A stretch of 64,000 nt of DNA, from positions 124,001 to 188,000 of the forward strand of contig NZ_CP016178.1 of assembly GCF_001677275.1 (NCBI RefSeq). The letters run 5' to 3'. A program made the translations under genes and the position numbers. This DNA comes from Vibrio breoganii. GTDB lineage: Bacteria > Pseudomonadota > Gammaproteobacteria > Enterobacterales > Vibrionaceae. Below the pieces are notes generated by a model. It made no database searches. It was not told where the DNA came from and saw only the letters and a list, made by a program, of their open reading frames with translations. Below are positions 1-64,000 of this stretch, piece by piece; within the stretch, counting starts at the first letter, position 1, and each line of letters begins with the position of its first letter.

Positions 1-351
1 GACGTAACCCAACTGATGCAGGTCTTGCATTGCTAATAGACATGTATGCTCTTGCTCAACGATCTTTAAAGGTAACGGAGCAGAACAGTTTTTATGAAGG
101 TGAGGGACAAAGTTTTGATACCAGTGAAGCTCAACTTGATAAGAGTTAATCTTTCTTTGGTGGGATAGTGTTGTATTCCAACCTCTAGGGTGGTTTTGTG
201 TTTCGGGTAAAGCGATATGCTTAACGATGATACTCGTCTTGTCTGCAAACACACGCACCAGTTCACCGTAGCCTCCCCATAGCGATTGAATTAACTGAGT
301 GCTATGAAGTTCCTTGTAACCTAGCTGTTGAATTAAAGGTAAGTAGTCCAT
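1..351 (-). CDS. phosphotransferase family protein, N-terminal part (cut by window edge)
   Basis: Reading the minus strand from an ATG at 351 gives 117 codons open to the window edge. They start MDYLPLIQQLGYKE and include WGGYGELVRVF, IIVKHI, HPRGWNT and SHQRKINSYQVELHWYQNF. The basic strand-and-lysine pattern (a beta-sheet GxYGELVRV stretch followed by VKHI) and the SHQRKxxSYxVE segment fit the choline-kinase/ecdysteroid-kinase-like phosphotransferase group common in Vibrio. The substrate is unknown. The catalytic loop would lie in the missing C-terminal part. A short plus-strand frame over 3-149 also ends in a stop, but it lacks any recognisable motif and I treat it as a shadow. Confidence 0.65.
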   Translation of the reverse strand, partial: MDYLPLIQQLGYKELHSTQLIQSLWGGYGELVRVFADKTSIIVKHIALPETQNHPRGWNTTLSHQRKINSYQVELHWYQNFVPHLHKNCSAPLPLKIVEQEHTCLLAMQDLHQLGYV

Positions 352-389
352 GATGATGTTAGAGAGCCTTCTATTAGAGGGTTGCTAGA

Positions 390-1427
390 TTAAATGCATC
401 GGTTTAAAAAGCGAGTTTTACTCATAGCTAAAGCGGTCAGATAGGACAGCGAAAAAGTCATGCACGCCACAATCGGAATGTACAAATAGATATCGAATAA
501 TGACAGCAACCACTCATCGGCATAGGAAGTAATAAGCTTAATAAACAGCGGGTGAATGAGATAGATCCCAAAGCTTAATCCTGCAAAATGATGGAGCCTA
601 AGATTGGCGCTGGCATGCGTTTTCAGGATAAAAAACAGCGCTAAAGACAGGGCAATGATATTCAGGCTTAAGTAAGAGTAAAAATATAGGTGAGTTAGGT
701 AGTAGCTACCGAAAAGGGTAACTGCAAGCGAGGCAATGATAATAGCAACGCACCATTTATCGTTAGCCTTGAAACCATATTTAGCCACATACCCACCCAA
801 GCAGAAGTAGCCTAAGTAGCTCAAAAAATCATTGGTAAACAAGCTCACCTTAGCACTGAGCTCAAAGTACAAAAGCACAACATTAGTGAGTGCTGAGAGC
901 GCCGCTAGTGCAAAACACACCACAGTGAACAGCAGGAATTCTTTTTGGCTTATCGATCTCAATATTACTCTTAGAATGGGCGCAACTAAGTACAAGAACG
1001 GGATCATAAACAGATACCACAGATGGTAGTAGGGCTCTCCTAATGCCCAGCCCTTTGCAACGGTAAAATAAGCGGTGGTGACATCGCCCTTTAAATGATG
1101 TTTGAGTAACACCCACAGAGAATAAAACAGAGACCAAAATATCATTGGGATCAGTATCTTGCGGATTCTTTTCTTGAAGAATTCTTTGTTGGATTCTTGC
1201 TTATCCAACAGTAAGTAGCCACTGAGCATGATAAATAGGGGAATGCACCACAGAGTCAAAGAAGCGTATAAGTTTCCTGCCCACCATTCACGACTACCAT
1301 AAACAGAGCTTGTGATATCAATACCACTAATAAAGTCAGACGCCACATGCAGAACGATCACCGCAAATACGGCGAATACGCGTAGGTTGTCAGCCCAGTA
1401 TAGAGGAACTTTATCTGCTTGGGTCAA
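390..1427 (-). CDS. acyltransferase 3 family membrane protein
   Basis: The 345-residue protein is strongly hydrophobic, with about ten predicted membrane segments. Near the N-terminus it carries the family hallmark, an Asn-Leu-Arg then VIVLHVA stretch holding the conserved Arg and His (residues about 14-29). Family members of the OafA/WecH type transfer acyl groups, usually acetyl, to sugars of surface polysaccharides at the inner membrane. There is no SGNH domain fused at the C-terminus, so this is the short form. It stands alone on the minus strand, divergent from the guanidine operon. The acceptor sugar cannot be told from the sequence. Confidence 0.85.
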   Translation of the reverse strand: MTQADKVPLYWADNLRVFAVFAVIVLHVASDFISGIDITSSVYGSREWWAGNLYASLTLWCIPLFIMLSGYLLLDKQESNKEFFKKRIRKILIPMIFWSLFYSLWVLLKHHLKGDVTTAYFTVAKGWALGEPYYHLWYLFMIPFLYLVAPILRVILRSISQKEFLLFTVVCFALAALSALTNVVLLYFELSAKVSLFTNDFLSYLGYFCLGGYVAKYGFKANDKWCVAIIIASLAVTLFGSYYLTHLYFYSYLSLNIIALSLALFFILKTHASANLRLHHFAGLSFGIYLIHPLFIKLITSYADEWLLSLFDIYLYIPIVACMTFSLSYLTALAMSKTRFLNRCI

Positions 1428-1492
1428 AGTGAGTTACCTAGAGAGCAAAGGGGAAGAGCCTCTAATCTAGCGCACCCTTTGCTTTGATTACT

Positions 1493-1600
1493 AGGGTCTG
1501 TTGACCTTTTGCGATTAAATTTTGCTCGACCAGAAGTCATTTAATCAAGGCGAGGGACTTGCCGCCTAGTCATCTAAGCAAAAGTCGCTCAACAGACCCT
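1493..1600. repeat. 108-bp MITE-like element with 12-bp terminal inverted repeats
   Basis: AGGGTCTGTTGA at 1493-1504 is mirrored exactly by TCAACAGACCCT at 1589-1600. The interior (GATTAAAT ... ATTTAATC pairing around 1513-1546, and AGCAAAA/TTTTGC) adds further imperfect pairing, so the whole element can fold back on itself. It contains no reading frame. It sits in the divergent gap between the acyltransferase and the guanidine operon, upstream of the putative NtrC site. It may be a non-autonomous mobile element or a dispersed palindromic unit. No second copy was found in this window. Confidence 0.6.
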
Positions 1601-1632
1601 CGTTTTTGAGTAATTAGTGAGTCGGGGTTCAA

Positions 1633-1695
1633 TGCATTGTACCCAATGCAGTGCATCTGCATTAAATGAGGGAGAGCGTGCACAACATTGGTGAA
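1633..1695 (+). promoter_or_regulatory. putative NtrC-type enhancer sites
   Basis: TGCACAACATTGGTGAA at 1679-1695 matches the NtrC dyad TGCACCA-N3-TGGTGCA at 12 of 14 defined positions. Just upstream, TGCATTG-TACC-CAATGCA (1633-1650) is a perfect dyad of similar form. They lie about 64-126 bp upstream of the sigma-54 -24 element at 1759, a normal enhancer distance. NtrC control of guanidine use under nitrogen limitation is inferred. Confidence 0.5.
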
Positions 1696-1758
1696 ATTTA
1701 AATGATAAATCAAACCATATTTCTCACGTTTTCTTTAAATACAAGGGCTTAGTTGTGT

Positions 1759-1774
1759 TGGCATGCCGATTGCA
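1759..1774 (+). promoter_or_regulatory. sigma-54 (-24/-12) promoter of the guanidine operon
   Basis: TGGCATGCCGATTGCA has TGGCA and TTGCA spaced exactly as in the RpoN consensus (GG, 10 bases, GC). Transcription would begin around 1785, leaving a leader of about 220 nt that contains the guanidine-I riboswitch before the first gene at 2007. Position and spacing together make chance unlikely, but this has not been tested. Confidence 0.65.
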
Positions 1775-1847
1775 ATACAGATTACAGTTTTAGTATAAGA
1801 GCATAACTAGGTATTTCGGTTACCTAGCAACGACATTGTTGAAAAAT

Positions 1848-1942
1848 AGACATCTAGGGTTCCGACTGTATTTGCAGTGTCTGGTCCGAGAGTTGTCAAC
1901 CTCACCAGAGGTCACACGGAGGGATAAAAGCCCGGGAGGCCA
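1848..1942 (+). ncRNA. guanidine-I riboswitch (ykkC class)
   Basis: The leader holds the conserved ykkC blocks in order: CTAGGGTTCCG at 1853-1863, CTGGTCCGAGAG at 1881-1892, CACACGG at 1913-1919 and GGGATAAAAGCCCGGGAGG at 1921-1939. This aptamer class binds free guanidinium and switches on genes for its export or breakdown. It lies 65 nt upstream of the substrate-binding protein gene of a guanidine-use operon, which agrees with that role. A small hairpin, AACCAA/TTGGTT (1942-1960), follows but has no U-run. The ribosome site GGAGGAGG (1993-2000) is nearby, so whether it acts on transcription or translation is unclear. Confidence 0.92.
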
Positions 1943-2006
1943 ACCAATGAATATTTGGTTATGTCTCTTGTGCCAATCTCAATGTGCCCCATGGAGGAGG
2001 TAACCT

Positions 2007-3080
2007 ATGAAACATTCCCTTAAAAAGCGCTTGATCACCCTTGCTGCCACTGTATGTGTGACAGCCTCACCGTTTATTTCATCCGCTGCACTGGCTCAAG
2101 AAAAAGAGAAATTCACTCTTGCTTGGTCTATTTACGTAGGCTGGATGCCTTGGGATTACGCAGACTATTCAGGCATTGTTGATAAATGGGCAGATAAGTA
2201 TGACATCGACATCGATATTGTTCAGGTAAACGACTACGTCGAATCAATTAATCAGTACACTGCGGGCCAGTTTGATGCCACTGTGATGACCAACATGGAT
2301 GCTCTAACCATTCCAGCAGCGAGTGGTGTTGACTCTACCGCGTTAATAGTCGGTGACTTTTCTAATGGTAACGATGGAATCGTACTAAAGGGGGCAAAAG
2401 GATTAAATGATTTGAAAGGTCAAAACGTCAACCTTGTTGAACTGAGTGTCTCGCACTATTTAATGGCTCGCGGTCTTGAAAGTGTCGGCCTCTCTGAGCG
2501 TGACGTGAAGGTGGTGAATACCTCTGATGCAGACCTTGTTGCAGCGTTTACTACCAAAGATGTTACCTCTGTTGTTACTTGGAACCCTCTTCTAAGTGAG
2601 ATCACCCAACAACCAGAAACCTCTCTTGTGTTTAGCTCCGCAGATATTCCTGGAGAGATCATCGACTTGTTGGTGGTTAATACTGATACCCTCTCCGAGA
2701 ATCCTAAGTTAGGTAAAGCATTGACGGGCGCATGGTATGAAATCATGGCCATTATGCAGTCTGAAAATGGTGATGATGCCAAGTCATATATGGCACAAGC
2801 CTCAGGTACTGACCTGTCAGGATACAAAGCACAACTGTCAGCAACCAATATGTTCTATTCCCCTAGTGATGCAGTCGATTTTACTAAGAGCACGACACTA
2901 GCGGCAACGATGAAAAAGGTCAGCGAGTTTTCATTTGAACATGGGTTACTAGGTGAAGGGGCTCCTGATGCTGGATTTATCGGTATTCAAACACCTTCCA
3001 CGGTGATTGGTGACCCTGCCAACATCAAACTTCGCTTCTCTCCTGAATATATGGAAATGGCCGCAAAAGGTCAGCTGTAA
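2007..3080 (+). CDS. ABC transporter substrate-binding protein, probable guanidine/urea-type
   Basis: The 357-residue precursor starts with a signal peptide (basic KKR, hydrophobic core, cleavage likely after SSAALAQ, about residue 30). The mature part has the NMT1/TauA-like periplasmic fold pattern, including YVGWMPWDYAD near the start and a run of FDATVMTNMDA. It would capture substrate in the periplasm for the permease and ATPase encoded next. A guanidine-I riboswitch upstream and guanidine-degrading enzymes downstream point to guanidine as the ligand. Related proteins are usually labelled putative urea transporters. The start is supported by GGAGGAGG seven bases before the ATG. Confidence 0.85.
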   Translation: MKHSLKKRLITLAATVCVTASPFISSAALAQEKEKFTLAWSIYVGWMPWDYADYSGIVDKWADKYDIDIDIVQVNDYVESINQYTAGQFDATVMTNMDALTIPAASGVDSTALIVGDFSNGNDGIVLKGAKGLNDLKGQNVNLVELSVSHYLMARGLESVGLSERDVKVVNTSDADLVAAFTTKDVTSVVTWNPLLSEITQQPETSLVFSSADIPGEIIDLLVVNTDTLSENPKLGKALTGAWYEIMAIMQSENGDDAKSYMAQASGTDLSGYKAQLSATNMFYSPSDAVDFTKSTTLAATMKKVSEFSFEHGLLGEGAPDAGFIGIQTPSTVIGDPANIKLRFSPEYMEMAAKGQL

Positions 3081-3113
3081 CCACATAGACAGGCTCGTTT
3101 TGAGGAAGTTTAA

Positions 3114-3944
3114 ATGACAAAAGTAATAAACCGCTATCCTACTCGAACTGGGCAGCTAGTGCTGGGATTGTTGCCATTTATCATTCTCGTCATGCTGTAT
3201 ATCACAGCCTCAGATGCGAGATTGGCAGCTAACTCTGCAGACAAGCTACTGCCTGCGTTTGGCAGTTTCGTGGATGCCATCGACCGAATGGCGTTCACCC
3301 CAAGTAGACGCACTGGAGAGTATCTTTTGTGGGTAGATACTCTAGCGAGTTTGACCCGTTTACTTATGGGGGTTGGCATCAGTGCTCTGGTTGGCTTGTC
3401 AGTAGGCATAGCGACGGGCATGGTGCCCTTGGTGCGCTCAACCTTCTCACCTGTTGTTACTGCCGTTTCTTTGATCCCACCAATGGCAGTGTTGCCAATA
3501 TTGTTTATTACCTTTGGGCTGGGGGAGCTGTCTAAGGTCGTGCTTATCGTGGTGGGCATCTGTCCGATTATTATTCGCGATATTCAGCTGCGAGTGCAGA
3601 GCTTACCGGACGAGCAGTTGATTAAGGCACAAACCTTAGGGGGCAGCAGTTGGCAGATCATTCTTAGAGTCGTGTTGCCACAGATCATTCCAAAACTGAT
3701 TGATGCGGTTCGTCTAACGTTAGGCAGTGCTTGGCTGTTCTTAATTGCTGCAGAAGCCATCGTTGCTACCGAAGGCTTAGGCTACCGCATCTTCTTAGTG
3801 CGGCGCTACCTATCGATGGACGTGATTTTGCCTTACGTTTTGTGGATCACTTTACTGGCGTTTTGTATGGATTGGTTGCTGAAGAGTTTGTCCAAGCGAA
3901 TTAGCCCTTGGCATCATCAGGCACAAGGAGACGATAATGGATAG
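3114..3944 (+). CDS. ABC transporter permease, probable guanidine uptake
   Basis: The 276-residue protein has about six membrane segments. It carries the BPD-type EAA loop around residues 165-200, reading AQTLGGSSWQIILRVVLPQIIPKLIDAVRL, which contacts the ATPase. This is the inner membrane channel of a nitrate/taurine-type importer. It begins 33 nt after the binding-protein gene and overlaps the ATPase gene by 8 nt, so the three are clearly co-transcribed. Substrate assignment rests on the operon context. Confidence 0.85.
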   Translation: MTKVINRYPTRTGQLVLGLLPFIILVMLYITASDARLAANSADKLLPAFGSFVDAIDRMAFTPSRRTGEYLLWVDTLASLTRLLMGVGISALVGLSVGIATGMVPLVRSTFSPVVTAVSLIPPMAVLPILFITFGLGELSKVVLIVVGICPIIIRDIQLRVQSLPDEQLIKAQTLGGSSWQIILRVVLPQIIPKLIDAVRLTLGSAWLFLIAAEAIVATEGLGYRIFLVRRYLSMDVILPYVLWITLLAFCMDWLLKSLSKRISPWHHQAQGDDNG

Positions 3945-4740
3945 CGCTCAGCCGATCATCAAGATCAAAAATCTGTGGAAAGAGTATGGCGACAACATAG
4001 TACTGGAGAAGTTGAATCTCGAGGTGCAAGAGGGAGACTTCGTTAGCATTGTTGGTGCCTCAGGATGTGGCAAGACAACGTTTTTGAATATGTTGCTGGG
4101 CACTGAGAGTCACTCTCGAGGCGAGATAATGCTAGATGGTGAGCCCCTTAAAAATGAGCCTAGTGTAGAGAGGGGGATTGTGTTTCAAAAGTACTCAGTG
4201 TTCCCACATTTGACCGCTCTACAAAATGTCATGTTGGGTGTTGAATTTGATGCCGGGGGCGTAAGCAGTAGTTTGCTGGGTCGACTTACGGGTGGTGAGA
4301 AAGCGAAAGCACAGCAGGTCGCTCTAGCGATGCTCGAACAAGTTGGCTTACATGCAGCGAAAGACAAGTACCCACATGAGTTATCAGGGGGAATGCGTCA
4401 AAGATTGTCTATTGCTCAATCCTTGGTCAAAAAGCCACGAATCTTGCTGTTAGATGAACCCTTTGGAGCACTGGACCCGGGCATTCGTAAAGACATGCAC
4501 CAATTGATCCAATCCTTGTGTGCTGAGCAGAGCTTGACGGTATTTATGATCACTCACGATCTGAGCGAGGGCTTTCACTTGGGTAATCGTTTGTGGGTAT
4601 TTGACCACGTGCGCAAAGACGAGCAAGCACCAGAGCGATTTGGTGCCCAAATCACCTTTGATATTGATATCGATAAACAAGTAGTGCCGAAACTGGTGTC
4701 AGATGCCCTGCCTGAAATAACACAACAAAAAATCGCATAA
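3937..4740 (+). CDS. ABC transporter ATP-binding protein, probable guanidine uptake
   Basis: The 267-residue ATPase shows Walker A GASGCGKT (about residues 37-44), Q-loop VFQKYSVFP, signature LSGGMRQR, Walker B ILLLDEPFGALDP and the switch His in MITHDLSEG. It belongs to the nitrate/sulfonate/taurine importer group and powers uptake by the adjacent permease. Its start lies inside the permease gene (8-nt overlap), typical of translational coupling. About 40 extra residues follow the switch region. Confidence 0.88.
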   Translation: MDSAQPIIKIKNLWKEYGDNIVLEKLNLEVQEGDFVSIVGASGCGKTTFLNMLLGTESHSRGEIMLDGEPLKNEPSVERGIVFQKYSVFPHLTALQNVMLGVEFDAGGVSSSLLGRLTGGEKAKAQQVALAMLEQVGLHAAKDKYPHELSGGMRQRLSIAQSLVKKPRILLLDEPFGALDPGIRKDMHQLIQSLCAEQSLTVFMITHDLSEGFHLGNRLWVFDHVRKDEQAPERFGAQITFDIDIDKQVVPKLVSDALPEITQQKIA

Positions 4741-4749
4741 GGAGTTGAT

Positions 4750-5490
4750 ATGCAAATAAATAAACAGGCCCTGTTCACGGATGTATTACCGGGAGCAGCA
4801 CATTGGTCGATGAAAGTGCCCAAGGGGCATGTATTACGTTTTAAAGACCTGGAAGGGGGCGCCAACCTTAGTCTACTGATGTACAACCCAGATAACCTGC
4901 TCGAGCGCTATAACGCGCCCGATACACTGAAGGGGCAGCATACCTTCAAGCTCACGAAGGGCAATTGTCTCTATTCCGATATGGGTCGAGTGTTTGCTTC
5001 TATTGTTCGTGATGATACTGCTTGGATTGATTCAGTGGCAGGGGTGACAAATAAAGAGAAGGTCACTGCTAAATGGGGCGCGCGCGACTACCAAAGCGAT
5101 CGCAACCAATGGAAACAAAATGGATACGATTCGTTGTTGGTAGAAGTGGCGAAATATGGTCTTGGCAAGCGTGACCTAGCGGCCAATCTGAATCTGTTTA
5201 GTAAGGTATTTACCAAAGACAGTGGCGACCTTTGCTATCAAGAGGAACACAGCAAAGCAGGGGATATCATTGAATTGCGCTTTGAAATGGACACCTTAGT
5301 GGTGATGACGACCTGCCCTCATCCTATGAATCCGGCAACTAGTTACCCATTTAAGCCCGTCGAGTTGAGCTTGCTTGAGGCCGAACCTCTCTCTCAAGAG
5401 GACACATGCCTAAATTCTCGCCCAGAAAATGAACGTGGATTTGAAAACAATCGCCGCTATTTAGTTCAGCACGGATCATACACAGTTTAA
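4750..5490 (+). CDS. carboxyguanidine deiminase subunit (urea carboxylase-associated protein 1, DUF1989)
   Basis: This 246-residue protein belongs to the DUF1989 family known as urea carboxylase-associated protein 1. In guanidine-degrading bacteria the two associated proteins form a deiminase that turns carboxyguanidine into allophanate and ammonia. Visible family stretches include [44 protein letters not shown] and [12 protein letters not shown]. It lacks the extra cysteines present in the partner encoded next ([16 protein letters not shown]), which suggests unequal roles in a heteromer. It follows the ATPase gene by 9 nt. The specific enzyme name is an inference from the riboswitches and neighbours. 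Confidence 0.8.
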
Positions 5491-5497
5491 GGAGTCA

Positions 5498-6139
5498 GTG
5501 ATGATAGTAGAAAGCCCATTGAAAACAGAATCTGCGCTCTATAGCAATGCAGTGCCTGCTGGGGATTATTTTATGAAGGTGGTCAAGAAAGGGCAGACGA
5601 TGCGCATTCTTGATCTAGAAGGAAACCAAGCGGCTGATACCTTATTTTACAACGCCAATGAGCCTGCAGAGCGTTATAGCGCGGTAGATACGATACGTGA
5701 ACAAGGTAATGTCTACTTATCGGCGGGTAGCAAGATTTTATCCGATCAGGGCAATGTCATGTTGGAGATTGTTGCCGATACCTGTGGTCGCCATGACACC
5801 TTAGGTGGTGCGTGTGCAACAGAGAGCAACACGGTGCGTTATGCCATTGATAAGAAGTGCATGCATGCTTGTCGCGATAGCTGGTTATTAGCTGTGGCTG
5901 AAAATGAACACTATGGCCTAACGAAGCGTGACATTACCCATAACATCAATTTCTTTATGAATGTGCCTGTTACTGAAGAGGGTGGTTTGACTTTCGAAGA
6001 CGGCATCAGCGCACCAGGAAAATATGTAGAACTTAAAGCGCATATGGATGTGATTGTATTGCTCTCTAATTGTCCGCAATTGAACAACCCATGTAATGCA
6101 TACAACCCGACACCAGTAGAAGTGATTGTCTGGAACTAG
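5498..6139 (+). CDS. carboxyguanidine deiminase subunit (urea carboxylase-associated protein 2, DUF1989)
   Basis: The 213-residue protein is the second DUF1989 partner. It carries [16 protein letters not shown] (about residues 89-104), CMHACRDSW and [11 protein letters not shown], cysteine and histidine clusters likely to bind metal or act in catalysis. Shared stretches with the upstream protein ([37 protein letters not shown]) show that the two are paralogues. The expected reaction is hydrolysis of carboxyguanidine to allophanate plus ammonia in the cytoplasm. The gene is 7 nt after its partner and is followed by the guanidine-II riboswitch hairpins. Confidence 0.82.
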
Positions 6140-6168
6140 GTCGTAGATAGACCATAGGATCATGAGCA

Positions 6169-6214
6169 GGGGACGACCCCAGTCATTGCTCGAGTTTAAG
6201 CCGGGACGACCCGG
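6169..6214 (+). ncRNA. guanidine-II riboswitch (mini-ykkC), two ACGA-loop hairpins
   Basis: Two small hairpins stand in the gap between the deiminase and carboxylase genes: GGGG-ACGA-CCCC at 6169-6180 and CCGGG-ACGA-CCCGG at 6201-6214. Two GC-rich stems with ACGR tetraloops separated by a short linker (20 nt here) define the mini-ykkC class, which binds one guanidinium per loop. The second hairpin ends two bases before the first possible ATG of the carboxylase gene (6217), so it is placed to affect ribosome access. Finding this inside an operon already led by a guanidine-I riboswitch is notable. Confidence 0.9.
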
Positions 6215-6216
6215 AA

Positions 6217-9200
6217 ATGTTGGACTCAACTATGTTTAGTAAGGTGCTTATTGCCAACCGCGGTGCAATTGCTTGCCGCATAATCCGAACGTTAAATCGT
6301 CTTAATATCACCAGCGTTGCTGTATATAGCGAAGCTGATGCCGATAGCCTTCATGTTTTACAGGCCGATGCGGCTTTCTCTCTAGGTGAGGGCGGCGCGA
6401 AAACTACCTACCTTGATATCGAAAAAATTATCTCTATCGCTAAGCAATCGGGCGCGCAGGCTATCCATCCTGGCTACGGATTCTTAAGTGAAAATCCCGG
6501 TTTTGTTACCCGTTGCGAACAAGAGAATTTGGTTTTTCTTGGCCCGACAACGGACCAAATCAATGCATTTGGTTTGAAGCACTCAGCTCGAGAGATCGCG
6601 GAAAATGCACAAGTACCGCTTTTGCCGGGCACAGGATTGCTTACTGATAAACGACAAGCGTTATTGTCAGCTGAGAGTATTGGTTACCCAGTTATGCTTA
6701 AGAGTACGGCGGGTGGCGGTGGTATCGGCATGGAGTGCTGTTACAGCGCTGGCGAACTAGAAGATGCCTTCGACTCAGTAAAACGCCTCAGCGAGAACAA
6801 TTTTAGTAACAGCGGTGTATTCCTAGAAAAATTCATTCAGCAGGCTCGTCATATCGAAGTGCAGGTCTTTGGCGATGGTAAGGGGCAGGTTGTTGCACTT
6901 GGAGAGCGAGACTGCTCAGCGCAACGTCGTAATCAAAAAGTGATCGAAGAAACCCCTGCGCCGAATCTTTTACCTGAAACTCGTTTGGCACTGCAAAATA
7001 CCGCTATTGCTCTGGCTGAGCAGGTGAACTACCGCAACGCAGGCACTGTAGAGTTTGTATTGGACAACCAGACTCAAGAATTTTATTTCTTAGAGGTGAA
7101 TACCCGTCTTCAGGTAGAGCACGGCGTCACAGAAGAGATCTTTGGCGTTGATCTGGTGGAGTGGATGGTCAAACAAGGCGAAGGCACGCTGGATTTGCAA
7201 CACGTAAGTAATGGACTTGAGCCCAAAGGTCATGCCATTCAAGTGCGCTTATATGCCGAAGATGCCAATAAGAATTTTCAGCCATGCGCTGGGCTTTTGA
7301 GCCATGTTAAATGGGCTGATATGCCTGAGCTTAGAGTGGAACACTGGATTGAAGCCGGTGTCGAAGTTTCTCCGTATTTTGATCCTATGCTGGCTAAGCT
7401 CATTGTTCACTCAGAGGATAGGGCGACGACCATTGCGAAATTGATGAGTGCGCTTGAGCAGTCGGAGATCTATGGTATTGAACACAATCAGCACTATCTC
7501 GCACAATTACTGGCAAGTTCTTTGGTACAAACTGGCGAGGTACTCACTCGCTCTCTCAACGATTTTCAGTATAAGCCCAATACACTGGATGTTATCAACG
7601 GCGGTGTGCAAACCAGCATTCAAGATTACCCAGGGCGAGCAGGATACTGGCATATAGGTGTTCCACCTTCGGGCCCAATGGATCCTTTGAGCTTTCAGCT
7701 GGCTAACCAACTTCTTGGCAACACTCAACAAGATGCAGGTCTAGAGATTGTCATTTCAGGCCCAACCCTAAGGTTCAACATAGATAAACATATTGTTGTT
7801 ACTGGCGCTGAGATCCAAGCGACGCTCGATACCCAGCCAGTTCCTATGGGAAAAGTGGTTAAAGTAGCCGCAGGCCAGGTGCTAAAGCTTGGCAAGATCA
7901 CCGGCAGTGGCGCTCGTAGCTACCTAGCGATTGAAGGAGGAATCGACTGCCCTGATTACTTGGGCAGCAAATCAACCTTCACATTGGGACAATTTGGTGG
8001 ACATGCTGGGCGTACCTTAGTGGCAGGTGATGTACTGCATCTGCACTCAGAACCATTATGCTCTGAGCTAGAAGGGCAATCAGCACAGCTTCCCGAGATC
8101 CAAGATGAGTGGGATATTCGCGTTATTTATGGCCCTCATGGAGCGCCAGACTTTTTCACTGACCAAGACATTCAAACCTTCTTTGACGCTCAGTGGAAAG
8201 TGCACTTTAACTCTAGCCGAACGGGCGTTCGACTTATAGGGCCTAAACCTGATTGGGCACGCACTGACGGTGGAGAAGCAGGATTGCACCCCTCGAATAT
8301 CCACGACAATGCTTATGCTGTAGGAACCATCGATTTCACCGGTGACATGCCAGTGATTCTGGGCCCTGATGGTCCAAGTCTAGGAGGATTTGTGTGTCCG
8401 GCTACCATCATTAAGGCTGATCTATGGAAGATGGGGCAGCTTAAAGCTGGCGATAAGGTGCGATTTACACCTGTTTCGTTGTCTTGCGCTGAAAAAGCAG
8501 AGAGAGAACAGCTCTCGCAAATCAAAGCACTTTCTATTTCACCAATGCCCCTTGCTAAAGCTGATATCACCTCGTCAATCCTGAAAATCTTACCCGCTGA
8601 ACAGTTCGGAGAACAGGTAGTGTATCGCCCGAGTGGAGAAGATTTCTTGCTGGTGGAATACGGTCCGCAAATGCTTGATATACGCCTTCGCTTTCGCGCT
8701 CACGCTTTGATGTTGAAGCTAGAAAGCCTTGCCATTGAAGGTATTGAAGAATTAACGCCAGGGATTCGCTCCTTACAGATCCACTTCGACAATCTGCTAT
8801 TGCCAAGAGATAGATTAATGACTTTATTGGAGTCATTAGAAGCGGAAATGGAGAACATTGACGAGCTTGAAGTTCCTGCTCGCGTCGTGCATTTACCGCT
8901 TTCTTGGGATGATGAAGCCACCAAGCTTGCCATCAGAAAATATGACGAAGTAGTGCGTAAAGACGCCCCTTGGTGCCCCGACAACATTGAGTTTATCCGT
9001 CGCATTAATGGCTTAGATTCAGTCGAGGATGTGAAAAAAATTGTGTTTGATGCGAGTTACTTAGTTATGGGGTTAGGGGATGTCTATTTGGGCGCTCCCG
9101 TAGCGACCCCAATGGACCCACGACATAGATTAGTCACGACTAAGTACAACCCCGCGCGAACATGGACTCCTGAAAATGCGGTAGGTATTGGCGGCGCATA

Positions 9201-9828
9201 TATGTGTGTTTATGGCATGGAAGGGCCGGGCGGCTATCAGTTTGTTGGGCGAACCTTGCAAATGTGGAATCGATACCGCCGCACAGAAGCCTTTAGCAAG
9301 CCTTGGCTACTGAGATTTTTTGATCAAATTCGTTTCTACGAGGTCACCCCTGAGGAGTTATTGACCATTCGCCAGCAGCATCCACGTGGTGAGTATCCAG
9401 TGAAGATAGAGCAAACACGTTTTTCTCTAGCGGATTATCAAGCCTTGGTGGATGAGCATGCAGAGGAGATTGCTGTGTGCCGTAAGCGTCAGCAACTGGC
9501 CTTTGAAGAGGAGCGCCAGCGCTGGGAAGCGTCAGGGCAAGCCAATTTTGTAGCTGAGGACATCTCCGAGCTAGAGCAAGATACATTTACTTTGAGCGAA
9601 GGGCAGGAAGCCATCGAAAGCTATGTGGCAGGCAATATTTGGCAGACCTTAGTAGAGCCAGGTCAATGGGTGAAGGAAGGAGATGTGGTGATGATCTTAG
9701 AAGCAATGAAGATGGAGCTTGAAGTTACCGCAAGTGTTTCTGGAAAGATCCATTCCATATGCAAACCATCTGGCTCTCAGGTACAAGCGGGACAGCCATT
9801 GATGATTGTCGAATGTGCAGAGCAATAG
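6217..9828 (+). CDS. guanidine carboxylase (urea carboxylase family), biotin-dependent
   Basis: The 1203-residue enzyme has three parts: a biotin carboxylase domain (about 5-450; KVLIANRG, HPGYGFLSEN, ATP loop STAGGGGIGM, EVNTRLQVEHGVTE), a KipA/KipI-like carboxyltransferase region (about 455-1110) and a C-terminal biotinyl domain with EAMKMEL (biotin Lys near 1165). It carboxylates guanidine or urea using ATP and bicarbonate. Two guanidine riboswitches and both deiminase subunits in the operon argue for guanidine as substrate, giving carboxyguanidine. Fusion of all parts in one chain is normal for the family. The start may instead be ATG 6232, giving MFSKVLIANRG, the usual N-terminus; neither start has a strong ribosome site. 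Confidence 0.88.
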   Translation: MLDSTMFSKVLIANRGAIACRIIRTLNRLNITSVAVYSEADADSLHVLQADAAFSLGEGGAKTTYLDIEKIISIAKQSGAQAIHPGYGFLSENPGFVTRCEQENLVFLGPTTDQINAFGLKHSAREIAENAQVPLLPGTGLLTDKRQALLSAESIGYPVMLKSTAGGGGIGMECCYSAGELEDAFDSVKRLSENNFSNSGVFLEKFIQQARHIEVQVFGDGKGQVVALGERDCSAQRRNQKVIEETPAPNLLPETRLALQNTAIALAEQVNYRNAGTVEFVLDNQTQEFYFLEVNTRLQVEHGVTEEIFGVDLVEWMVKQGEGTLDLQHVSNGLEPKGHAIQVRLYAEDANKNFQPCAGLLSHVKWADMPELRVEHWIEAGVEVSPYFDPMLAKLIVHSEDRATTIAKLMSALEQSEIYGIEHNQHYLAQLLASSLVQTGEVLTRSLNDFQYKPNTLDVINGGVQTSIQDYPGRAGYWHIGVPPSGPMDPLSFQLANQLLGNTQQDAGLEIVISGPTLRFNIDKHIVVTGAEIQATLDTQPVPMGKVVKVAAGQVLKLGKITGSGARSYLAIEGGIDCPDYLGSKSTFTLGQFGGHAGRTLVAGDVLHLHSEPLCSELEGQSAQLPEIQDEWDIRVIYGPHGAPDFFTDQDIQTFFDAQWKVHFNSSRTGVRLIGPKPDWARTDGGEAGLHPSNIHDNAYAVGTIDFTGDMPVILGPDGPSLGGFVCPATIIKADLWKMGQLKAGDKVRFTPVSLSCAEKAEREQLSQIKALSISPMPLAKADITSSILKILPAEQFGEQVVYRPSGEDFLLVEYGPQMLDIRLRFRAHALMLKLESLAIEGIEELTPGIRSLQIHFDNLLLPRDRLMTLLESLEAEMENIDELEVPARVVHLPLSWDDEATKLAIRKYDEVVRKDAPWCPDNIEFIRRINGLDSVEDVKKIVFDASYLVMGLGDVYLGAPVATPMDPRHRLVTTKYNPARTWTPENAVGIGGAYMCVYGMEGPGGYQFVGRTLQMWNRYRRTEAFSKPWLLRFFDQIRFYEVTPEELLTIRQQHPRGEYPVKIEQTRFSLADYQALVDEHAEEIAVCRKRQQLAFEEERQRWEASGQANFVAEDISELEQDTFTLSEGQEAIESYVAGNIWQTLVEPGQWVKEGDVVMILEAMKMELEVTASVSGKIHSICKPSGSQVQAGQPLMIVECAEQ

Positions 9829-9839
9829 GGAATAAAGTT

Positions 9840-11654
9840 ATGCAAGATACTAAGCAGTTATTAAGTACAGGCCAAGCCGCTTTGACGATTACCGAGCTGA
9901 TTGATTCATATAAGAGTGGACAGCGCTCGGTAACAGAGCATTTACAACAGCTACTTGTCAGCGCTCAACAAGACACTAACAAAGCATGGATCAGCACCAT
10001 TGACCAGCGACAATTAGACAACTACCTAGCCAACCTTAGTGAGCATGATATTGACGATCTGCCACTGTTTGGTGTGCCCTTTGCGATTAAAGACAATATT
10101 GATCTGGATGTGCTACCCACGACTGCAGGTTGTAAGGCATTTACTTATCAACCGGAATCATCGGCGTTCGTGGTGGAATTATTGATCGCAGCAGGAGCCG
10201 TTCCACTTGGTAAAACCAATCTCGATCAGTTTGCAACTGGGCTTGTCGGTACTCGCAGCCCTTATGGTGCAGCGCAGAATAGTTTTGATAGTAAGTATAT
10301 TTCTGGCGGTTCTAGTGCTGGCAGTGCGGTAAGTGTTGCTCAGGGACAAGTGATGTTTTCCCTAGGAACGGATACCGCAGGTTCTGGTCGCGTTCCTGCG
10401 GCGTTTAATAACCTCTATGGACTCAAACCCTCAAAAGGGTTGCTCAGTTGCCGAGGGGTTGTTCCTGCTTGCAGAAGTCTAGATTGTGTAACCCTATTTA
10501 GTCACAGTGCGGATGATCTGTCTTTGCTTTTATCGATTGTGGCTAAGTATGACCAAGAGGATTGTTACGCACGGATAGCACCTCAAGAACCTGCAAGTGA
10601 AGTACTGGGTTCTATGAAAGGCGTTCGAGTCGGTATCCCGGCAGCAGAGCAGTTAGCCTTCTTTGGTAACGATGAATACATGAAGCTGTATCAGCAAGCG
10701 GTGCAGAATATCGAGGCACAAGGCGCTAAGTTGGTTGCCTTTGATCTCTCACCTTTTCTCGAGGCTGCATCATTACTTTATAACGGCCCTTGGGTTGCCG
10801 AGCGTTATGCTGCCATCGAAGCTTTCTTTGATGCTAACGTTGAAGAATGCCTGCCTGTGATAAAAGAAATCGTGGGCGGAGCAGCGGGTATAAGTGCTGC
10901 GGATACCTTTAAAGCCATGTATCAGTTGCAGGCTTACAAAGTAGAGTGTGACAAGTTGATGAACAGTGTCGATGTGGTAATGACACCAACCGCGGGGACG
11001 ATTTACACCATTGATGAAGTCAACGCGGATCCCATAGGACTTAATAGTAACCTAGGCTACTACACAAACTTTATGAACTTATTGGATTACAGTGCGATAG
11101 CTATTCCTGCCGGCTTTACAAATCAGGGATTGCCATTTGGCGTAACCTTATTTGCGCCTGCATTTAGCGATCAGAAACTACTATCCTTGGCCAGCGTATT
11201 GCAACTCGTTCCATCTAAAGAGCCAGAGGCTCAGATGAACAACCTTGAAACCATAGACATCATGGTGTGTGGGGCACATATGCAAGGTTTTCCGCTGAAT
11301 CATCAGTTGCTAGAACTAGGGGGGAGTTTGAGAGATCGAACGAAAACTTCCGATAACTATCAGCTATTTAAGCTCGCTGGTGGCCCGCCAATGCGTCCTG
11401 GAATGGTTCGAAATGAAGCGCAGGGTACCTACATTGATGTTGAAGTCTGGACTTTACCGAGAGCTAACTTAGGAGACTTCCTACTGCAAATTCCTCATCC
11501 ACTGGGCTTGGGCAGTGTAGAGCTGAGTGATGGAGAATGGGTAAAAGGTTTCATTTGTGAACCCATCGCTATTAAAGGCGCTCAAGATGTCACCGGATAT
11601 GGCGGTTGGCGAGGTTTTCTTGAGGCATTGGAACGGGAAGCTGAGGTGAGCTGA
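9840..11654 (+). CDS. atzF: allophanate hydrolase
   Basis: The 604-residue enzyme hydrolyses allophanate to two ammonia and two CO2, the last step of guanidine or urea breakdown by this route. The N-terminal amidase-signature domain (about 1-440) shows FAIKDNID with the catalytic Lys, GGSSAGSAVSVAQG with the cis-Ser and TDTAGSGRVPAAFNN with the nucleophile Ser. The C-terminal domain of about 130 residues is the usual AtzF extension, containing GGPPMRPGMV and GYGGWR. I chose ATG 9840 because longer forms run back into the carboxylase gene. It ends the operon before a strong terminator. Confidence 0.9.
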   Translation: MQDTKQLLSTGQAALTITELIDSYKSGQRSVTEHLQQLLVSAQQDTNKAWISTIDQRQLDNYLANLSEHDIDDLPLFGVPFAIKDNIDLDVLPTTAGCKAFTYQPESSAFVVELLIAAGAVPLGKTNLDQFATGLVGTRSPYGAAQNSFDSKYISGGSSAGSAVSVAQGQVMFSLGTDTAGSGRVPAAFNNLYGLKPSKGLLSCRGVVPACRSLDCVTLFSHSADDLSLLLSIVAKYDQEDCYARIAPQEPASEVLGSMKGVRVGIPAAEQLAFFGNDEYMKLYQQAVQNIEAQGAKLVAFDLSPFLEAASLLYNGPWVAERYAAIEAFFDANVEECLPVIKEIVGGAAGISAADTFKAMYQLQAYKVECDKLMNSVDVVMTPTAGTIYTIDEVNADPIGLNSNLGYYTNFMNLLDYSAIAIPAGFTNQGLPFGVTLFAPAFSDQKLLSLASVLQLVPSKEPEAQMNNLETIDIMVCGAHMQGFPLNHQLLELGGSLRDRTKTSDNYQLFKLAGGPPMRPGMVRNEAQGTYIDVEVWTLPRANLGDFLLQIPHPLGLGSVELSDGEWVKGFICEPIAIKGAQDVTGYGGWRGFLEALEREAEVS

Positions 11655-11707
11655 ATAATACCAATCGTACTAAATAACTGGTCAGCCTAGCTGGTTCAAA
11701 TACAAAT

Positions 11708-11752
11708 AAGCAGAGCTGTTCTGATTGAAAACAGCTCTGCTTTTCTTTTTTT
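11708..11752. terminator. intrinsic terminator between converging operons
   Basis: AAGCAGAGCTGTT (11708-11720) pairs perfectly with AACAGCTCTGCTT (11730-11742) and is followed on plus by TTTTCTTTTTTT. It ends the guanidine operon. On minus the same stem lacks a clean U-run but lies just past the batD stop, so it may serve both. Confidence 0.9.
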
Positions 11753-11771
11753 ACTCGATCATCACTTTGGG

Positions 11772-13390
11772 TTAAAGCTGAGCCAATTGTTCAACCTTTC
11801 GTTTACTTCTCGTCCCAGCTCGTTTTATCATCCCAACGAGCTTAGCTCCGTTCCATTGAGAGGGCTCTTTACCCATTACCGTTTGACTCATCAAATTCAT
11901 TTCACTGCGAATGGCTTTGGCATCTTTAGGATCAACATCTTGGGTGGTCAGCCACTGCTCTAGCAGGGATTGTGCCTTGATGGGGTTCCCTTGCTGTATG
12001 GCTTCAATTAGCTCTGATTTCAAAGGAAGCGCTTTACCATTACTCACTGTTGGCGCTGTTGATGGGGTTTGCTGTCTGGCGCGCACCCACATCACAGTAG
12101 AGAATATCCATAAGCCGGCAAACAGAGCGGTTAGCATTGGCCAGTAGCCGCTGTCTTGCACTGGCTGAGCATTGGTTGCAGATGCTTGTGGTGGAAGAGG
12201 CGCACTACTTGATGACGCGTTCGCATTGACTGTCACATTGAGCCCTTTTACTTCGCTAGTTTGGGCTTCTTTGTTTACAGAATCCCACCATTGCACGGGG
12301 ACACTCGGCAGCGAGAACTCACCGCTTCTTTTTGCTATGAGCACCTGCTTGGTCGTCATGGTCACTGAGCCATCATCATTATTGCTAAACGCTGGCTTCT
12401 CGCTGTATACGCGAAAAGCCTCAGGGTTGCTTATGGTCAGATTAGGCAGTTGCGACGCACTTAATCCAGCGGCGGTGAGCGTGATGGTTCGTGTTAGGGA
12501 GTCACCCTCATCTATCGTCACCGAGTCACCCGAGAACTCTTTGTTGTTATCCAGTTGCCAACTTTGCGATAGATCTAGCTTAGACGTAGGCAGCCAGGCA
12601 CCTTGGTAGCTCTCTGGTACAGGCAATACCTTCATATCGACTTGTGGAGACTTACCATCAAGCGTAATGATACGGGTGCTCGAACGGCTATTGCCGTAAC
12701 GAACCACGCCGGTCAAAGTGGGAACCTTTATTGAGAAATCACCACTGCTGCTAGCGGTCACTCGAAACTCTTGGTCGATGATCAGCACTTCAACACCATC
12801 AAGTACCGCTTGATATTGTTTAGGCTCAGATAGAGGCTCGATCTTTAAGCCCGGAGCAAGAGGTTGGGTTAGGTTCGGATTTTGCAATCGGCGAGGGTCA
12901 ACCTTAACGATGATGCGAGCATCAAGCTTAGTGCTCTCATTAGGGTAAAGCTCTTTCTTGCCAATCTTTGAGCGTACTTCAATGATATCGTCGGTAGTTG
13001 GCACTTGCTCACCAGCCGTCACTTTTAGTGTGATGGGGTCGGTGGTTGCGTCATCCACTTTAAAACTTGGAATAGTGATTGTTCCTGTTTTTTGTGGAGC
13101 GATAGATACTGTCCACACACTGGTGTCGGTGCGCTTCATGTTTATGATATTGACCGATGAACTGAAGCTGGGTCTGCCTACATAGAAGTCATTGGATAGG
13201 GCATCAAAGTTGACCTTTTCGCCATCGAGTCTTTCGTCAGCGACTATTTTGAGCTGGATAACCTCATCTTTGCTGACATTGGTTTTGCTCACGCTGGCAG
13301 TCATATTCAGTGCCCACGACGAGAAGCTACAGGCTAGGCCTGTCACTAGGGTTATGGTGGTGATAAGGGGCTTAAATCTAATCATTACGG

Positions 13391-13397
<7 letters not shown>
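11772..13397 (-). CDS. batD: BatD-family oxygen tolerance protein
   Basis: The 541-residue protein has an N-terminal signal segment (IRFKPLITTITLVTGLACSFSSWA), a long beta-rich periplasmic part with repeated Ig-like stretches (KDEVIQLKIVA, PTTDDIIEVRS, NESTKLDARIIVKVD), one membrane helix near residues 422-440 (WPMLTALFAGLWIFSTVMWV) and a cytoplasmic tail. This is the BatD layout. With MoxR and the von Willebrand proteins it is thought to form an envelope complex linked to stress or oxygen tolerance; its biochemical role is poorly defined. It overlaps batB by 7 nt. ATG 13385 (MIRFKPL) is an alternative start. Confidence 0.85.
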
Positions 13398-15257
<1,860 letters not shown>

Positions 15258-15268
<11 letters not shown>

Positions 15269-16226
15269 TTCTCCTTATCATCACGGTCACGACAACCAAT
15301 AGTAATCCGATGAATGCGGGCCACATGAACCACTCTGTTCTGGGTCTCCAAGATTGAGTCGCCTTTTGGATAGGTTGCAGGGCATTGATGGTGTCGTAGA
15401 TAGTGGCTAATTCTTTCGCATCACGAGCTCTAAAGTATTGGCCTCCGGTCATATCCGCTATCTTGATCAAGGTTTTCTCGTCAAGGTCTTCTGCGGTATT
15501 CACTGTTTGAGTCATAAAGAAGTTTTGTACCTGCATCTCGCCGGCACCGACACCTATGGTGTAGATAGTGGTGTTGAACTTCTTGGCTATTTCAGCGGCT
15601 TGAATAGGGTCGAGTACGCCTGAGTTATTGCTACCATCACTGAGCAATATCATCACGCGCTGCGGAGCATCACTATCGACAAAGGTTTTGGTCGCCAAAC
15701 CTATACCGTCACCAATAGCGGTTTGGGTGCCGATAAGTTTTAGTACCGTCTGATCAAGCTGCGTTTTTACTGTTTCGCGATCAAAGGTGAGCGGCGTTTG
15801 TAGGTAGGAATGATCCGCAAAGTACACCAGTCCTAGTCTGTCTCCAGAGCGCTTGTCGACAAAGTCAGAGACCACTTGTTTCACTACTGTGAGCCTGTCG
15901 ATGTAATCGTTGCCTTCTCTCATGTCTTCTTGACTCATGGAGTAAGACAGGTCGATTACCAGCATCATATCTCTATGCTTAGGGTGAATCTCGATAGGGT
16001 CGCCGTACCAAACCGGTCTTGCACTGGCAATGACGAGCAAAATCCACGCTAAGATAGCGAATAGCTTTGCAATCTTCTCTGATTTGTCACGAGTGACTGT
16101 CGCCTGAGTGACGTGAGGGAGCACAACCAGCGATGAAGATCTCTGTTCTTTTAGCAGGCGAAATGCCACATAGGGGAGGGGGAGAGCGAACAGCATCCAC
16201 CACCATTCAAAGGTAAAGCCACTCAT
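15258..16226 (-). CDS. batA: BatA-type von Willebrand A domain membrane protein
   Basis: The 322-residue form starting MSGFTFEWW (ATG 16226) has two N-terminal membrane helices (WWWMLFALPLPYVAF; LFAILAWILLVIASA), a von Willebrand A domain with MIDAS DLSYS and LLSDGSNNSG, and a C-terminal helix (WFMWPAFIGLLLVVVTVMI). That is the standard BatA/Aerotolerance layout. The chosen ATG overlaps the stop of the upstream DUF4381 gene in an ATGA junction, which strongly supports it over the longer reading. It probably works with BatB and BatD at the inner membrane, with the VWA domain in protein-protein contacts. Confidence 0.9.
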
Positions 16227-16717
16227 GATGCATTCCAGTCTTTGTATTTTCTTTTTGGCGGCAGGGCATGTTCTATCCAATACCCACAGTCTTCAATTAA
16301 GGATGCGTTGATGGCGTGATCCTTGACCCCTGATGAATACAATATTGATTGCCACTGCTCTTTGTTTTGAGAGAAACGAGGTGTAGCAAGCTGTGAATCC
16401 AAAAACGACAGCCACTTTTCTCCGGTTAGCTTGGCAATATCGTTACGTGGGAAGTAACTTAACGCGGCCTGTCGCACTAGCTCTTGTGCTTCTGAAACCG
16501 TTAGACAGTTTGAGCCTTGCTTTAGAATATGTAACGCCGCTTTTTTTGCTCGTTTCTTATTGCGCAGTTTGCGCTGTATAACAAGGCTCAAGATGAGAGC
16601 GATAGCGATGAGCGCAAACAGACTCCAATACCCCCAAGGTAGAGGCCAAAAGCTGGGCTCAAGGGGTAAGTGAAGGGGTTTGAGTGGCAAGGTGTGTGTC
16701 TGATCAATCTGACTCAT
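16223..16717 (-). CDS. DUF4381 membrane protein of the Bat operon
   Basis: The 164-residue protein starts MSQIDQTHTLPLKPLHLPLEPSFWPLPWGYW, typical of DUF4381. One membrane helix follows (SLFALIAIALILSLVI), then a basic cytoplasmic part (RKLRNKKRAKKAALH) with FPRNDIAKLTGEKWLSFLD. DUF4381 proteins are regularly encoded between DUF58 and BatA genes and have no known activity. A longer reading to 16798 would run deep into the DUF58 gene, so the inner ATG is preferred. Confidence 0.85.
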   Translation of the reverse strand: MSQIDQTHTLPLKPLHLPLEPSFWPLPWGYWSLFALIAIALILSLVIQRKLRNKKRAKKAALHILKQGSNCLTVSEAQELVRQAALSYFPRNDIAKLTGEKWLSFLDSQLATPRFSQNKEQWQSILYSSGVKDHAINASLIEDCGYWIEHALPPKRKYKDWNAS

Positions 16718-16727
16718 GTCGTAATAC

Positions 16728-17729
16728 TTAAAATGAATGCTGAAGCAATTGTTGTAATAGCGGTGAGCCGCTGGAAACCTGCGAGAGCGTAATGCCATAT
16801 TGGCTCAGTTGCTCGCTTAACTGCTGTTGTTGATGCGTGAAGGCGTGCTTTATGGAATCCTTGGCTTTGCTACTGGACAAATTCACCGAGAAAACCTGAT
16901 CTCTACCCTGCAGCGCTTGAATACCTTTAGCCTGTGTGTCACCAAGCTCTATTGGGTCGTAGATCTGGATTGCTCTCACTCGGTTGTGTGCTGCAATTTG
17001 AGTCATTGATGCAATGTCTTGCTCAGAAAGCGTCGAGAAGTCGCTAATACAAATTAGCTCGCTGCCCTTACGGCACAGATTAGCAAGGGCATGAAAGGGA
17101 TCGCGCTGCTCATCGGTGAGAGTAGTGCCTCCCATAGCTAAACCTTGATTATGGATCTCGCACAAGCGGTTGAGTAGCTGAAGCACGGCGGTTTTCGAGC
17201 TAGATGGACGTATTTCAGTCAGCGTATCACCGCAGCGGATTATCGCCCCTACTCGGTCTTTACTGCCAATAGCAATCCAAGAAAGTAACGCGGCTAGATG
17301 GCACAGTTGTACAGACTTGAAGAGCAGCTGGGTTCCGGAGAACATACTCGGAGTAAGGTCGATAAACAGTACGACTGGACGCTCGCGCTCTTCAGTGAAC
17401 AGCTTGGTATGCACTTTTCCTGTTCGCGCAGTGACGCGCCAATCAATTTGGCGTACATCGTCGCCCGCTTGATACTGGCGCACTTCTGAGAAGGTCATCC
17501 CTCGCCCTTTGCGCGAACTTGTATGCTGCCCATTAAGCTGTGACCAGAGGCTTTTCGCTGGTGGTTGCCAGCGTTTACCGTGGATCTGGTAGAAACTCAG
17601 CTCTTCAACACTGACCGTGACGCCATTACTGGCATTGGGTAGTTCACCAGAAGCAATGGCACCTTCTAGCAGATTGGCGCTATTGGCTTTTGTAGAAAAT
17701 AAGCGATGTAGTTTAAGGCCTTCAAACAT
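16728..17729 (-). CDS. DUF58 domain protein of the MoxR/Bat operon
   Basis: The 333-residue soluble protein has the DUF58 signature GRGMTFSEVRQYQAGDDVRQIDWRVTARTGKVHTKLFTEERERPV (about residues 76-120) and then a degenerate VWA-like fold (FIDLTPSMFSG, LICISDFSTL). DUF58 proteins are standard partners of MoxR ATPases. Their task is unknown but they are thought to act as MoxR substrates or adaptors. The gene starts 11 nt after the moxR stop. Confidence 0.9.
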   Translation of the reverse strand: MFEGLKLHRLFSTKANSANLLEGAIASGELPNASNGVTVSVEELSFYQIHGKRWQPPAKSLWSQLNGQHTSSRKGRGMTFSEVRQYQAGDDVRQIDWRVTARTGKVHTKLFTEERERPVVLFIDLTPSMFSGTQLLFKSVQLCHLAALLSWIAIGSKDRVGAIIRCGDTLTEIRPSSSKTAVLQLLNRLCEIHNQGLAMGGTTLTDEQRDPFHALANLCRKGSELICISDFSTLSEQDIASMTQIAAHNRVRAIQIYDPIELGDTQAKGIQALQGRDQVFSVNLSSSKAKDSIKHAFTHQQQQLSEQLSQYGITLSQVSSGSPLLQQLLQHSF

Positions 17730-17740
17730 ATTTGACGGCC

Positions 17741-18697
17741 TTAAGCTGATGCAACGGTTCGCAGAAGCTCTTCAATAACCGCATTACCGGTAACCCCTTC
17801 GGCCTGTGCTTGGTAGGTCAGCAGCAGGCGGTGGCGTAGCACTGGGAAGATCACGGCATGGATGTCTTCTGGGCTGACGAAATCGCGCCCCGATAGCCAT
17901 GCATTCGCTCGCGCTGCTCTATCTAAGGCAATGGTGGCACGAGGGCTGACACCCATCTCAATCCATTTTGCGAGATCGTCGCTGTAAGCTCGCGGATCTC
18001 GCGTCGCCATAATCAATCGGATGATGTATTTCTCTATGGTCTCGGCCATGTGAATGGACAAAACCTGACGACGAGCCTCGAAAATATCGTGCTGTGATAG
18101 TGGGGTGTCGAAACGTTGAATCTCCCCTAAAGCCTCGCCTCTATTTAGACGTAGGATCTCTAGTTCACTCTCTGCGTTGGGGTAATTGACCTCAAGATGA
18201 AGCAGAAAACGGTCCAGCTGAGCCTCTGGCAGAGGATAGGTACCCTCTTGCTCAATTGGGTTTTGAGTCGCCATTACCAGAAATAGCTCGGGCAGAGGGT
18301 AGGTGGTCTGGCCCACACTGATTTGCTTCTCTGCCATGGCTTCGAGCATGGCCGCTTGTACCTTAGCGGGCGCTCGGTTGACCTCATCCGCGAGTACTAA
18401 AGAGTGAAAAATAGGACCGGGTTTAAATTCGAACTCCCCTGTTTCTGGACGGTACACATCTGTACCCGTTAGATCAGATGGCAGGAGATCGGGTGTGAAC
18501 TGTACTCGATGAAAGCTTCCTTCAATACAGTCTGCTAGTGATTTAACCGCACGAGTTTTAGCAAGACCAGGGGGGCCTTCTACTAAAATGTGACCATCGG
18601 CCAACAGCGCAACAAGCAGTTGCTTAACGAGGTTGTCTTGACCAATAACTTGAGATTCTAGGTAGCGTTGTAGTTGTTGGAATGACTGCGCTGGCAT
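17741..18697 (-). CDS. MoxR-family AAA+ ATPase
   Basis: The 318-residue ATPase has Walker A GPPGLAKT (about residues 41-48), Walker B region LVLADEVNRAP, sensor MATQNPIEQEGTYPLPEAQLDRF and the arginine-containing C-terminal lid (SPRATIALDRAARANAWL). MoxR enzymes act as chaperone-like ATPases that activate or assemble VWA-containing partners. Being first in this six-gene minus-strand operon with DUF58, DUF4381, BatA, BatB and BatD fits that role. Confidence 0.92.
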   Translation of the reverse strand: MPAQSFQQLQRYLESQVIGQDNLVKQLLVALLADGHILVEGPPGLAKTRAVKSLADCIEGSFHRVQFTPDLLPSDLTGTDVYRPETGEFEFKPGPIFHSLVLADEVNRAPAKVQAAMLEAMAEKQISVGQTTYPLPELFLVMATQNPIEQEGTYPLPEAQLDRFLLHLEVNYPNAESELEILRLNRGEALGEIQRFDTPLSQHDIFEARRQVLSIHMAETIEKYIIRLIMATRDPRAYSDDLAKWIEMGVSPRATIALDRAARANAWLSGRDFVSPEDIHAVIFPVLRHRLLLTYQAQAEGVTGNAVIEELLRTVASA

Positions 18698-18975
18698 GTG
18701 TGATGTTCCTTAAAGCGAGCATTTGAATAATAGATAGATGGAGAAAATAACAGAAAGTTCCCCACCTTTATCATTGTATTGTTGAAATATTAGGTTTAGA
18801 AGAAATGGGTCTCTTTTATCGGAACTTCAAGGCGTTATGAATCATGTTCAATGGGCAACTCCATGCTATTCAATGAGTTCAATTGGTTCCAAGACGATGG
18901 TATTGAGGCATCGGATAATGACGTTCGTTTCTAATTCACTTAGACTCTATTTATCCAAGAACAGTGAGCAAAATT

Positions 18976-19557
18976 ATGTCAATTCTACCGTTTCTCAAGG
19001 GTGAGAGTGTTGCGTTAACCTCAGAGTTAAACATTCAACTGATTCAAAAGCCAGATCTGCAAGACATCATTACAATGCTAGACAACCCCAAAGTTGCAGA
19101 GTACTTGTTTTTTGCCCCAGCCCCAGCCGAAATGTATGAACGCTACTTTGGGCCAATGATTGAGAATACCCAGCAAGCTATCGCAGATCAGAGCTATCCT
19201 GACAACATCATAGGCATTATTCGTGATAACAGCGGTCGTTACATGGGAATGGCAGCAATCACTAGTGTGATGTTTATGGAAGGTAATTATGAGATTGGTT
19301 ATCAGCTTTCAGAACACGCATGGAAGCAGGGCATTGCTACGGCTGCTTGCCAGTTCTTTACCAAGATAGCGTTTGATGTTCTAGGGGCGCATAAAGTGTG
19401 TGCTGATTGCTATGCGACCAATGTGGGTTCGTATCGCACCTTGGAGAAAAACGGTTATGAGCGAGAAGGCGTGCAAAAGAGTTACTACAAGTTGGACAAT
19501 GATTTTGACGATCGCTTGCACTACGGCATGACTCGGCAGCAGTATCTGCAGAAATAA
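18976..19557 (+). CDS. GNAT family N-acetyltransferase (RimJ/RimL-like)
   Basis: The 193-residue protein carries a GNAT fold with the acetyl-CoA segment YQLSEHAWKQGIATAACQFFTKIAF and the C-terminal GAHKVCADCYATNVGSYRTLEKNGYEREGVQKSYY, which is typical of the RimJ/RimL group acting on N-terminal or small-molecule amines. A GTG at 18964 in the same frame could start it 4 codons earlier. It is a single gene facing the NhaC-family gene across a shared terminator. The substrate is not known. Confidence 0.85.
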   Translation: MSILPFLKGESVALTSELNIQLIQKPDLQDIITMLDNPKVAEYLFFAPAPAEMYERYFGPMIENTQQAIADQSYPDNIIGIIRDNSGRYMGMAAITSVMFMEGNYEIGYQLSEHAWKQGIATAACQFFTKIAFDVLGAHKVCADCYATNVGSYRTLEKNGYEREGVQKSYYKLDNDFDDRLHYGMTRQQYLQK

Positions 19558-19560
19558 AAA

Positions 19561-19590
19561 AACAGAGGCGATATCGCCTCTGTTTTTATT
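19561..19590. terminator. bidirectional intrinsic terminator
   Basis: AACAGAGGCGAT (19561-19572) pairs perfectly with ATCGCCTCTGTT (19573-19584). There is a T-run after it on plus and, from the A-run at 19556-19562, a T-run on minus. It separates the converging acetyltransferase and NhaC-family genes. Confidence 0.88.
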
Positions 19591-19602
19591 TAGCTCGAAT
19601 GA

Positions 19603-21078
19603 TTAAGCGACAATCAAGAAGAATATACAAGTCGCTACAATACCGATAAGTGCGTATGGGAACTGAGTTCTAGCATGCTGCATTGCTGTCACACCTGAAC
19701 CTTGCGCCGATAATACGGTAGAGTCACTGAAGAAACATGAGTGGCTGCCTGCTGCAGAGGCAGAAAGTAGTGCGGCTACTGTTAGGTGTAGAGGCACACC
19801 TAGTTGCTCGCCCAGTGGCAGAACGATAGGCATTGCCACAGCAAACACACCCCAAGAAGACGCCGTTGCAAATACTAGCGCGCCGGTAATCATAAAGATA
19901 ATTGCTGGGAAGTAGCTTGCAGATAGCACTGGGCTCACGGTTTCGATGACAAATTGAGTAACACCCAACGAATCATTGACGTTCTTCAGCATGAAGCCAC
20001 CAATAACCGTTGCGAGTGGTAGCAGCATCACCTTAATACCATCATAGATAGCATCGAACATTGAGTTCATTGAGATCAGGTTTTGTACGCCGTAGAAACA
20101 CACGGTAAAGATAATGGCGACGAACACACCCGCTAATAAATCAATGCCGAAGTACCAGCTTGCGCCCACTAGCACAACCATTGGAAGCAAGAAGTTGATT
20201 AGACCCATTGTCGGATTTGTGTGTGGAGCGATATCAGAACCTAAGTCCATCTCTACTGAATCGTCAGGTTGTACTTGTCCGCCCTTAGCACGCTTCTCTG
20301 CGGCCTTCATTGGACCTAGGTCTGGTATTTTCTCCATCGCGACTAGCAGTACAATCGCCAATGTCACCCAGCCGTAAGCCATGTAAGGAATCGCTTGGAT
20401 GTAGGCTTTAATGCCTTCGCCTGCTTCTGCAACACCGTTCGCTTCAAGGAGAGAACTAAAGAATATTGCCCATGTAGAGATAGGAACTAGGATACAGATC
20501 GGTGCAGCCGTTGAATCCACAAGATAAGAGAGCTTTTCACGAGAAACATTGTAGCCATCGGTTACTTTCTTCATCGAAGAAGAGATAGCAATCGCATTGA
20601 GATAGTCATCGATGAAGATCAAGATACCTAGACCGAATGTCATCAGCATTGATTGCTTACGACTTTTCACCTTAGTGACCAGCATATCTGAGAAGCTCAG
20701 GATGCTGCCGCCCTTTTCAAGAATGGCGATTAATCCGCCCATCAAGCCACAGACAAGGATGATCCATGCAATGGTTTCATCCATCATTACATCCATTGAG
20801 ATGCTAACAATTTCTTCCACCGCTTGGGTAGGGTTTAGCAATAGGACACCCGCGATAGCACCGGTAAACAATGCTTCAACAGTACGGTGCGTAGTCAGTG
20901 CAAATAACAGCACTAGTCCGGTCGGCAATAAGCCCATCCATCCGTAGGCTTCGCCTTCAGCATGGTTTAATCCGATAGAAGTGAACAGTAGGAACACGGC
21001 TATCGAAAAGACGGTAATGAGTGTGTGTTTGCTGGTGATTTTAAACGATGCAGGCATCGTCTTGGTCTGTGTATTCAT
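19603..21078 (-). CDS. NhaC-family Na+/H+ antiporter-like carrier in the puu cluster
   Basis: The 491-residue protein has about eleven membrane helices and the NhaC/ion-transporter family stretches FIDDYLNAIAISSSMKKVTDGYNVSREKLSYLVDSTAAPICILVPISTWAIF and ATASSWGVFAVAMPIVLPL and AAGSHSCFFSDSTVLSA. It follows puuA by 15 nt on the same strand, so it is part of the polyamine regulon. By position it could bring in putrescine or a related amine, or handle the ions that drive uptake. The family name alone does not settle this. Confidence 0.8.
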   Translation of the reverse strand: MNTQTKTMPASFKITSKHTLITVFSIAVFLLFTSIGLNHAEGEAYGWMGLLPTGLVLLFALTTHRTVEALFTGAIAGVLLLNPTQAVEEIVSISMDVMMDETIAWIILVCGLMGGLIAILEKGGSILSFSDMLVTKVKSRKQSMLMTFGLGILIFIDDYLNAIAISSSMKKVTDGYNVSREKLSYLVDSTAAPICILVPISTWAIFFSSLLEANGVAEAGEGIKAYIQAIPYMAYGWVTLAIVLLVAMEKIPDLGPMKAAEKRAKGGQVQPDDSVEMDLGSDIAPHTNPTMGLINFLLPMVVLVGASWYFGIDLLAGVFVAIIFTVCFYGVQNLISMNSMFDAIYDGIKVMLLPLATVIGGFMLKNVNDSLGVTQFVIETVSPVLSASYFPAIIFMITGALVFATASSWGVFAVAMPIVLPLGEQLGVPLHLTVAALLSASAAGSHSCFFSDSTVLSAQGSGVTAMQHARTQFPYALIGIVATCIFFLIVA

Positions 21079-21093
21079 GTAATAGTTCCTTTA

Positions 21094-22437
21094 TTAAGCC
21101 GTATGTAGCATCCAGTCGATTTCGGTCGTGGTAATAGCACTCTCAAATTCGGCCAACTCGCTATGCTTGCAGGCTAGATACAAACCGATGAACTCTTTCG
21201 AAATAAACTGAGAGAGTTCACTGACTTCAAGTAAATTCAAGGCTTCGAACATACGTCTTGGCAGTTCAGGAGCCTCTTCATTAAGAGCGGGTGGACATTG
21301 CTCTTGCGTGTATTGGTCACTCGCTAATACTGAAGACAGCACTACTGCAGCAAGGATATAAGGGTTAACGTCAGCACCAGCGATGCGGTGCTCTATTCGA
21401 CGATTTTTAGGGTCACTCAGTGGCACGCGGAAAGACACGCCTCTGTGATTTGTTCCCCAGTCTGCCTTAGTTGGAACATAGGCACCGGGTACGAAACGGC
21501 GGTATGAATTTACGTTAGGGCAAATCAAACCGATAGAACCAGCAGATTGAGCCAGCATTGCCGTCATTGTTTGATAGAAAAGTGGGCTTGCTTCGCCGTT
21601 GTCTTGACTAAACAGGTTGTTATTGTCTGAATCAAGAAGGCTGATGTGTGCATGCATGCCGCTGCCTGCTTCATCCGCGAAGGGTTTAGCCATAAAGGTG
21701 GCATCGAAGTTGTGCTGACTAGCGACTTGGCGAATCAAGCGCTTGGCAATGATGATTTCATCACATGAACGAAGCACATCTTGAGAGTGGTTGAAGTTGA
21801 TTTCAAATTGGCCTGGTGCAGATTCGGATAGTGCACCTGAGGTATTTAGTCCTTGTGCTTGAGCCAGGGTATTTAGGTCGGTTAGAAACCCGTCATAGTC
21901 ATCTAGACCATCGACATCATAAACTTCGGTGTTCTTTTCTCGGATATTCTTGGCCGGATTCATGGCCTTAAGTAACCCACCTGATGGGGTTCGCTGTTTA
22001 TCGATCAAGTAGAATTCAAGCTCAAACGCCATGCATGGGTATTGGCTATTGTCTTTAAGCTGTTCAAGTTGGCTTTCAAGGATGTTGCGGATAAAGAGTG
22101 GGCTAGGCTGAGTAGCTGAATCGTCCATCATGGTGAGCAAAACTTGCCCAACATTCTCTCTTGCTGTGGGTGTTAAAGAAGCTGGAACAGGAAAACAGAT
22201 ATTATCTGGTTCACCAAGCTCTTCACCCAACCCTGCTGATTCCACCACATTGCCTTTAGTATCCAGCGTAATAGTAGATAGAGGCAGTGCGATTCCTTTT
22301 CCTACCTTATCCAAAGCTTCTGCAGGGATACGTTTTCCTCTTGGCGTACCGTTGATGTCGGTAAAAATGAGGTCAATAAACTCTATTGTTGGCCAATTTT
22401 GTCGAAAATTTTTAACTTCCTGTCGAAACCATTCCAT
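21094..22437 (-). CDS. puuA: gamma-glutamylputrescine synthetase
   Basis: The 447-residue enzyme belongs to the glutamine synthetase fold family, with MAFELEFYLID, SAPGQFEINF, MAKPFADEAGSGMHAHISLLD and NSYRRFVPGAYVPTKADWGTNHRGVSFRVP (ATP and glutamate site). PuuA joins glutamate to putrescine using ATP, the first step of the glutamylated putrescine pathway. The substitution pattern and the puuD-puuR-puuC-puuB genes across the divergent gap separate it from true GlnA, as does its 447-residue length. It starts the minus-strand arm with the NhaC-like gene. Confidence 0.9.
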   Translation of the reverse strand: MEWFRQEVKNFRQNWPTIEFIDLIFTDINGTPRGKRIPAEALDKVGKGIALPLSTITLDTKGNVVESAGLGEELGEPDNICFPVPASLTPTARENVGQVLLTMMDDSATQPSPLFIRNILESQLEQLKDNSQYPCMAFELEFYLIDKQRTPSGGLLKAMNPAKNIREKNTEVYDVDGLDDYDGFLTDLNTLAQAQGLNTSGALSESAPGQFEINFNHSQDVLRSCDEIIIAKRLIRQVASQHNFDATFMAKPFADEAGSGMHAHISLLDSDNNNLFSQDNGEASPLFYQTMTAMLAQSAGSIGLICPNVNSYRRFVPGAYVPTKADWGTNHRGVSFRVPLSDPKNRRIEHRIAGADVNPYILAAVVLSSVLASDQYTQEQCPPALNEEAPELPRRMFEALNLLEVSELSQFISKEFIGLYLACKHSELAEFESAITTTEIDWMLHTA

Positions 22438-22764
22438 TTGAACTCTCCAAGGTTTTGTTTCGCTGTGTGTGTGAAATATTAAAATTGTTAATTAAAAACA
22501 CACCCAGCAATTGCTTGTTTGCATAAAGCGTTTTAAAACAGTCACTTAAATGCATATTAAAGCAGTTTTATCGAAAATCGATGTTTGTTTTGATTAACTT
22601 ATTTTTAACACCTGAATGCATTTTGCTCAATATATCGACCGGAATTACATGCTTTTAGGTAGAAAAAATCGACACTAATCACATTTTGTTAAATATATCG
22701 GGCAAACAGGTTGATGGTTGGAGTGTGCAAATGTAGTGTGTTTGTTAAATAAATTGTACACGGA
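22438..22764. promoter_or_regulatory. puu divergent control region with paired direct repeats
   Basis: This AT-rich 327-bp gap separates puuA from puuD. It contains two 22-bp direct repeats, CATTTTGCTCAATATATCGACC (22619-22640) and the copy at 22682-22703, which agree at 18 of 22 positions. They are 63 bp apart, six turns of B-DNA, so proteins bound to them would face the same side. A partial third match, TTTGTTAAATA, lies at 22741. They are the best candidates for PuuR operators, but the binding protein is inferred from gene position. Confidence 0.45.
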
Positions 22765-23520
22765 ATGGCTATGTCAGATTCTCGTAAACCAATCATCGGT
22801 GTTGTCAGTTGCAGCAAGTCTCTTGGAGGCTATCAAATACAAGCTGTGAATGAGTTCTACTTAGATGCAGTCACTGATTTTGGCGGGTTACCTATCGTAA
22901 TTTCTCCAAGAAGCACCTTGGATGACCTTAAGGTGATGTTGGATGTGTGTGATGGTTTTCTGTTTCCTGGCAGTCATTCAAACGTCGCTCCACACCGCTA
23001 TGGTGCTGAGCACGTTGAACTTAAAACAGATGAAGCGAGAGATGAGATTTCAATCTCTTTACTTCGTCATGCGATAGATAGAGATATTCCTTGTCTTGGC
23101 ATATGCCGCGGATTTCAGGAAATGAATGTTGCACTTGGTGGAACTTTAACCCCTGCGGTACATGAATCTGGTTATAATGATCATAGAGAAAGCCAAACTG
23201 ATGATTTTTCTGAAAAATACGCACCTTCTCATCCTGTATTGGTGCAAGAAAACAGTAAGTTTGAACGCTGGTTATCTCAATACAATTGGCAAAATACGCA
23301 AAGCTTCGATGTGAATACTCTTCATAATCAAGGGGTCAAAACGTTGGCACCTACCTTAATGGTAGAGGCGACAGCCCCAGACGGCCTCATCGAAGCCTTC
23401 AGCCTCCCAGATCAAAGGTTCTTTGTAGGGGTGCAATGGCACCCTGAATGGCAAGCAACAAGTAATCAATTCTCTAAGATCTTGTTCAAAGAATTTATGA
23501 TGGAGGCTTCTAACTCTTAA
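22765..23520 (+). CDS. puuD: gamma-glutamyl-GABA hydrolase
   Basis: The 251-residue class I glutamine amidotransferase-like hydrolase has the nucleophile Cys in CLGICRGFQEMNVALGGTL and the His-Glu pair in VGVQWHPEWQ. PuuD releases GABA from gamma-glutamyl-GABA, the fourth step of the Puu route, and recycles glutamate. The gene opens the plus-strand arm and is followed 13 nt later by puuR. ATG 22771 (MSDSRKP) is a possible alternative start. Confidence 0.9.
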   Translation: MAMSDSRKPIIGVVSCSKSLGGYQIQAVNEFYLDAVTDFGGLPIVISPRSTLDDLKVMLDVCDGFLFPGSHSNVAPHRYGAEHVELKTDEARDEISISLLRHAIDRDIPCLGICRGFQEMNVALGGTLTPAVHESGYNDHRESQTDDFSEKYAPSHPVLVQENSKFERWLSQYNWQNTQSFDVNTLHNQGVKTLAPTLMVEATAPDGLIEAFSLPDQRFFVGVQWHPEWQATSNQFSKILFKEFMMEASNS

Positions 23521-23533
23521 AGGAGCTTTATCA

Positions 23534-24091
23534 ATGGACAACCAACTGATTGGTCAAAATATTGTTCAGTTGCGAAAACAGCATGGATTGTCACAAAGGG
23601 AATTAGCAGAAAAAGCAGGGATCACACACAGCGCAATCTCATCCATCGAGAATGCCAAAGTCAGTCCTTCTGTGAGTTCTTTACAAAAAATAGTGAATGT
23701 ATTTTCACTGTCTTTATCAGAGTTTTTTACGTTTGACCAAGCAGGGAAAACGGAAGAAAAAGTGGTATTTAAGCCAGATGAACTGGTTGAAATGGGCAGC
23801 GATACAGTATCAATGAAGCTTGTCACCAACGGCTCGAAGAAACAGGTGATCGGTTTTCTGATAGAAGAATATGCCCCGCAAAGCACCACAGGAACGGATG
23901 AAATTAAACATGAAGGTGAAGAGGTTGGCACGATACTAGAAGGCGAAATTACGCTGGAGTATCAAGGCAGCTCTTACATCATCAAGGCCGGTGAGTCTTA
24001 CGTCATAGACACCACTGTGCCTCATAAATTTATAAATCACACAGGCAAGGCTTGCAGAATGATAAGTGCGCATACGCCAACCACATTCTAG
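23534..24091 (+). CDS. puuR: XRE-cupin transcriptional regulator of the puu genes
   Basis: The 185-residue protein has an N-terminal helix-turn-helix (GLSQRELAEKAGITHSAISSIENAKVSPSVSSLQKI, about residues 17-52) and a C-terminal cupin (about 105-180; HEGEEVGTILEGEITLEY, GESYVIDTTVPHKFIN). This is the PuuR layout; in E. coli PuuR represses the puu genes and responds to putrescine. Its place between puuD and puuC supports the call. Paired repeats in the puuA-puuD gap are candidate sites. Confidence 0.9.
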   Translation: MDNQLIGQNIVQLRKQHGLSQRELAEKAGITHSAISSIENAKVSPSVSSLQKIVNVFSLSLSEFFTFDQAGKTEEKVVFKPDELVEMGSDTVSMKLVTNGSKKQVIGFLIEEYAPQSTTGTDEIKHEGEEVGTILEGEITLEYQGSSYIIKAGESYVIDTTVPHKFINHTGKACRMISAHTPTTF

Positions 24092-24126
24092 TGGGCTTTC
24101 CTTGTTGTGATAAACAAGGAGAGTGT

Positions 24127-25611
24127 ATGAAACTTAAATCTGATTGGCTTGAACTGCAACAAAGCCTAAACATCGAAGGCCGAGCCTACATTAATGGCGA
24201 GTTTACCGAAGCCATCTGTGGTGAACGTTTAGCGGTAGTCAACCCAGCAACAGATGATATCATTACAGACATCGCTCGCTGTCAATCTGACGACGTAGAA
24301 CTCGCAGTAGGATGTGCTCGTCGCGCATTCAAACAAGGAGAGTGGAGCGACAGTGCTCCTTCCCACAGAAAAGCGGTTCTGAACAAATTTGCGGATCTCA
24401 TCGACGCTCACAACGATGAACTGGCCCTTCTTGAAACCCTAGATACGGGCAAACCTATTGCCCACAGCTCCTCTACTGATATTCCAGGTGCAGCCAATGC
24501 GCTGCGTTGGTACGCAGAGGCCATTGACAAGGTCTACGGGGAAGTCGCCCCAACCGAAAAAGACGTGCACGCCTTTATTTCTCATCAAGCCATTGGTGTG
24601 GTGGCGGCAGTCGTTCCTTGGAACTTCCCTCTATGGATTGCGTGCTGGAAGCTAGGCCCTGCACTGGCAGCGGGTAATAGCGTCATTCTTAAACCTTCAG
24701 AAAAATCATCTTTAACCGCTATCTTCCTTGGCAAATTAGCCTCTGAAGCGGGCTTGCCTAATGGTGTTTTCCAAGTGTTGACTGGCTTTGGCCACGAAGT
24801 GGGAGACGCGCTTTCTCGCCATTCAGACATCGATTGCATCACCTTTACAGGCTCTACGAGAGTTGCAGGTCAACTGATGATTGCTTCTGGTGAAACAAAC
24901 CTAAAACGCGTTTGGGCTGAAGCGGGTGGCAAGAATGCCAACATCGTTTTTGAAGATTGTGGCGACTTAGACCGAGCCGCTGCAGAAACGGCAGGCGGAT
25001 GTTTCTATAACCAAGGTGAAGTGTGCGTAGCCGCAACTCGCTTGCTGGTCCATGAAAGCATCAAAGACGAGTTTGTAGAAAAAGTCATTGCTGCAGCGAA
25101 AAGCTTCCAGCCAAAAGATCCTCTCGATCCTTCTTCTTCGATGGGAGCGTTGATAGACCAAGAGCACAAAGCCAAGGTGTTGAGTTACGTTGAGCTAGGC
25201 AAAGAAGCCGGCGCAACCTTGCGTTGCGGTGGTGATGTTGAAGGCCAAGGTGCATTTGTTGAGCCTGTGATCTTGGATAACGTCCACAACAAGATGCGAG
25301 TGGCACAGGAAGAGATCTTCGGCCCTGTACTGTGCGTCATTCCATTTAGCACAGAGCAAGAAGCCATCGAGATAGCTAATGACTCTCAATATGGCCTAGG
25401 CGCTGCGCTTTGGAGTGACAGTATCAATCGCGTTCATCGCGTGGCGAAAAAGCTTCAGGCTGGTTCAGTTTGGGTGAATAACTACAACGAAGGGGACATG
25501 ACGGTTCCGTTTGGTGGCTTCAAGATGAGTGGTAATGGGCGAGATAAATCGCTACACGCAATGGAGAAATTCACCGAAACCAAAACGACATGGATTCGTC
25601 TACAACCTTAA
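24127..25611 (+). CDS. puuC: gamma-glutamyl-gamma-aminobutyraldehyde dehydrogenase
   Basis: The 494-residue NAD(P)-dependent aldehyde dehydrogenase has VVPWNFPLWIACWKLGPALAAGNSVILKPSEKSSLTA (cofactor site), the general-base Glu in WAEAGGKNANIVF, and catalytic Cys in NQGEVCVAATRLL. It oxidises gamma-glutamyl-gamma-aminobutyraldehyde to gamma-glutamyl-GABA. I chose ATG 24127, with AAGGAGAG just upstream, over a TTG 25 codons earlier that overlaps puuR. Neighbouring puuR and puuB fit the PuuC assignment. Confidence 0.9.
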   Translation: MKLKSDWLELQQSLNIEGRAYINGEFTEAICGERLAVVNPATDDIITDIARCQSDDVELAVGCARRAFKQGEWSDSAPSHRKAVLNKFADLIDAHNDELALLETLDTGKPIAHSSSTDIPGAANALRWYAEAIDKVYGEVAPTEKDVHAFISHQAIGVVAAVVPWNFPLWIACWKLGPALAAGNSVILKPSEKSSLTAIFLGKLASEAGLPNGVFQVLTGFGHEVGDALSRHSDIDCITFTGSTRVAGQLMIASGETNLKRVWAEAGGKNANIVFEDCGDLDRAAAETAGGCFYNQGEVCVAATRLLVHESIKDEFVEKVIAAAKSFQPKDPLDPSSSMGALIDQEHKAKVLSYVELGKEAGATLRCGGDVEGQGAFVEPVILDNVHNKMRVAQEEIFGPVLCVIPFSTEQEAIEIANDSQYGLGAALWSDSINRVHRVAKKLQAGSVWVNNYNEGDMTVPFGGFKMSGNGRDKSLHAMEKFTETKTTWIRLQP

Positions 25612-25656
25612 GCTCATAAGAGTAGGGTCGTAACTGATTAGATAAGGAATATTGTA

Positions 25657-26934
25657 ATGAACAAACATACCGATTCGTTTTACGCTAATTCGATAGATAA
25701 CATCGTTGAATACCCTCAGCTGCAAGACAACATCGAATGCGATGTGTGTGTAGTGGGCGCGGGTTTCTCAGGTTTATCTTCAGCACTGCACCTAGCAGAG
25801 AAAGGCTTCAAGGTAGTGGTTTTAGAAAGTGCCAAAGTAGGCTTTGGCGCAACGGGCCGCAATGGCGGCCAGATCGTAAATAGCTACAGTCGTGATGTAG
25901 ACGTCATCGAAAGTCGTTACGGTGAGAAGCAAGCGAAACAATTGTGCGACATGATCTTTGAGGGTGGCGATATCATCCGAGGTCTTGTGGACAAATATCA
26001 AATTAACTGCGACCTGAAACAGGGCGGACTATTTACGGCACTGAACGCAAAGCAGTTCAAAGGCCTTGAGCATCACAAGAAAAACTGGGAACGCTATGGT
26101 AATGACCAGCTTTCAATTCTAGATGCTTCAGAAGTCGAGTCTGCAGTGGGTACCGATGCCTACGTAGGTGGCTTGCTTGATATGCGCGGTGGTCACATTC
26201 ATCCGCTTAAGCTGGCACTGGGTGAAGCAGCTGCATTTGTCTCCCTAGGCGGACAAATCTTTGAACAGTCAGCAGTAACCTCCATTGAAAAGGGTGCAAA
26301 CCCTATCGCTCGCACAGCAACAGGTAGCGTTAAGTCTAAGTACCTAGTTCTAGCGGGTAATGCATACCTTGGCGGTCTTGCTCCTAACATCAGCAACAAA
26401 GCGATTCCTTGTGGTACTCAGGTCGTTGCAACAGAGCAGCTAACGGATGAGCAACTGAAAACCATCCTGCCAAGTGATTACTGTGTAGAAGATTGTAACT
26501 ACCTGCTTGATTACTTCCGTTTGAGCGCTGACAAGCGCCTGTTGTTCGGTGGTGGTGTTGTGTATGGCGCGAGAGATCCTAAAGACATTGAACCATTACT
26601 ACGTCCTAAAATGGAGTCAATCTTCCCGCAACTTAAGGGTATTGGCATTGACTATCAATGGACGGGCAACTTTCTACTGACCTACTCACGCATGCCACAA
26701 TTTGGCTCGTTTGCCGACAATGTTTTTTACCTTCAAGGCTATAGCGGCCATGGAGTGACCTGTACTCACCTAGCGGGCAAGTTACTGGCAGAGGCTTTAA
26801 CCGGACACGCTGAGCGTTTTGATGCTTTTGCTGCCTTAAGACACCCATCATTCCCTGGCGGGCGCCACTTCCAGATCCCATTTACTGCAGTTGGTGCAGC
26901 GTATTACAACCTTCGTGACAAATTAGCTATCTAA
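25657..26934 (+). CDS. puuB: gamma-glutamylputrescine oxidoreductase
   Basis: The 425-residue FAD-dependent oxidase of the DAO family has the dinucleotide fold VCVVGAGFSGLSSALHLAEKGFKVVVLE (about residues 30-57), GATGRNGGQIV and the C-terminal YLQGYSGHGVTCTHLAGKLLAEAL. PuuB oxidises gamma-glutamylputrescine to the aldehyde with release of ammonia and hydrogen peroxide. It lies 45 nt after puuC, with AAGGAA upstream of the start. Confidence 0.9.
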   Translation: MNKHTDSFYANSIDNIVEYPQLQDNIECDVCVVGAGFSGLSSALHLAEKGFKVVVLESAKVGFGATGRNGGQIVNSYSRDVDVIESRYGEKQAKQLCDMIFEGGDIIRGLVDKYQINCDLKQGGLFTALNAKQFKGLEHHKKNWERYGNDQLSILDASEVESAVGTDAYVGGLLDMRGGHIHPLKLALGEAAAFVSLGGQIFEQSAVTSIEKGANPIARTATGSVKSKYLVLAGNAYLGGLAPNISNKAIPCGTQVVATEQLTDEQLKTILPSDYCVEDCNYLLDYFRLSADKRLLFGGGVVYGARDPKDIEPLLRPKMESIFPQLKGIGIDYQWTGNFLLTYSRMPQFGSFADNVFYLQGYSGHGVTCTHLAGKLLAEALTGHAERFDAFAALRHPSFPGGRHFQIPFTAVGAAYYNLRDKLAI

Positions 26935-26950
26935 GAAATAAGGACATTAC

Positions 26951-27817
26951 ATGAGCAGAATCGTTAAGTTTGCAGCACTGCAATTGACTAAAAGCTGGGA
27001 TCTTGAGGCAAACCTTGAGAAAGCAAAAGCCGCTATTCGTGAAGCCGCTGAAAATGGCGCAAATGTTATTGTGCCTCAGGAGCTATTTGCCGCACCTTAC
27101 TTCTGTAAAGTGCAAGCCGCGAAGTACTTTGAGTTGGCTGAAGAAACGGACAAATCACCTTTGATTGCAGAGATGAGCAAGCTTGCTAAAGAACTCGGTG
27201 TTGTTATCCCGGTTAGCTACTTTGAAAAAGCAGGTAATTGCTTCTTTAATTCGCTAGTGATGATTGATGCCGACGGTACTGTGTTAGAGAACTACCGCAA
27301 ATCACACATTCCTGATGGCCCAGGCTACAGCGAGAAATATTACTTTAGCCCTGGTGATACAGGTATGAAGGTATGGGATACACAGTTTGGTCGTTTTGGC
27401 GCAGGTATCTGTTGGGACCAATGGTTCCCAGAACTCGCACGAAGCCTCGCACTAAAAGGTGCTGAAGCGATCTTCTATCCAACAGCAATCGGCAGTGAAC
27501 CTCAAGACCCAACTCTGGATTCTCGCGATCATTGGCAACGTACAATGCAGGGGCATTCTGCGGCTAACTTGGTACCTGTAATTGCGTCTAACCGCGTAGG
27601 TGTTGAACTGGACGACGGCATCGAGACCACCTTTTATGGGTCTTCATTCATCACTGACCACACGGGTGGAAAGTTAGCTGAAGCGCCACGTGAAAGCGAA
27701 GCCATTATTTATGCCGAGATTGATTTGCAAGAAGCCACTCAAGCTCGTCATGCATGGGGATTATTCCGAGACCGTCGCCCAGATCTATACACAGACATCG
27801 CTAAACTATCTGTGTAG
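26951..27817 (+). CDS. aguB: N-carbamoylputrescine amidohydrolase
   Basis: The 288-residue nitrilase-superfamily enzyme shows the Glu-Lys-Cys triad: Glu in VIVPQELFAAPYFC, Lys in ENYRKSHIPDGPGY and Cys in GAGICWDQWFPELARSLAL. The PYFC and GPGYSEKYYFSPGDTG stretches are typical of AguB, which turns N-carbamoylputrescine into putrescine, CO2 and ammonia. It is encoded 16 nt after puuB and just before agmatine deiminase, feeding putrescine into the Puu enzymes. Confidence 0.92.
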   Translation: MSRIVKFAALQLTKSWDLEANLEKAKAAIREAAENGANVIVPQELFAAPYFCKVQAAKYFELAEETDKSPLIAEMSKLAKELGVVIPVSYFEKAGNCFFNSLVMIDADGTVLENYRKSHIPDGPGYSEKYYFSPGDTGMKVWDTQFGRFGAGICWDQWFPELARSLALKGAEAIFYPTAIGSEPQDPTLDSRDHWQRTMQGHSAANLVPVIASNRVGVELDDGIETTFYGSSFITDHTGGKLAEAPRESEAIIYAEIDLQEATQARHAWGLFRDRRPDLYTDIAKLSV

Positions 27818-27827
27818 GAGAGTAACA

Positions 27828-28910
27828 ATGAAACTCACCACCACACCTAGTAATGATGGGTACTACTTCCCGGCGGAATTTGAGGCCATTGGCGAAGTAT
27901 GGCTGGCTTGGCCAGATCGTCGAGATAATTGGCGTGATAATGCCTTGCCAGCGCAGAAGACCTTTGCGCGTATAGCTAATGCAATATCCGAGGTCGTACC
28001 GGTAAAAATGGCGGTCAATCAGGCTCAGCTTCAACAAGCTCGTGAATTGCTTAAGCCAGAGATCAAGCTGTTTGATATTCCATTCAATGACGCTTGGATG
28101 CGAGATATTGGTCCAACAATCGTTGTTAACGCTGAGGGAGAACGCCGAGGTATTAGCTGGAAATTTAATGCATGGGGTGGTGAGTATAACGGCTTATATG
28201 ATGACTGGAGTCATGACGATCTGGTCGCTTCTAGTGTGTGTGAGGCTATTGGCCTCGATCATTACAATGCGCCGTTTGTTTTAGAGGGTGGCGCAATCCA
28301 TACCGATGGCGAAGGTACGCTCTATACCACTGAAGAGTGCCTGCTTAGCCCAGGGCGCAATCCTGAACTGAGTCGCCAACAAATCGAGGACAAGCTACAG
28401 CAGTACCTTAGCATTGAGAAAGTGATCTGGGTGCCAAATGGCTTGTTCAACGATGAGACAGATGGTCATGTAGATAATCTGCTACATGTGATTGCACCAG
28501 GTAAGGTTGTACTGAGTTGGACTGATGATCCGCAAGATCCGCAGTATGCTTTATCCCGTGAGGCAGAGAAAAGTCTTCATTCTCAGCGTGACGCTAAGGG
28601 AAGAGAGATTGAAATCATTCGCCTTCCTACACCGGGCCCTTTGTTCTACAAAGAGGAAGAGGCGTCTGGCATTGAAGCCAGTGAAGGAATGACTCGAGAA
28701 GCGGGTGAGAGGCTGAGTGCTTCGTACGCCAACTTCCTGATGGTAAATGAACATATCTTTCTGCCACTGCTTGATGAGTCGACAGACGAGATAGCAATCG
28801 ACATTCTGCAGCGTGCATTGCCAAATTATCGAATCGTCGGTATTCCCTCAAGAGAGGTGCTACTGGGCGGTGGCAATATTCACTGTATTACTCAGCAAAT
28901 ACCCGCGTAA
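27828..28910 (+). CDS. aguA: agmatine deiminase
   Basis: The 360-residue peptidylarginine-deiminase family enzyme has WPDRRDNWRDNA, DIPFNDAWMRDIGPTIVVN, LEGGAIHTDGEGT, NDETDGHVDNLLHV and the C-terminal GGGNIHCITQQIP with the catalytic Cys. It converts agmatine to N-carbamoylputrescine and ammonia, the step before AguB. ATG 27828 follows GTAGGAGAG, the preferred start; a longer frame from 27690 lies inside aguB. Confidence 0.92.
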   Translation: MKLTTTPSNDGYYFPAEFEAIGEVWLAWPDRRDNWRDNALPAQKTFARIANAISEVVPVKMAVNQAQLQQARELLKPEIKLFDIPFNDAWMRDIGPTIVVNAEGERRGISWKFNAWGGEYNGLYDDWSHDDLVASSVCEAIGLDHYNAPFVLEGGAIHTDGEGTLYTTEECLLSPGRNPELSRQQIEDKLQQYLSIEKVIWVPNGLFNDETDGHVDNLLHVIAPGKVVLSWTDDPQDPQYALSREAEKSLHSQRDAKGREIEIIRLPTPGPLFYKEEEASGIEASEGMTREAGERLSASYANFLMVNEHIFLPLLDESTDEIAIDILQRALPNYRIVGIPSREVLLGGGNIHCITQQIPA

Positions 28911-28955
28911 CGATGGATTCAATGCGCAAACACAAAGGATTTAGAGGTTAGTTCT

Positions 28956-30383
28956 ATGCACCTTATTAACAATAAAAAACTGCTCTCTTTTATGGTTTCA
29001 GAGTCAGACAATAGCATTGCCGTTAACAACCCTGCGACCGGTGAGTGCATTGGTTATGCGCCAATCACGTCAAAAGCTGAGATCCTTGATGCTATTGAGC
29101 GTTCTAAGTTGGCTCAGCAGTCTTGGGCTCAACAATCAGCAAAAGCGCGTTCTGCTGTGCTGCAGCAGTGGTATCAATTGCTTCTCGACAATCAAGATGA
29201 CCTTGCTCGTCTAATGACCCTTGAACAGGGTAAGCCGTTAGCTGAGGCTAAGGGTGAGGTTATGTACGGTGCTAGCTTTATCCAGTGGTTTGCTGAAGAA
29301 GCCAAACGCACCTATGGCGAGACTATCCCTGCGCCAAGTGGAGACAAACGCCTTCTTACCATTCGACAACCCGTAGGTGTAACCACGGCGATTACGCCAT
29401 GGAACTTCCCTATTGCGATGATTACGCGCAAAGCGGCCCCAGCTTTAGCTGCGGGATGTAGCATGTTGATCAAGCCTGCTGAGGATACGCCACTGTCTGC
29501 GTTTGCTATTGCAGAGCTCGCTTATGAGGCTGGCGTACCAAGAGATCTACTCATCATAGTGCTAGGTAAACAAGCGGCAGAAGTAGGGGATATCTTCACA
29601 ACTCACCCAACAATACGCAAGCTTTCCTTTACCGGCTCTACCCGTGTTGGTCGACTCTTGATGCAGCAAAGTGCTCAGGATGTGAAGCGCACTTCTATGG
29701 AACTTGGCGGTAATGCCCCTTTTATTGTGTTTGACGATGCTGATATCGATAGCGCAGTAGCTGGAGCTATGGTGTCTAAATTCAGAAACGCGGGACAAAC
29801 CTGTGTGTGTGCCAACCGATTCTATGTACATAGCAAGGTTTATGATGCGTTTGTTGAAAAGCTCGATGAAGCCGTTCGCGGCCTCAAAGTCGGCAATGGT
29901 TTGGAAGACGGCATCAATATTGGGCCTGTCATTAATCAGGCAGCAAAAAACAACATTCAATCGCTATTAAACAAGGCTATTGAACAAGGTGCAGAGCCAA
30001 CGTCACCTGTACAAGATCTTTCGGGTTTATATCTACAGCCTGTGGTGCTGAAAAATGTTAAGCACAACATGGATATCGTCTCTCAAGAGATCTTCGGGCC
30101 TATTGCTCCAGTGATCAGTTTTGATACGGATGAAGAACTTATCGAGATGGCCAACGATACGATCTACGGCCTAGCTTCCTATTTCTATAGCCAAAACGTG
30201 CACCGTGTTTGGAAAGTAGCCGAAGCGCTGCAATACGGCATGGTCGGCATTAACGATGGAATAATTTCTACAGAGGTCGCGCCTTTTGGCGGGGTCAAAC
30301 AATCTGGTATTGGACGTGAAGGTGCTAAGCAAGGCATTGATGAATACATGGACATCAAATACCTATGTTTCGGCGGCAATTAA
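28956..30383 (+). CDS. gabD: succinate-semialdehyde dehydrogenase (GabD type)
   Basis: The 475-residue aldehyde dehydrogenase carries ITPWNFPIAMITRKAAPALAAGCSMLIKPAEDTPLSAFA, SMELGGNAPFIVFDDADI (Glu) and GQTCVCANRFYVHS (Cys), all GabD-type sequences. It oxidises succinate semialdehyde, made from GABA by the next gene product, to succinate. The N-terminus is some 15 residues shorter than usual before NPATGECIGY, so a few family residues are missing or altered. It lies 45 nt after aguA and 15 nt before puuE. Confidence 0.88.
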   Translation: MHLINNKKLLSFMVSESDNSIAVNNPATGECIGYAPITSKAEILDAIERSKLAQQSWAQQSAKARSAVLQQWYQLLLDNQDDLARLMTLEQGKPLAEAKGEVMYGASFIQWFAEEAKRTYGETIPAPSGDKRLLTIRQPVGVTTAITPWNFPIAMITRKAAPALAAGCSMLIKPAEDTPLSAFAIAELAYEAGVPRDLLIIVLGKQAAEVGDIFTTHPTIRKLSFTGSTRVGRLLMQQSAQDVKRTSMELGGNAPFIVFDDADIDSAVAGAMVSKFRNAGQTCVCANRFYVHSKVYDAFVEKLDEAVRGLKVGNGLEDGINIGPVINQAAKNNIQSLLNKAIEQGAEPTSPVQDLSGLYLQPVVLKNVKHNMDIVSQEIFGPIAPVISFDTDEELIEMANDTIYGLASYFYSQNVHRVWKVAEALQYGMVGINDGIISTEVAPFGGVKQSGIGREGAKQGIDEYMDIKYLCFGGN

Positions 30384-30398
30384 TAAAGGGATAGAACA

Positions 30399-31676
30399 AT
30401 GACCAATCAACAGCTACACCAAAGAAGAAGCCAAGTTATCGCCCAAGGCATGGGCGCTGTATACCCACTCTATGTAGAGCGTGCTGAGAATGCACATGTG
30501 TGGGATGTAGAAGGAAATAAATACATTGATTTTGCCGCTGGCATTGCAGTAACCAATACAGGGCACTCTCACCCTCGAATTACTGAAGCTGTAAAAAATC
30601 AGTTGGACAATTTCTCTCATACTTGTGCAATGGTGACCCCTTACGCTCCCTTTATTGAACTTGCTGAAAAACTGACTCAATTGGTTCCAGGCGACTCTGA
30701 GAAGAAAGCGATCTTCTTAACCACAGGTGCTGAGGCTGTTGAGAACGCGGTGAAGATTGCTCGCGCAAAAACTGGACGTAGTGGTGTTATTGCATTCAAG
30801 GGTGGCTTTCACGGCAGAACCAATCTGACGATGGGACTCACAGGTAAGATTGCACCTTACAAAGCAGGCTTTGGTCCATTCCCTGGTGAGATCTTCCATG
30901 CGCCTTACCCTAATGCATTCCATGGTATTACCGTTGAGCAAAGCATGCAGGCACTGGAAGATTTGTTTAGCTGCGATATCGAGCCTTCACGTGTTGCTGC
31001 GATTATTTTTGAGCCAGTGCAAGGCGAGGGTGGTTTTTACAAAGCGCCGGCCGAGTTTGCACAGGCACTGCGTCAGCTATGTGACAAACACGGCATTGCA
31101 CTGATTGCCGATGAAATTCAAACGGGCTTTGCGCGTACAGGTAAGATGTTCGCAACAGAGCACTTGGGCATTGAACCGGATATGATGACCTTAGCTAAGG
31201 GCATTGCAGGCGGTTTCCCTATCTCTGCTGTTGTAGGTAAGTCTGAAATCATGGACGCGGCGCAACCAGGCGGTTTAGGCGGCACGTATGCAGGTTCACC
31301 GTTGGCGTGTGTCGCTGGCTTAGAAGTTCTGAAAATCATTGAAGAAGAAGACTTGTGCAACAAGGCGAAGGGTATTGGTGAGATAGTGAATGCTCATATG
31401 ACCAAGCTTCAGCAGCAAGTTCCTTCTATCGGTGAGGTTCGTACTATTGGCGCGATGATGGCCGTTGAGTTTACAGACCCTCAAACCGGCGCCCCTCTTC
31501 CAGAAGTGACCAAAGCGGTCATTGGCAAGGCTCAAGAAAATGGCGTTATCTTGCTATCTTGCGGCGTGAAGGCAAACGTTGTGCGCTTGTTGCCACCGTT
31601 GACCATAGAGTCAGAAGTGTTGGTTGAAGGTCTACAAAAGCTAGAGAATATTATCTTAGAAGTGACTCAGTCTTAG
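30399..31676 (+). CDS. puuE: 4-aminobutyrate aminotransferase
   Basis: The 425-residue class III PLP-dependent aminotransferase has FAAGIAVTNTGHSHPRI, FHGRTNLTMGLTG, EPVQGEGGFYKAP, IADEIQTGFARTGKMFA and the Schiff-base Lys in MMTLAKGIAGGFPISAV. It moves the amino group of GABA to 2-oxoglutarate, giving succinate semialdehyde for the preceding dehydrogenase. It closes the plus-strand polyamine operon. GabT and PuuE are not separable by sequence alone; the location supports PuuE. Confidence 0.9.
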   Translation: MTNQQLHQRRSQVIAQGMGAVYPLYVERAENAHVWDVEGNKYIDFAAGIAVTNTGHSHPRITEAVKNQLDNFSHTCAMVTPYAPFIELAEKLTQLVPGDSEKKAIFLTTGAEAVENAVKIARAKTGRSGVIAFKGGFHGRTNLTMGLTGKIAPYKAGFGPFPGEIFHAPYPNAFHGITVEQSMQALEDLFSCDIEPSRVAAIIFEPVQGEGGFYKAPAEFAQALRQLCDKHGIALIADEIQTGFARTGKMFATEHLGIEPDMMTLAKGIAGGFPISAVVGKSEIMDAAQPGGLGGTYAGSPLACVAGLEVLKIIEEEDLCNKAKGIGEIVNAHMTKLQQQVPSIGEVRTIGAMMAVEFTDPQTGAPLPEVTKAVIGKAQENGVILLSCGVKANVVRLLPPLTIESEVLVEGLQKLENIILEVTQS

Positions 31677-31718
31677 ATTGTTTCTTGCTTAAAGCGGTAG
31701 CATAAAACTATTGATTAG

Positions 31719-31745
31719 AGCCCAGTTCATCACTGGGCTTTTTAT
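31719..31745 (+). terminator. intrinsic terminator after puuE
   Basis: AGCCCAGT (31719-31726) pairs with ACTGGGCT (31732-31739) around a 5-nt loop and is followed by TTTTTATT. It ends the polyamine operon 42 nt after the puuE stop. Confidence 0.88.
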
Positions 31746-31748
31746 TAC

Positions 31749-31997
31749 CTATACTTCAGAGCAGTTCGATATTGACGAAATCATCGCCTCTCTGCGTACC
31801 TCTAAGATCTCTTCAATCATGGTGCTTTTAGCCTTCATACCAAAGTGGTTCGCATAGTTGTGGATCTTACTTATCTCTTCCGATTTCAGCTGATACACCT
31901 CTTGTTTAAGGCGCGCATTGGCTTCGCTTTTGATCAAACCTTGCTGCTGAAGTAGTTGAATAATTTGCGTATCTAATGGGTGTTTTTTCTTAATCAT
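31749..31997 (-). CDS. hypothetical small helical protein
   Basis: The 82-residue charged, probably all-helical protein starts MIKKKHPLDTQIIQLLQQQGLI. It has a heptad-like middle (EANARLKQEVYQLKSEEISKIHNYANHF) and no signal peptide or membrane segment. I do not recognise a family. The ribosome site is weak. Its stop lies four bases beyond the puuE terminator, facing that operon. Confidence 0.5.
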   Translation of the reverse strand: MIKKKHPLDTQIIQLLQQQGLIKSEANARLKQEVYQLKSEEISKIHNYANHFGMKAKSTMIEEILEVRREAMISSISNCSEV

Positions 31998-32355
31998 AGG
32001 GTTATTGAATCAAGTTATTAGAAGGTGAAACTTATCGTTCTTATTGTGTGTGAGGCATGTTATGAGGCATTGATTGCACTAGTGTTGCGTTTTTATTTTC
32101 ATCGCTCTATCTGCGGATTGCGCTCACAAAAAATCTAGAGGTTGGCTTTACGACGCTTTTAAAAGCACTGAGCCTAATGGCAATTACCGCCACAAGATAA
32201 TGACTTAGATTAATATCTGATATAACTCGGCTTTGCATGGTTTAGTCCTACAAAACGTATTCATTAGCGGTAGAAGAGATGGGGTAGTCTGAGTGAAATT
32301 AGAGCGATTCATAAGTTGAACGCTCTGCGACATACAAACATCTTAGGTATTTTCT
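31998..32355. other. intergenic region, no feature recognised
   Basis: 358 bp between the divergent small protein and lipoprotein genes. Frames are short and closed in all six readings. No clear terminator, operator dyad or RNA motif was found, so it presumably holds the two promoters. Confidence 0.4.
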
Positions 32356-32724
32356 ATGAAATTAAAGGCAATGTTAGCGTCGCTTTTGCTTACGCTCGTA
32401 TTCACGGGATGCGCCAAAACCACTGTGGTAACCAGCGATCAAGCGTCAAAGGTACAAGTGCTGTATACGGTGCCAAGTCAGCAGCAATATGAAGAGTTAG
32501 GGCTGGTTTCAACCCAAACAGGACAAACCATTTTTCATGACAGAAGCAATGAAGGCATGTTGATTAAGCTACAAGAAAAGGCTTATAAAATGGGTGCAGA
32601 TGCCATCATAGTGCGATCGGTTGATGAGAGCACATGGGGCTTTGTGGGTGATAACAGTACGGGGTATACAAAGGGTAAAGCTACAGCTGTTGCAATAAAG
32701 TTTAAGCAGTCTCCAAGGTCCTGA
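32356..32724 (+). CDS. small lipoprotein of unknown function
   Basis: The 122-residue precursor has a lipoprotein signal peptide ending in the lipobox LVFTGC (Cys at residue 19), followed by AKTTVVTSDQASKVQVLYTVPSQQQYEELGLVST. The later stretch LQEKAYKMGADAIIVRSVDE resembles small outer-membrane-linked lipoproteins that carry a YjfN/RcsF-like alpha-beta domain, but the match is loose. It stands alone, followed at once by palindromic repeats that begin inside its last codons. Confidence 0.75.
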   Translation: MKLKAMLASLLLTLVFTGCAKTTVVTSDQASKVQVLYTVPSQQQYEELGLVSTQTGQTIFHDRSNEGMLIKLQEKAYKMGADAIIVRSVDESTWGFVGDNSTGYTKGKATAVAIKFKQSPRS

Positions 32725-33026
32725 TTTTCATCAGGATGACGCAAGGTTCCGCCGGAGCCGATAATTGACGTCATATTTGAGAATACGGAGTTGTGGTCCA
32801 GTATACCGGCCCGGCAGAACCTTAGGGTACACATAATTGACTAAGGCATCCTCTAAGATCCTGATTTTCATCAGGATGACGGTACCTTTTTTTGCTGTTG
32901 GTAAGTCATACTAGAAACATAATAATGGCGTCATTCTGGAGAATACGAAGTATTCATCCTGAATCTTGGGGCGCACATTATTGACTAAGGTATTCTCCAA
33001 GATCCTGATTTTCATCAGGATGACGA
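32712..33026. repeat. cluster of palindromic intergenic units
   Basis: The 19-bp core CCTGATTTTCATCAGGATG occurs three times (about 32720, 32860 and 33003). Each copy folds as CCTGAT/ATCAGG. Between copies, two related stretches starting GACGTCAT or GGCGTCAT, followed by GAGAATACG and then TTGACTAAGG, give units of about 97-115 bp ending in ATGACG. No reading frame is present. These look like dispersed extragenic palindromes and share ends and the AATCTTGG motif with the tandem units near 59.6-60.1 kb. Confidence 0.75.
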
Positions 33027-33042
33027 CGCTTTTTGTGTATTC

Positions 33043-33084
33043 TGGTAGCTGGTAGCTGGTAGCTGGTAGCTGGTAGCTGGTAGC
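33043..33084. repeat. heptamer tandem repeat (TGGTAGC) x6
   Basis: Six perfect TGGTAGC copies run from 33043 to 33084, then decay. The array touches the stop codon of the minus-strand VOC gene, so length changes would alter only its 3' untranslated part. Confidence 0.9.
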
Positions 33085-33464
33085 TAGTGCATGGAGTGTA
33101 AGCCAAACATATTGCCTTCGGTATCTGTGGCTAGCGTCATAAAGCCGTATTCACCAATGGCCATTTTTGACTGTTGGATGCTACCACCAGAACTGACAAC
33201 CCTCGCTTCCTCTATGGCACAGTCTTCACAAGAGAAATATACCAAGGTTCCGCCAGCACCGGCTGATACGCCGTTCATCTTAGCCAGCGCACCTGTGACG
33301 CCGTATTGCTCCATGTTAGATGGAAAGCCCCACATTTCGATTTCATTGGCAGCAGGGTTATCCATTTTTTCTAACTGAACGTTAAATACGCTTTGGTAAA
33401 AAGCGATAGCTCTCGGCATATCATCAACATAGATTTCGAACCAAGCAACGGGATTTTTAACCAT
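33084..33464 (-). CDS. VOC superfamily (glyoxalase-like) protein
   Basis: The 126-residue protein starts MVKNPVAWFEIYVDDMPRAIAFYQSVF and ends EYGFMTLATDTEGNMFGLHSMH, the paired beta-alpha-beta-beta-beta pattern of a single-chain VOC domain. Members bind metal and act on small molecules or give resistance; a substrate cannot be proposed. It is a single gene, 73 nt downstream of the DUF336 gene on the same strand. Confidence 0.82.
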   Translation of the reverse strand: MVKNPVAWFEIYVDDMPRAIAFYQSVFNVQLEKMDNPAANEIEMWGFPSNMEQYGVTGALAKMNGVSAGAGGTLVYFSCEDCAIEEARVVSSGGSIQQSKMAIGEYGFMTLATDTEGNMFGLHSMH

Positions 33465-33537
33465 GACTCCATCTCCTATAACTGTGTTTGCGATTAAGCT
33501 TATGCATAAGTTGGGAGATTGTCAGTATTGAACGGGT

Positions 33538-33942
33538 TTAATCGGATGTCAGCAAAAATTGGCTCAGTACTTGCTTTGCAAGGGCTTCATCGTCACCCTC
33601 AGAAAGCCCACTGATGCCAATGCCACCAATAACCGCTCCGTCTTGTTCTATTGGCTGGCCGCCCATGAAGCCCGTGATCTTAGGATCTGTCCAGTAGCTG
33701 AGTTGTTTACCCGTTTCTCGAGCCCATGCTCCTAGGTTGCCACTTGGCTGTCTATCTCGTGCTGAGGTATAGGCCTTGTTTTGAGCAAGTAAGCCCGCTT
33801 GTACGCTAACGCCATCCATGCGTGAAAATGCCACGAGCTCCCCATGGGTGTCGCAGACACTGACAGCAATGGTGACCTCTTTCTGTGTGGCGATTTGCTC
33901 AGCCTTGTTGAGCAGTTGATGGGCTATCTTGTGGCTTAACAT
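33538..33942 (-). CDS. GlcG/HbpS-type (DUF336) protein
   Basis: The 134-residue protein has the DUF336 pattern: KAEQIATQKEVTIAVSVCDTHGELVAFSRMDGV, then AYTSARDR, GFMGGQPIEQDGAVIGGIGISGLSEGDDEALAKQVL. Family members include haem-binding HbpS and the glc-operon protein GlcG, and their roles are uncertain. It starts 12 nt after the aldo/keto reductase gene, so the two are probably co-transcribed. Confidence 0.85.
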   Translation of the reverse strand: MLSHKIAHQLLNKAEQIATQKEVTIAVSVCDTHGELVAFSRMDGVSVQAGLLAQNKAYTSARDRQPSGNLGAWARETGKQLSYWTDPKITGFMGGQPIEQDGAVIGGIGISGLSEGDDEALAKQVLSQFLLTSD

Positions 33943-33954
33943 GTGTTGCTCCTT

Positions 33955-34932
33955 CTATGGGATCTCATTACCTAAGCTCTTTTCAAGCAAGGTGAACCAT
34001 TGGCCATGAGTTAGCTTCACTTGATTGACCTGTGCACACGCCTTGATTCTATCTAAGTTCGTTGTGCCGATTACAGGTTGAATGTTAGCTGGGTGGCGCG
34101 TTAGAAACGAAAGAACAATCGCTTCACTGCTGACACCGTACTCTTCGGCAAGTTGGGCAACATATTGGGCGGTACTGCGCACAACTGCACACTCATCATT
34201 AAGACCTCGTTGGCTGAATTTCCCTTGAGCTAGAGAGCCCCAAGATTGCAACTGAACACCATTGGCTTGGCAGTATTCAATGGTGCCAGTGTCAAAATCA
34301 GCATGCTGACCTTGGTGGTTCTGAGCCATGATGCCACCTTGTACAAAATCCAGTTTTGCGAGGCTCATTTCCAGTTGGTTGATCACCAAGGGCTGATCTA
34401 GCGCGGATTGAAGATAGAGCATTTGATGCTGGTTCATGTTAGACACGCCAAAGAGCTTCACTTTGCCTGATTGATGCAGGTGAGCAAAGGCTTGAGCTAC
34501 TTCGTCGGTTTCCATTAATGGATCTGGGCGGTGAAGGAGCAAGGTATCCAGGTATTCAGTGTTAAGGCGGCGCAGGATATTCTCTACCGATTCCAAGATC
34601 CATTGTGATGAGAAGTCATAGCGCTTGGCTGCATCTTGGTCTGCAAATCGAATGCCACACTTTGATTGGAGATAGAGAGAGTCACGCAGACTAGGGTCTT
34701 GTTTGAGTGCCTCGCCAAAGGCTTGCTCTGCTTTACCAAAGGTATAGATATCAGCGTGGTCGAATAAGTTAATGCCACTTTCAAGGGCAGTATCAATGAT
34801 GGTGCGAGTTTGAGTCACATCGCTTGAGCTTACTGGTGCATCGTTCCATCCACCACCCAAACCCATACAGCCATAAGATAGCTGACTGACGTTAGGGAGA
34901 TAGGTAGCAAGTGGCAGGGCTGTATTGTTCAT
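33955..34932 (-). CDS. aldo/keto reductase (YdhF-like)
   Basis: The 325-residue NADPH-dependent oxidoreductase has the catalytic tetrad: Asp and Tyr in INLFDHADIYTFGKAEQAFGEAL, Lys in YLQSKCGIRF and His in DTLLLHRPDPLM. The cofactor end IQPVIGTTNLDRI is also present. It reduces carbonyls of unknown identity. It diverges from a LysR regulator gene, an arrangement suggesting that regulator controls it. Confidence 0.88.
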   Translation of the reverse strand: MNNTALPLATYLPNVSQLSYGCMGLGGGWNDAPVSSSDVTQTRTIIDTALESGINLFDHADIYTFGKAEQAFGEALKQDPSLRDSLYLQSKCGIRFADQDAAKRYDFSSQWILESVENILRRLNTEYLDTLLLHRPDPLMETDEVAQAFAHLHQSGKVKLFGVSNMNQHQMLYLQSALDQPLVINQLEMSLAKLDFVQGGIMAQNHQGQHADFDTGTIEYCQANGVQLQSWGSLAQGKFSQRGLNDECAVVRSTAQYVAQLAEEYGVSSEAIVLSFLTRHPANIQPVIGTTNLDRIKACAQVNQVKLTHGQWFTLLEKSLGNEIP

Positions 34933-35048
34933 TGTTGGCTCTTTTAGTCGTTAGATGGATACATTCTATTGTTCGCAACGAAAATGATAAGAGCCTATCT
35001 ACGAACTCATTGTTCGCTATAATGAATAAAGTGATAGGTGGAGGGCGA
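34933..35048. promoter_or_regulatory. divergent promoter region with repeated ATTGTTCGC
   Basis: ATTGTTCGC occurs at 34968-34976 and 35009-35017, 41 bp apart in the same orientation; the first copy continues into TTCG-CAA-CGAA, a short dyad. The gap between a LysR gene and the gene it faces usually holds the regulator's sites, so these are candidates. Confidence 0.4.
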
Positions 35049-35930
35049 ATGAACGAACATAAGCGAATAGAGCGTTTGATGCTCTTTGTTGAGCTAGGTA
35101 AACAGCTTAACTTCTCTCGAGCAGCGGAAGCCCTTGGTATTTCAAGAAGTTATCTTTCGGAGCAAATAAAGAAGCTAGAGAGTGAGCTTCAGGCGCCATT
35201 AGTAATAAGGACAACACGCAGCGTACGTTTAACTCCGGAAGGAGAGCGGGCGTATCAGCAAGGGTTGAGCATTCGTAGCGCTGTGCTTGATCTGGAGAGA
35301 AACCTTAATAGCGAACACAGTGAGATTTCAGGACTGCTACGTCTTACTGCGCCGAAAATGTTTGCGGAATCCATCTTGATGGGACTTTGTCGAGCGTTCA
35401 AACAGCGGCATCCCGAGATAACATTTGAAATCAACTCCAGCTATCAGTCATTTAATCTCAACCAAACGGATATCGATCTAGCGTTTCGCGCCACTCAATC
35501 TCCACCTGAGGATATGGTGGCCTATCGACTGTTTGATTATCAGCACTGGCTGGTGGCATCGCCTAAGTATTTGCAAAGCTTTGGCGCTGTTGAACGAATT
35601 GAAGATCTTGATAAGCACCAATGCTTAACGACGTTACATCAGCGAACTTGGCCGTTGAAAACGACAGAGGTAGAAGTGAGCGGTTGGATGGCAAGTAATG
35701 ACAATCGTATGCTTCGAGAGTTTGCATTAAAAGATGAGGGCATTGTGCGTATCGCCAGCTATTTTGTTGAAAACGATGTGAAAAATGGGGTACTCGAACA
35801 GGTACTGGCAGAAGAAACCTCTGATGCGTTCAACTCTTTATATATGGTGTATCCGCAGCTGATTTATCCATCGGCTAAGTTGAAGGCTTTTGTTGAGTTT
35901 GTAAAACTTAACGTCAGCACTCGTCAGTGA
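35049..35930 (+). CDS. LysR family transcriptional regulator
   Basis: The 293-residue protein has the N-terminal winged helix-turn-helix (LNFSRAAEALGISRSYLSEQIKKLESELQAPLVIRTTRSVRLTPEG, about residues 20-65) and a periplasmic-binding-like effector domain. It belongs to the group related to DhmR/CrgA-type LysR proteins. ATG 35049 with GGAGGGCG upstream is preferred to a frame starting at 34911 that would cover the promoter. It diverges from the aldo/keto reductase operon. Its last 17 nt overlap the pilin gene on the other strand. Confidence 0.88.
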   Translation: MNEHKRIERLMLFVELGKQLNFSRAAEALGISRSYLSEQIKKLESELQAPLVIRTTRSVRLTPEGERAYQQGLSIRSAVLDLERNLNSEHSEISGLLRLTAPKMFAESILMGLCRAFKQRHPEITFEINSSYQSFNLNQTDIDLAFRATQSPPEDMVAYRLFDYQHWLVASPKYLQSFGAVERIEDLDKHQCLTTLHQRTWPLKTTEVEVSGWMASNDNRMLREFALKDEGIVRIASYFVENDVKNGVLEQVLAEETSDAFNSLYMVYPQLIYPSAKLKAFVEFVKLNVSTRQ

Positions 35931-36441
35931 GGACGGTGATAGTTGGGGGCGCACTATTCCTATACTGCACCTGACAACCAAAGGTGGCACTCTTTTGGTC
36001 ATAGTCATGGCTAAAGAAGATATTTATCTCTTTTAAAGAGCTGCGTTTATCAATGAATAGCGGTGCTGCATTTCTATTTTTGCTTGCGGTATCTCTATCC
36101 ACTGAGTCAATGTCTAGCCAGGCCTGTACTTGCTTGTTGAGATCAGGAAAACTCACCGTAGAGTCAATGGTAGGGTAGCCTTCGAACAAGAGGACGTTAA
36201 CGCCATTGAGTGTTATTTGGCTTTCTCCTTGGTCAGTCCCTGCGAGTACAGCTTTGGTATGAACTATCTCGATAGCACTGGTCATTGCTGCTGCTACTTC
36301 TCGTAGGCTGGCGATTTTAGTGTCGACGCGATAATCAGAATATTTTGCAGAGGCGATGAGCCCAAGGATAGCAAGCAATACCAAAACGATTACCAGTTCA
36401 ATTAAAGTAAAACCTTTGTGCCTAAAAGATAATGATTTCAT
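35914..36441 (-). CDS. orphan type IV prepilin-like protein
   Basis: The 175-residue protein has a class III signal: a short basic leader RHKG, then FTLIELVIVLVLLAILGLIASAKYSDYR with Glu at position +5, the site used by the prepilin peptidase and methyltransferase. The C-terminal part has a Cys pair (TFGCQVQY ... TDEC) forming a D-loop, as in MSHA-type pilins. No assembly genes are nearby, so it must rely on machinery elsewhere. It overlaps the LysR gene end by 17 nt on the opposite strand. Confidence 0.85.
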   Translation of the reverse strand: MKSLSFRHKGFTLIELVIVLVLLAILGLIASAKYSDYRVDTKIASLREVAAAMTSAIEIVHTKAVLAGTDQGESQITLNGVNVLLFEGYPTIDSTVSFPDLNKQVQAWLDIDSVDRDTASKNRNAAPLFIDKRSSLKEINIFFSHDYDQKSATFGCQVQYRNSAPPTITVLTDEC

Positions 36442-36622
36442 GCTGTTTACTACGACTCGCTTACCAACGATTGTAGAATACTACCGCTCAATACGTATGT
36501 CATCCCATATATATTTACAGTGTAAATGTTCTGCGAAATCTTGATAACAGTAATTCGTGTAGGGTACGAATATATGATAGAGTCTTGAGCATCATACTTG
36601 ATAGGTATTAGACGGGATTATT

Positions 36623-37099
36623 ATGGCGAGAATTACCCAGAAACAAAAAGAAGAAAACCTAGCTAAATATAACGCGCTGATTGTTAAGGTCTTCCTTGCA
36701 GAAGGTTGGGAAAGCGTTACCTATGACCGACTAGCAAAAGAGACGGGCCTAAGAAAGAGTACCTTGCAGGGTTACTATCCTTCAAATCGTGAGTTTTCGA
36801 TGGCATTGCAAGGCAAGATTCTACCTATCATCATGTCCTGTCTTGATTTCTCATCGCGAGAAGCATTCATTCAATCTTGGGAGAAGGGGCTAACCGAAAC
36901 TCAGTTCTCCATGGTGATCAGAATGTTTGTGGCGAATGCAGCCAAAACAGAGTCTAACCCTTCAACCCAAAGAGGCGTTTTGAAGCTCATCGAGATTATT
37001 TCAGAGCACCTTCCGGATGAAGACGCTCATGAGATGATTGATTTGGTTATGGGTAAGTCCGTTATGCGACTATTGTTTGATGCAGAGGTATCAGCGTAG
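36623..37099 (+). CDS. TetR family transcriptional regulator
   Basis: The 158-residue protein has an N-terminal helix-turn-helix (WESVTYDRLAKETGLRKSTLQGYYPSNREFSMAL, about residues 28-62), followed by a helical ligand domain shorter than usual. The YDRLAKETGLRKSTLQGYY recognition helix is clear. It lies about 220 nt before codB on the same strand, which could mean local control, though that is not shown. Confidence 0.8.
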   Translation: MARITQKQKEENLAKYNALIVKVFLAEGWESVTYDRLAKETGLRKSTLQGYYPSNREFSMALQGKILPIIMSCLDFSSREAFIQSWEKGLTETQFSMVIRMFVANAAKTESNPSTQRGVLKLIEIISEHLPDEDAHEMIDLVMGKSVMRLLFDAEVSA

Positions 37100-37197
37100 T
37101 TTTTAGTGCCACGAACGCTTCTACGCTCAAAACTAAAAATAAGTTTTCGAGATATGTAACTTGCTGTTTCTTAATGTTTTTGTGATATATAATTTCT

Positions 37198-37213
37198 GAG
37201 CAAACGTTTAGCT
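37198..37213 (+). promoter_or_regulatory. PurR-like operator upstream of codBA
   Basis: GAGCAAACGTTTAGCT resembles the PurR palindrome ACGCAAACGTTTGCGT, keeping the central GCAAACGTTT core. It is 106 bp upstream of the codB start. In E. coli the codBA operon is under PurR, so the same control is plausible here. Confidence 0.5.
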
Positions 37214-37318
37214 AGTTAAAAACTCATTGACTCTGTGGTTTATATCAACATAATACCGCCCGTTTGCGTGAAAATTGCGCACACATAATTTTTTTGAATG
37301 TGTAGTACGGAGAGTAAA

Positions 37319-38557
37319 ATGGCGGGCGACAATAACTATAGTCTTGGGCCGGTTCCAGCCGAGGCAAGAAAAGGTATGGCATCATTAACCATGGTGATGT
37401 TAGGACTGACTTTCTTCTCGGCGAGTATGTGGACTGGTGGTTCACTGGGCACTGGGCTTAACTTCAACGACTTCTTCCTCGCTGTTCTCATCGGCAACCT
37501 TATCCTCGGTATCTACACTTCTTTTCTTGGCTACATCGGTGCTTCCACCGGACTATCTACTCACTTATTAGCGCGTTTCTCTTTTGGTACTAAAGGCTCT
37601 TGGCTTCCGTCAGCACTGCTGGGCGGTACTCAAGTAGGTTGGTTTGGTGTTGGTGTTGCAATGTTTGCTATCCCAGTGCAAAAAGCGACAGGCATTGATA
37701 CCAACGTTCTTATCGTCATATCTGGTCTACTGATGACAGGTACAGTTTACTTCGGTATCAAAGCGCTAATGGTGCTCTCTGCCATTGCGGTTCCTGCGAT
37801 TGCGGTGCTAGGCGGTTATTCAGTATTAACCGCTGTGGACAGTGTTGGCGGTCTTGACCAGCTGCAACTTATCCAACCAGAAACCCCTATCGATTTCTCA
37901 GTTGCTTTGGCTATGGTTGTTGGTTCGTTTATTAGTGCTGGTACCTTAACTGCTGATTTTGTCCGTTTTGGCAAGAAAGCATCGGGTGCGGTTGTTATTA
38001 CCATGGTTGCATTCTTCATCGGCAACTCGCTAATGTTTATCTTTGGTGCTGCGGGGGCTGCGGCAACGGGTCAAGCGGATATCTCTGATGTGATGATGGC
38101 GCAAGGCTTATTGCTTCCTGCGATTATCGTGTTGGGCTTGAATATCTGGACCACCAACGAAAATGCGCTGTATGCATCAGGTCTTGGTTTCTCAAACATT
38201 ACCGGTCGTTCAAGCACCATGCTATCAATTATCAATGGCTTGGTTGGTACTATCTTTGCGCTGTGGCTGTACAACAACTTTGTTGGCTGGCTGACTTTCT
38301 TGTCGCTAGCAATCCCACCAATCGGTGGCGTTATCATTGCTGACTTCATGATGAACAAAAAACGTTATAAAGACTTCGCTAAAGTAGAGTTTGTTGCGGT
38401 AAACTGGGCAGCAATTATTGCTATGGTAGTCGGTGTTGCATCAGGCAAATTCATCCCAGGTATCGTGCCATTGAATGCGGTATTGGGCGGTGCGATTTGT
38501 TACTTGATTCTTAACCCGTTGCTTAATAAAAAATCCCTCACGGAACAAACGGCTTAA
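37319..38557 (+). CDS. codB: cytosine permease
   Basis: The 412-residue NCS1-family carrier has about twelve membrane segments with family stretches GASTGLSTHLLARFSFGTKGSW, TLTADFVRFGK and NIWTTNENALYASGLGFSNITG. CodB brings cytosine into the cell with a cation. ATG 37319 with ACGGAG upstream is preferred to ATG 37298. It is 9 nt before codA, in the usual codBA order. Confidence 0.92.
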   Translation: MAGDNNYSLGPVPAEARKGMASLTMVMLGLTFFSASMWTGGSLGTGLNFNDFFLAVLIGNLILGIYTSFLGYIGASTGLSTHLLARFSFGTKGSWLPSALLGGTQVGWFGVGVAMFAIPVQKATGIDTNVLIVISGLLMTGTVYFGIKALMVLSAIAVPAIAVLGGYSVLTAVDSVGGLDQLQLIQPETPIDFSVALAMVVGSFISAGTLTADFVRFGKKASGAVVITMVAFFIGNSLMFIFGAAGAAATGQADISDVMMAQGLLLPAIIVLGLNIWTTNENALYASGLGFSNITGRSSTMLSIINGLVGTIFALWLYNNFVGWLTFLSLAIPPIGGVIIADFMMNKKRYKDFAKVEFVAVNWAAIIAMVVGVASGKFIPGIVPLNAVLGGAICYLILNPLLNKKSLTEQTA

Positions 38558-38566
38558 AGGTAATTT

Positions 38567-39844
38567 ATGAGCTCATTATTAATCAATAATGCACGACTTC
38601 CAGGAAAAGTAGGCCTGCAACAAATCCTGATTGAAGATGGCAAATTCGCACGTATTGTGAACGCTACTTCAATCGTTGATTTTGAAGGCAAGACTCTGGA
38701 TGCCGAGGGTGGTATTGCGGTTGCTCCTTTTTGTGAGCCCCATATCCATTTAGATGCAACTCAAACGGCGGGTGAACCAAGCTGGAATATCTCGGGTACC
38801 TTGTTTGAAGGTATCGAGCGTTGGGCAGAGCGTAAGCAAACCCTGACCATGGAAGATGTGAAGTCTCGTGCTAAGCAGACCTTAAAATGGCAGATAGCCA
38901 ACGGTATTCAACACGTACGTACTCACGTTGATGTTTCAGACCCGACACTGCTCGCTCTGCGCGCGCTGGTAGAAGTGCGTGAAGAGATGAAACAGTGGGT
39001 GGATATCCAGATTGTGGCTTTCCCACAAGAGGGCATCCTTTCTTATCCAAACGGCAAAGAGTTGCTTGAAGAAGCGGTGCAGCTTGGTGCAGATGTCATT
39101 GGCGCTATCCCGCACTTTGAGTTTACCCGTGAATATGGGGTTGAATCTCTGCACTACATCTTTGAGTTGGCTCGCAAATATGACTGTTTGATTGATGTGC
39201 ATTGTGATGAAATTGATGATGAGCAGTCACGCTTTGTAGAAACTCTGGCAGCGCTTGCTCATAAATATGAGATGGGCGATAAAGTTACCGCTAGCCATAC
39301 CACTGCAATGGGTTCGTACAACGGCGCGTATGCGTCTCGTTTGTTCCGTTTATTGAAGATGTCAGGCATTAGCTTTGTGGCTAACCCGCTAGTGAACACT
39401 CACTTGCAAGGCCGCTTCGACGACTATCCAAAGCGTCGCGGTGTGACTCGTGTGAAAGAGATGCTTGAAGCGAACATCAATGTTTGTTTCGGTCACGATG
39501 ATGTGTTTGATCCATGGTACCCACTAGGCACTGCGAATATGCTTCAAGTGCTGCATATGGGACTGCATGTTACGCAGGTAATGGGTTACGACCAGATCAA
39601 TCACTCTCTGGACTTGATCAGCACTAACTCAGCGAAAGCGCTAAACATTCAAGAACACTACGGTATCGAAGAAGGCAAACCAGGCAGTCTTCTTATCTTA
39701 CCTGCTGAAAATGGCTTCGACGCGGTTCGCCGTCAGGTACCCGTACGTTACTCAGTGCGCCATGGCCAAGTGATTGCCGAGACACAGCCTGCACAAACGT
39801 CAATTCACTTAGACGAAGAAGAAGCGGTAACGTTTAAGCGTTAA
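38567..39844 (+). CDS. codA: cytosine deaminase
   Basis: The 425-residue amidohydrolase has the metal-binding HxH in [44 protein letters not shown] and the Asp of [20 protein letters not shown]. CodA hydrolyses cytosine to uracil and ammonia in the cytoplasm, giving both a pyrimidine and nitrogen. Length and motif order match the E. coli enzyme. Confidence 0.93.
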
Positions 39845-39870
39845 TCCCTAAACCTCTTGAGTTAAAAGCC

Positions 39871-39899
39871 AGATCCCTCGATTTATCGAGGGATTTTTA
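39871..39899 (+). terminator. intrinsic terminator after codA
   Basis: ATCCCTCGAT and ATCGAGGGAT pair around a short TT loop and are followed by TTTT. It lies about 27 nt after the codA stop. Confidence 0.85.
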
Positions 39900-40364
39900 C
39901 ATTCCACTGTAGTTTACTTCTTTTATCCCCCTAAATGAGCCAGCACGACCCTTTCTAATATTTAAGAATGCTGTTTTTGAAGTACTTGAAGTAATGGCAA
40001 ACGCATAACAACTAATTTGCTGGTCATCTGCTCCCTTAAAGCCAGTGTAAAAACAGATTATTGAGAGAAACAAAGGTTTAAAAGACTGACTTTCAATCAC
40101 GGTTACGCACGAATCTGTTGTGCGAAATTTCTAAGCTATTGAATAATAAAGAAATAAAAGAAATGCTTTGATTCATAGTGTGCCTTGAATCGAAGGCAAT
40201 GTGTAATTGCATGACTTTCAACTAAAAAACTAGATCCATACTATATGATATGGCTATGTTTCAGTTGGTTAGGTGAAATGTTTGGGATATGCTGAATATA
40301 TGAATTCGTGCTGGCACGATATTCAAATGTTATGTGCTTGAAGTGGAAATAATAAGGACATTCA
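39900..40364. other. AT-rich intergenic region, no gene supported
   Basis: Base composition drops clearly in AT-rich direction from about 40.1 kb. A 67-codon minus-strand frame at 39897-40100 has no recognisable motif, and its stop overlaps the codA terminator; I do not count it. No repeat or RNA motif was recognised. Confidence 0.4.
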
Positions 40365-40679
40365 ATGAAGTTCAATCATTTAGGTATACCAACAACAGAA
40401 CGGTTCGATGGTGAAATAGATTTACCTCATTTAAAAATGACAGTGTCTGACCATCAAAATAATCCCTATGGGATCCAGTGGCAGCGTTTTTGGACTGATG
40501 CTCCATATCCAGAGTTGGTAAAAACAGTTCCTCATGCCGCTTTTGAAGTTGATAATTTGATGGATGAGATTAAAGGTAAAAAAGTCATAATTGAACCTAA
40601 TTCACCAAGCGAAGGCTTAATTGTCGCCTTTATTGAGGTAAACGGCGCTCCAGTTGAATTAATGGAATATTCCAAATAA
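40365..40679 (+). CDS. VOC-like small protein
   Basis: The 104-residue protein (MKFNHLGIPTTERFDGE ... PHAAFEVDNLMDEIKGKKVIIEP ... IVAFIEVNGAPVELMEYSK) has a glyoxalase-like pattern, including the final Glu expected for a VOC metal ligand. AAGGA stands eight bases before the ATG. Codon use is AT-rich, unlike most of the window, suggesting acquired DNA. Function is unknown. Confidence 0.7.
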   Translation: MKFNHLGIPTTERFDGEIDLPHLKMTVSDHQNNPYGIQWQRFWTDAPYPELVKTVPHAAFEVDNLMDEIKGKKVIIEPNSPSEGLIVAFIEVNGAPVELMEYSK

Positions 40680-40719
40680 TTGGTTTGGAAAGTTGGTTGT
40701 CAGCACGTGTTATTGCGAC

Positions 40720-41200
40720 GTTAGCTTACAAGGGGAAATATGGAACATCGACAATATAATCCTGAATTTAAGTCTATGTGTTTGGATCTTTTCGATAGTA
40801 ATTTGGGAGTTTTCTTTGATGCATCAGAACGTCAGGAATTTAGTGACTATTTAGATTCTTTAAATAAGGATTCTTCTTATTTTATTGGTATTCATGATGG
40901 TTTAGTTGTTTCTTGTGGTGGACTTAGCGAAAGCTCAGACAAAGCGGGCTTAACTTGGGGAATGGTTCGCAGGAATCACCATGGTAGTGGGTTTGGTACT
41001 AAACTCACTGATTTTCGACTATCCAAAATTCGAGAAATCGGACAGATCAATGTCGTACTGATAGAAACTTCGCAGCATACACAGGGTTTTTATTTAAAGC
41101 GTGGCTTTACGCAAACCAAAGTCGTTAAAAATGGATTTGGGAAAGGCATAGACTGTGTGTCTATGGAATTAAACATTACGCGTTGAGATAGTAAGCTAAC
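40720..41200. repeat. perfect 10-bp inverted repeats flanking an acetyltransferase gene
   Basis: GTTAGCTTAC at 40720-40729 and GTAAGCTAAC at 41191-41200 are exact reverse complements, bracketing a single gene. The ends look like the GTTRRRY/RYYYAAC core sites of integron cassettes. After the right end, AACGCGTG follows about 30 nt on, as in Vibrio attC sites, but I could not build a full attC fold. Confidence 0.4.
40740..41186 (+). CDS. GNAT family N-acetyltransferase
   Basis: The 148-residue protein has a compact GNAT fold: HDGLVVSCGGLSE, then the acetyl-CoA loop VRRNHHGSGFGTKLTDFRLSKIRE, and STSQHTQGFYLKRGFTQTKVVKNGFG with the C-terminal beta bulge. AAGGGGAAAT precedes the ATG. It is AT-rich and sits between perfect 10-bp inverted repeats, so it may have come in as a mobile cassette. 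The substrate is not known. Confidence 0.8.
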   Translation: MEHRQYNPEFKSMCLDLFDSNLGVFFDASERQEFSDYLDSLNKDSSYFIGIHDGLVVSCGGLSESSDKAGLTWGMVRRNHHGSGFGTKLTDFRLSKIREIGQINVVLIETSQHTQGFYLKRGFTQTKVVKNGFGKGIDCVSMELNITR

Positions 41201-41438
41201 AAAACTAAAGTCTGATTCGTAAACGCGTGCCGACTCGCTTTCGCTCAAACATAGCACCCGTTCACCCTCCGCTTATAGTGGCACTAGTGTTGCGCAAAGT
41301 GGCCTGCTTTACATTAAATGCCAGTTTCCTAACTTTCTGTAATTCATGAAGTTTTAACCATATAAGCAGTGACATTACTTAGTCTCCACTCTAGTCTAAA
41401 GAGAGACCAATATCTGTCCTCGAATGAAAGGGTACGCC

Positions 41439-42104
41439 ATGCTAAGGAAAGCACTGTTCGCGTTGTTGTGTGTCAGTCCAATGAGCTTGAAAAGCAGTCT
41501 AATTAGTCGATTCGTTTTACTCTGCATCCTAACGTACCCTATGGCCGTTTTTAGTGATGACAGTGTAGTAAAGCATGTAGAAAAATCGGTGTTGGAGACA
41601 GATGCTATACCTAGCGGTAATACAGTTTGGCTATACACTAGCAAGGACGCTGAGCGAAAAGAAACCTTATATCGCGCCCGCTTTGTTACCCAGATGAGCA
41701 CCACTTGCTTGTCCAAAATTGATTTTTCTTCGCCACAGGTTCTTGATCAAATAAACCGCAAAACGAAATTTATCGAAGAAGATGGGCAACTCAGAGGAGA
41801 GCGCCCTGCAGGACTGTTAACCATCACCTTTGATACTGATATTGAAGAGTCCGATTCTTTGACACAAACACCGGCTTATTTCTCTGTTAAACAGCGTCTA
41901 TACAACTACAATATGTTCGTTGAAGAGGCGAGGTTTAGTTTTGTGCTTTCGCCAACCACAGCAAGCAGTATGCTGGTGGATGTTAGTGCAAGCAATCGAG
42001 TGAGTAGTGGCATTCCTGGATGGGTCAACAACATGTTTCAGTCCAATGTAGAAGACAAGGTTCTGCATTTTCAGAGTGCCTTAATCAGGCTTTGCTCAAA
42101 ATAG
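41439..42104 (+). CDS. hypothetical secreted protein
   Basis: The 221-residue form (start ATG 41439, with AAAGGG six bases upstream) has a hydrophobic N-terminus ending in LCILTYPMAVFSDD, a likely signal peptide cleaved after Ser. The mature part has a Cys near CLSKIDF and a terminal RLCSK, which could form a disulfide. No family is recognised. A small membrane protein gene follows 13 nt later, so the two are likely co-transcribed. The start could also be 41424 or 41481. Confidence 0.6.
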   Translation: MLRKALFALLCVSPMSLKSSLISRFVLLCILTYPMAVFSDDSVVKHVEKSVLETDAIPSGNTVWLYTSKDAERKETLYRARFVTQMSTTCLSKIDFSSPQVLDQINRKTKFIEEDGQLRGERPAGLLTITFDTDIEESDSLTQTPAYFSVKQRLYNYNMFVEEARFSFVLSPTTASSMLVDVSASNRVSSGIPGWVNNMFQSNVEDKVLHFQSALIRLCSK

Positions 42105-42117
42105 GGAAGATAACATT

Positions 42118-42597
42118 GTGGGTGCAGAATCTTATTGGTTGATTGCTCTTGCTATGGCTGGGCTGAGTGTGTGGAAAACCTATACTGGCCCTGCATTGGC
42201 CGGCTTTCTCTCGTTAAGCTATCCAGAGATGTTCATGTTTAATGTGCTTCCTGCAATGGTTGCTGGTGGGTTTGGTTGGTACTTCGGTACGGTATTGCAT
42301 CTTCCTTTGCCCTTTCGCAAACAGGTTCGTTTTCGCCCAAAACTTCGTAAGTTCCTCAGGGCATGGAATAACTACGGGCAAGTCAGTATGGCTTTGTTAG
42401 CCCCCATTCTCATTGGTATTCCACTATTTACTTTGGTTTCCCGCAAGTTAAAACAGCGCTTCGCAACGACTTTCCTACTGCTTTTTCTTTCGATATTACT
42501 GTGTAGCGGTATTAGCTATTTTGGATTTCTGCTGTTTAATTGGCAAGAATATATCGCAATAGATACTTTGCTCCCTAATAGTGTAACCACCCATTAG
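42118..42597 (+). CDS. hypothetical membrane protein
   Basis: The 159-residue protein starts at GTG after AGGGAAG. It has about four membrane helices (YWLIALAMAGLSVW; MFMFNVLPAMVAGGFGWYFG; VSMALLAPILIGIPLFTLV; TFLLLFLSILLCSGISYFGFLL) and a basic loop (FRKQVRFRPKLRKFLRAW). It resembles small inner-membrane proteins without assigned function and is paired with the preceding secreted protein gene. Confidence 0.65.
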   Translation: MGAESYWLIALAMAGLSVWKTYTGPALAGFLSLSYPEMFMFNVLPAMVAGGFGWYFGTVLHLPLPFRKQVRFRPKLRKFLRAWNNYGQVSMALLAPILIGIPLFTLVSRKLKQRFATTFLLLFLSILLCSGISYFGFLLFNWQEYIAIDTLLPNSVTTH

Positions 42598-42743
42598 CTT
42601 AGTGAGCTAACCATTTGTTTTCATTAATTATTTGTTGCAAATTATAGTGATTATCGTTCAGGGAGTTGATAAGGATTAACTTTATTAGAGGCTTGCTACC
42701 GTAACCTGATTTGAGTGTTAATTAATCAAGGAACGAAAGCAGT

Positions 42744-43370
42744 ATGAAATTTAAGTCGATTGTCGCACTCTCATGTTTGGCGTCTTTTGGGGTTATGGCA
42801 GATCATGAGCACACCATTATCGATGGGCTAGACTTCGGTCCTTTAGCTCAACTAGTGGGCACTTGGAAATCGGTTGAAAGTGGTGGGGTAGATATCTCTC
42901 CTGCGCAAACTGGTACTCCACAAGGTGAAGGGGCTCCTGCTATTACGCCTTTTTATGAAGTGATGACCTTTGAAGTTGCGGCAGATGCGGTGAATGCCAG
43001 TGAGCAAACCTTGGTTGCTTTGTACTACAAGCAAGAAGTCTTTAGAAAGGCTGACGATTCAAAATTCCATGACCAACGTGGCTACTTTATTTACGATAAG
43101 GACAACCAAATCGTATACAACTCTTTCTGTGTGCCAAGAACGACCTGCGTAACGGCAGAGGGTGTAGCTGGCAATGAAATGACGCTTAAGGTCTCTGATC
43201 GTGGCATCGCTGAATCAAACTATATGTTGAACAATGCCTCTACCACGGACTTCTCTATGAACATTAAGGTCGATGGCGATACTTTGACGTACTCGCAAAC
43301 AACGGCTCTTGATATCTACAATAAGTCATTTGCTCATACAGATTCATCGGTACTAGAGAGAGTGAAGTAG
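42744..43370 (+). CDS. secreted nitrobindin-like (haem-binding beta-barrel) protein
   Basis: The 208-residue precursor has a signal peptide (MKFKSIVALSCLASFGVMA). The rest resembles the nitrobindin/THAP4 barrel: LAQLVGTWKSVESGGVDISP, PFYEVMTFEVA, LVALYYKQEVFRK, FHDQRGYFIYDKDNQIVYNSFCVP. Such barrels bind haem or fatty-acid-like ligands. The usual haem-ligand His near the C-terminus is not obvious, so ligand binding is uncertain. AAGGAACG precedes the start. Confidence 0.7.
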   Translation: MKFKSIVALSCLASFGVMADHEHTIIDGLDFGPLAQLVGTWKSVESGGVDISPAQTGTPQGEGAPAITPFYEVMTFEVAADAVNASEQTLVALYYKQEVFRKADDSKFHDQRGYFIYDKDNQIVYNSFCVPRTTCVTAEGVAGNEMTLKVSDRGIAESNYMLNNASTTDFSMNIKVDGDTLTYSQTTALDIYNKSFAHTDSSVLERVK

Positions 43371-43394
43371 TCATCGATTTGTCTTAGTGTGTTC

Positions 43395-43424
43395 AAGGGC
43401 AGTAGCGTTGCTGCCCTTGTTGTT
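43395..43424 (+). terminator. intrinsic terminator after the nitrobindin-like gene
   Basis: AAGGGCAG (43395-43402) pairs with CTGCCCTT (43411-43418), followed by GTTGTT. It also lies just past the stop of the minus-strand MFS gene. Confidence 0.75.
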
Positions 43425-43426
43425 AC

Positions 43427-44611
43427 TTAATTTGGATAGCGCTGCTTAATAGACGTCAAATTCAAAACTAGGTTGCCGATAAACAGAACTACAATCGATG
43501 CGATTAGAATCTGGGTGGGTTCGAAAGGTAGCTTGGCGGTAATTGCCGGTGTTGCGCCTGCCACAAAGGCTGAGATGCACCCCACCATTGAACTGGCCGT
43601 CCCGGCTTTTTTCGACACCAGAGAGAAGGCATACACAAAGGTGTGGATATAGATGATCGAGGCGGTAAAGAAGCAGACTGCAGGAAAGGCAATAAACATC
43701 CAACTCTTTGCACCTAAGATGAGATAGCAAATCCCAAGCGCTACTCCACTGCCAATTCCTAGGGCATAAATCCGCATCAACCAGCGTTTATTCCATCGTT
43801 CTTTTGCCAACAACCATCGGTAGAACAACTGACCGCCAAGCCAAAAAAGGCCCATAAGTAAGCTCACCTGACCGTAGAAATCTGCGGACTTGTTAAAGCC
43901 TTCTTGAAAGATATAAGTAGCAAAGACATTGAAGGATGAGATGATGGCATACACCATACCTGCCGCTATGGTCAGCCTGATAAATTGATCTTTGGTCAAC
44001 ACATATGAGTAGCTGTCGATAAGGGTGCTGAGGTTAAAGCTAATGCGTTTCTTGATAGTTTCTGTGAGCACGATGGTGACAAAAATTGAGATAATACCGC
44101 TCATAGCCGCCAAGAAATAAAAGACTGACTGCCAGCCAAACCATGACTGCAGGTGCCCTCCTATAAAAGGCGCAACAATAGGCCCCATAGCCCAGACTAA
44201 GCCAAGTGTTGCAAAGTGTTTGCTTAGTTCTTCTCCTTCAAATACATCAGCAAACACTGCTCGCCCTATAACGCCAAAAAACCCCGCACAGAACCCTTGT
44301 ATGACCCTAAGAATAATAATTTCATTCAGGCTAGAAGCATGCGCACATAAAAACAGCGAGACACTAAATAAAATGGCACTAACAGAGCAAAGCCACTTTC
44401 GACCAAGCACGTCAGAGATATAACCAGACAGTATTTGAGTGACCGCATAGGCCATCAAATATGAAGAGACGATTAGGCTACCGGAATGGGCACTCTCGCC
44501 AAAGTACTGAGTAATCGCAGGCAGCGAAGGCACCATGATATCCACTGCAAACCCGAGAGTGAGGGTGAGTGCAAAGACGGAATAAAAACACGTTTTTTGC
44601 AGAGCATTCAT
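43427..44611 (-). CDS. MFS drug-efflux-type transporter (Bcr/CflA-like)
   Basis: The 394-residue protein has twelve membrane helices, starting MNALQKTCFYSVFALTLTLGFAVDIMVPSLPAI. It carries the MFS motif SGYISDVLGRKWLC and FCAGFFGVIGRAVFADVFEG, in the Bcr/CflA and EmrD group that exports small toxic compounds by proton exchange. A longer frame from GTG 44707 begins inside the loop of the ccoP terminator, so I prefer ATG 44611. Substrate unknown. Confidence 0.82.
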   Translation of the reverse strand: MNALQKTCFYSVFALTLTLGFAVDIMVPSLPAITQYFGESAHSGSLIVSSYLMAYAVTQILSGYISDVLGRKWLCSVSAILFSVSLFLCAHASSLNEIIILRVIQGFCAGFFGVIGRAVFADVFEGEELSKHFATLGLVWAMGPIVAPFIGGHLQSWFGWQSVFYFLAAMSGIISIFVTIVLTETIKKRISFNLSTLIDSYSYVLTKDQFIRLTIAAGMVYAIISSFNVFATYIFQEGFNKSADFYGQVSLLMGLFWLGGQLFYRWLLAKERWNKRWLMRIYALGIGSGVALGICYLILGAKSWMFIAFPAVCFFTASIIYIHTFVYAFSLVSKKAGTASSMVGCISAFVAGATPAITAKLPFEPTQILIASIVVLFIGNLVLNLTSIKQRYPN

Positions 44612-44687
44612 TAACTTGGCAACTCTTGAGGGCGACTTTTCAGTATAGAAGAGATTGTTGAGAAATAAGGGCGGGTTGGACTGACTA

Positions 44688-44723
44688 TAAAAAAGAGGTC
44701 CCGACACATTGCCGAGACCTCTT
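44688..44723 (-). terminator. intrinsic terminator of the cbb3 oxidase operon
   Basis: Reading minus, AAGAGGTC (44723-44716) pairs with GACCTCTT (44700-44693), with further pairing inside, and a run of T follows. It closes the cco operon just after the long CcoP gene. Confidence 0.85.
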
Positions 44724-44740
44724 GTTCGCTGCCTTGAAAC

Positions 44741-46897
44741 CTATTTGATGTTGATGTTTCTATCACGCTGGTCGTACATATCTGGCGTGGTGTGCACCCC
44801 ACCTGCATAACCTGCTTTCTCAAGGGTTTCTCGCACGTCTTTCACATCCTCAGCGGTGACTACCACGTCTCTTGCTCCTAAGTGATAGCGTACGAAGGTA
44901 ATCAGTTCCGCTAATTGCTGATCTGATAGCACGTCCTCAAAGCTTGCCATAGGCATGAAGTTCTTGTCTTCGACCAAATAGGTGGGCTCTAAGCCACGCA
45001 CGGTAACCGCTATGGTATTGAATGGGTCACGGTGCATGATGATGCCGTTATCTAGCAGTGCCGGCGCTATTGGATCTCGCCCTTTACCGTCTTCGCCGTG
45101 GCAAGCACCACAGGTTTGTTGATAAATAGGATAGATGTCAGAGTTGTAGGCACTGTCATCAAACCCTTTAGGCTTTAACACAACTGCATCAGGGCTAATG
45201 AAGTTATCCGTATCCCCTTTTATGAGGTAGTAAGACATAGATTCCACGTCTTCTCGGGTCATCAGACTGAGGCTGTTTTTCACTACATCCGCCATTCCGG
45301 CAAAGGCCGTACCTTTCGCTGAATGTCCGGTATGTAGAAAATCAGTCAATACCTCGACATCCCAACCGTCGGTGTATAGCTCATTAGAGGTAATATCCGG
45401 AGCATTCCACCCATCGATGAGGTTACCTTGGAATATACGGTCAGCAATGATGGCCTGAGCAATGTTTCGCGGAGAATGGCATTCTGAACAGTGTCCAAGG
45501 CCTGCGACCCAATACTTACCCTTCTGCCATTTTTCCACATCGTCCACGCTTTCTTTGATTTCTGCTGGGACTTCATAGGAGAGTGGATTGGTATCCATAA
45601 ACACAATGTTCCAGCTAAGCAGTCCCAGTCGAATATTCGAAGGGAAGATCATGCTGTTGTCATCGTTACGCCTTGGCACTGCAGTGATCGATTGTAGGTA
45701 TTCCCACATGTCGAGCATGTCCTGGTCTGTGACGTATTGATACGAGGTGTAGGGCATAGCAGGGTAGAGATAGCCATGACGACCTTTACCATCAACCAGA
45801 GCCGCCTTGAAGTCTTCAAAGTCGTACTCTCCTATACCCTCGCTTGCATGAGGCGTGATATTGGTAGAGTAGACGGTACCAAAAGGGGTCACGAAGGGTA
45901 GGCCACCGGCAAAGGGTTCACCACCCTCAGCACTATGACAAGCTACACAGTCACCCGCGTGAGCCAGATATTCACCACGTTCAATAGCATCAGCGTCCAA
46001 GTTTGCGATCTTCGCATCCCAATCTAAACGCGACTTGGTCATCATGGCGCCGATCGCTAGGATTTGGTTACGCGACAATTGCCCCTCAAAGGCTGGCATG
46101 ACGTTATTGAGACCAAAACGAATGGTATGTTGGATCTCTTCGATACTTCCGCCATGAAGCCAAGTGTCATCAGATAGGATGGGTACGCCCAGCTCTTGAT
46201 TGCTGATTGATCCATCGCCATGACAGGCAGAGCAGTATTGAGTGAAGAGCTGTTTACCCAGCTCGACTTTAACCGCTGGCACATTGGAATGGCGCTGATT
46301 TAGAGAGGCCAAGTAGTACGAGAGCTTGGCAATCTCGTCTTCGTTGAGAACCTCGTTATAGCCCGCCATCGCACCATTGCGACCTTTCTCAATGGAGTGA
46401 ATGATGGCCTCGTCGCTTCCGCCGTACATCCAGTCGTTATCGATAAGGTTAGGGAAGTGCTTTTGACCTTGAGCATTGTCCCTGTGACAAGCCGCGCAAT
46501 GGGTTTGAAACAGCATTCGTCCTGAGGTGGTAATGGCCTCGTTTTGAGCAAGGCTTATTAATGAGGTGTCGGTGACCGTGGCGAATTGCTCGTCTAATGT
46601 TGTGCTAGGCGCGCTTAGCTTGTCGTCACTTTGCTCCCAGTCTACCAAACCTTGCCAATTGCCAAGCCCTGGGTAAAGAACCAGATAACCAACGGAAACA
46701 GAAAAGGCGATAAAGTAGCTGATAAACAGTAGTTTAGGTGGCGGTGCATCATTTTCATCGATGCCATCAAAGGTCGCTAGAGACTTGTTTGCATCTGCTT
46801 CGTGGTTTTTGCGCCAATATTTGACGACAATCCCCACCATTAACACAAAGAAAACGACTGTGCAGATAACGGCCCATAAATTCCAGAAATTACTCAT
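44741..46897 (-). CDS. ccoP: pentahaem cbb3 oxidase subunit III (CcoP fused to a trihaem cytochrome module)
   Basis: The 718-residue protein starts as a CcoP: two membrane helices (about 6-27 and 57-75), PGLGNWQGLVDW, and two haem-c motifs CAACH (134-138) and CSACH (222-226) with WMYGGS and WLHGGS. From about 300 on, it adds three more, CVACH (317-321), CSECH (470-474) and CGACH (596-600). Their surroundings (GGLPFVTPFGTVYSTNITP, PYTSYQYVTDQDMLDMWEYLQS, WNAPDITSNELY) resemble the trihaem cytochrome subunit of alcohol or gluconate dehydrogenases. CcoP normally has about 300 residues and two haems. The extra module may take electrons directly from a periplasmic dehydrogenase. It overlaps ccoO by 4 nt. 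Confidence 0.88.
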   Translation of the reverse strand: MSNFWNLWAVICTVVFFVLMVGIVVKYWRKNHEADANKSLATFDGIDENDAPPPKLLFISYFIAFSVSVGYLVLYPGLGNWQGLVDWEQSDDKLSAPSTTLDEQFATVTDTSLISLAQNEAITTSGRMLFQTHCAACHRDNAQGQKHFPNLIDNDWMYGGSDEAIIHSIEKGRNGAMAGYNEVLNEDEIAKLSYYLASLNQRHSNVPAVKVELGKQLFTQYCSACHGDGSISNQELGVPILSDDTWLHGGSIEEIQHTIRFGLNNVMPAFEGQLSRNQILAIGAMMTKSRLDWDAKIANLDADAIERGEYLAHAGDCVACHSAEGGEPFAGGLPFVTPFGTVYSTNITPHASEGIGEYDFEDFKAALVDGKGRHGYLYPAMPYTSYQYVTDQDMLDMWEYLQSITAVPRRNDDNSMIFPSNIRLGLLSWNIVFMDTNPLSYEVPAEIKESVDDVEKWQKGKYWVAGLGHCSECHSPRNIAQAIIADRIFQGNLIDGWNAPDITSNELYTDGWDVEVLTDFLHTGHSAKGTAFAGMADVVKNSLSLMTREDVESMSYYLIKGDTDNFISPDAVVLKPKGFDDSAYNSDIYPIYQQTCGACHGEDGKGRDPIAPALLDNGIIMHRDPFNTIAVTVRGLEPTYLVEDKNFMPMASFEDVLSDQQLAELITFVRYHLGARDVVVTAEDVKDVRETLEKAGYAGGVHTTPDMYDQRDRNINIK

Positions 46898-47505
46898 TGA
46901 GTTACTCCTTCTGCCGTATCAACCCCTAGGCTTTGAAGGTAACGTATTAATACCTCGCCCTTGGTTTTTCCGCGCACCTGTAGGCGAGCATTTGCGATAT
47001 CATCTTCACTGTATGGCACACCTAATGTACGTAGGGTGAGCATTTTGTCAGTGATGTCATCGCCCGAGAGTTTTTGTTCAAACAGCCACGGATATGACGG
47101 CATGATAGAGGTAGGTATCACATCTCTTGGATTAACTAGATGCAGTACGTGCCACTGATCCGAGTATTTTCTTCCTAAGTTAGTGAGATCTGGACCAGTA
47201 CGCTTGGAACCCCAAAGGTTTGGAAATTCGTAGATATCATCCGGCTCTTGGTTGGCCCTGCCGTTGCGTTTAACCTCAGGCTCTAAAGGGCGTACCATTT
47301 GTGTATGACACACATGACAGCCTTCACTGATATAGATATCCCTGCCAGCAACTTCTACGGCAGTGAGTGGTTTTGCCATGCTATTGGCTGCCAGCTCTGG
47401 TCCTCGGACAATATTTGGCACAATCAGCACCAATATTGAGAAGGACGCGACAACTATGGTCGCAATGATGAGAATAACGACCGATTGAGTGAAGTCTTTA
47501 CTCAT
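46894..47505 (-). CDS. ccoO: cbb3-type oxidase subunit II, monohaem cytochrome c
   Basis: The 203-residue subunit has an N-terminal membrane anchor (VVILIIATIVVASFSILVLIVP), one haem-c motif CHVCHTQMVRPL (about residues 63-67) and PDLTNLGRKYSDQWHVLHLVNPRDV, all CcoO hallmarks. It passes electrons from CcoP to the CcoN catalytic core in the periplasm. It begins right after ccoN, sharing a base with its stop, and overlaps ccoP by 4 nt. Confidence 0.92.
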   Translation of the reverse strand: MSKDFTQSVVILIIATIVVASFSILVLIVPNIVRGPELAANSMAKPLTAVEVAGRDIYISEGCHVCHTQMVRPLEPEVKRNGRANQEPDDIYEFPNLWGSKRTGPDLTNLGRKYSDQWHVLHLVNPRDVIPTSIMPSYPWLFEQKLSGDDITDKMLTLRTLGVPYSEDDIANARLQVRGKTKGEVLIRYLQSLGVDTAEGVTQ

Positions 47506-48917
47506 TATGCCGCCTCCCTTTTAAGCACTAGCTTGGGCATTTTGACTGTCTTATACAGGTTGTACACCATCAGTAGCAGGCCAAGTACAAACAGTGCCCC
47601 ACCAAAGAATCGTAAGAATAACCAAGGCGCTTTGAAGTCCATGGCTTCAACGAAGCTGTAAACCAGTTCGCCATTTTCACTTTGTGCGAGCCACATATAG
47701 CCTTCACCGATACCTGCCACCCATAGTGCGATGGCATAAATAGCGACACCGGCATGTGCCAGCCAAAAGTGCCACTTAATCAGTCGTGTAGAGTACAGTT
47801 TATCTTTGCCCCACAACTTCGGAATGAAGTAGTAGAAAACCGCAATACCGGACATTCCCACCCAACCAAGTGCACCAGAGTGTACGTGACCGATAATCCA
47901 CTCAGTGTTGTGTGCAAGCATGTTGAACCAACGAATCGCCAGCAATGGGCCTTCAAATGTGGCTAAGCAGTAGTAAAGAATGGCCGAAAAGAAGAACAGC
48001 ATAATGTAGTCATTTTTCAGCTTCTCTTTGTTTTGCAGCAGTGTCATAGCACTGTTGAATGCACCACCCCAAGAGGGTAGCCAAAGGATCAGCGACATCA
48101 CGATGCCGATGTTTTGCACCCATATTGGGACAGAAGAGTAGATAAGGTGGTGAGTCCCTGCCCAGGTATAGAAGCCAACCAGTCCCCAAAAGTGAATGAC
48201 AGAAAGACGGTAAGAATAGATAGGTCGCTCGGCTACTTTTGGGATGAAGTAGTAGTTCATGCCTATGACACCAGCAGTCAGCAGGAAGCCCACCGCATTA
48301 TGACCCCACCACCACTGAACTATGGCATCTTGAGCGCCCGCAAAGACAGAATAAGACTTCATCATTGAAGCAGGGAGCGCTAAATTATTGACCACAAAAA
48401 TCAGGGCGATAACAATAATAAACGCGGCAAAGAACCAGTTGGCCACGAAGATGTGATTGACCTTTCGTTTCGCTAACGTGCCAAAGAAGAGGATGGCGTA
48501 GAGGACCCAAACCAATACGATAAGTAGGTCAATTGGCCACTCTAATTCGGCATACTCTTTTGATGTGGTGTAACCCAGAGGCAGCGATAAAAGCGCGAGC
48601 AACAACACCAATTGCCATCCCCAAAACACCATCCATGCGAGGCTTTTATTGAATAAGCCACATTGTCCGGTGCGCTGGGCGATATATAAAGATGCACCCA
48701 TTAATACGTTGACGACAAAGCCGTAAATAACGCCGGAGGTGTGCAGTGGACGCAGTCGACCAAATTGGAAGTATTCCGAATCAAAATTAAGGATGGGCCA
48801 ATACAGTTGAGCGGCGAGTACTACGCCGATAAACATGCCTACTACTGACCAAATTACGGACGCCACAACGAAGTATTTGACGACCTTGGTGCTGTACACC
48901 GTGGTTTCGTTTTCCAT
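47505..48917 (-). CDS. ccoN: cbb3-type oxidase subunit I, catalytic
   Basis: The 470-residue polytopic protein of the haem-copper oxidase family shows FGRLRPLHTSGVIYGF (haem b ligand His), WWWGHNAVGFLLTAGVIGMNYYFIPK with the Cu-ligand His and nearby Tyr, GTHHLIYSSVP with the His pair and HNTEWIIGHVHSGALGWVG. It reduces oxygen to water with low-oxygen affinity in this family. The gene starts 12 nt after that of a small cytochrome c. No CcoQ gene is present. Confidence 0.93.
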   Translation of the reverse strand: MENETTVYSTKVVKYFVVASVIWSVVGMFIGVVLAAQLYWPILNFDSEYFQFGRLRPLHTSGVIYGFVVNVLMGASLYIAQRTGQCGLFNKSLAWMVFWGWQLVLLLALLSLPLGYTTSKEYAELEWPIDLLIVLVWVLYAILFFGTLAKRKVNHIFVANWFFAAFIIVIALIFVVNNLALPASMMKSYSVFAGAQDAIVQWWWGHNAVGFLLTAGVIGMNYYFIPKVAERPIYSYRLSVIHFWGLVGFYTWAGTHHLIYSSVPIWVQNIGIVMSLILWLPSWGGAFNSAMTLLQNKEKLKNDYIMLFFFSAILYYCLATFEGPLLAIRWFNMLAHNTEWIIGHVHSGALGWVGMSGIAVFYYFIPKLWGKDKLYSTRLIKWHFWLAHAGVAIYAIALWVAGIGEGYMWLAQSENGELVYSFVEAMDFKAPWLFLRFFGGALFVLGLLLMVYNLYKTVKMPKLVLKREAA

Positions 48918-48928
48918 CAGAGAGTCCT

Positions 48929-49252
48929 TTACTGCTGAGTGTCTTGACCAAGTTGGGAGAAGTAGTAAGAGATATCTTCAATATCTTGATCGGTGAGGGA
49001 ATCTGCTTGTTGCTGCATTAAAATGGCGAGTCCACTGGTTCTTTCTCGCGCTTTGTAATCTTTCAATGAGGAAATGAGGTATCCCATTTTCTGGCCGCGA
49101 AGGTTCGGGTAGGGATCAAGGGTGGAAATGCCATCTTCGCCATGACAGGTCATGCAGACTTTGGCTTTGGCTTTGCCCACTTCAAACTGTGCATCTTCTT
49201 GTGCATAAGCGGTTGCGCTTAAACCTAGTATTGCTAGTAACAGCACTTTCAT
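48929..49252 (-). CDS. periplasmic class I cytochrome c
   Basis: The 107-residue precursor has a signal peptide (MKVLLLAILGLSATAYA) and one haem site CMTCHGEDGIS near residues 33-37, with a Met ligand likely in KMGYLIS or LAILMQQQAD. It resembles cytochrome c4/c5-like electron carriers. First gene of the oxidase operon, it probably brings electrons to the CcoP module. Confidence 0.88.
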   Translation of the reverse strand: MKVLLLAILGLSATAYAQEDAQFEVGKAKAKVCMTCHGEDGISTLDPYPNLRGQKMGYLISSLKDYKARERTSGLAILMQQQADSLTDQDIEDISYYFSQLGQDTQQ

Positions 49253-49399
49253 CGGTGTAAATCCTTTTCCGATCCTCTTTTCGAACGAAAGAGAGGTGTT
49301 GACAGATGTAGCCCAAAGTATAGTTAACCATTTGAATAAGGCGTTGCTTTGGTTACTTTTTTGTACGCACCTGAATAGGAAAAGGTTTAGTTAATCAAG

Positions 49400-49438
49400 G
49401 CCAAGCACCCTATAAGTAAGAATTTTAGGGTGCTTGGC
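49400..49438. terminator. terminator-like hairpin between nasA and the cytochrome gene
   Basis: GCCAAGCACCCT pairs perfectly with AGGGTGCTTGGC, separated by 15 nt. It lies just downstream of the nasA stop on minus and upstream of the oxidase operon. A clean U-run is not present, so its strength is uncertain. Confidence 0.65.
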
Positions 49439-49452
49439 GATGACTACAATGT

Positions 49453-51957
49453 TTATGCCGGAGTTAAGCTTTGGGGGTCGTTTGCCAGAGTTTGCATGAT
49501 ATCTGAAGCGTTTCCTTGCTCATCTGTTTGCAGGTACAACTCAATGAGCCTTGTCACCTCCCAATCAGCAAAGCGCTCTTGCACTGACAGTAGTTGGGTC
49601 GGTTTGTCATTGTCCAAAATTAACCACTGGGCTTGGCCTTGATGGGATTCGGAGCTGATCAGGCGTTGGTCATCTACTTGCAAATAGCCTTTCAACTTAG
49701 CTGCAAGCTCACTCATGGGTAGGACTGATTCAATTCGATATAAATAGCCACCTTGAACCTTTTGTCGTGCCCAGTAATCCATGTCATTCAAATCCAGAGT
49801 ATCTTTGGAAATGAACACAGCGCAGCTGACACTAGCAAATGAAGAGATCGCGACGGCGGAATGCTTGAATTCAGGTTGCCCAGACAATTCATCGGTGGTG
49901 TTGGCAATCAGTGCGCAAGGTTTACTGTTTTTAGAGGTGGTCTCGTTCCAGTGTATCGGCATAAACAGCTGTGATGGGGAAACCTCAGAAGTCACCTTAG
50001 CTCGCACTAACGCCTCTCCTTGGAGGTTAGACACCTTAGCCAACTGACCGTCCAATATCTGGTATCTTGACGCCGTATCAGGATGCACCTGTACAAAGGG
50101 TTCAGTGGTGTGTTCTGCCAATTTAGGGGACAAGCCTGTTCTGGACATGGTGTGCCAATGATCTCTAACCCGACCGCTGTTTAGGATCAATGGGTGTTTG
50201 GCATCTGTTTTGGCTAATGGAGCCTGGTAGTTAACCGCAACAAATCGAGCTCGCTTATTAGGGGTATAAAATTGACCATCGCTGAACAGCCTCTGATTGA
50301 CCACTTGGTGTTGAAGCTCTGTCACTGGCCATTGCTGAGGTTTAAGCTGGCTATAGCCCTTGTCGTCTAGCTGGGTTAAACCAATCAAATTAAGGTCTCG
50401 CTCAAAGTTATCATTTCCAAGAGTCGTCAGCTTGGCGTACTCAGAAAATATCTCGCCCTCATGTATGTAGTCAAAGGCCTCTTTAAACCCCATTCTATGA
50501 GCAACCTGACTGATGATCCACCAATCGGGCTTTGCCTCTCCGGGGCTAGGTAGAATACGTCGCTGCCTTGAAATTCGGCGTTCGGAATTCGTCACAGTAC
50601 CAGATTTCTCACTCCACCCTTGAGCAGGCAAAACTACATCAGCCAAGCGACTGGTTTCGGTATCGGCAATACAATCTGACACGACCACTAAGGGGCATTT
50701 TTCCAGCGCAGATCGTATCTTGTCGGAATTAGGCAGGCTGACCATAGGGTTAGTGGCCATGATCCACACCGCCTTTATTTTCCCGGAGTCTATGGCATCA
50801 AACATGTCGATGGCTTTCAGGCCAGGCTGTGTGGCTAGGGTGTCCGTCTGCCAGTAATCACTGACGAGTTGCAGGTGCTCTGGGTTATCAAACTCCATAT
50901 GTGCGGTAAGCGTATTGGCTAATGCGCCAATTTCTCGTCCGCCCATAGCGTTGGGCTGTCCAGTGACAGAGAATGGTCCGCAGCCGGCTTTACCTATTTT
51001 ACCTGTGGCAAGGTGACAGTTAAGGATGGCGTTCACTTTATCAGAGCCGCTACTGGACTGATTCACTCCTTGAGAGTAGATAGTGATTACCTTGTCTGTG
51101 TTGGCAAATTCGCTGTAAAACTGAATTAATTGTTGCTCGGTAAGTCCTGTGACCTGTTCTATATTTTGCTCTGAAAGTGCAGAGTGAATTGTCTCTTCAA
51201 AATGATCGGTATGTGATGAGATAAACTCGTGATCCAGAGAGTCCTGCTGGATAAGATGCGCAAGTAAACCATTAAACAAAGCCACATCTGAACCCGATTC
51301 TATAGGCAGATGGGTATCGGCAAGCTCACAGGTATCGGTCTTTCTTGGGTCAACCACGACTATCTTTAGCGAAGGGTTTTCTTGCTTAGCTGTACGAAGT
51401 CGTTGAAATAAAACAGGATGGCACCAAGCTAGGTTTGACCCCACAATCACCACCATTTCTGCTTGCTCGAGATCTTCATAGCAAACGGGAACCGTGTCGC
51501 TACCAAAGGCTCGCTTGTGCCCGACAACAGAAGAAGCCATGCAAAGGCGAGAATTACTATCGATATTAGCCGTCCCCATAAAGCCCTTGATGAGCTTGTT
51601 GGCAACATAGTAATCCTCGGTTAACAGTTGTCCTGAAACATAGAATGCCACGGAGTCTGGGCCATGTTCTTGGATAGTTTGTGCAAACCGCTCTGCGACC
51701 ATTGTAGTGGCATCTTCCCACGACAATGCTTTATCACCATGGTCAGTTTTTTGGGTTGGAGATAACAGGCGACCATCATGAATAACCGTTTCTCCTAGCG
51801 CTATCCCTTTGGTGCACAACTTGCCATAGTTTGAGGGATGTTCCTTATCTCCGCGTATCTCCAACTCGCCGGAATGCTTCGGTCTGGCTTCGATTCCGCA
51901 ACCAACACCGCAGTATGCACAAGTGGTTTTGATCCATCCTTCATTATGTTCAGTCAT
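49453..51957 (-). CDS. nasA: assimilatory nitrate reductase large subunit
   Basis: The 834-residue molybdopterin enzyme starts with a 4Fe-4S site, CAYCGVGCGIE with Cys at about 13, 16 and 20 and a fourth in YGKLCTKG near 48. MGD-binding stretches follow: FMGTANIDSNSRLCMASSVVGHKRAFGSDTVP, VVDPRKTDTCELADTHLPI, GKAGCGPFSVTGQPNAMGGREIG. It reduces nitrate to nitrite in the cytoplasm. Unlike many NasA proteins it has no cysteine-rich BFD domain at the C-terminus, which here ends in about 120 residues without a clear motif. No NasC-like electron donor gene is in the window. It diverges from cobA-nirBD. Confidence 0.9.
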   Translation of the reverse strand: MTEHNEGWIKTTCAYCGVGCGIEARPKHSGELEIRGDKEHPSNYGKLCTKGIALGETVIHDGRLLSPTQKTDHGDKALSWEDATTMVAERFAQTIQEHGPDSVAFYVSGQLLTEDYYVANKLIKGFMGTANIDSNSRLCMASSVVGHKRAFGSDTVPVCYEDLEQAEMVVIVGSNLAWCHPVLFQRLRTAKQENPSLKIVVVDPRKTDTCELADTHLPIESGSDVALFNGLLAHLIQQDSLDHEFISSHTDHFEETIHSALSEQNIEQVTGLTEQQLIQFYSEFANTDKVITIYSQGVNQSSSGSDKVNAILNCHLATGKIGKAGCGPFSVTGQPNAMGGREIGALANTLTAHMEFDNPEHLQLVSDYWQTDTLATQPGLKAIDMFDAIDSGKIKAVWIMATNPMVSLPNSDKIRSALEKCPLVVVSDCIADTETSRLADVVLPAQGWSEKSGTVTNSERRISRQRRILPSPGEAKPDWWIISQVAHRMGFKEAFDYIHEGEIFSEYAKLTTLGNDNFERDLNLIGLTQLDDKGYSQLKPQQWPVTELQHQVVNQRLFSDGQFYTPNKRARFVAVNYQAPLAKTDAKHPLILNSGRVRDHWHTMSRTGLSPKLAEHTTEPFVQVHPDTASRYQILDGQLAKVSNLQGEALVRAKVTSEVSPSQLFMPIHWNETTSKNSKPCALIANTTDELSGQPEFKHSAVAISSFASVSCAVFISKDTLDLNDMDYWARQKVQGGYLYRIESVLPMSELAAKLKGYLQVDDQRLISSESHQGQAQWLILDNDKPTQLLSVQERFADWEVTRLIELYLQTDEQGNASDIMQTLANDPQSLTPA

Positions 51958-51999
51958 GGGCGTTCCCTTTCATGTCTTAAGCTCTAATCTCTATTACCC

Positions 52000-52015
52000 T
52001 GCAAAAATCAAACCA
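52000..52015 (-). promoter_or_regulatory. possible sigma-54 promoter of nasA
   Basis: On minus the sequence reads TGGTTTGATTTTTGCA: TGG and TTGCA with the required GG-N10-GC spacing, although the -24 box lacks the usual C. It lies 43-58 nt upstream of the nasA start. Supported mainly by symmetry with the promoter on the other side of the gap. Confidence 0.4.
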
Positions 52016-52131
52016 AAGCCTCAAAAAAAACACTATTCAAAAATATATGTTGTAAAACAATATCTTAAAATTACATGTACCCCTAAAGTGGTATGCATTA
52101 ATTGCTTGAATATGCTCTTTATGATTGTTTC

Positions 52132-52148
52132 TGCACCATTTTGATCAA
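52132..52148. promoter_or_regulatory. putative NtrC-type site in the nas/nir divergent gap
   Basis: TGCACCATTTTGATCAA matches the NtrC dyad at 11 of 14 positions, with a perfect left half. Further TGCAC half-sites lie at 52152 and 52204. It is between the two sigma-54-like promoters, so it could serve both directions. Inferred from motif only. Confidence 0.4.
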
Positions 52149-52288
52149 TTTTGCACCGCGAATGGACATAAATTGTGAGTTTATGTTTTTCTGTGTGAAT
52201 TTTGCACAGTGATTTTGTAGAGTAATTGCATGTTAAGTGATTGTTATTAAAGGTTAATGAATTTTAATTTTGTCTTAGATCAAATTAT

Positions 52289-52304
52289 TGGCCTCCAATT
52301 TGCA
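52289..52304 (+). promoter_or_regulatory. sigma-54 promoter of the cobA-nir operon
   Basis: TGGCCTCCAATTTGCA has TGGC and TTGCA with GG-N10-GC spacing, a strong match to the RpoN consensus, 78 nt upstream of cobA. The rest of the 424-bp gap is AT-rich and contains the NtrC-like sites. Confidence 0.6.
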
Positions 52305-52381
52305 GGAGTTGGCACAGAGGCGAATAAAAATTTGGTAGTGATGGTGAGAAGTCATGACGTACCAGATCTAGGAGTGAAGTA

Positions 52382-53194
52382 ATGGGAATACAAAGTAAAT
52401 ATCTAGGTCGAGTAACCTTAGTGGGAGCAGGTCCAGGTGACCCTGACTTGCTAACGGTCAAAGCGAGCAGAACCATACAACAAGCTCGATTCATCATGTA
52501 CGACAACTTAGTGAGTCATGAAATCAGAGCCCTGTTCCCAGAGGGAGCAGAGAAGGTATTTGTCGGTAAATCCAAAGGCATGCACTGCGCAACGCAAGAT
52601 CAGATCAACACCTTACTACTCAATGCAGCGCTAGAAGGTAAAGATGTTTGTCGTGTGAAAGGCGGAGACTCTTTTGTGTTTGGGCGTGGCGGCGAAGAGA
52701 TGCTGATGCTGGCAAAACAGGGTGTAGAAGTGGATGTCATACCGGGCATTACGGCGGCTTCAGGTTGCACTAGCTATGCAGATATTCCTCTTACTCACCG
52801 AGGTTTGGCGCAAGGCTGCACCTTTGTCACGGCTCACGCTGACAAAGAACTCGATATCAACTGGGATGCATTGGCTCAGCTGAAGCAAACCTTAGTCTTC
52901 TATATGGGGCTGAGCAAAACGGATATGTTGATGGAGAAATTGACCAAGGGTGGATTATCAGAAAACACCCCGGTTGCCTTCATTGAGAATGGTTGTACCC
53001 CTAAACAGCGCGTACTTATCGGCAAACTTCATCAGCTCACTTCCCTTAAACAACAGCATCAAATTCAGTCACCAGCATTGATTGTGGTGGGCGAGGTTGT
53101 GTCCGTTGCTGAGCAAATGGATTGGCTTGGTCAACTGTCTGGCAGGCAGCTACGCAAAGTAGAGCATGAGCAAACACTGCAGATGACGGCATAG
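52382..53194 (+). CDS. cobA: uroporphyrinogen-III C-methyltransferase
   Basis: The 270-residue SUMT carries VTLVGAGPGDPDLLTVKA at the N-terminus (about 11-28), VKGGDSFVFGRGGEE and PGITAASGCTSYADIPLTHRGLAQ, the SAM-binding and catalytic blocks. It makes precorrin-2 for sirohaem, the cofactor of the nitrite reductase encoded next. It is the single-domain form, without the CysG dehydrogenase part. AGGAG precedes the start. Confidence 0.92.
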   Translation: MGIQSKYLGRVTLVGAGPGDPDLLTVKASRTIQQARFIMYDNLVSHEIRALFPEGAEKVFVGKSKGMHCATQDQINTLLLNAALEGKDVCRVKGGDSFVFGRGGEEMLMLAKQGVEVDVIPGITAASGCTSYADIPLTHRGLAQGCTFVTAHADKELDINWDALAQLKQTLVFYMGLSKTDMLMEKLTKGGLSENTPVAFIENGCTPKQRVLIGKLHQLTSLKQQHQIQSPALIVVGEVVSVAEQMDWLGQLSGRQLRKVEHEQTLQMTA

Positions 53195-53264
53195 TCGCAA
53201 AGGTATTTGGAAGAGTACGCACAAGAATTTAGTAACAAAATTCGGGTTTCAAGGAATGGATATT

Positions 53265-55802
53265 ATGAAAAAGCAAAGAGTGATAGTGGTCGGTAACGGC
53301 ATGGTAGGCCACAAATACATAGAAACACTATTGCAGCAGAAAAGGGATGACATAGAGATCATTACATTTTCTGAGGAGCCACATCTTGCCTACGACCGTG
53401 TTCATCTTACCTCTTATTTTACTGGAGGCGCTAAGGAGTTGGCTTTAGCGGATGAGGGTTATTACACCGACAATGGCGTCAAGTTTGTGGTCAGCGATAA
53501 AGTGGTCAAGCTTGATACTGATGCTAAGCAAGTGATCACCGAAAGCGGCCGTATCGAACAATACGATTCCTTAGTACTGGCTACGGGCTCTTTCCCTTTT
53601 GTCCCTCCAATCCCTGGTAATGACGGTGACCATTGTCATGTATATCGAACCCTTGAAGACCTAGATGGAATTGAGGAATCAAGCAAGCTAAGCCAAAGCG
53701 GTGTGGTTGTGGGCGGTGGCCTTTTAGGTCTTGAGGCAGCCAATGCTATCCAAGAACTTGGCTTAGAAACCCACGTAGTTGAGTTTGCGCCACGCTTGAT
53801 GGCAGTGCAGCTTGATGACGGTGGTGGTGCCTTGCTTCGCCGAAAAATAGAATCGCTCGGTGTTTCGGTTCATACGCAAAAAGCGACCAGTGAAATCGTC
53901 GCCGGTGAGAATGCGCGCTATCGAATGAATTTTGCTGATGGCTCTCATTTAGAGACCGATATGATTGTGTTCTCTGCAGGTATTCGTCCTCAGGATGAAC
54001 TGGCTCGTGAAGCGAATATAGAGATAGGTGAGCGTGGCGGGATAGTGGTTAACGATTACTGCCAAACGAACCTTCCCGATGTCTACGCAGTAGGTGAATG
54101 TGCCCTTTGGCAAAATCGCATCTTTGGCTTGGTTGCACCGGGCTATCAGATGGCTAAGGTTGCTGCCACTCATTTGCTAGAAGGTGAGTCAGAGGCTGCA
54201 TCATTTACTGGCGCTGATATGAGCACCAAGTTAAAGCTACTCGGCGTTGATGTTGCGAGTATTGGTGAGGTGCACGGTCAAACACCAGGCGCTCAGTCTT
54301 ATACCTTCAGTGACGAGATTGACCAAGTCTATAAGCGTCTTATTGTCTCAGAGGATGGCAGTAAGATCATTGGCGCTGTGCTGGTGGGCGATGCTGAAGC
54401 CTACGGCACATTGCTACAAATGAAGCAAAATGATATGCCTCTGCCGTCGAATCCATCTGTGCTTATTTTGCCAAATGTAGCGGGTGAAGAGTCAGCAGGT
54501 ATGGGTATTGATGCCTTGCCGGACAGTGCGGTTATCTGTTCATGCTTTGATGTGACTAAAGGTGATATCAAGCAAGCGGTTCAGGCGGGCTGTAGCACTA
54601 TGTCGGCCCTTAAAGAAACGACCAATGCCTCGACCGGTTGTGGAGGGTGTAGCGCACTGGCAAAACAGGTGTTGGACAGTGAACTATTAAGCCTAGGTGT
54701 AGAGGTCAACAATGACCTGTGTGAGCACTTTGCCTACTCTCGCCAAGAGCTCAGCGACATCGTTCGTGTCAATCAAATCAAAACCTTCGATGAACTGCTA
54801 GAGCAATACGGTAGTGGTCACGGCTGTGAGGTGTGTAAGCCTACGGTTGGCTCAATCTTGGCGTCATTTTGGAATGACTACATTCTGAAAAATGAGCATA
54901 TGGAGCTGCAAGATACCAACGACATCTATCTAGGCAATATGCAAAAAGACGGCACCTACTCTGTTGTGCCGCGTATTGCAGGCGGTGAAATTACACCAGA
55001 CAAGCTGATTGTGCTTGGGCAGGTGGCGAAAGAATTTGATCTCTATACCAAGATCACTGGCGGACAGCGCGTGGACTTGTTTGGTGCAGAGCTAAACGAC
55101 CTTCCTATCATCTGGAAAAAGCTAGTAGATGCAGGCTTTGAAACTGGACACGCCTACGGCAAATCAGTGCGCACAGTGAAGTCTTGTGTCGGTAGCACTT
55201 GGTGCCGATATGGGGTAGGTGACAGCGTTCGCTTAGCTATCGATATCGAAAATCGTTACAAGGGTTTGCGTTCCCCGCACAAGTTGAAGTTCGCGGTATC
55301 GGGCTGTACTCGAGAGTGTGCTGAGGCGCAGTCTAAAGATGTCGGCATCATCGCTACTGAAAACGGCTGGAACCTGTATGTGTGTGGCAACGGCGGTATG
55401 CGCCCTCGACATGCTGATTTGCTTGCTACTGACCTAGATGAAGCAACCTTAATTCAATATATCGACCGAATGCTGATGTTCTATATCCGCACTGCAGAGC
55501 GCTTGCAGCGCACCTCTGTGTGGTTAGAAAACCTTGAAGGTGGCATTGAGTATCTAAAACAAGTTGTGGTTGAAGACAAGTTAAGCCTAGGGGCAGAGCT
55601 TGAGAAGGATATGGCGACCACTATTGGACAATATCAATGTGAATGGAAAACTACCCTTGAATCCCCTGAAAAGCTCAAGCGTTTCAGTCACTTCATTAAT
55701 ACGGACCAACGTGACAATACGCTCAGCTTCGTTTCAGAGCGTGAGCAAAGGTTTCCAAAGAACATTACAGAACAATCAATAGACGTGGTGGAGATCGATT
55801 GA
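53265..55802 (+). CDS. nirB: NADH-dependent assimilatory nitrite reductase, large subunit
   Basis: The 845-residue enzyme has an N-terminal FAD/NADH module (VVGNGMVGHKY, VVGGGLLGLEAANA, AVGECALW), a BFD-like 2Fe-2S domain (CSCFDVTKGDIKQAV, TGCGGC), and sirohaem/4Fe-4S motifs CVGSTWCRYGVGDS and VSGCTRECAEAQSKD. It reduces nitrite to ammonium. ATG 53265 with AAGGA nine bases upstream is preferred to 53256. The gene follows cobA and precedes nirD, as in other nitrite assimilation operons. Confidence 0.93.
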   Translation: MKKQRVIVVGNGMVGHKYIETLLQQKRDDIEIITFSEEPHLAYDRVHLTSYFTGGAKELALADEGYYTDNGVKFVVSDKVVKLDTDAKQVITESGRIEQYDSLVLATGSFPFVPPIPGNDGDHCHVYRTLEDLDGIEESSKLSQSGVVVGGGLLGLEAANAIQELGLETHVVEFAPRLMAVQLDDGGGALLRRKIESLGVSVHTQKATSEIVAGENARYRMNFADGSHLETDMIVFSAGIRPQDELAREANIEIGERGGIVVNDYCQTNLPDVYAVGECALWQNRIFGLVAPGYQMAKVAATHLLEGESEAASFTGADMSTKLKLLGVDVASIGEVHGQTPGAQSYTFSDEIDQVYKRLIVSEDGSKIIGAVLVGDAEAYGTLLQMKQNDMPLPSNPSVLILPNVAGEESAGMGIDALPDSAVICSCFDVTKGDIKQAVQAGCSTMSALKETTNASTGCGGCSALAKQVLDSELLSLGVEVNNDLCEHFAYSRQELSDIVRVNQIKTFDELLEQYGSGHGCEVCKPTVGSILASFWNDYILKNEHMELQDTNDIYLGNMQKDGTYSVVPRIAGGEITPDKLIVLGQVAKEFDLYTKITGGQRVDLFGAELNDLPIIWKKLVDAGFETGHAYGKSVRTVKSCVGSTWCRYGVGDSVRLAIDIENRYKGLRSPHKLKFAVSGCTRECAEAQSKDVGIIATENGWNLYVCGNGGMRPRHADLLATDLDEATLIQYIDRMLMFYIRTAERLQRTSVWLENLEGGIEYLKQVVVEDKLSLGAELEKDMATTIGQYQCEWKTTLESPEKLKRFSHFINTDQRDNTLSFVSEREQRFPKNITEQSIDVVEID

Positions 55803-55872
55803 GCACCTGAACGCTCGATTAATCCCAAAACCACGCATAACCAGAAATCATTTTCGACCTAGGAGAAAGACT

Positions 55873-56217
55873 ATGAATCACTGGCAGACCATTTGCGATG
55901 TAACGGACATCGCGCCAAATGTTGGAGTTTGCGCCCTGATCAACGGACGACAAGTCGCAATATTCAACTATCAGCGAGCTGGCGCGCTATACGCTATCTC
56001 AAATTATGACCCGATTGGTAAAGCTCAAGTACTGTCACGAGGAATTGTGGGTTGTATGGACGGAGAGCCTTGTGTGGCATCACCGCTTTACAAACAGCAC
56101 TTCAGTCTTAAAACAGGACAGTGTATTGAAGACCCAGAGATAAGTGTAAAAGCTTACCCGGTTCGACTACTCAACGGTTCGGTGCAGATTCAAGTATCGG
56201 AAGCGGTTGCAGCCTAA
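55873..56217 (+). CDS. nirD: nitrite reductase small subunit
   Basis: The 114-residue Rieske-like protein reads WQTICDVTDIAPNVGVCALINGRQVAIF, then YAISNYDPIGKAQVLSRGIVG, EPCVASPLYKQHFSLKTGQCIEDP and AYPVRL. The Rieske metal-ligand His and Cys are missing, as is normal for NirD. It supports NirB in nitrite reduction. The gene starts 70 nt after nirB with TAGGAG upstream. Confidence 0.92.
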   Translation: MNHWQTICDVTDIAPNVGVCALINGRQVAIFNYQRAGALYAISNYDPIGKAQVLSRGIVGCMDGEPCVASPLYKQHFSLKTGQCIEDPEISVKAYPVRLLNGSVQIQVSEAVAA

Positions 56218-56283
56218 CATTTTTAACTGCCCGGGCAGCGAATTGTCGCTCGAGTGAAGGAATACAAAAAAAGGAATTATATT

Positions 56284-57753
56284 ATGGATAACAGTAAGTT
56301 CTCTCTGTTTTCATTTACCGGCAAGATGAAGATTCTACATCTTAGTTGGATGGCTTTTTTCATCACCTTTGTGGTGTGGTTTAACTTTGCACCACTTCTA
56401 CAAATGGTAAAAGAAACCCTCGGATTGAGTACTCAAGAAGTAAAAATGCTCTTGATCCTCAACGTGGCTTTGACCATTCCGGCGCGTGTCGTCATAGGTA
56501 TGTTTACCGATAAATTCGGCCCGCGTAAGGTTTATTCAGCACTGCTTGCAGTTTGTTCTATCCCTTGTTTCATGTTTGCTTTTGCCGATAACTTTGTGCA
56601 GGCGGCTATCGCTCGCTTCTTGCTCGGCTTCATCGGTGCAGGCTTTGTAATCGGTATTCGCCTTGTATCGGAGTGGTTCCCACACGATGAACTGGGTACC
56701 GCTGAAGGCATCTACGGTGGTTGGGGTAACTTCGGTTCAGCAGCTGCCGCGTTCTCTCTACCGACTCTAGCACTATTGTTCGGCGGCGATGAGGGCTGGC
56801 GTTACGCTGTTGCAGTTACTGGTTTAATGAGCTTGGTGTTCTCTGTCATCTTTTATCGCTCCGTTTCTGATACACCTAAAGGCTCTACCTACTTTAAACC
56901 AAAGCATCTAACAGCGATGGAAGTAACCTCGAAAGGCGACTTCTTCTTACTGCTAATCATGAAGATTCCTATGTACGCGGTACTTGCTTTGCTTACTTGG
57001 AAGATGTCTTCAAGTGGTATCAGCATGCTGTCAGATACTGTGGTTACTTCCATCTATGCAGGCCTGTTTGCATTGTATCTAGTTGAATTAAGCCAGGTAT
57101 GGAAGGTAAACAAGAAGGTGTTTAAAGAGCCTGTACCTGAGATGCACCAGTACAAGTTCAAACAAGTAGCAGTGCTTAATGTGTTGTACTTTGCGACCTT
57201 TGGTTCTGAGTTGGCTGTAGTGTCTATGCTGCCGCTATTCTTTGCTGAGACCTTTGAGTTAACCCCTGTGCTAGCGGGTATGGTGGCTTCGGCTTATGCC
57301 TTTATGAACTTGATGTCACGCCCTGGTGGTGGTTGGATTTCTGATAAGTTTGGTCGCAAACCTACGCTACTTATCCTAACTGCTGGTCTTGCTGTGGGTT
57401 ACTTCCTAATGGGTCAAGTGGGCAGTCAATGGCCAGTATGGCTGGCAGTAGCGGCAGCTATGTTGTGTTCATTCTTCGTGCAAGCGGGTGAAGGGGCTGT
57501 ATTTGCAACAGTACCTTTGATTAAACGTCGCATGACAGGTCAGATTGCCGGTATGACGGGTGCATACGGTAACGTGGGCGCGGTAACTTATCTAACTATC
57601 CTATCGTTTGTTGATTACCAAACCTTCTTCTATGTGATTGCTGCAACCGCGGTACTTGGGTTTGTTACGCTAATCTTTATGGAAGAGCCAAGCGGTAAGA
57701 TTGCTGAGGTGAACGAAGACGGCAGCGTTACCTTAATCAAGGTATCGAACTAG
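56284..57753 (+). CDS. nitrate/nitrite transporter of the NarK/NasA MFS family
   Basis: The 489-residue MFS carrier has twelve helices with nitrate-transporter stretches [15 protein letters not shown] near the N-terminus (Arg and Phe positions of the substrate path), [44 protein letters not shown] (nitrate signature, about 115-160) and [15 protein letters not shown]. It brings nitrate into the cell for NasA. ATG 56284 with AAGGAA upstream is preferred to GTG 56254. It lies between nirD and the PP2C-kinase gene. Confidence 0.9.
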
Positions 57754-57815
57754 TATTGTATAGAACTTAAGCCCTGCTTTGCGGGGCTTATCTACTTTCA
57801 AGGATGGAGATAAGA

Positions 57816-59561
57816 ATGCAGGCACAGGAAGGCATCACGCAGTCAAGATTGAGCTTAAGCTACGGTGGATGTTCACTGAAAGGGGTGCGCGATGAAAACC
57901 AAGATGCATTTTTAGTTAAGGTTCCCCAGCAACGCTACGAGCTGGAACACAAGGGAGCGGTTGCATGCATCGCAGATGGTGCCAGTTGCAGTGACAATAG
58001 TCAGAAGGCGAGTCATACCGCGGTAATGCAGTTTGTTGCTGACTACTACGCTACCCCTGATAGCTGGAGTATCCAACACTGCGCCAGCAAAATCCTCACC
58101 TCTATGAACAACTGGTTGTTTGAAGAAGGGCTCAAACAAAGCCTTAAACATAACGGGTTTGTGACCACATTCAGCGCAGTCATATTCAAATCAAATACCG
58201 CTCATCTCTTTCATGTTGGCGATACACGCATCTATCGGCTTCGAGATAACACCTTAAAACTACTCACTCGAGATCACCAAAGGGTCAACTTCGGCCAAAA
58301 TCCCCACCTCACTCGCGCATTAGGCATGGATAATCGATTGGATGTGGATTATCAGATGGTCGAATTGCAGACGGGCGACCGTTTTATTCTGACCTCTGAC
58401 GGGGTTCACGATGCTTTCACTGAAGAGCAATTGTCGAAATATCTGCGTGAAATAGAAGACAAAGAACGACTCAGTAATAAAATCAGTAGCGAGGCCATTG
58501 AGCAGGGTAGCGCCGATAATGCCACTTGTTTATTGCTGGACGTAGATTCCCTCCCACAGCAATCGCTACTCGAACACCAAGCGAAGCTCTTGTCTCGCGC
58601 AGTGCCTCCTGCACTTAAAGAAGGCAATCGAATAGATCATTTCTTAGTGCAAAAAGTCTTGTACGCTGGGCCAAGAAGCCATGTATATCAGGTGCTTGAT
58701 GAGAACAGCGGCGAATTAAGAGTGTTAAAAGCGCCTTCGCTGACCTATAGCGAAGATACGGAACACCTTAATCATCTGGCGAATGAATTTTGGGTGGGTA
58801 GTCAGCTAAAAAGCGAGAGGGTTATGCGAGTCTATCCCACGCCGAGTGATTCCAAATTTGTTTATCAGCTTTGCGAGTGGGTGGATGGCATTACCTTAAG
58901 GCAATGGATGTATGACAATCCAATCCCAACACTCAGCGAAGTGCGCACTGTTTTAGAAGAAATCGTAAAAGCGGTGCGGGTGCTGCAAAGAGCGGACATG
59001 GTGCATCGTGATCTAAAGCCTGAAAACATCATGGTGACAGATTCGGGCAAGATAAAATTGATTGATTTTGGGGCAGTGAAAGCACTAGGTCTGGATGAAA
59101 TCAATCATAATCATCAAGAGAGTGAGCCATTGGGCGCTGTAAACTATATTGCGCCTGAGAGTATAGATACCGGAGAGGCAACAACGGTATCTGACCTGTT
59201 TTCTGTGGCAGTGATTGGCTATGAAATGCTGTGCGGGGAACTGCCGTACAAGCCTATCTCAGCACAAGTCGCGCAAACAGCTAGGCATCATAAATGGCAT
59301 TATCGTTCCATCACTCAGTATCGTGAAGATATTCCCTCATGGCTGGATTTGGTGTTTCGCAAGGCGACTCAGGCAAGTCCGAATAGCCGGTATCAAGTGC
59401 TCGGTGATTTTCTTGTGGATCTGTCAACACCAAATCAAAAGTTAGTCAGGCAGGCAAAAAAGGCCCCGCTATTAAAGCGTGAGCCATTAATGTTTTGGAA
59501 AAGCTTGGCGATTATTGCAACTGGTGTGGCTGTAATTCAGTCGCTGTGGTTACTGAGGTAG
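57816..59561 (+). CDS. fused PP2C phosphatase / Ser-Thr kinase, membrane-anchored
   Basis: The 581-residue protein has a PP2C-type phosphatase (about 1-245: GVRDENQDAF, ADGASCSDNSQKASH, HVGDTRIYRL, TSDGVHDAF, GSADNATCLLL) and a Hanks-type kinase (about 265-530: HRDLKPENIMV, IDFGAVKAL, APESI), ending in a membrane helix (FWKSLAIIATGVAVIQSLWLLR). The phosphatase metal ligands (two Asp) are intact, as is the kinase Asp. The kinase Gly-rich loop is loose (VLYAGPRSHVYQV). Such fusions recur next to nitrate assimilation genes in Vibrio and pseudomonads; targets are unknown. ATG 57816 with GGAG upstream is preferred. Confidence 0.88.
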   Translation: MQAQEGITQSRLSLSYGGCSLKGVRDENQDAFLVKVPQQRYELEHKGAVACIADGASCSDNSQKASHTAVMQFVADYYATPDSWSIQHCASKILTSMNNWLFEEGLKQSLKHNGFVTTFSAVIFKSNTAHLFHVGDTRIYRLRDNTLKLLTRDHQRVNFGQNPHLTRALGMDNRLDVDYQMVELQTGDRFILTSDGVHDAFTEEQLSKYLREIEDKERLSNKISSEAIEQGSADNATCLLLDVDSLPQQSLLEHQAKLLSRAVPPALKEGNRIDHFLVQKVLYAGPRSHVYQVLDENSGELRVLKAPSLTYSEDTEHLNHLANEFWVGSQLKSERVMRVYPTPSDSKFVYQLCEWVDGITLRQWMYDNPIPTLSEVRTVLEEIVKAVRVLQRADMVHRDLKPENIMVTDSGKIKLIDFGAVKALGLDEINHNHQESEPLGAVNYIAPESIDTGEATTVSDLFSVAVIGYEMLCGELPYKPISAQVAQTARHHKWHYRSITQYREDIPSWLDLVFRKATQASPNSRYQVLGDFLVDLSTPNQKLVRQAKKAPLLKREPLMFWKSLAIIATGVAVIQSLWLLR

Positions 59562-60083
59562 CAATGCCGAATAGTCCGTCATTCCAGCCTTGAGCTGGAA
59601 TCTTGGATAGTTCGGGCTTGGTTATGTGCACTCTAAGATGCTGCAGGGCTGGCATTCCAGCATTCGCCAGCATGACAGATAATAGGGGAAGGTGTAGCAA
59701 TGCCGAACAGTCCGTCATTCCAGCCTTGAGCTGGAATCTTGGATAGTTCGGGCTTGGTTATGTGCACTCTAAGATGCTGCTGGGCTGGCATTCCAGCGTT
59801 CGCCAGCATGACAGGTAATAGGGGAAGGTGTACCAATGCCGAACGGTCCGTCATTCCAGCCTTGAGCTGGAATCTTGGATAGTTCGGGCTTGGTTATGTG
59901 CACTCTAAGATACTACTGGGCTGGCATTCCAGCGTTCGCCAGCATGACAGATAATAGGGGAAGGTGTAGCAATGCCGAACAGTCCGTCATTCCAGCCTTG
60001 AGCTGGAATCTTGGATAGTTCGGGCTTGGTTATGTGCACTCTAAGATGCTGCAGGGCTGGCATTCCAGTGTTCGCCAGCATGG
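59561..60083. repeat. four tandem copies of a 136-bp palindromic unit
   Basis: The units begin at 59561, 59697, 59833 and 59969, exactly 136 bp apart, and are almost identical. Each has CCGTCATTCCAGCCTTGAGC, a small hairpin ATTCCAGC/GCTGGAAT, an AT-GC spacer with TTGGATAGTTCGGGC, and a closing GGCATTCCAGC ... GCCAGCATGAC that pairs with the start. A 35-bp linker separates units; the last copy lacks it. The first starts at the kinase stop codon and the array ends just past the DUF302 stop. Short frames seen on minus are repeat products, not genes. Confidence 0.92.
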
Positions 60084-60090
60084 CGCACCT

Positions 60091-60543
60091 TTAAGGCTGG
60101 GTAGCCTTAGTAGCAAACATATTCAACGCCTTCGCTATCTTAGCGAGTACCTCATCACAGCCTGTAATGTTATGTCTCTCTTTAAGGTAGTTCGGGTCGT
60201 TATAGGTAAACCAAACTAATCCATGCTCATCCTCGGAAATCAGAGCTTTTTGCGGAAGGTCGATACCCACGCTCTGCTGGCAAGCCATTAAGGGCGAGCC
60301 GACTTTAGGGTTACCAAATAAAATTAACTCTGTAGGGCGAAGCTCAATACCCACATTTTCGGCCGCTTCAGAATGCTTGATGCGAGCAAAGGTGGTCATG
60401 TTTTTTTCTTTTAACGTGGCAATAAGCTTATCAGCAGTGGTGGAGACATCGTGCGAGCTTTTAATGGAAATAAGCCCGTTGCTGGCATGGGCGGTAAAGC
60501 TCATTAAGAGCGTGATGAATAAACCTAGTAATCCCTGTCTCAT
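60091..60543 (-). CDS. secreted DUF302 protein
   Basis: The 150-residue precursor has a signal peptide (MRQGLLGLFITLLMSFTAHA) and a DUF302 domain: TADKLIATLKEKNMTTFARIKHSEAAENVG, LRPTELILFGNPKVGSPLMACQQSVGIDLPQKALI, then WFTYNDPNYLKERHNI. DUF302 proteins bind small ligands or metals in the periplasm; none has a firm role. One Cys lies in the core motif (MACQQ) and a second near TGCDEVL. Confidence 0.85.
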   Translation of the reverse strand: MRQGLLGLFITLLMSFTAHASNGLISIKSSHDVSTTADKLIATLKEKNMTTFARIKHSEAAENVGIELRPTELILFGNPKVGSPLMACQQSVGIDLPQKALISEDEHGLVWFTYNDPNYLKERHNITGCDEVLAKIAKALNMFATKATQP

Positions 60544-61029
60544 GTAACCTCCATCTACATTGTTATCTAGTAATGAAGATAGTCGTCATCGGGTTAGAGT
60601 CAATGTATTCGCGATAAGAGTGATAGATGCCCGATAGGAACACTAGGGCATGACGTCTTTTTTATGTACCTACTCTGTGGCGGAGTGATGTATTAGCGGC
60701 GAGTGCTAGGGTAGTACATCGCCACTGAATGCCATAATTATGTATCACCGTAGAGTGTCGAACGAAGAGTCACTGCCGAGTGGCAGGAAGAATCGTCATC
60801 TCCGAGTGCTCCTATCGGAGATCTAGGTACTTGCTTTGTGCACGATATAATTAGGTAACTGATGAATCCCAAAGACAGAAGAAGAATCTATTAGTGCTAT
60901 TCCAAATTTGCCATTTAGCGCCCAATCCTAGCTTCTCATTCCCAAAGCCTATTACCAAAAACAAAAAATGCCCGATACATAATATCGGGCAGTTTAATAA
61001 GTTAACGATTCAGATTTGCGAACGAATGA
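60544..61029. repeat. intergenic region with a 198-bp inverted-repeat element
   Basis: GATGCCCGATAGGAACACTAGGGCATGACG (60626-60655) is approximately the reverse complement of the block at 60794-60823 that starts CGTCATCTCCGAGTGCTCCT; both contain AGTGYTCCTATCGG. The right copy folds locally as ATCTCCGA/TCGGAGAT. No gene lies between. It is a third kind of extragenic palindrome in this window. The rest, up to 60960, shows nothing I recognise. Confidence 0.6.
60966..60991 (-). terminator. intrinsic terminator after the DUF3332 gene
   Basis: On minus, TGCCCGATA pairs with TATCGGGCA around a 5-nt loop and is followed by TTTTTTGT. It lies about 40 nt after the DUF3332 stop. Confidence 0.88.
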
Positions 61030-61566
61030 TTACGCTTTTTCGCTAGTCAGAGTTTCTAGCTGAGTCATAGTGGTTTGAGAAACTAGCTCGCCATCAACGT
61101 AGTAGTTAACGTTCTCGCCGTCACGAACACCCGTTACAACAGACTTGTCGCCATTGTTGTAAGTGACGTGCATTTCGATTGTGTTTTCATCGATAGCTTC
61201 GAACGTAGAAGACTCAACTTCACGCATTGTGATTGGGTCAATTGGTGCTTCAGTAAGTGATGGATCTAGGTCATCGTTCATGTTGTACATGGTCTTTGTT
61301 TTTGAATCAAAGATGTGTGGCTTACCGTTGATAGGGTTTTTGCCAGACCAGAATTCGATTGAGTTGAATACAAGAGAATCCACAGCAACCGTAAGGGCGT
61401 ATACAGGAGCAAGAAGCATGTTTACACCACCACGAGCATAGCGGTTGTCTACCACTTCAAGGTTAAACTTCATTACATAACCTGTAACTGCGTTGCTACC
61501 AATACAGCCAGTTAGTGATGCTGCTAGTGCTGCCATACCTAATACTTTTAAGCCAAACTTTTTCAT
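61030..61566 (-). CDS. DUF3332 lipoprotein
   Basis: The 178-residue precursor has a lipoprotein signal peptide with lipobox LTGC (Cys at residue 21), followed by IGSNAVTGYVMKFNLEVVDNRYARGGVNMLLAPVYALTVAVDSLVFNSIEFWSGKNPI, which is the DUF3332 core. It is a widespread Vibrio envelope protein without known function. The middle (MREVESSTFEAIDENTIEMHVTYNNGDKSVVTG) is beta-rich. It is a single gene between repeats and an AT-rich gap. Confidence 0.85.
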   Translation of the reverse strand: MKKFGLKVLGMAALAASLTGCIGSNAVTGYVMKFNLEVVDNRYARGGVNMLLAPVYALTVAVDSLVFNSIEFWSGKNPINGKPHIFDSKTKTMYNMNDDLDPSLTEAPIDPITMREVESSTFEAIDENTIEMHVTYNNGDKSVVTGVRDGENVNYYVDGELVSQTTMTQLETLTSEKA

Positions 61567-61987
61567 TTAGTAAACCCTATGAACTTTGAAAACCAGTGAA
61601 TAATAATCAGATTAGATCTTAATAAATAGCCATTTGGTGACATCACTCTCAAACTAATTTATCCGATATTGAAGCGAGGCTTGCTATCGAACTTGTAGTT
61701 GAGATTTTAATGTCCACTACAAAAAGAAAATTAAAGTGTGTTGCTCATTGGTAGCTATTTAAATCGTGTCTCTGGCACCTGTGATATGTTGCTGTGTAAT
61801 TACTGATATCAGGGACGAGGAGAAGTATATCGATAGTTTAAAATAATGCTTACCAATTTGCGCCATCAGGTTTATTAAGTGATATTTTTACTATTTGATG
61901 ATCTTTGTGGATGCGACAAGGTTATCTCTCGATATATTTCAATAAGATAGAGGTTCTTAAGAGAAAGAGTGCTTTATTGGAGAGGCG
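61567..61987. other. AT-rich divergent intergenic region
   Basis: 421 bp between the DUF3332 gene and a small hypothetical gene. All frames are short. No repeat, operator dyad or RNA motif was recognised; it presumably holds promoters for both sides. Confidence 0.4.
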
Positions 61988-62248
61988 ATGAATAATAAGC
62001 AAGCGTTTCTGGATCTTCTTAGCGAGGAGTATCAGCAGTATTTGGCCATCCCATCTACGCAATGGCAGAAGAAGCGGGAGAACAAACAGTTTATAAGAGG
62101 ACTCATGACGGCTTCACGTCTGTTTGGTATAAGCTTTGATGAGTTGAGTGAGATTGTTGGTTGCGACTCTAATCAGGCGTTATCTATTGAAGATATGTTA
62201 GAGGTGCCGACATACATTCGTGAAAATATCGAAATTGAGTCACTGTAA
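61988..62248 (+). CDS. hypothetical small protein
   Basis: The 86-residue acidic protein (MNNKQAFLDLLSEEYQQYLA ... RGLMTASRLFGISFDELSEIVGCDSNQA) is probably helical. The stretch MTASRLFGISFDELSEIVG has a helix-turn-helix-like spacing, but that is a weak suggestion. TGGAGAGGCG precedes the ATG. It is 18 nt before the next small gene, so the two may be co-transcribed. No family recognised. Confidence 0.6.
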   Translation: MNNKQAFLDLLSEEYQQYLAIPSTQWQKKRENKQFIRGLMTASRLFGISFDELSEIVGCDSNQALSIEDMLEVPTYIRENIEIESL

Positions 62249-62266
62249 ATATAAGGCGAGATACCT

Positions 62267-62632
62267 ATGAAGCGACAATTTAGCCTATTCATGTTTGTAA
62301 CTTCGTTCTTGCTAGCGCCAACTTCCGCGCAAGCAACGGCAGGGTTTTTGCAAAATGAGGAGTCCCAAGCCTTCGTTAAGGTGTGTTTTTACGATGTGCT
62401 TGGTGAGACGCATAGCCTAAATATTGGCGCTACAGATCTGTGCCCGTTGACTCATGAGTTTGATGTGACGCCAAAACTTCAACCCCCCACAGAAAATGCG
62501 CAAAAGACGGGATTTTTCAAACAGGAGCAAACCTCAGGGTTCAGCAAGCTTTGCTCCTATGATGTGTTAGGCGAGGTCTATGTTCTTACCATAGGTAGCA
62601 CAGAAATCTGCCCTCTAACCTACAAGTTTTAA
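62267..62632 (+). CDS. secreted protein with two tandem Cys-containing repeats
   Basis: The 121-residue precursor has a signal peptide (MKRQFSLFMFVTSFLLAPTSAQA). The mature part is two copies of a motif of about 42 residues: GFLQNEESQAFVKVCFYDVLGETHSLNIGATDLCPLT and GFFKQEQTSGFSKLCSYDVLGEVYVLTIGSTEICPLT. Each copy has two Cys that could form a disulfide. YDVLGE and CPLT are fully conserved. The joining segment (TPKLQPPTENAQK) is loose. No family name is known to me; the role is unknown. Confidence 0.75.
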   Translation: MKRQFSLFMFVTSFLLAPTSAQATAGFLQNEESQAFVKVCFYDVLGETHSLNIGATDLCPLTHEFDVTPKLQPPTENAQKTGFFKQEQTSGFSKLCSYDVLGEVYVLTIGSTEICPLTYKF

Positions 62633-62636
62633 CGCC

Positions 62637-63128
62637 TTATAAGATAGTGACTTTCTCTATAGTGATAGGGTCTACCGGCAAATCATCAAGCCCAAACTTT
62701 GAGTGTGTTTTCACTTTTGCAATAGCATTCACTACATCCATGCCTGCAGTAACTTGACCGAATACGGCGTAGCCCCAGCCTTGATTGTTGGTGGCGGTGA
62801 AGTCCAGAAAGTCGTTGTTATCTAGATTAATAAAAAACTGTGATGTAGCAGAGTGCGGTGCGTCGGTGCGTGCCATCGCAACAGAGCCGATAACGTTCTT
62901 TAGTCCGCGGTTAGCCTCATTGACAATAGGATCGTGAGAAGGCTTTTCTAACAGGTTCTCAGTATGCCCGCCACCTTGAATCATAAAGCCGTCAATCACG
63001 CGGTGAAAAATGGTCCCTTCAAAGAAGCCTTCCTCGCAGTATCTCAGGAAATTTTTGCTACTCACTGGCGCTTTTTCCAGGTTGAGCTCTATGGTTATTT
63101 CGCCAAGGTTGGTTGTTAATACGATCAT
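62637..63128 (-). CDS. ppiB: peptidyl-prolyl cis-trans isomerase B, cyclophilin type
   Basis: The 163-residue cytoplasmic cyclophilin has FHRVIDGFMIQGGG (catalytic Arg, Phe, Gln), SVAMARTDAPHSATSQFFINLDNNDFLD and WGYAVFGQVTAGMDVVNAIA. No signal peptide is present, matching PpiB and not periplasmic PpiA. It speeds proline isomerisation during protein folding. Confidence 0.93.
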   Translation of the reverse strand: MIVLTTNLGEITIELNLEKAPVSSKNFLRYCEEGFFEGTIFHRVIDGFMIQGGGHTENLLEKPSHDPIVNEANRGLKNVIGSVAMARTDAPHSATSQFFINLDNNDFLDFTATNNQGWGYAVFGQVTAGMDVVNAIAKVKTHSKFGLDDLPVDPITIEKVTIL

Positions 63129-63256
63129 GTTATTGAGTTGCCATTTAAGGTTTGGAATAAGCCCTGAGTATACACTGAATACTCGGCGTAAGCTTTGGCA
63201 GAGACTAAGCGCTGACTTTGCGGTAAAATCCGGTAAAATCCCGTTATTGATCGTGT

Positions 63257-63532
63257 ATGAGCTTTAGTGATATCCAACAAAAATTAGCGTCCTTCACCTC
63301 CCTTGAACAAGTGTTCGAGTATTTTGAGGTGGATTTTGACCGTCGATTTGTTGAGGAATATCGCGTGCCTTTGTTCAAACGCTTTAATGGATACCTACTT
63401 TTGGCAAAGCCTGAGGATTGGTTTGCTGCCCGACGAGTACTAAGAAACGCTTACTGCAAAATTCAGCGAGGGCGACTAGAACCATCCACTCGCTCGGCCT
63501 GTCGAGGGTGCACTTCTTGCTTGCGTCGTTGA
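63257..63532 (+). CDS. NifW-family protein with a Cys-rich tail
   Basis: The 91-residue protein reads SLEQVFEYFEVDFDRRFVEEYRVPLFKRFNGYL, which matches the start of the NifW (nitrogenase-stabilising) family, then DWFAARRVLRNAYCKIQ. It ends in a short cysteine cluster ACRGCTSCLRR. No nif gene is in the window, so it probably has another role in this organism. The ribosome site is weak. Two TCCGGTAAAA-like copies lie just upstream. Confidence 0.7.
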   Translation: MSFSDIQQKLASFTSLEQVFEYFEVDFDRRFVEEYRVPLFKRFNGYLLLAKPEDWFAARRVLRNAYCKIQRGRLEPSTRSACRGCTSCLRR

Positions 63533-63640
63533 GCTTTAATGGCTTTACGGCTCCTCTGTAACATCTTTCGTAACAACTCTTTGACAATTCATCGTCACAT
63601 TGATTAACTGGTACGACTAGTTGATTGAACGGTACAGTGA

Positions 63641-64000
63641 ATGCTCTCCACGCTTAAGAAAGCCAACTTATATCTTAGCTATTTTGGGTTTAGTAAAGTC
63701 CCTTTGTTGTGGCTGAGTCGCCCCAAAATTTTGGCGATGGATGAAGAGATGGTAGAGATCAAGATCCCTCTAAAACGTCGCACAAAGAATCATTTAAACA
63801 GTATGTATATTGGCGCGCTCGTTATGGGGGCTGATGTTGCTGGTGGCTTTATGGCGGCAATGAAGGCGCAAAATCAAGGGCGAAAGATCTCACTGGCTTT
63901 TAAGGGTTTAAAGGCAGAGTTTTTGATGCGCCCTGAAAGTGATGTTCACTTTATCTGTCGTGATGGTCGCTTGATTGATGAAATGCTTGAACAGACGCTA
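63641..64000 (+). CDS. DUF4442 hotdog-fold protein (cut by window end)
   Basis: From ATG 63641, 120 codons stay open to the window edge: MLSTLKKANLYLSYFGFSKVPLLWLSRPKI, then VEIKIPLKRRTKNHLNSMYIGALVMGADVAGGFMAAM and AEFLMRPESDVHFICRDG. The RRTKNHLNSMY and GADVAGG stretches are typical of DUF4442, a thioesterase-like hotdog family. The C-terminal part lies outside the window. Substrate unknown. Confidence 0.82.
   Translation, partial: MLSTLKKANLYLSYFGFSKVPLLWLSRPKILAMDEEMVEIKIPLKRRTKNHLNSMYIGALVMGADVAGGFMAAMKAQNQGRKISLAFKGLKAEFLMRPESDVHFICRDGRLIDEMLEQTL

Follow-up and report, generated by a model that had tools for sequence, protein, structure and literature searches.

A putative guanidine-assimilation operon of Vibrio breoganii carrying guanidine-I and guanidine-II riboswitches, an arrangement conserved across its genus

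Introduction

The closest described counterpart of the locus reported here is the guanidine operon of Vreelandella (Halomonas) boliviensis, in which, according to the available text of its description, a guanidine-I riboswitch lies ahead of the operon and a guanidine-II riboswitch before gca, "like in several other bacteria" (PMC12508155). In-line probing of the two RNAs gave apparent KD values of 44 µM guanidine for guanidine-I, without methylguanidine binding in the tested range, and of 93 µM guanidine and 83 µM methylguanidine for guanidine-II, and the operon proteins increased on guanidine (PMC12508155). The two guanidine values agree in direction with separate thresholds, though they differ only about two-fold; the clearer difference in that system is one of specificity, since guanidine-II also accepts methylguanidine (PMC12508155). 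A review of tandem riboswitches, in its available part, reports no tandem with guanidine classes (PMC9481103), a statement taken here to concern riboswitches placed before one gene.

The window, i.e., the whole stretch of 64,000 nt of Vibrio breoganii DNA that was analysed, had been singled out in a preliminary description for two ACGA-loop hairpins immediately before a carboxylase gene, proposed as a guanidine-II sensor inside an operon already led by guanidine-I, a combination regarded as unusual and as one that could give uptake and the costly biotin carboxylase separate thresholds. The present analysis considers the gene content of the operon, the two RNA elements, their structural conservation, the distribution of the tandem and the putative promoter above it.

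Results

Gene content of the operon

Seven genes lie on the + strand in the order importer, deiminase pair, carboxylase and allophanate hydrolase, with the guanidine-II element between the deiminase pair and the carboxylase. The predicted ABC importer comprises a substrate-binding protein (2007-3080; TIGR03427, 551.8 bits against a cut-off of 333.9), a permease (3114-3944; best match to the TauC family, under curated cut-offs) and an ATPase (3937-4740; ABC ATPase families, scoring under the curated cut-off for each of the 25 listed). The following pair, UAAP1 (4750-5490; TIGR03425, 316.3 bits, cut-off 205.95) and UAAP2 (5498-6139; TIGR03424, 340.9 bits, cut-off 284.7), would encode carboxyguanidine deiminase/hydrolase subunits of the cgdA/B type, a role that for UAAP1 is taken from the available text of PMC12508155. 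The biotin-dependent carboxylase, annotated as urea carboxylase (6232-9828), scored 1829.4 bits with TIGR02712 (cut-off 1303.85) when run from ATG 6217, and the allophanate hydrolase, atzF (9840-11654), scored 765.3 bits with TIGR02713 (cut-off 511.05) when run from 9759, where the mechanical open reading frame begins. The gap between UAAP2 and the carboxylase measures 92 nt to the start at 6232, the other gaps of the operon being 33 nt or less. On the 3' side of the operon, the + strand has a hairpin and U-run resembling an intrinsic terminator (11708-11752; -19.9 kcal/mol, z -4.91), a stem which the consensus scan reports on the - strand only.

ATG 6232 appears a more likely carboxylase start than ATG 6217: in relatives, the aligned N-terminus (MFSKVLIANRG in the window) begins at this position. 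Asp701, invariant in all eight aligned carboxylases, aligns with an Asn of the urea amidolyase 5i8i (chain position 1330); we take this position to be the discriminating Asp/Asn residue. Asp marks guanidine carboxylases and Asn urea carboxylases, as stated in the available text of PMC12186494, and by its active-site Asp the enzyme would be of the guanidine rather than the urea type. The gene families likewise point to a canonical guanidine-assimilation operon.

Elsewhere in the window, on the - strand at 13391-15268, a predicted protein has 29 glutamines in a row, the product of a simple repeat in its gene, and by eye only it has a VWA/TPR-type look.

Two riboswitch classes on one strand

An Rfam scan of the whole window returned two matches above gathering, one to each guanidine class, on one strand of one gene cluster, as the preliminary description had proposed. 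The full guanidine-I aptamer that it had placed in the operon leader was recovered at 1843-1940 on the + strand (RF00442, 87.7 bits against a gathering score of 63), and no other match to this class reached E <= 0.001 anywhere in the genome. Between the aptamer and the first gene (1941-2006, + strand) lie an AACCAA/TTGGTT hairpin without a U-run and the Shine-Dalgarno GGAGGAGG (1993-2000), and in the + strand interval 1940-2007 the consensus scan reported nothing terminator-like. The usual transcriptional platform, an intrinsic terminator after the aptamer, was thus not found in the window; it is the usual mode of guanidine-I and no condition for membership, according to the available text of PMC12186494. 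Nor do the guanidine-I leaders of the genus hold a convincing intrinsic terminator: 21 of 26 are without any hit, and each hit in the other five (L065, L069, L071, L081 and L082) is either weak or situated at a distance from the aptamer or beyond the start codon. When 24 of the 26 loci (L064 and L065 excluded) were folded together with RNAalifold, the resulting structure was weak (-5.04 kcal/mol, 1 of 15 pairs changed on both sides), and for this reason no expression platform is named.

Two further features of the leader may be recorded: a short hairpin, CTAGGTA...TACCTAG, lies at 1807-1827, between a sigma-54-type motif (see below) and the aptamer, and within it GGTTACCT (1818-1825) is complementary to AGGTAACC (1998-2005), which adjoins the Shine-Dalgarno of the first gene.

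The hairpins reported at 6169-6214 are both present in the window sequence, P1 as GGGG-ACGA-CCCC (6169-6180) and P2 as CCGGG-ACGA-CCCGG (6201-6214), joined by a 20-nt linker (6181-6200). Their proposed guanidine-II identity was borne out by the covariance model (RF01068; 6165-6214, + strand), which gave 33.5 bits against a gathering score of 32 and E = 9.9e-5 in a whole-genome search, the sole guanidine-II in the genome at E <= 0.001. Taken alone, a score only 1.5 bits over gathering is marginal. The class is described with ACGR hairpin loops (available text of PMC9094411) and a linker of 7-40 nt (available text of PMC7544219), and the element has both the two ACGR-loop hairpins and a linker within that range, besides the gathering score and stems kept by compensatory change. 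The position before the carboxylase likewise holds; with ATG 6232 as the start, "immediately" amounts to the 17 nt that separate this codon from the end of P2. This distance is 15-19 nt in 20 of 23 tandems of the genus. At L064, L067 and L075 a start codon lies at about the usual distance past P2 and the conserved carboxylase N-terminus begins later, which suggests carboxylases with N-terminal extensions.

Structure of guanidine-II across the genus

P1 of the window element is closed by a bulged extension, the helix P0 (6164-6191, + strand), in which GAGCA (6164-6168) pairs with UGCUC (6187-6191) and from which P1 is separated by a 3' bulge of 6 nt. Among the 22 distinct rows of the genus alignment, 89.1% of P0 cells are paired and 4 of 5 pairs are changed on both sides, the variants including GAGC/GCTC (window), GAGTC/GACTC and AAGCC/GGCTT; the fifth pair fails to form in 9 of 22 rows, and one row (L059) is out of register in this count and counts against P0. 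For P0, P1 and P2 together (26 loci, 22 distinct), 94.2% of cells are paired and 8 of 14 pairs show double changes. Their covariation amounts to 0.250, compared with 0.121 (sd 0.014) in shuffles, none of 500 of which reached 0.250, and with 0.086 at best in slid controls. The comparative support for guanidine-II is therefore stronger than its single Rfam score.

In the available text of PMC9094411, a linker anti-Shine-Dalgarno masking the Shine-Dalgarno is the mechanism proposed for this class. The minimum-energy fold of the window predicts such a helix on the + strand (6192-6227), pairing GAGUUUAA (6192-6199) with UUGGACUC (6220-6227) and leaving the Shine-Dalgarno masked, and the helix is also present in the nearest relative (L068; proteins 96-99% identical). 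Across the genus, 50.9% of its cells are paired, compared with 60.0% at a register one column off. The linker and accessibility tests covered 23 of the 26 loci (19 distinct sequences), excluding the three with N-terminal extensions: linker/Shine-Dalgarno duplexes had a mean z of -0.28 (window z -1.27, p 0.10), and the predicted gain in Shine-Dalgarno opening on docking had a mean z of -0.46, with a gain above 1 kcal/mol in 7 of 19 sequences (window 2.3 kcal/mol, z 1.13). On these values the helix was rejected as a conserved platform. L060, L061 and L063 have strong linker/Shine-Dalgarno duplexes of a different kind (z -2.8 to -3.6), which makes lineage-specific off-states conceivable. Because the masked off-state is not conserved, folding leaves the way in which guanidine-II acts on translation unexplained.

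Occurrence of the tandem

Guanidine-I was detected in 26 and guanidine-II in 47 of 196 genomes of the genus (E <= 0.001), searches over more than 40 genomes applying stricter filters by which weak sites can be missed. Of the 26 genomes with guanidine-I, 23 also have a guanidine-II match in the same orientation 1.7-4.4 kb downstream, scoring above gathering in 20 of the 23 and just below it in G040, G103 and G177. The other three (G092, G107 and G142) bear two ACGR hairpins before the carboxylase, unreported by the search and read by eye, which brings the count to 26 of 26. A further genome (G145) has a sub-threshold guanidine-I match (32.9 bits) without guanidine-II.

The order of the seven genes is the same in 24 of the 26 loci, L064 and L065 being without a co-oriented importer. 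These two (genomes G103 and G143) have shorter operons, with guanidine-I about 1.7 kb before guanidine-II, and a weak substrate-binding-protein match (35-40%) upstream on the opposite strand. At L072 (G010), counted among the 24, the UAAP1, carboxylase and hydrolase matches are in pieces, which suggests frameshifts or assembly errors.

A class-wide sample of 369 genomes, drawn evenly and including the window's own genome, contained guanidine-I in 29 and guanidine-II in 27, with 11 tandems, defined as both classes within 12 kb on one strand. Among these 11, guanidine-II falls below gathering once (G389) and once is not directly before the carboxylase (G314); L086, with its guanidine-II located elsewhere, was omitted from the listing of gaps. 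A carboxylase search returned at least 80 loci, the first 19 of which, from named genomes, were searched further for the two classes. Most of the others are matches of 1.3-2.1 kb at 40-49% identity, taken as other biotin carboxylases; L150 and L164, outside the 19, match over longer stretches. Six of the 19 carry both classes on one contig and strand, namely a Chromatiales MAG, Pseudomonas laurylsulfatiphila, Enterobacteriaceae bacterium RIT714, a Hyphomicrobium MAG, Caballeronia pedi and Oxalobacteraceae bacterium CAVE-383. If contig numbering corresponds, the coordinates put guanidine-II 11-45 nt before the carboxylase in five of the six, the exception being the Hyphomicrobium MAG, with a distance of about 1.4 kb. 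One of the 19 (L109) holds part of the carboxylase only and several are short MAG contigs, so that misses there say little. Among plasmids, 239 records show 60-80% identity to parts of the query 1700-6400, Pantoea accounting for the first 15 listed, and none of the 239 covers 80% of it.

Guanidine-II also has another setting in the genus: among its best 30 loci, 6 lie before the carboxylase and 24 before a reading frame of 102-111 aa resembling small multidrug resistance (SMR) proteins. The SugE SMR model was the best match for all four frames tested, above its cut-off in one. A second guanidine-II outside the operon, before an SMR-like gene of 105 aa, was observed at L020 (G016) and L012 (G168), the gene at L020 scoring above the SugE cut-off.

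The combination can hence no longer be called unusual, because it recurs in the genus (26 of 26 genomes with guanidine-I, 23 by Rfam) and the class (11 of 29), occurs in 6 of the 19 named genomes and is already in print for several bacteria, as the available texts of PMC12508155 and PMC12186494 show.

A sigma-54-type motif upstream of both switches

On the + strand, 69 nt before the guanidine-I aptamer, lies the motif TGGCATGCCGATTGCA (GG-N10-GC; 1759-1774), which agrees at 10 of 10 core positions with what we take to be the sigma-54 consensus. When the 350 nt upstream were shuffled 200 times, this score was never reached. Motifs of 9 or 10 out of 10 occur at 13 places on both strands of the 64 kb, two of them with 10, and a single motif consequently means little, the weight lying on conservation. 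A strict motif (at least 9 of 10) lies within 350 nt upstream of guanidine-I in 20 of 26 genus loci and in 9 of 10 loci from the rest of the class. The six failures keep TTGGCA or TGGCA, with TTGG or TTGT at -12. A widened pattern, devised after these six had been seen, occurs within 150 nt upstream in all 26 genus loci and in 5 of 10 others, compared with 6 occurrences in 309,399 nt downstream of the genus loci (0.003 per 150 nt) and none in 117,671 nt downstream of the others. The motif suggests a nitrogen-limitation gate above both sensors. NtrC-like sites, sought with a loose pattern, appeared in 8 of 26 genus loci, in the window only by the loosest form, and were not used as evidence. Text searches, judged by title and abstract and with many subscription papers outside their coverage, returned no prior report linking guanidine riboswitch operons to sigma-54 or NtrC.

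Discussion

The aptamers recognised by covariance model, their co-orientation, the gene content, the conservation, the hairpin covariation and the motif of the putative promoter were all observed, and on them is built a reading to which we attach high confidence: a guanidine-assimilation operon with a guanidine-I gate in its leader and guanidine-II as a second gate on carboxylase translation, most likely transcribed from a sigma-54 promoter. Both RNAs would bind guanidine and act as ON switches on what is probably a single transcript. The leader aptamer would gate the whole transcript, or at least the first gene, and the element in the 92-nt gap would gate carboxylase translation a second time, so that the ATP- and biotin-consuming enzyme would be made only once guanidine has accumulated in the cell; with transcription from a sigma-54 promoter, nitrogen limitation would be a third condition. 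A fully specified version, with sigma-54 (probably NtrC-driven) conveying nitrogen status, a terminatorless guanidine-I governing uptake and a P0-bearing guanidine-II governing the carboxylase by a mechanism other than a linker/Shine-Dalgarno swap, is offered tentatively.

Some alternatives touch the elements themselves or the transcript that carries them. The 33.5 bits against 32 might invite the view that a match so close to the cut-off arose by chance, which we regard as practically untenable, given the conservation of the hairpins in 26 loci, their position before a guanidine carboxylase and above all the covariation, taken as refuting it. An internal promoter could also produce a separate carboxylase mRNA and thereby place the two switches on different messages, and the pre-carboxylase gap, longer than the others of the operon, would suit such an arrangement. 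The preliminary description had assumed one transcript, to be abandoned if a promoter and a terminator stood between 5498 and 6217; neither was reported on the + strand of this interval by the consensus scan. This silence is weak evidence, because in the region scanned it finds no more than shuffles do (7 promoter-like and 9 terminator-like sites against means of 14.0 and 10.4), and while no sigma-70-like + strand site is listed at 5498-6217, consensus scans miss real promoters; a sigma-54 site of at least 9 of 10 is likewise absent from this interval. Two separate transcripts are judged very improbable.

Other alternatives accept the tandem and differ on what the second switch contributes. 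A historical fusion, in which a guanidine-I unit (importer and deiminase) joined a guanidine-II unit (carboxylase and hydrolase) and left the second switch partly redundant, would fit the Thiobacillus genome G566, where by coordinates about 12 nt lie between the carboxylase and the end of a guanidine-II match (30.8 bits, below cut-off) and guanidine-I has no match, as well as the SMR-like exporter genes that follow most of the best guanidine-II loci of the genus. Compensatory changes have nevertheless kept the hairpins in all 26 genus loci, and the distance to the start codon is held within a few nucleotides in most Rfam-matched tandems (20 of 23, as above), which argues for continued selection; redundancy by fusion is considered rather unlikely, if worth keeping in mind. 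Somewhat less probable still is that guanidine-II serves ligand breadth and not a threshold, methylguanidine or another guanidino compound keeping the carboxylase on while guanidine-I remains strict: the specificities in V. boliviensis, where guanidine-II binds methylguanidine and guanidine-I does not, speak for it (available text of PMC12508155), but among the seven genes of the window operon there is no counterpart of a methylguanidine hydroxylase or lyase.

If the double-gated operon is the right reading, double guanidine control is a stable operon feature across a genus and not a curiosity, and the genus loci constitute natural variants for asking whether the second switch contributes a threshold, ligand breadth or redundancy. 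The sigma-54 motif, for its part, would tie riboswitch regulation of guanidine utilisation into general nitrogen control.

Compared with V. boliviensis as far as its available description extends (PMC12508155), the window operon agrees in its two riboswitch classes, in where each of them stands and in its gene set (importer, cgdA, cgdB, gca and atzF), whereas mgdH and mgdL are additional in V. boliviensis; guanidine-I is presumed to act through a terminator there, whereas no terminator was found in the window leader, and it is there that binding was measured. In Raoultella terrigena, Erwinia rhapontici and Klebsiella michiganensis, importer and deiminase stand under guanidine-I, with carboxylase and hydrolase immediately downstream under guanidine-II, as in the window; these are other genera, and the available text on them makes no mention that we found of a P0 helix or a sigma-54 site (PMC12186494). 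The RF01068 consensus likewise has ACGR-loop hairpins and also a long P1 (8 pairs); in contrast, guanidine-II of the genus has the outer stem P0 set off by a 3' bulge, and its linker/Shine-Dalgarno pairing is not conserved. The arrangement is real, conserved and already described, and the present locus adds some new detail to it, including the covarying outer helix P0 that closes P1 across the genus.
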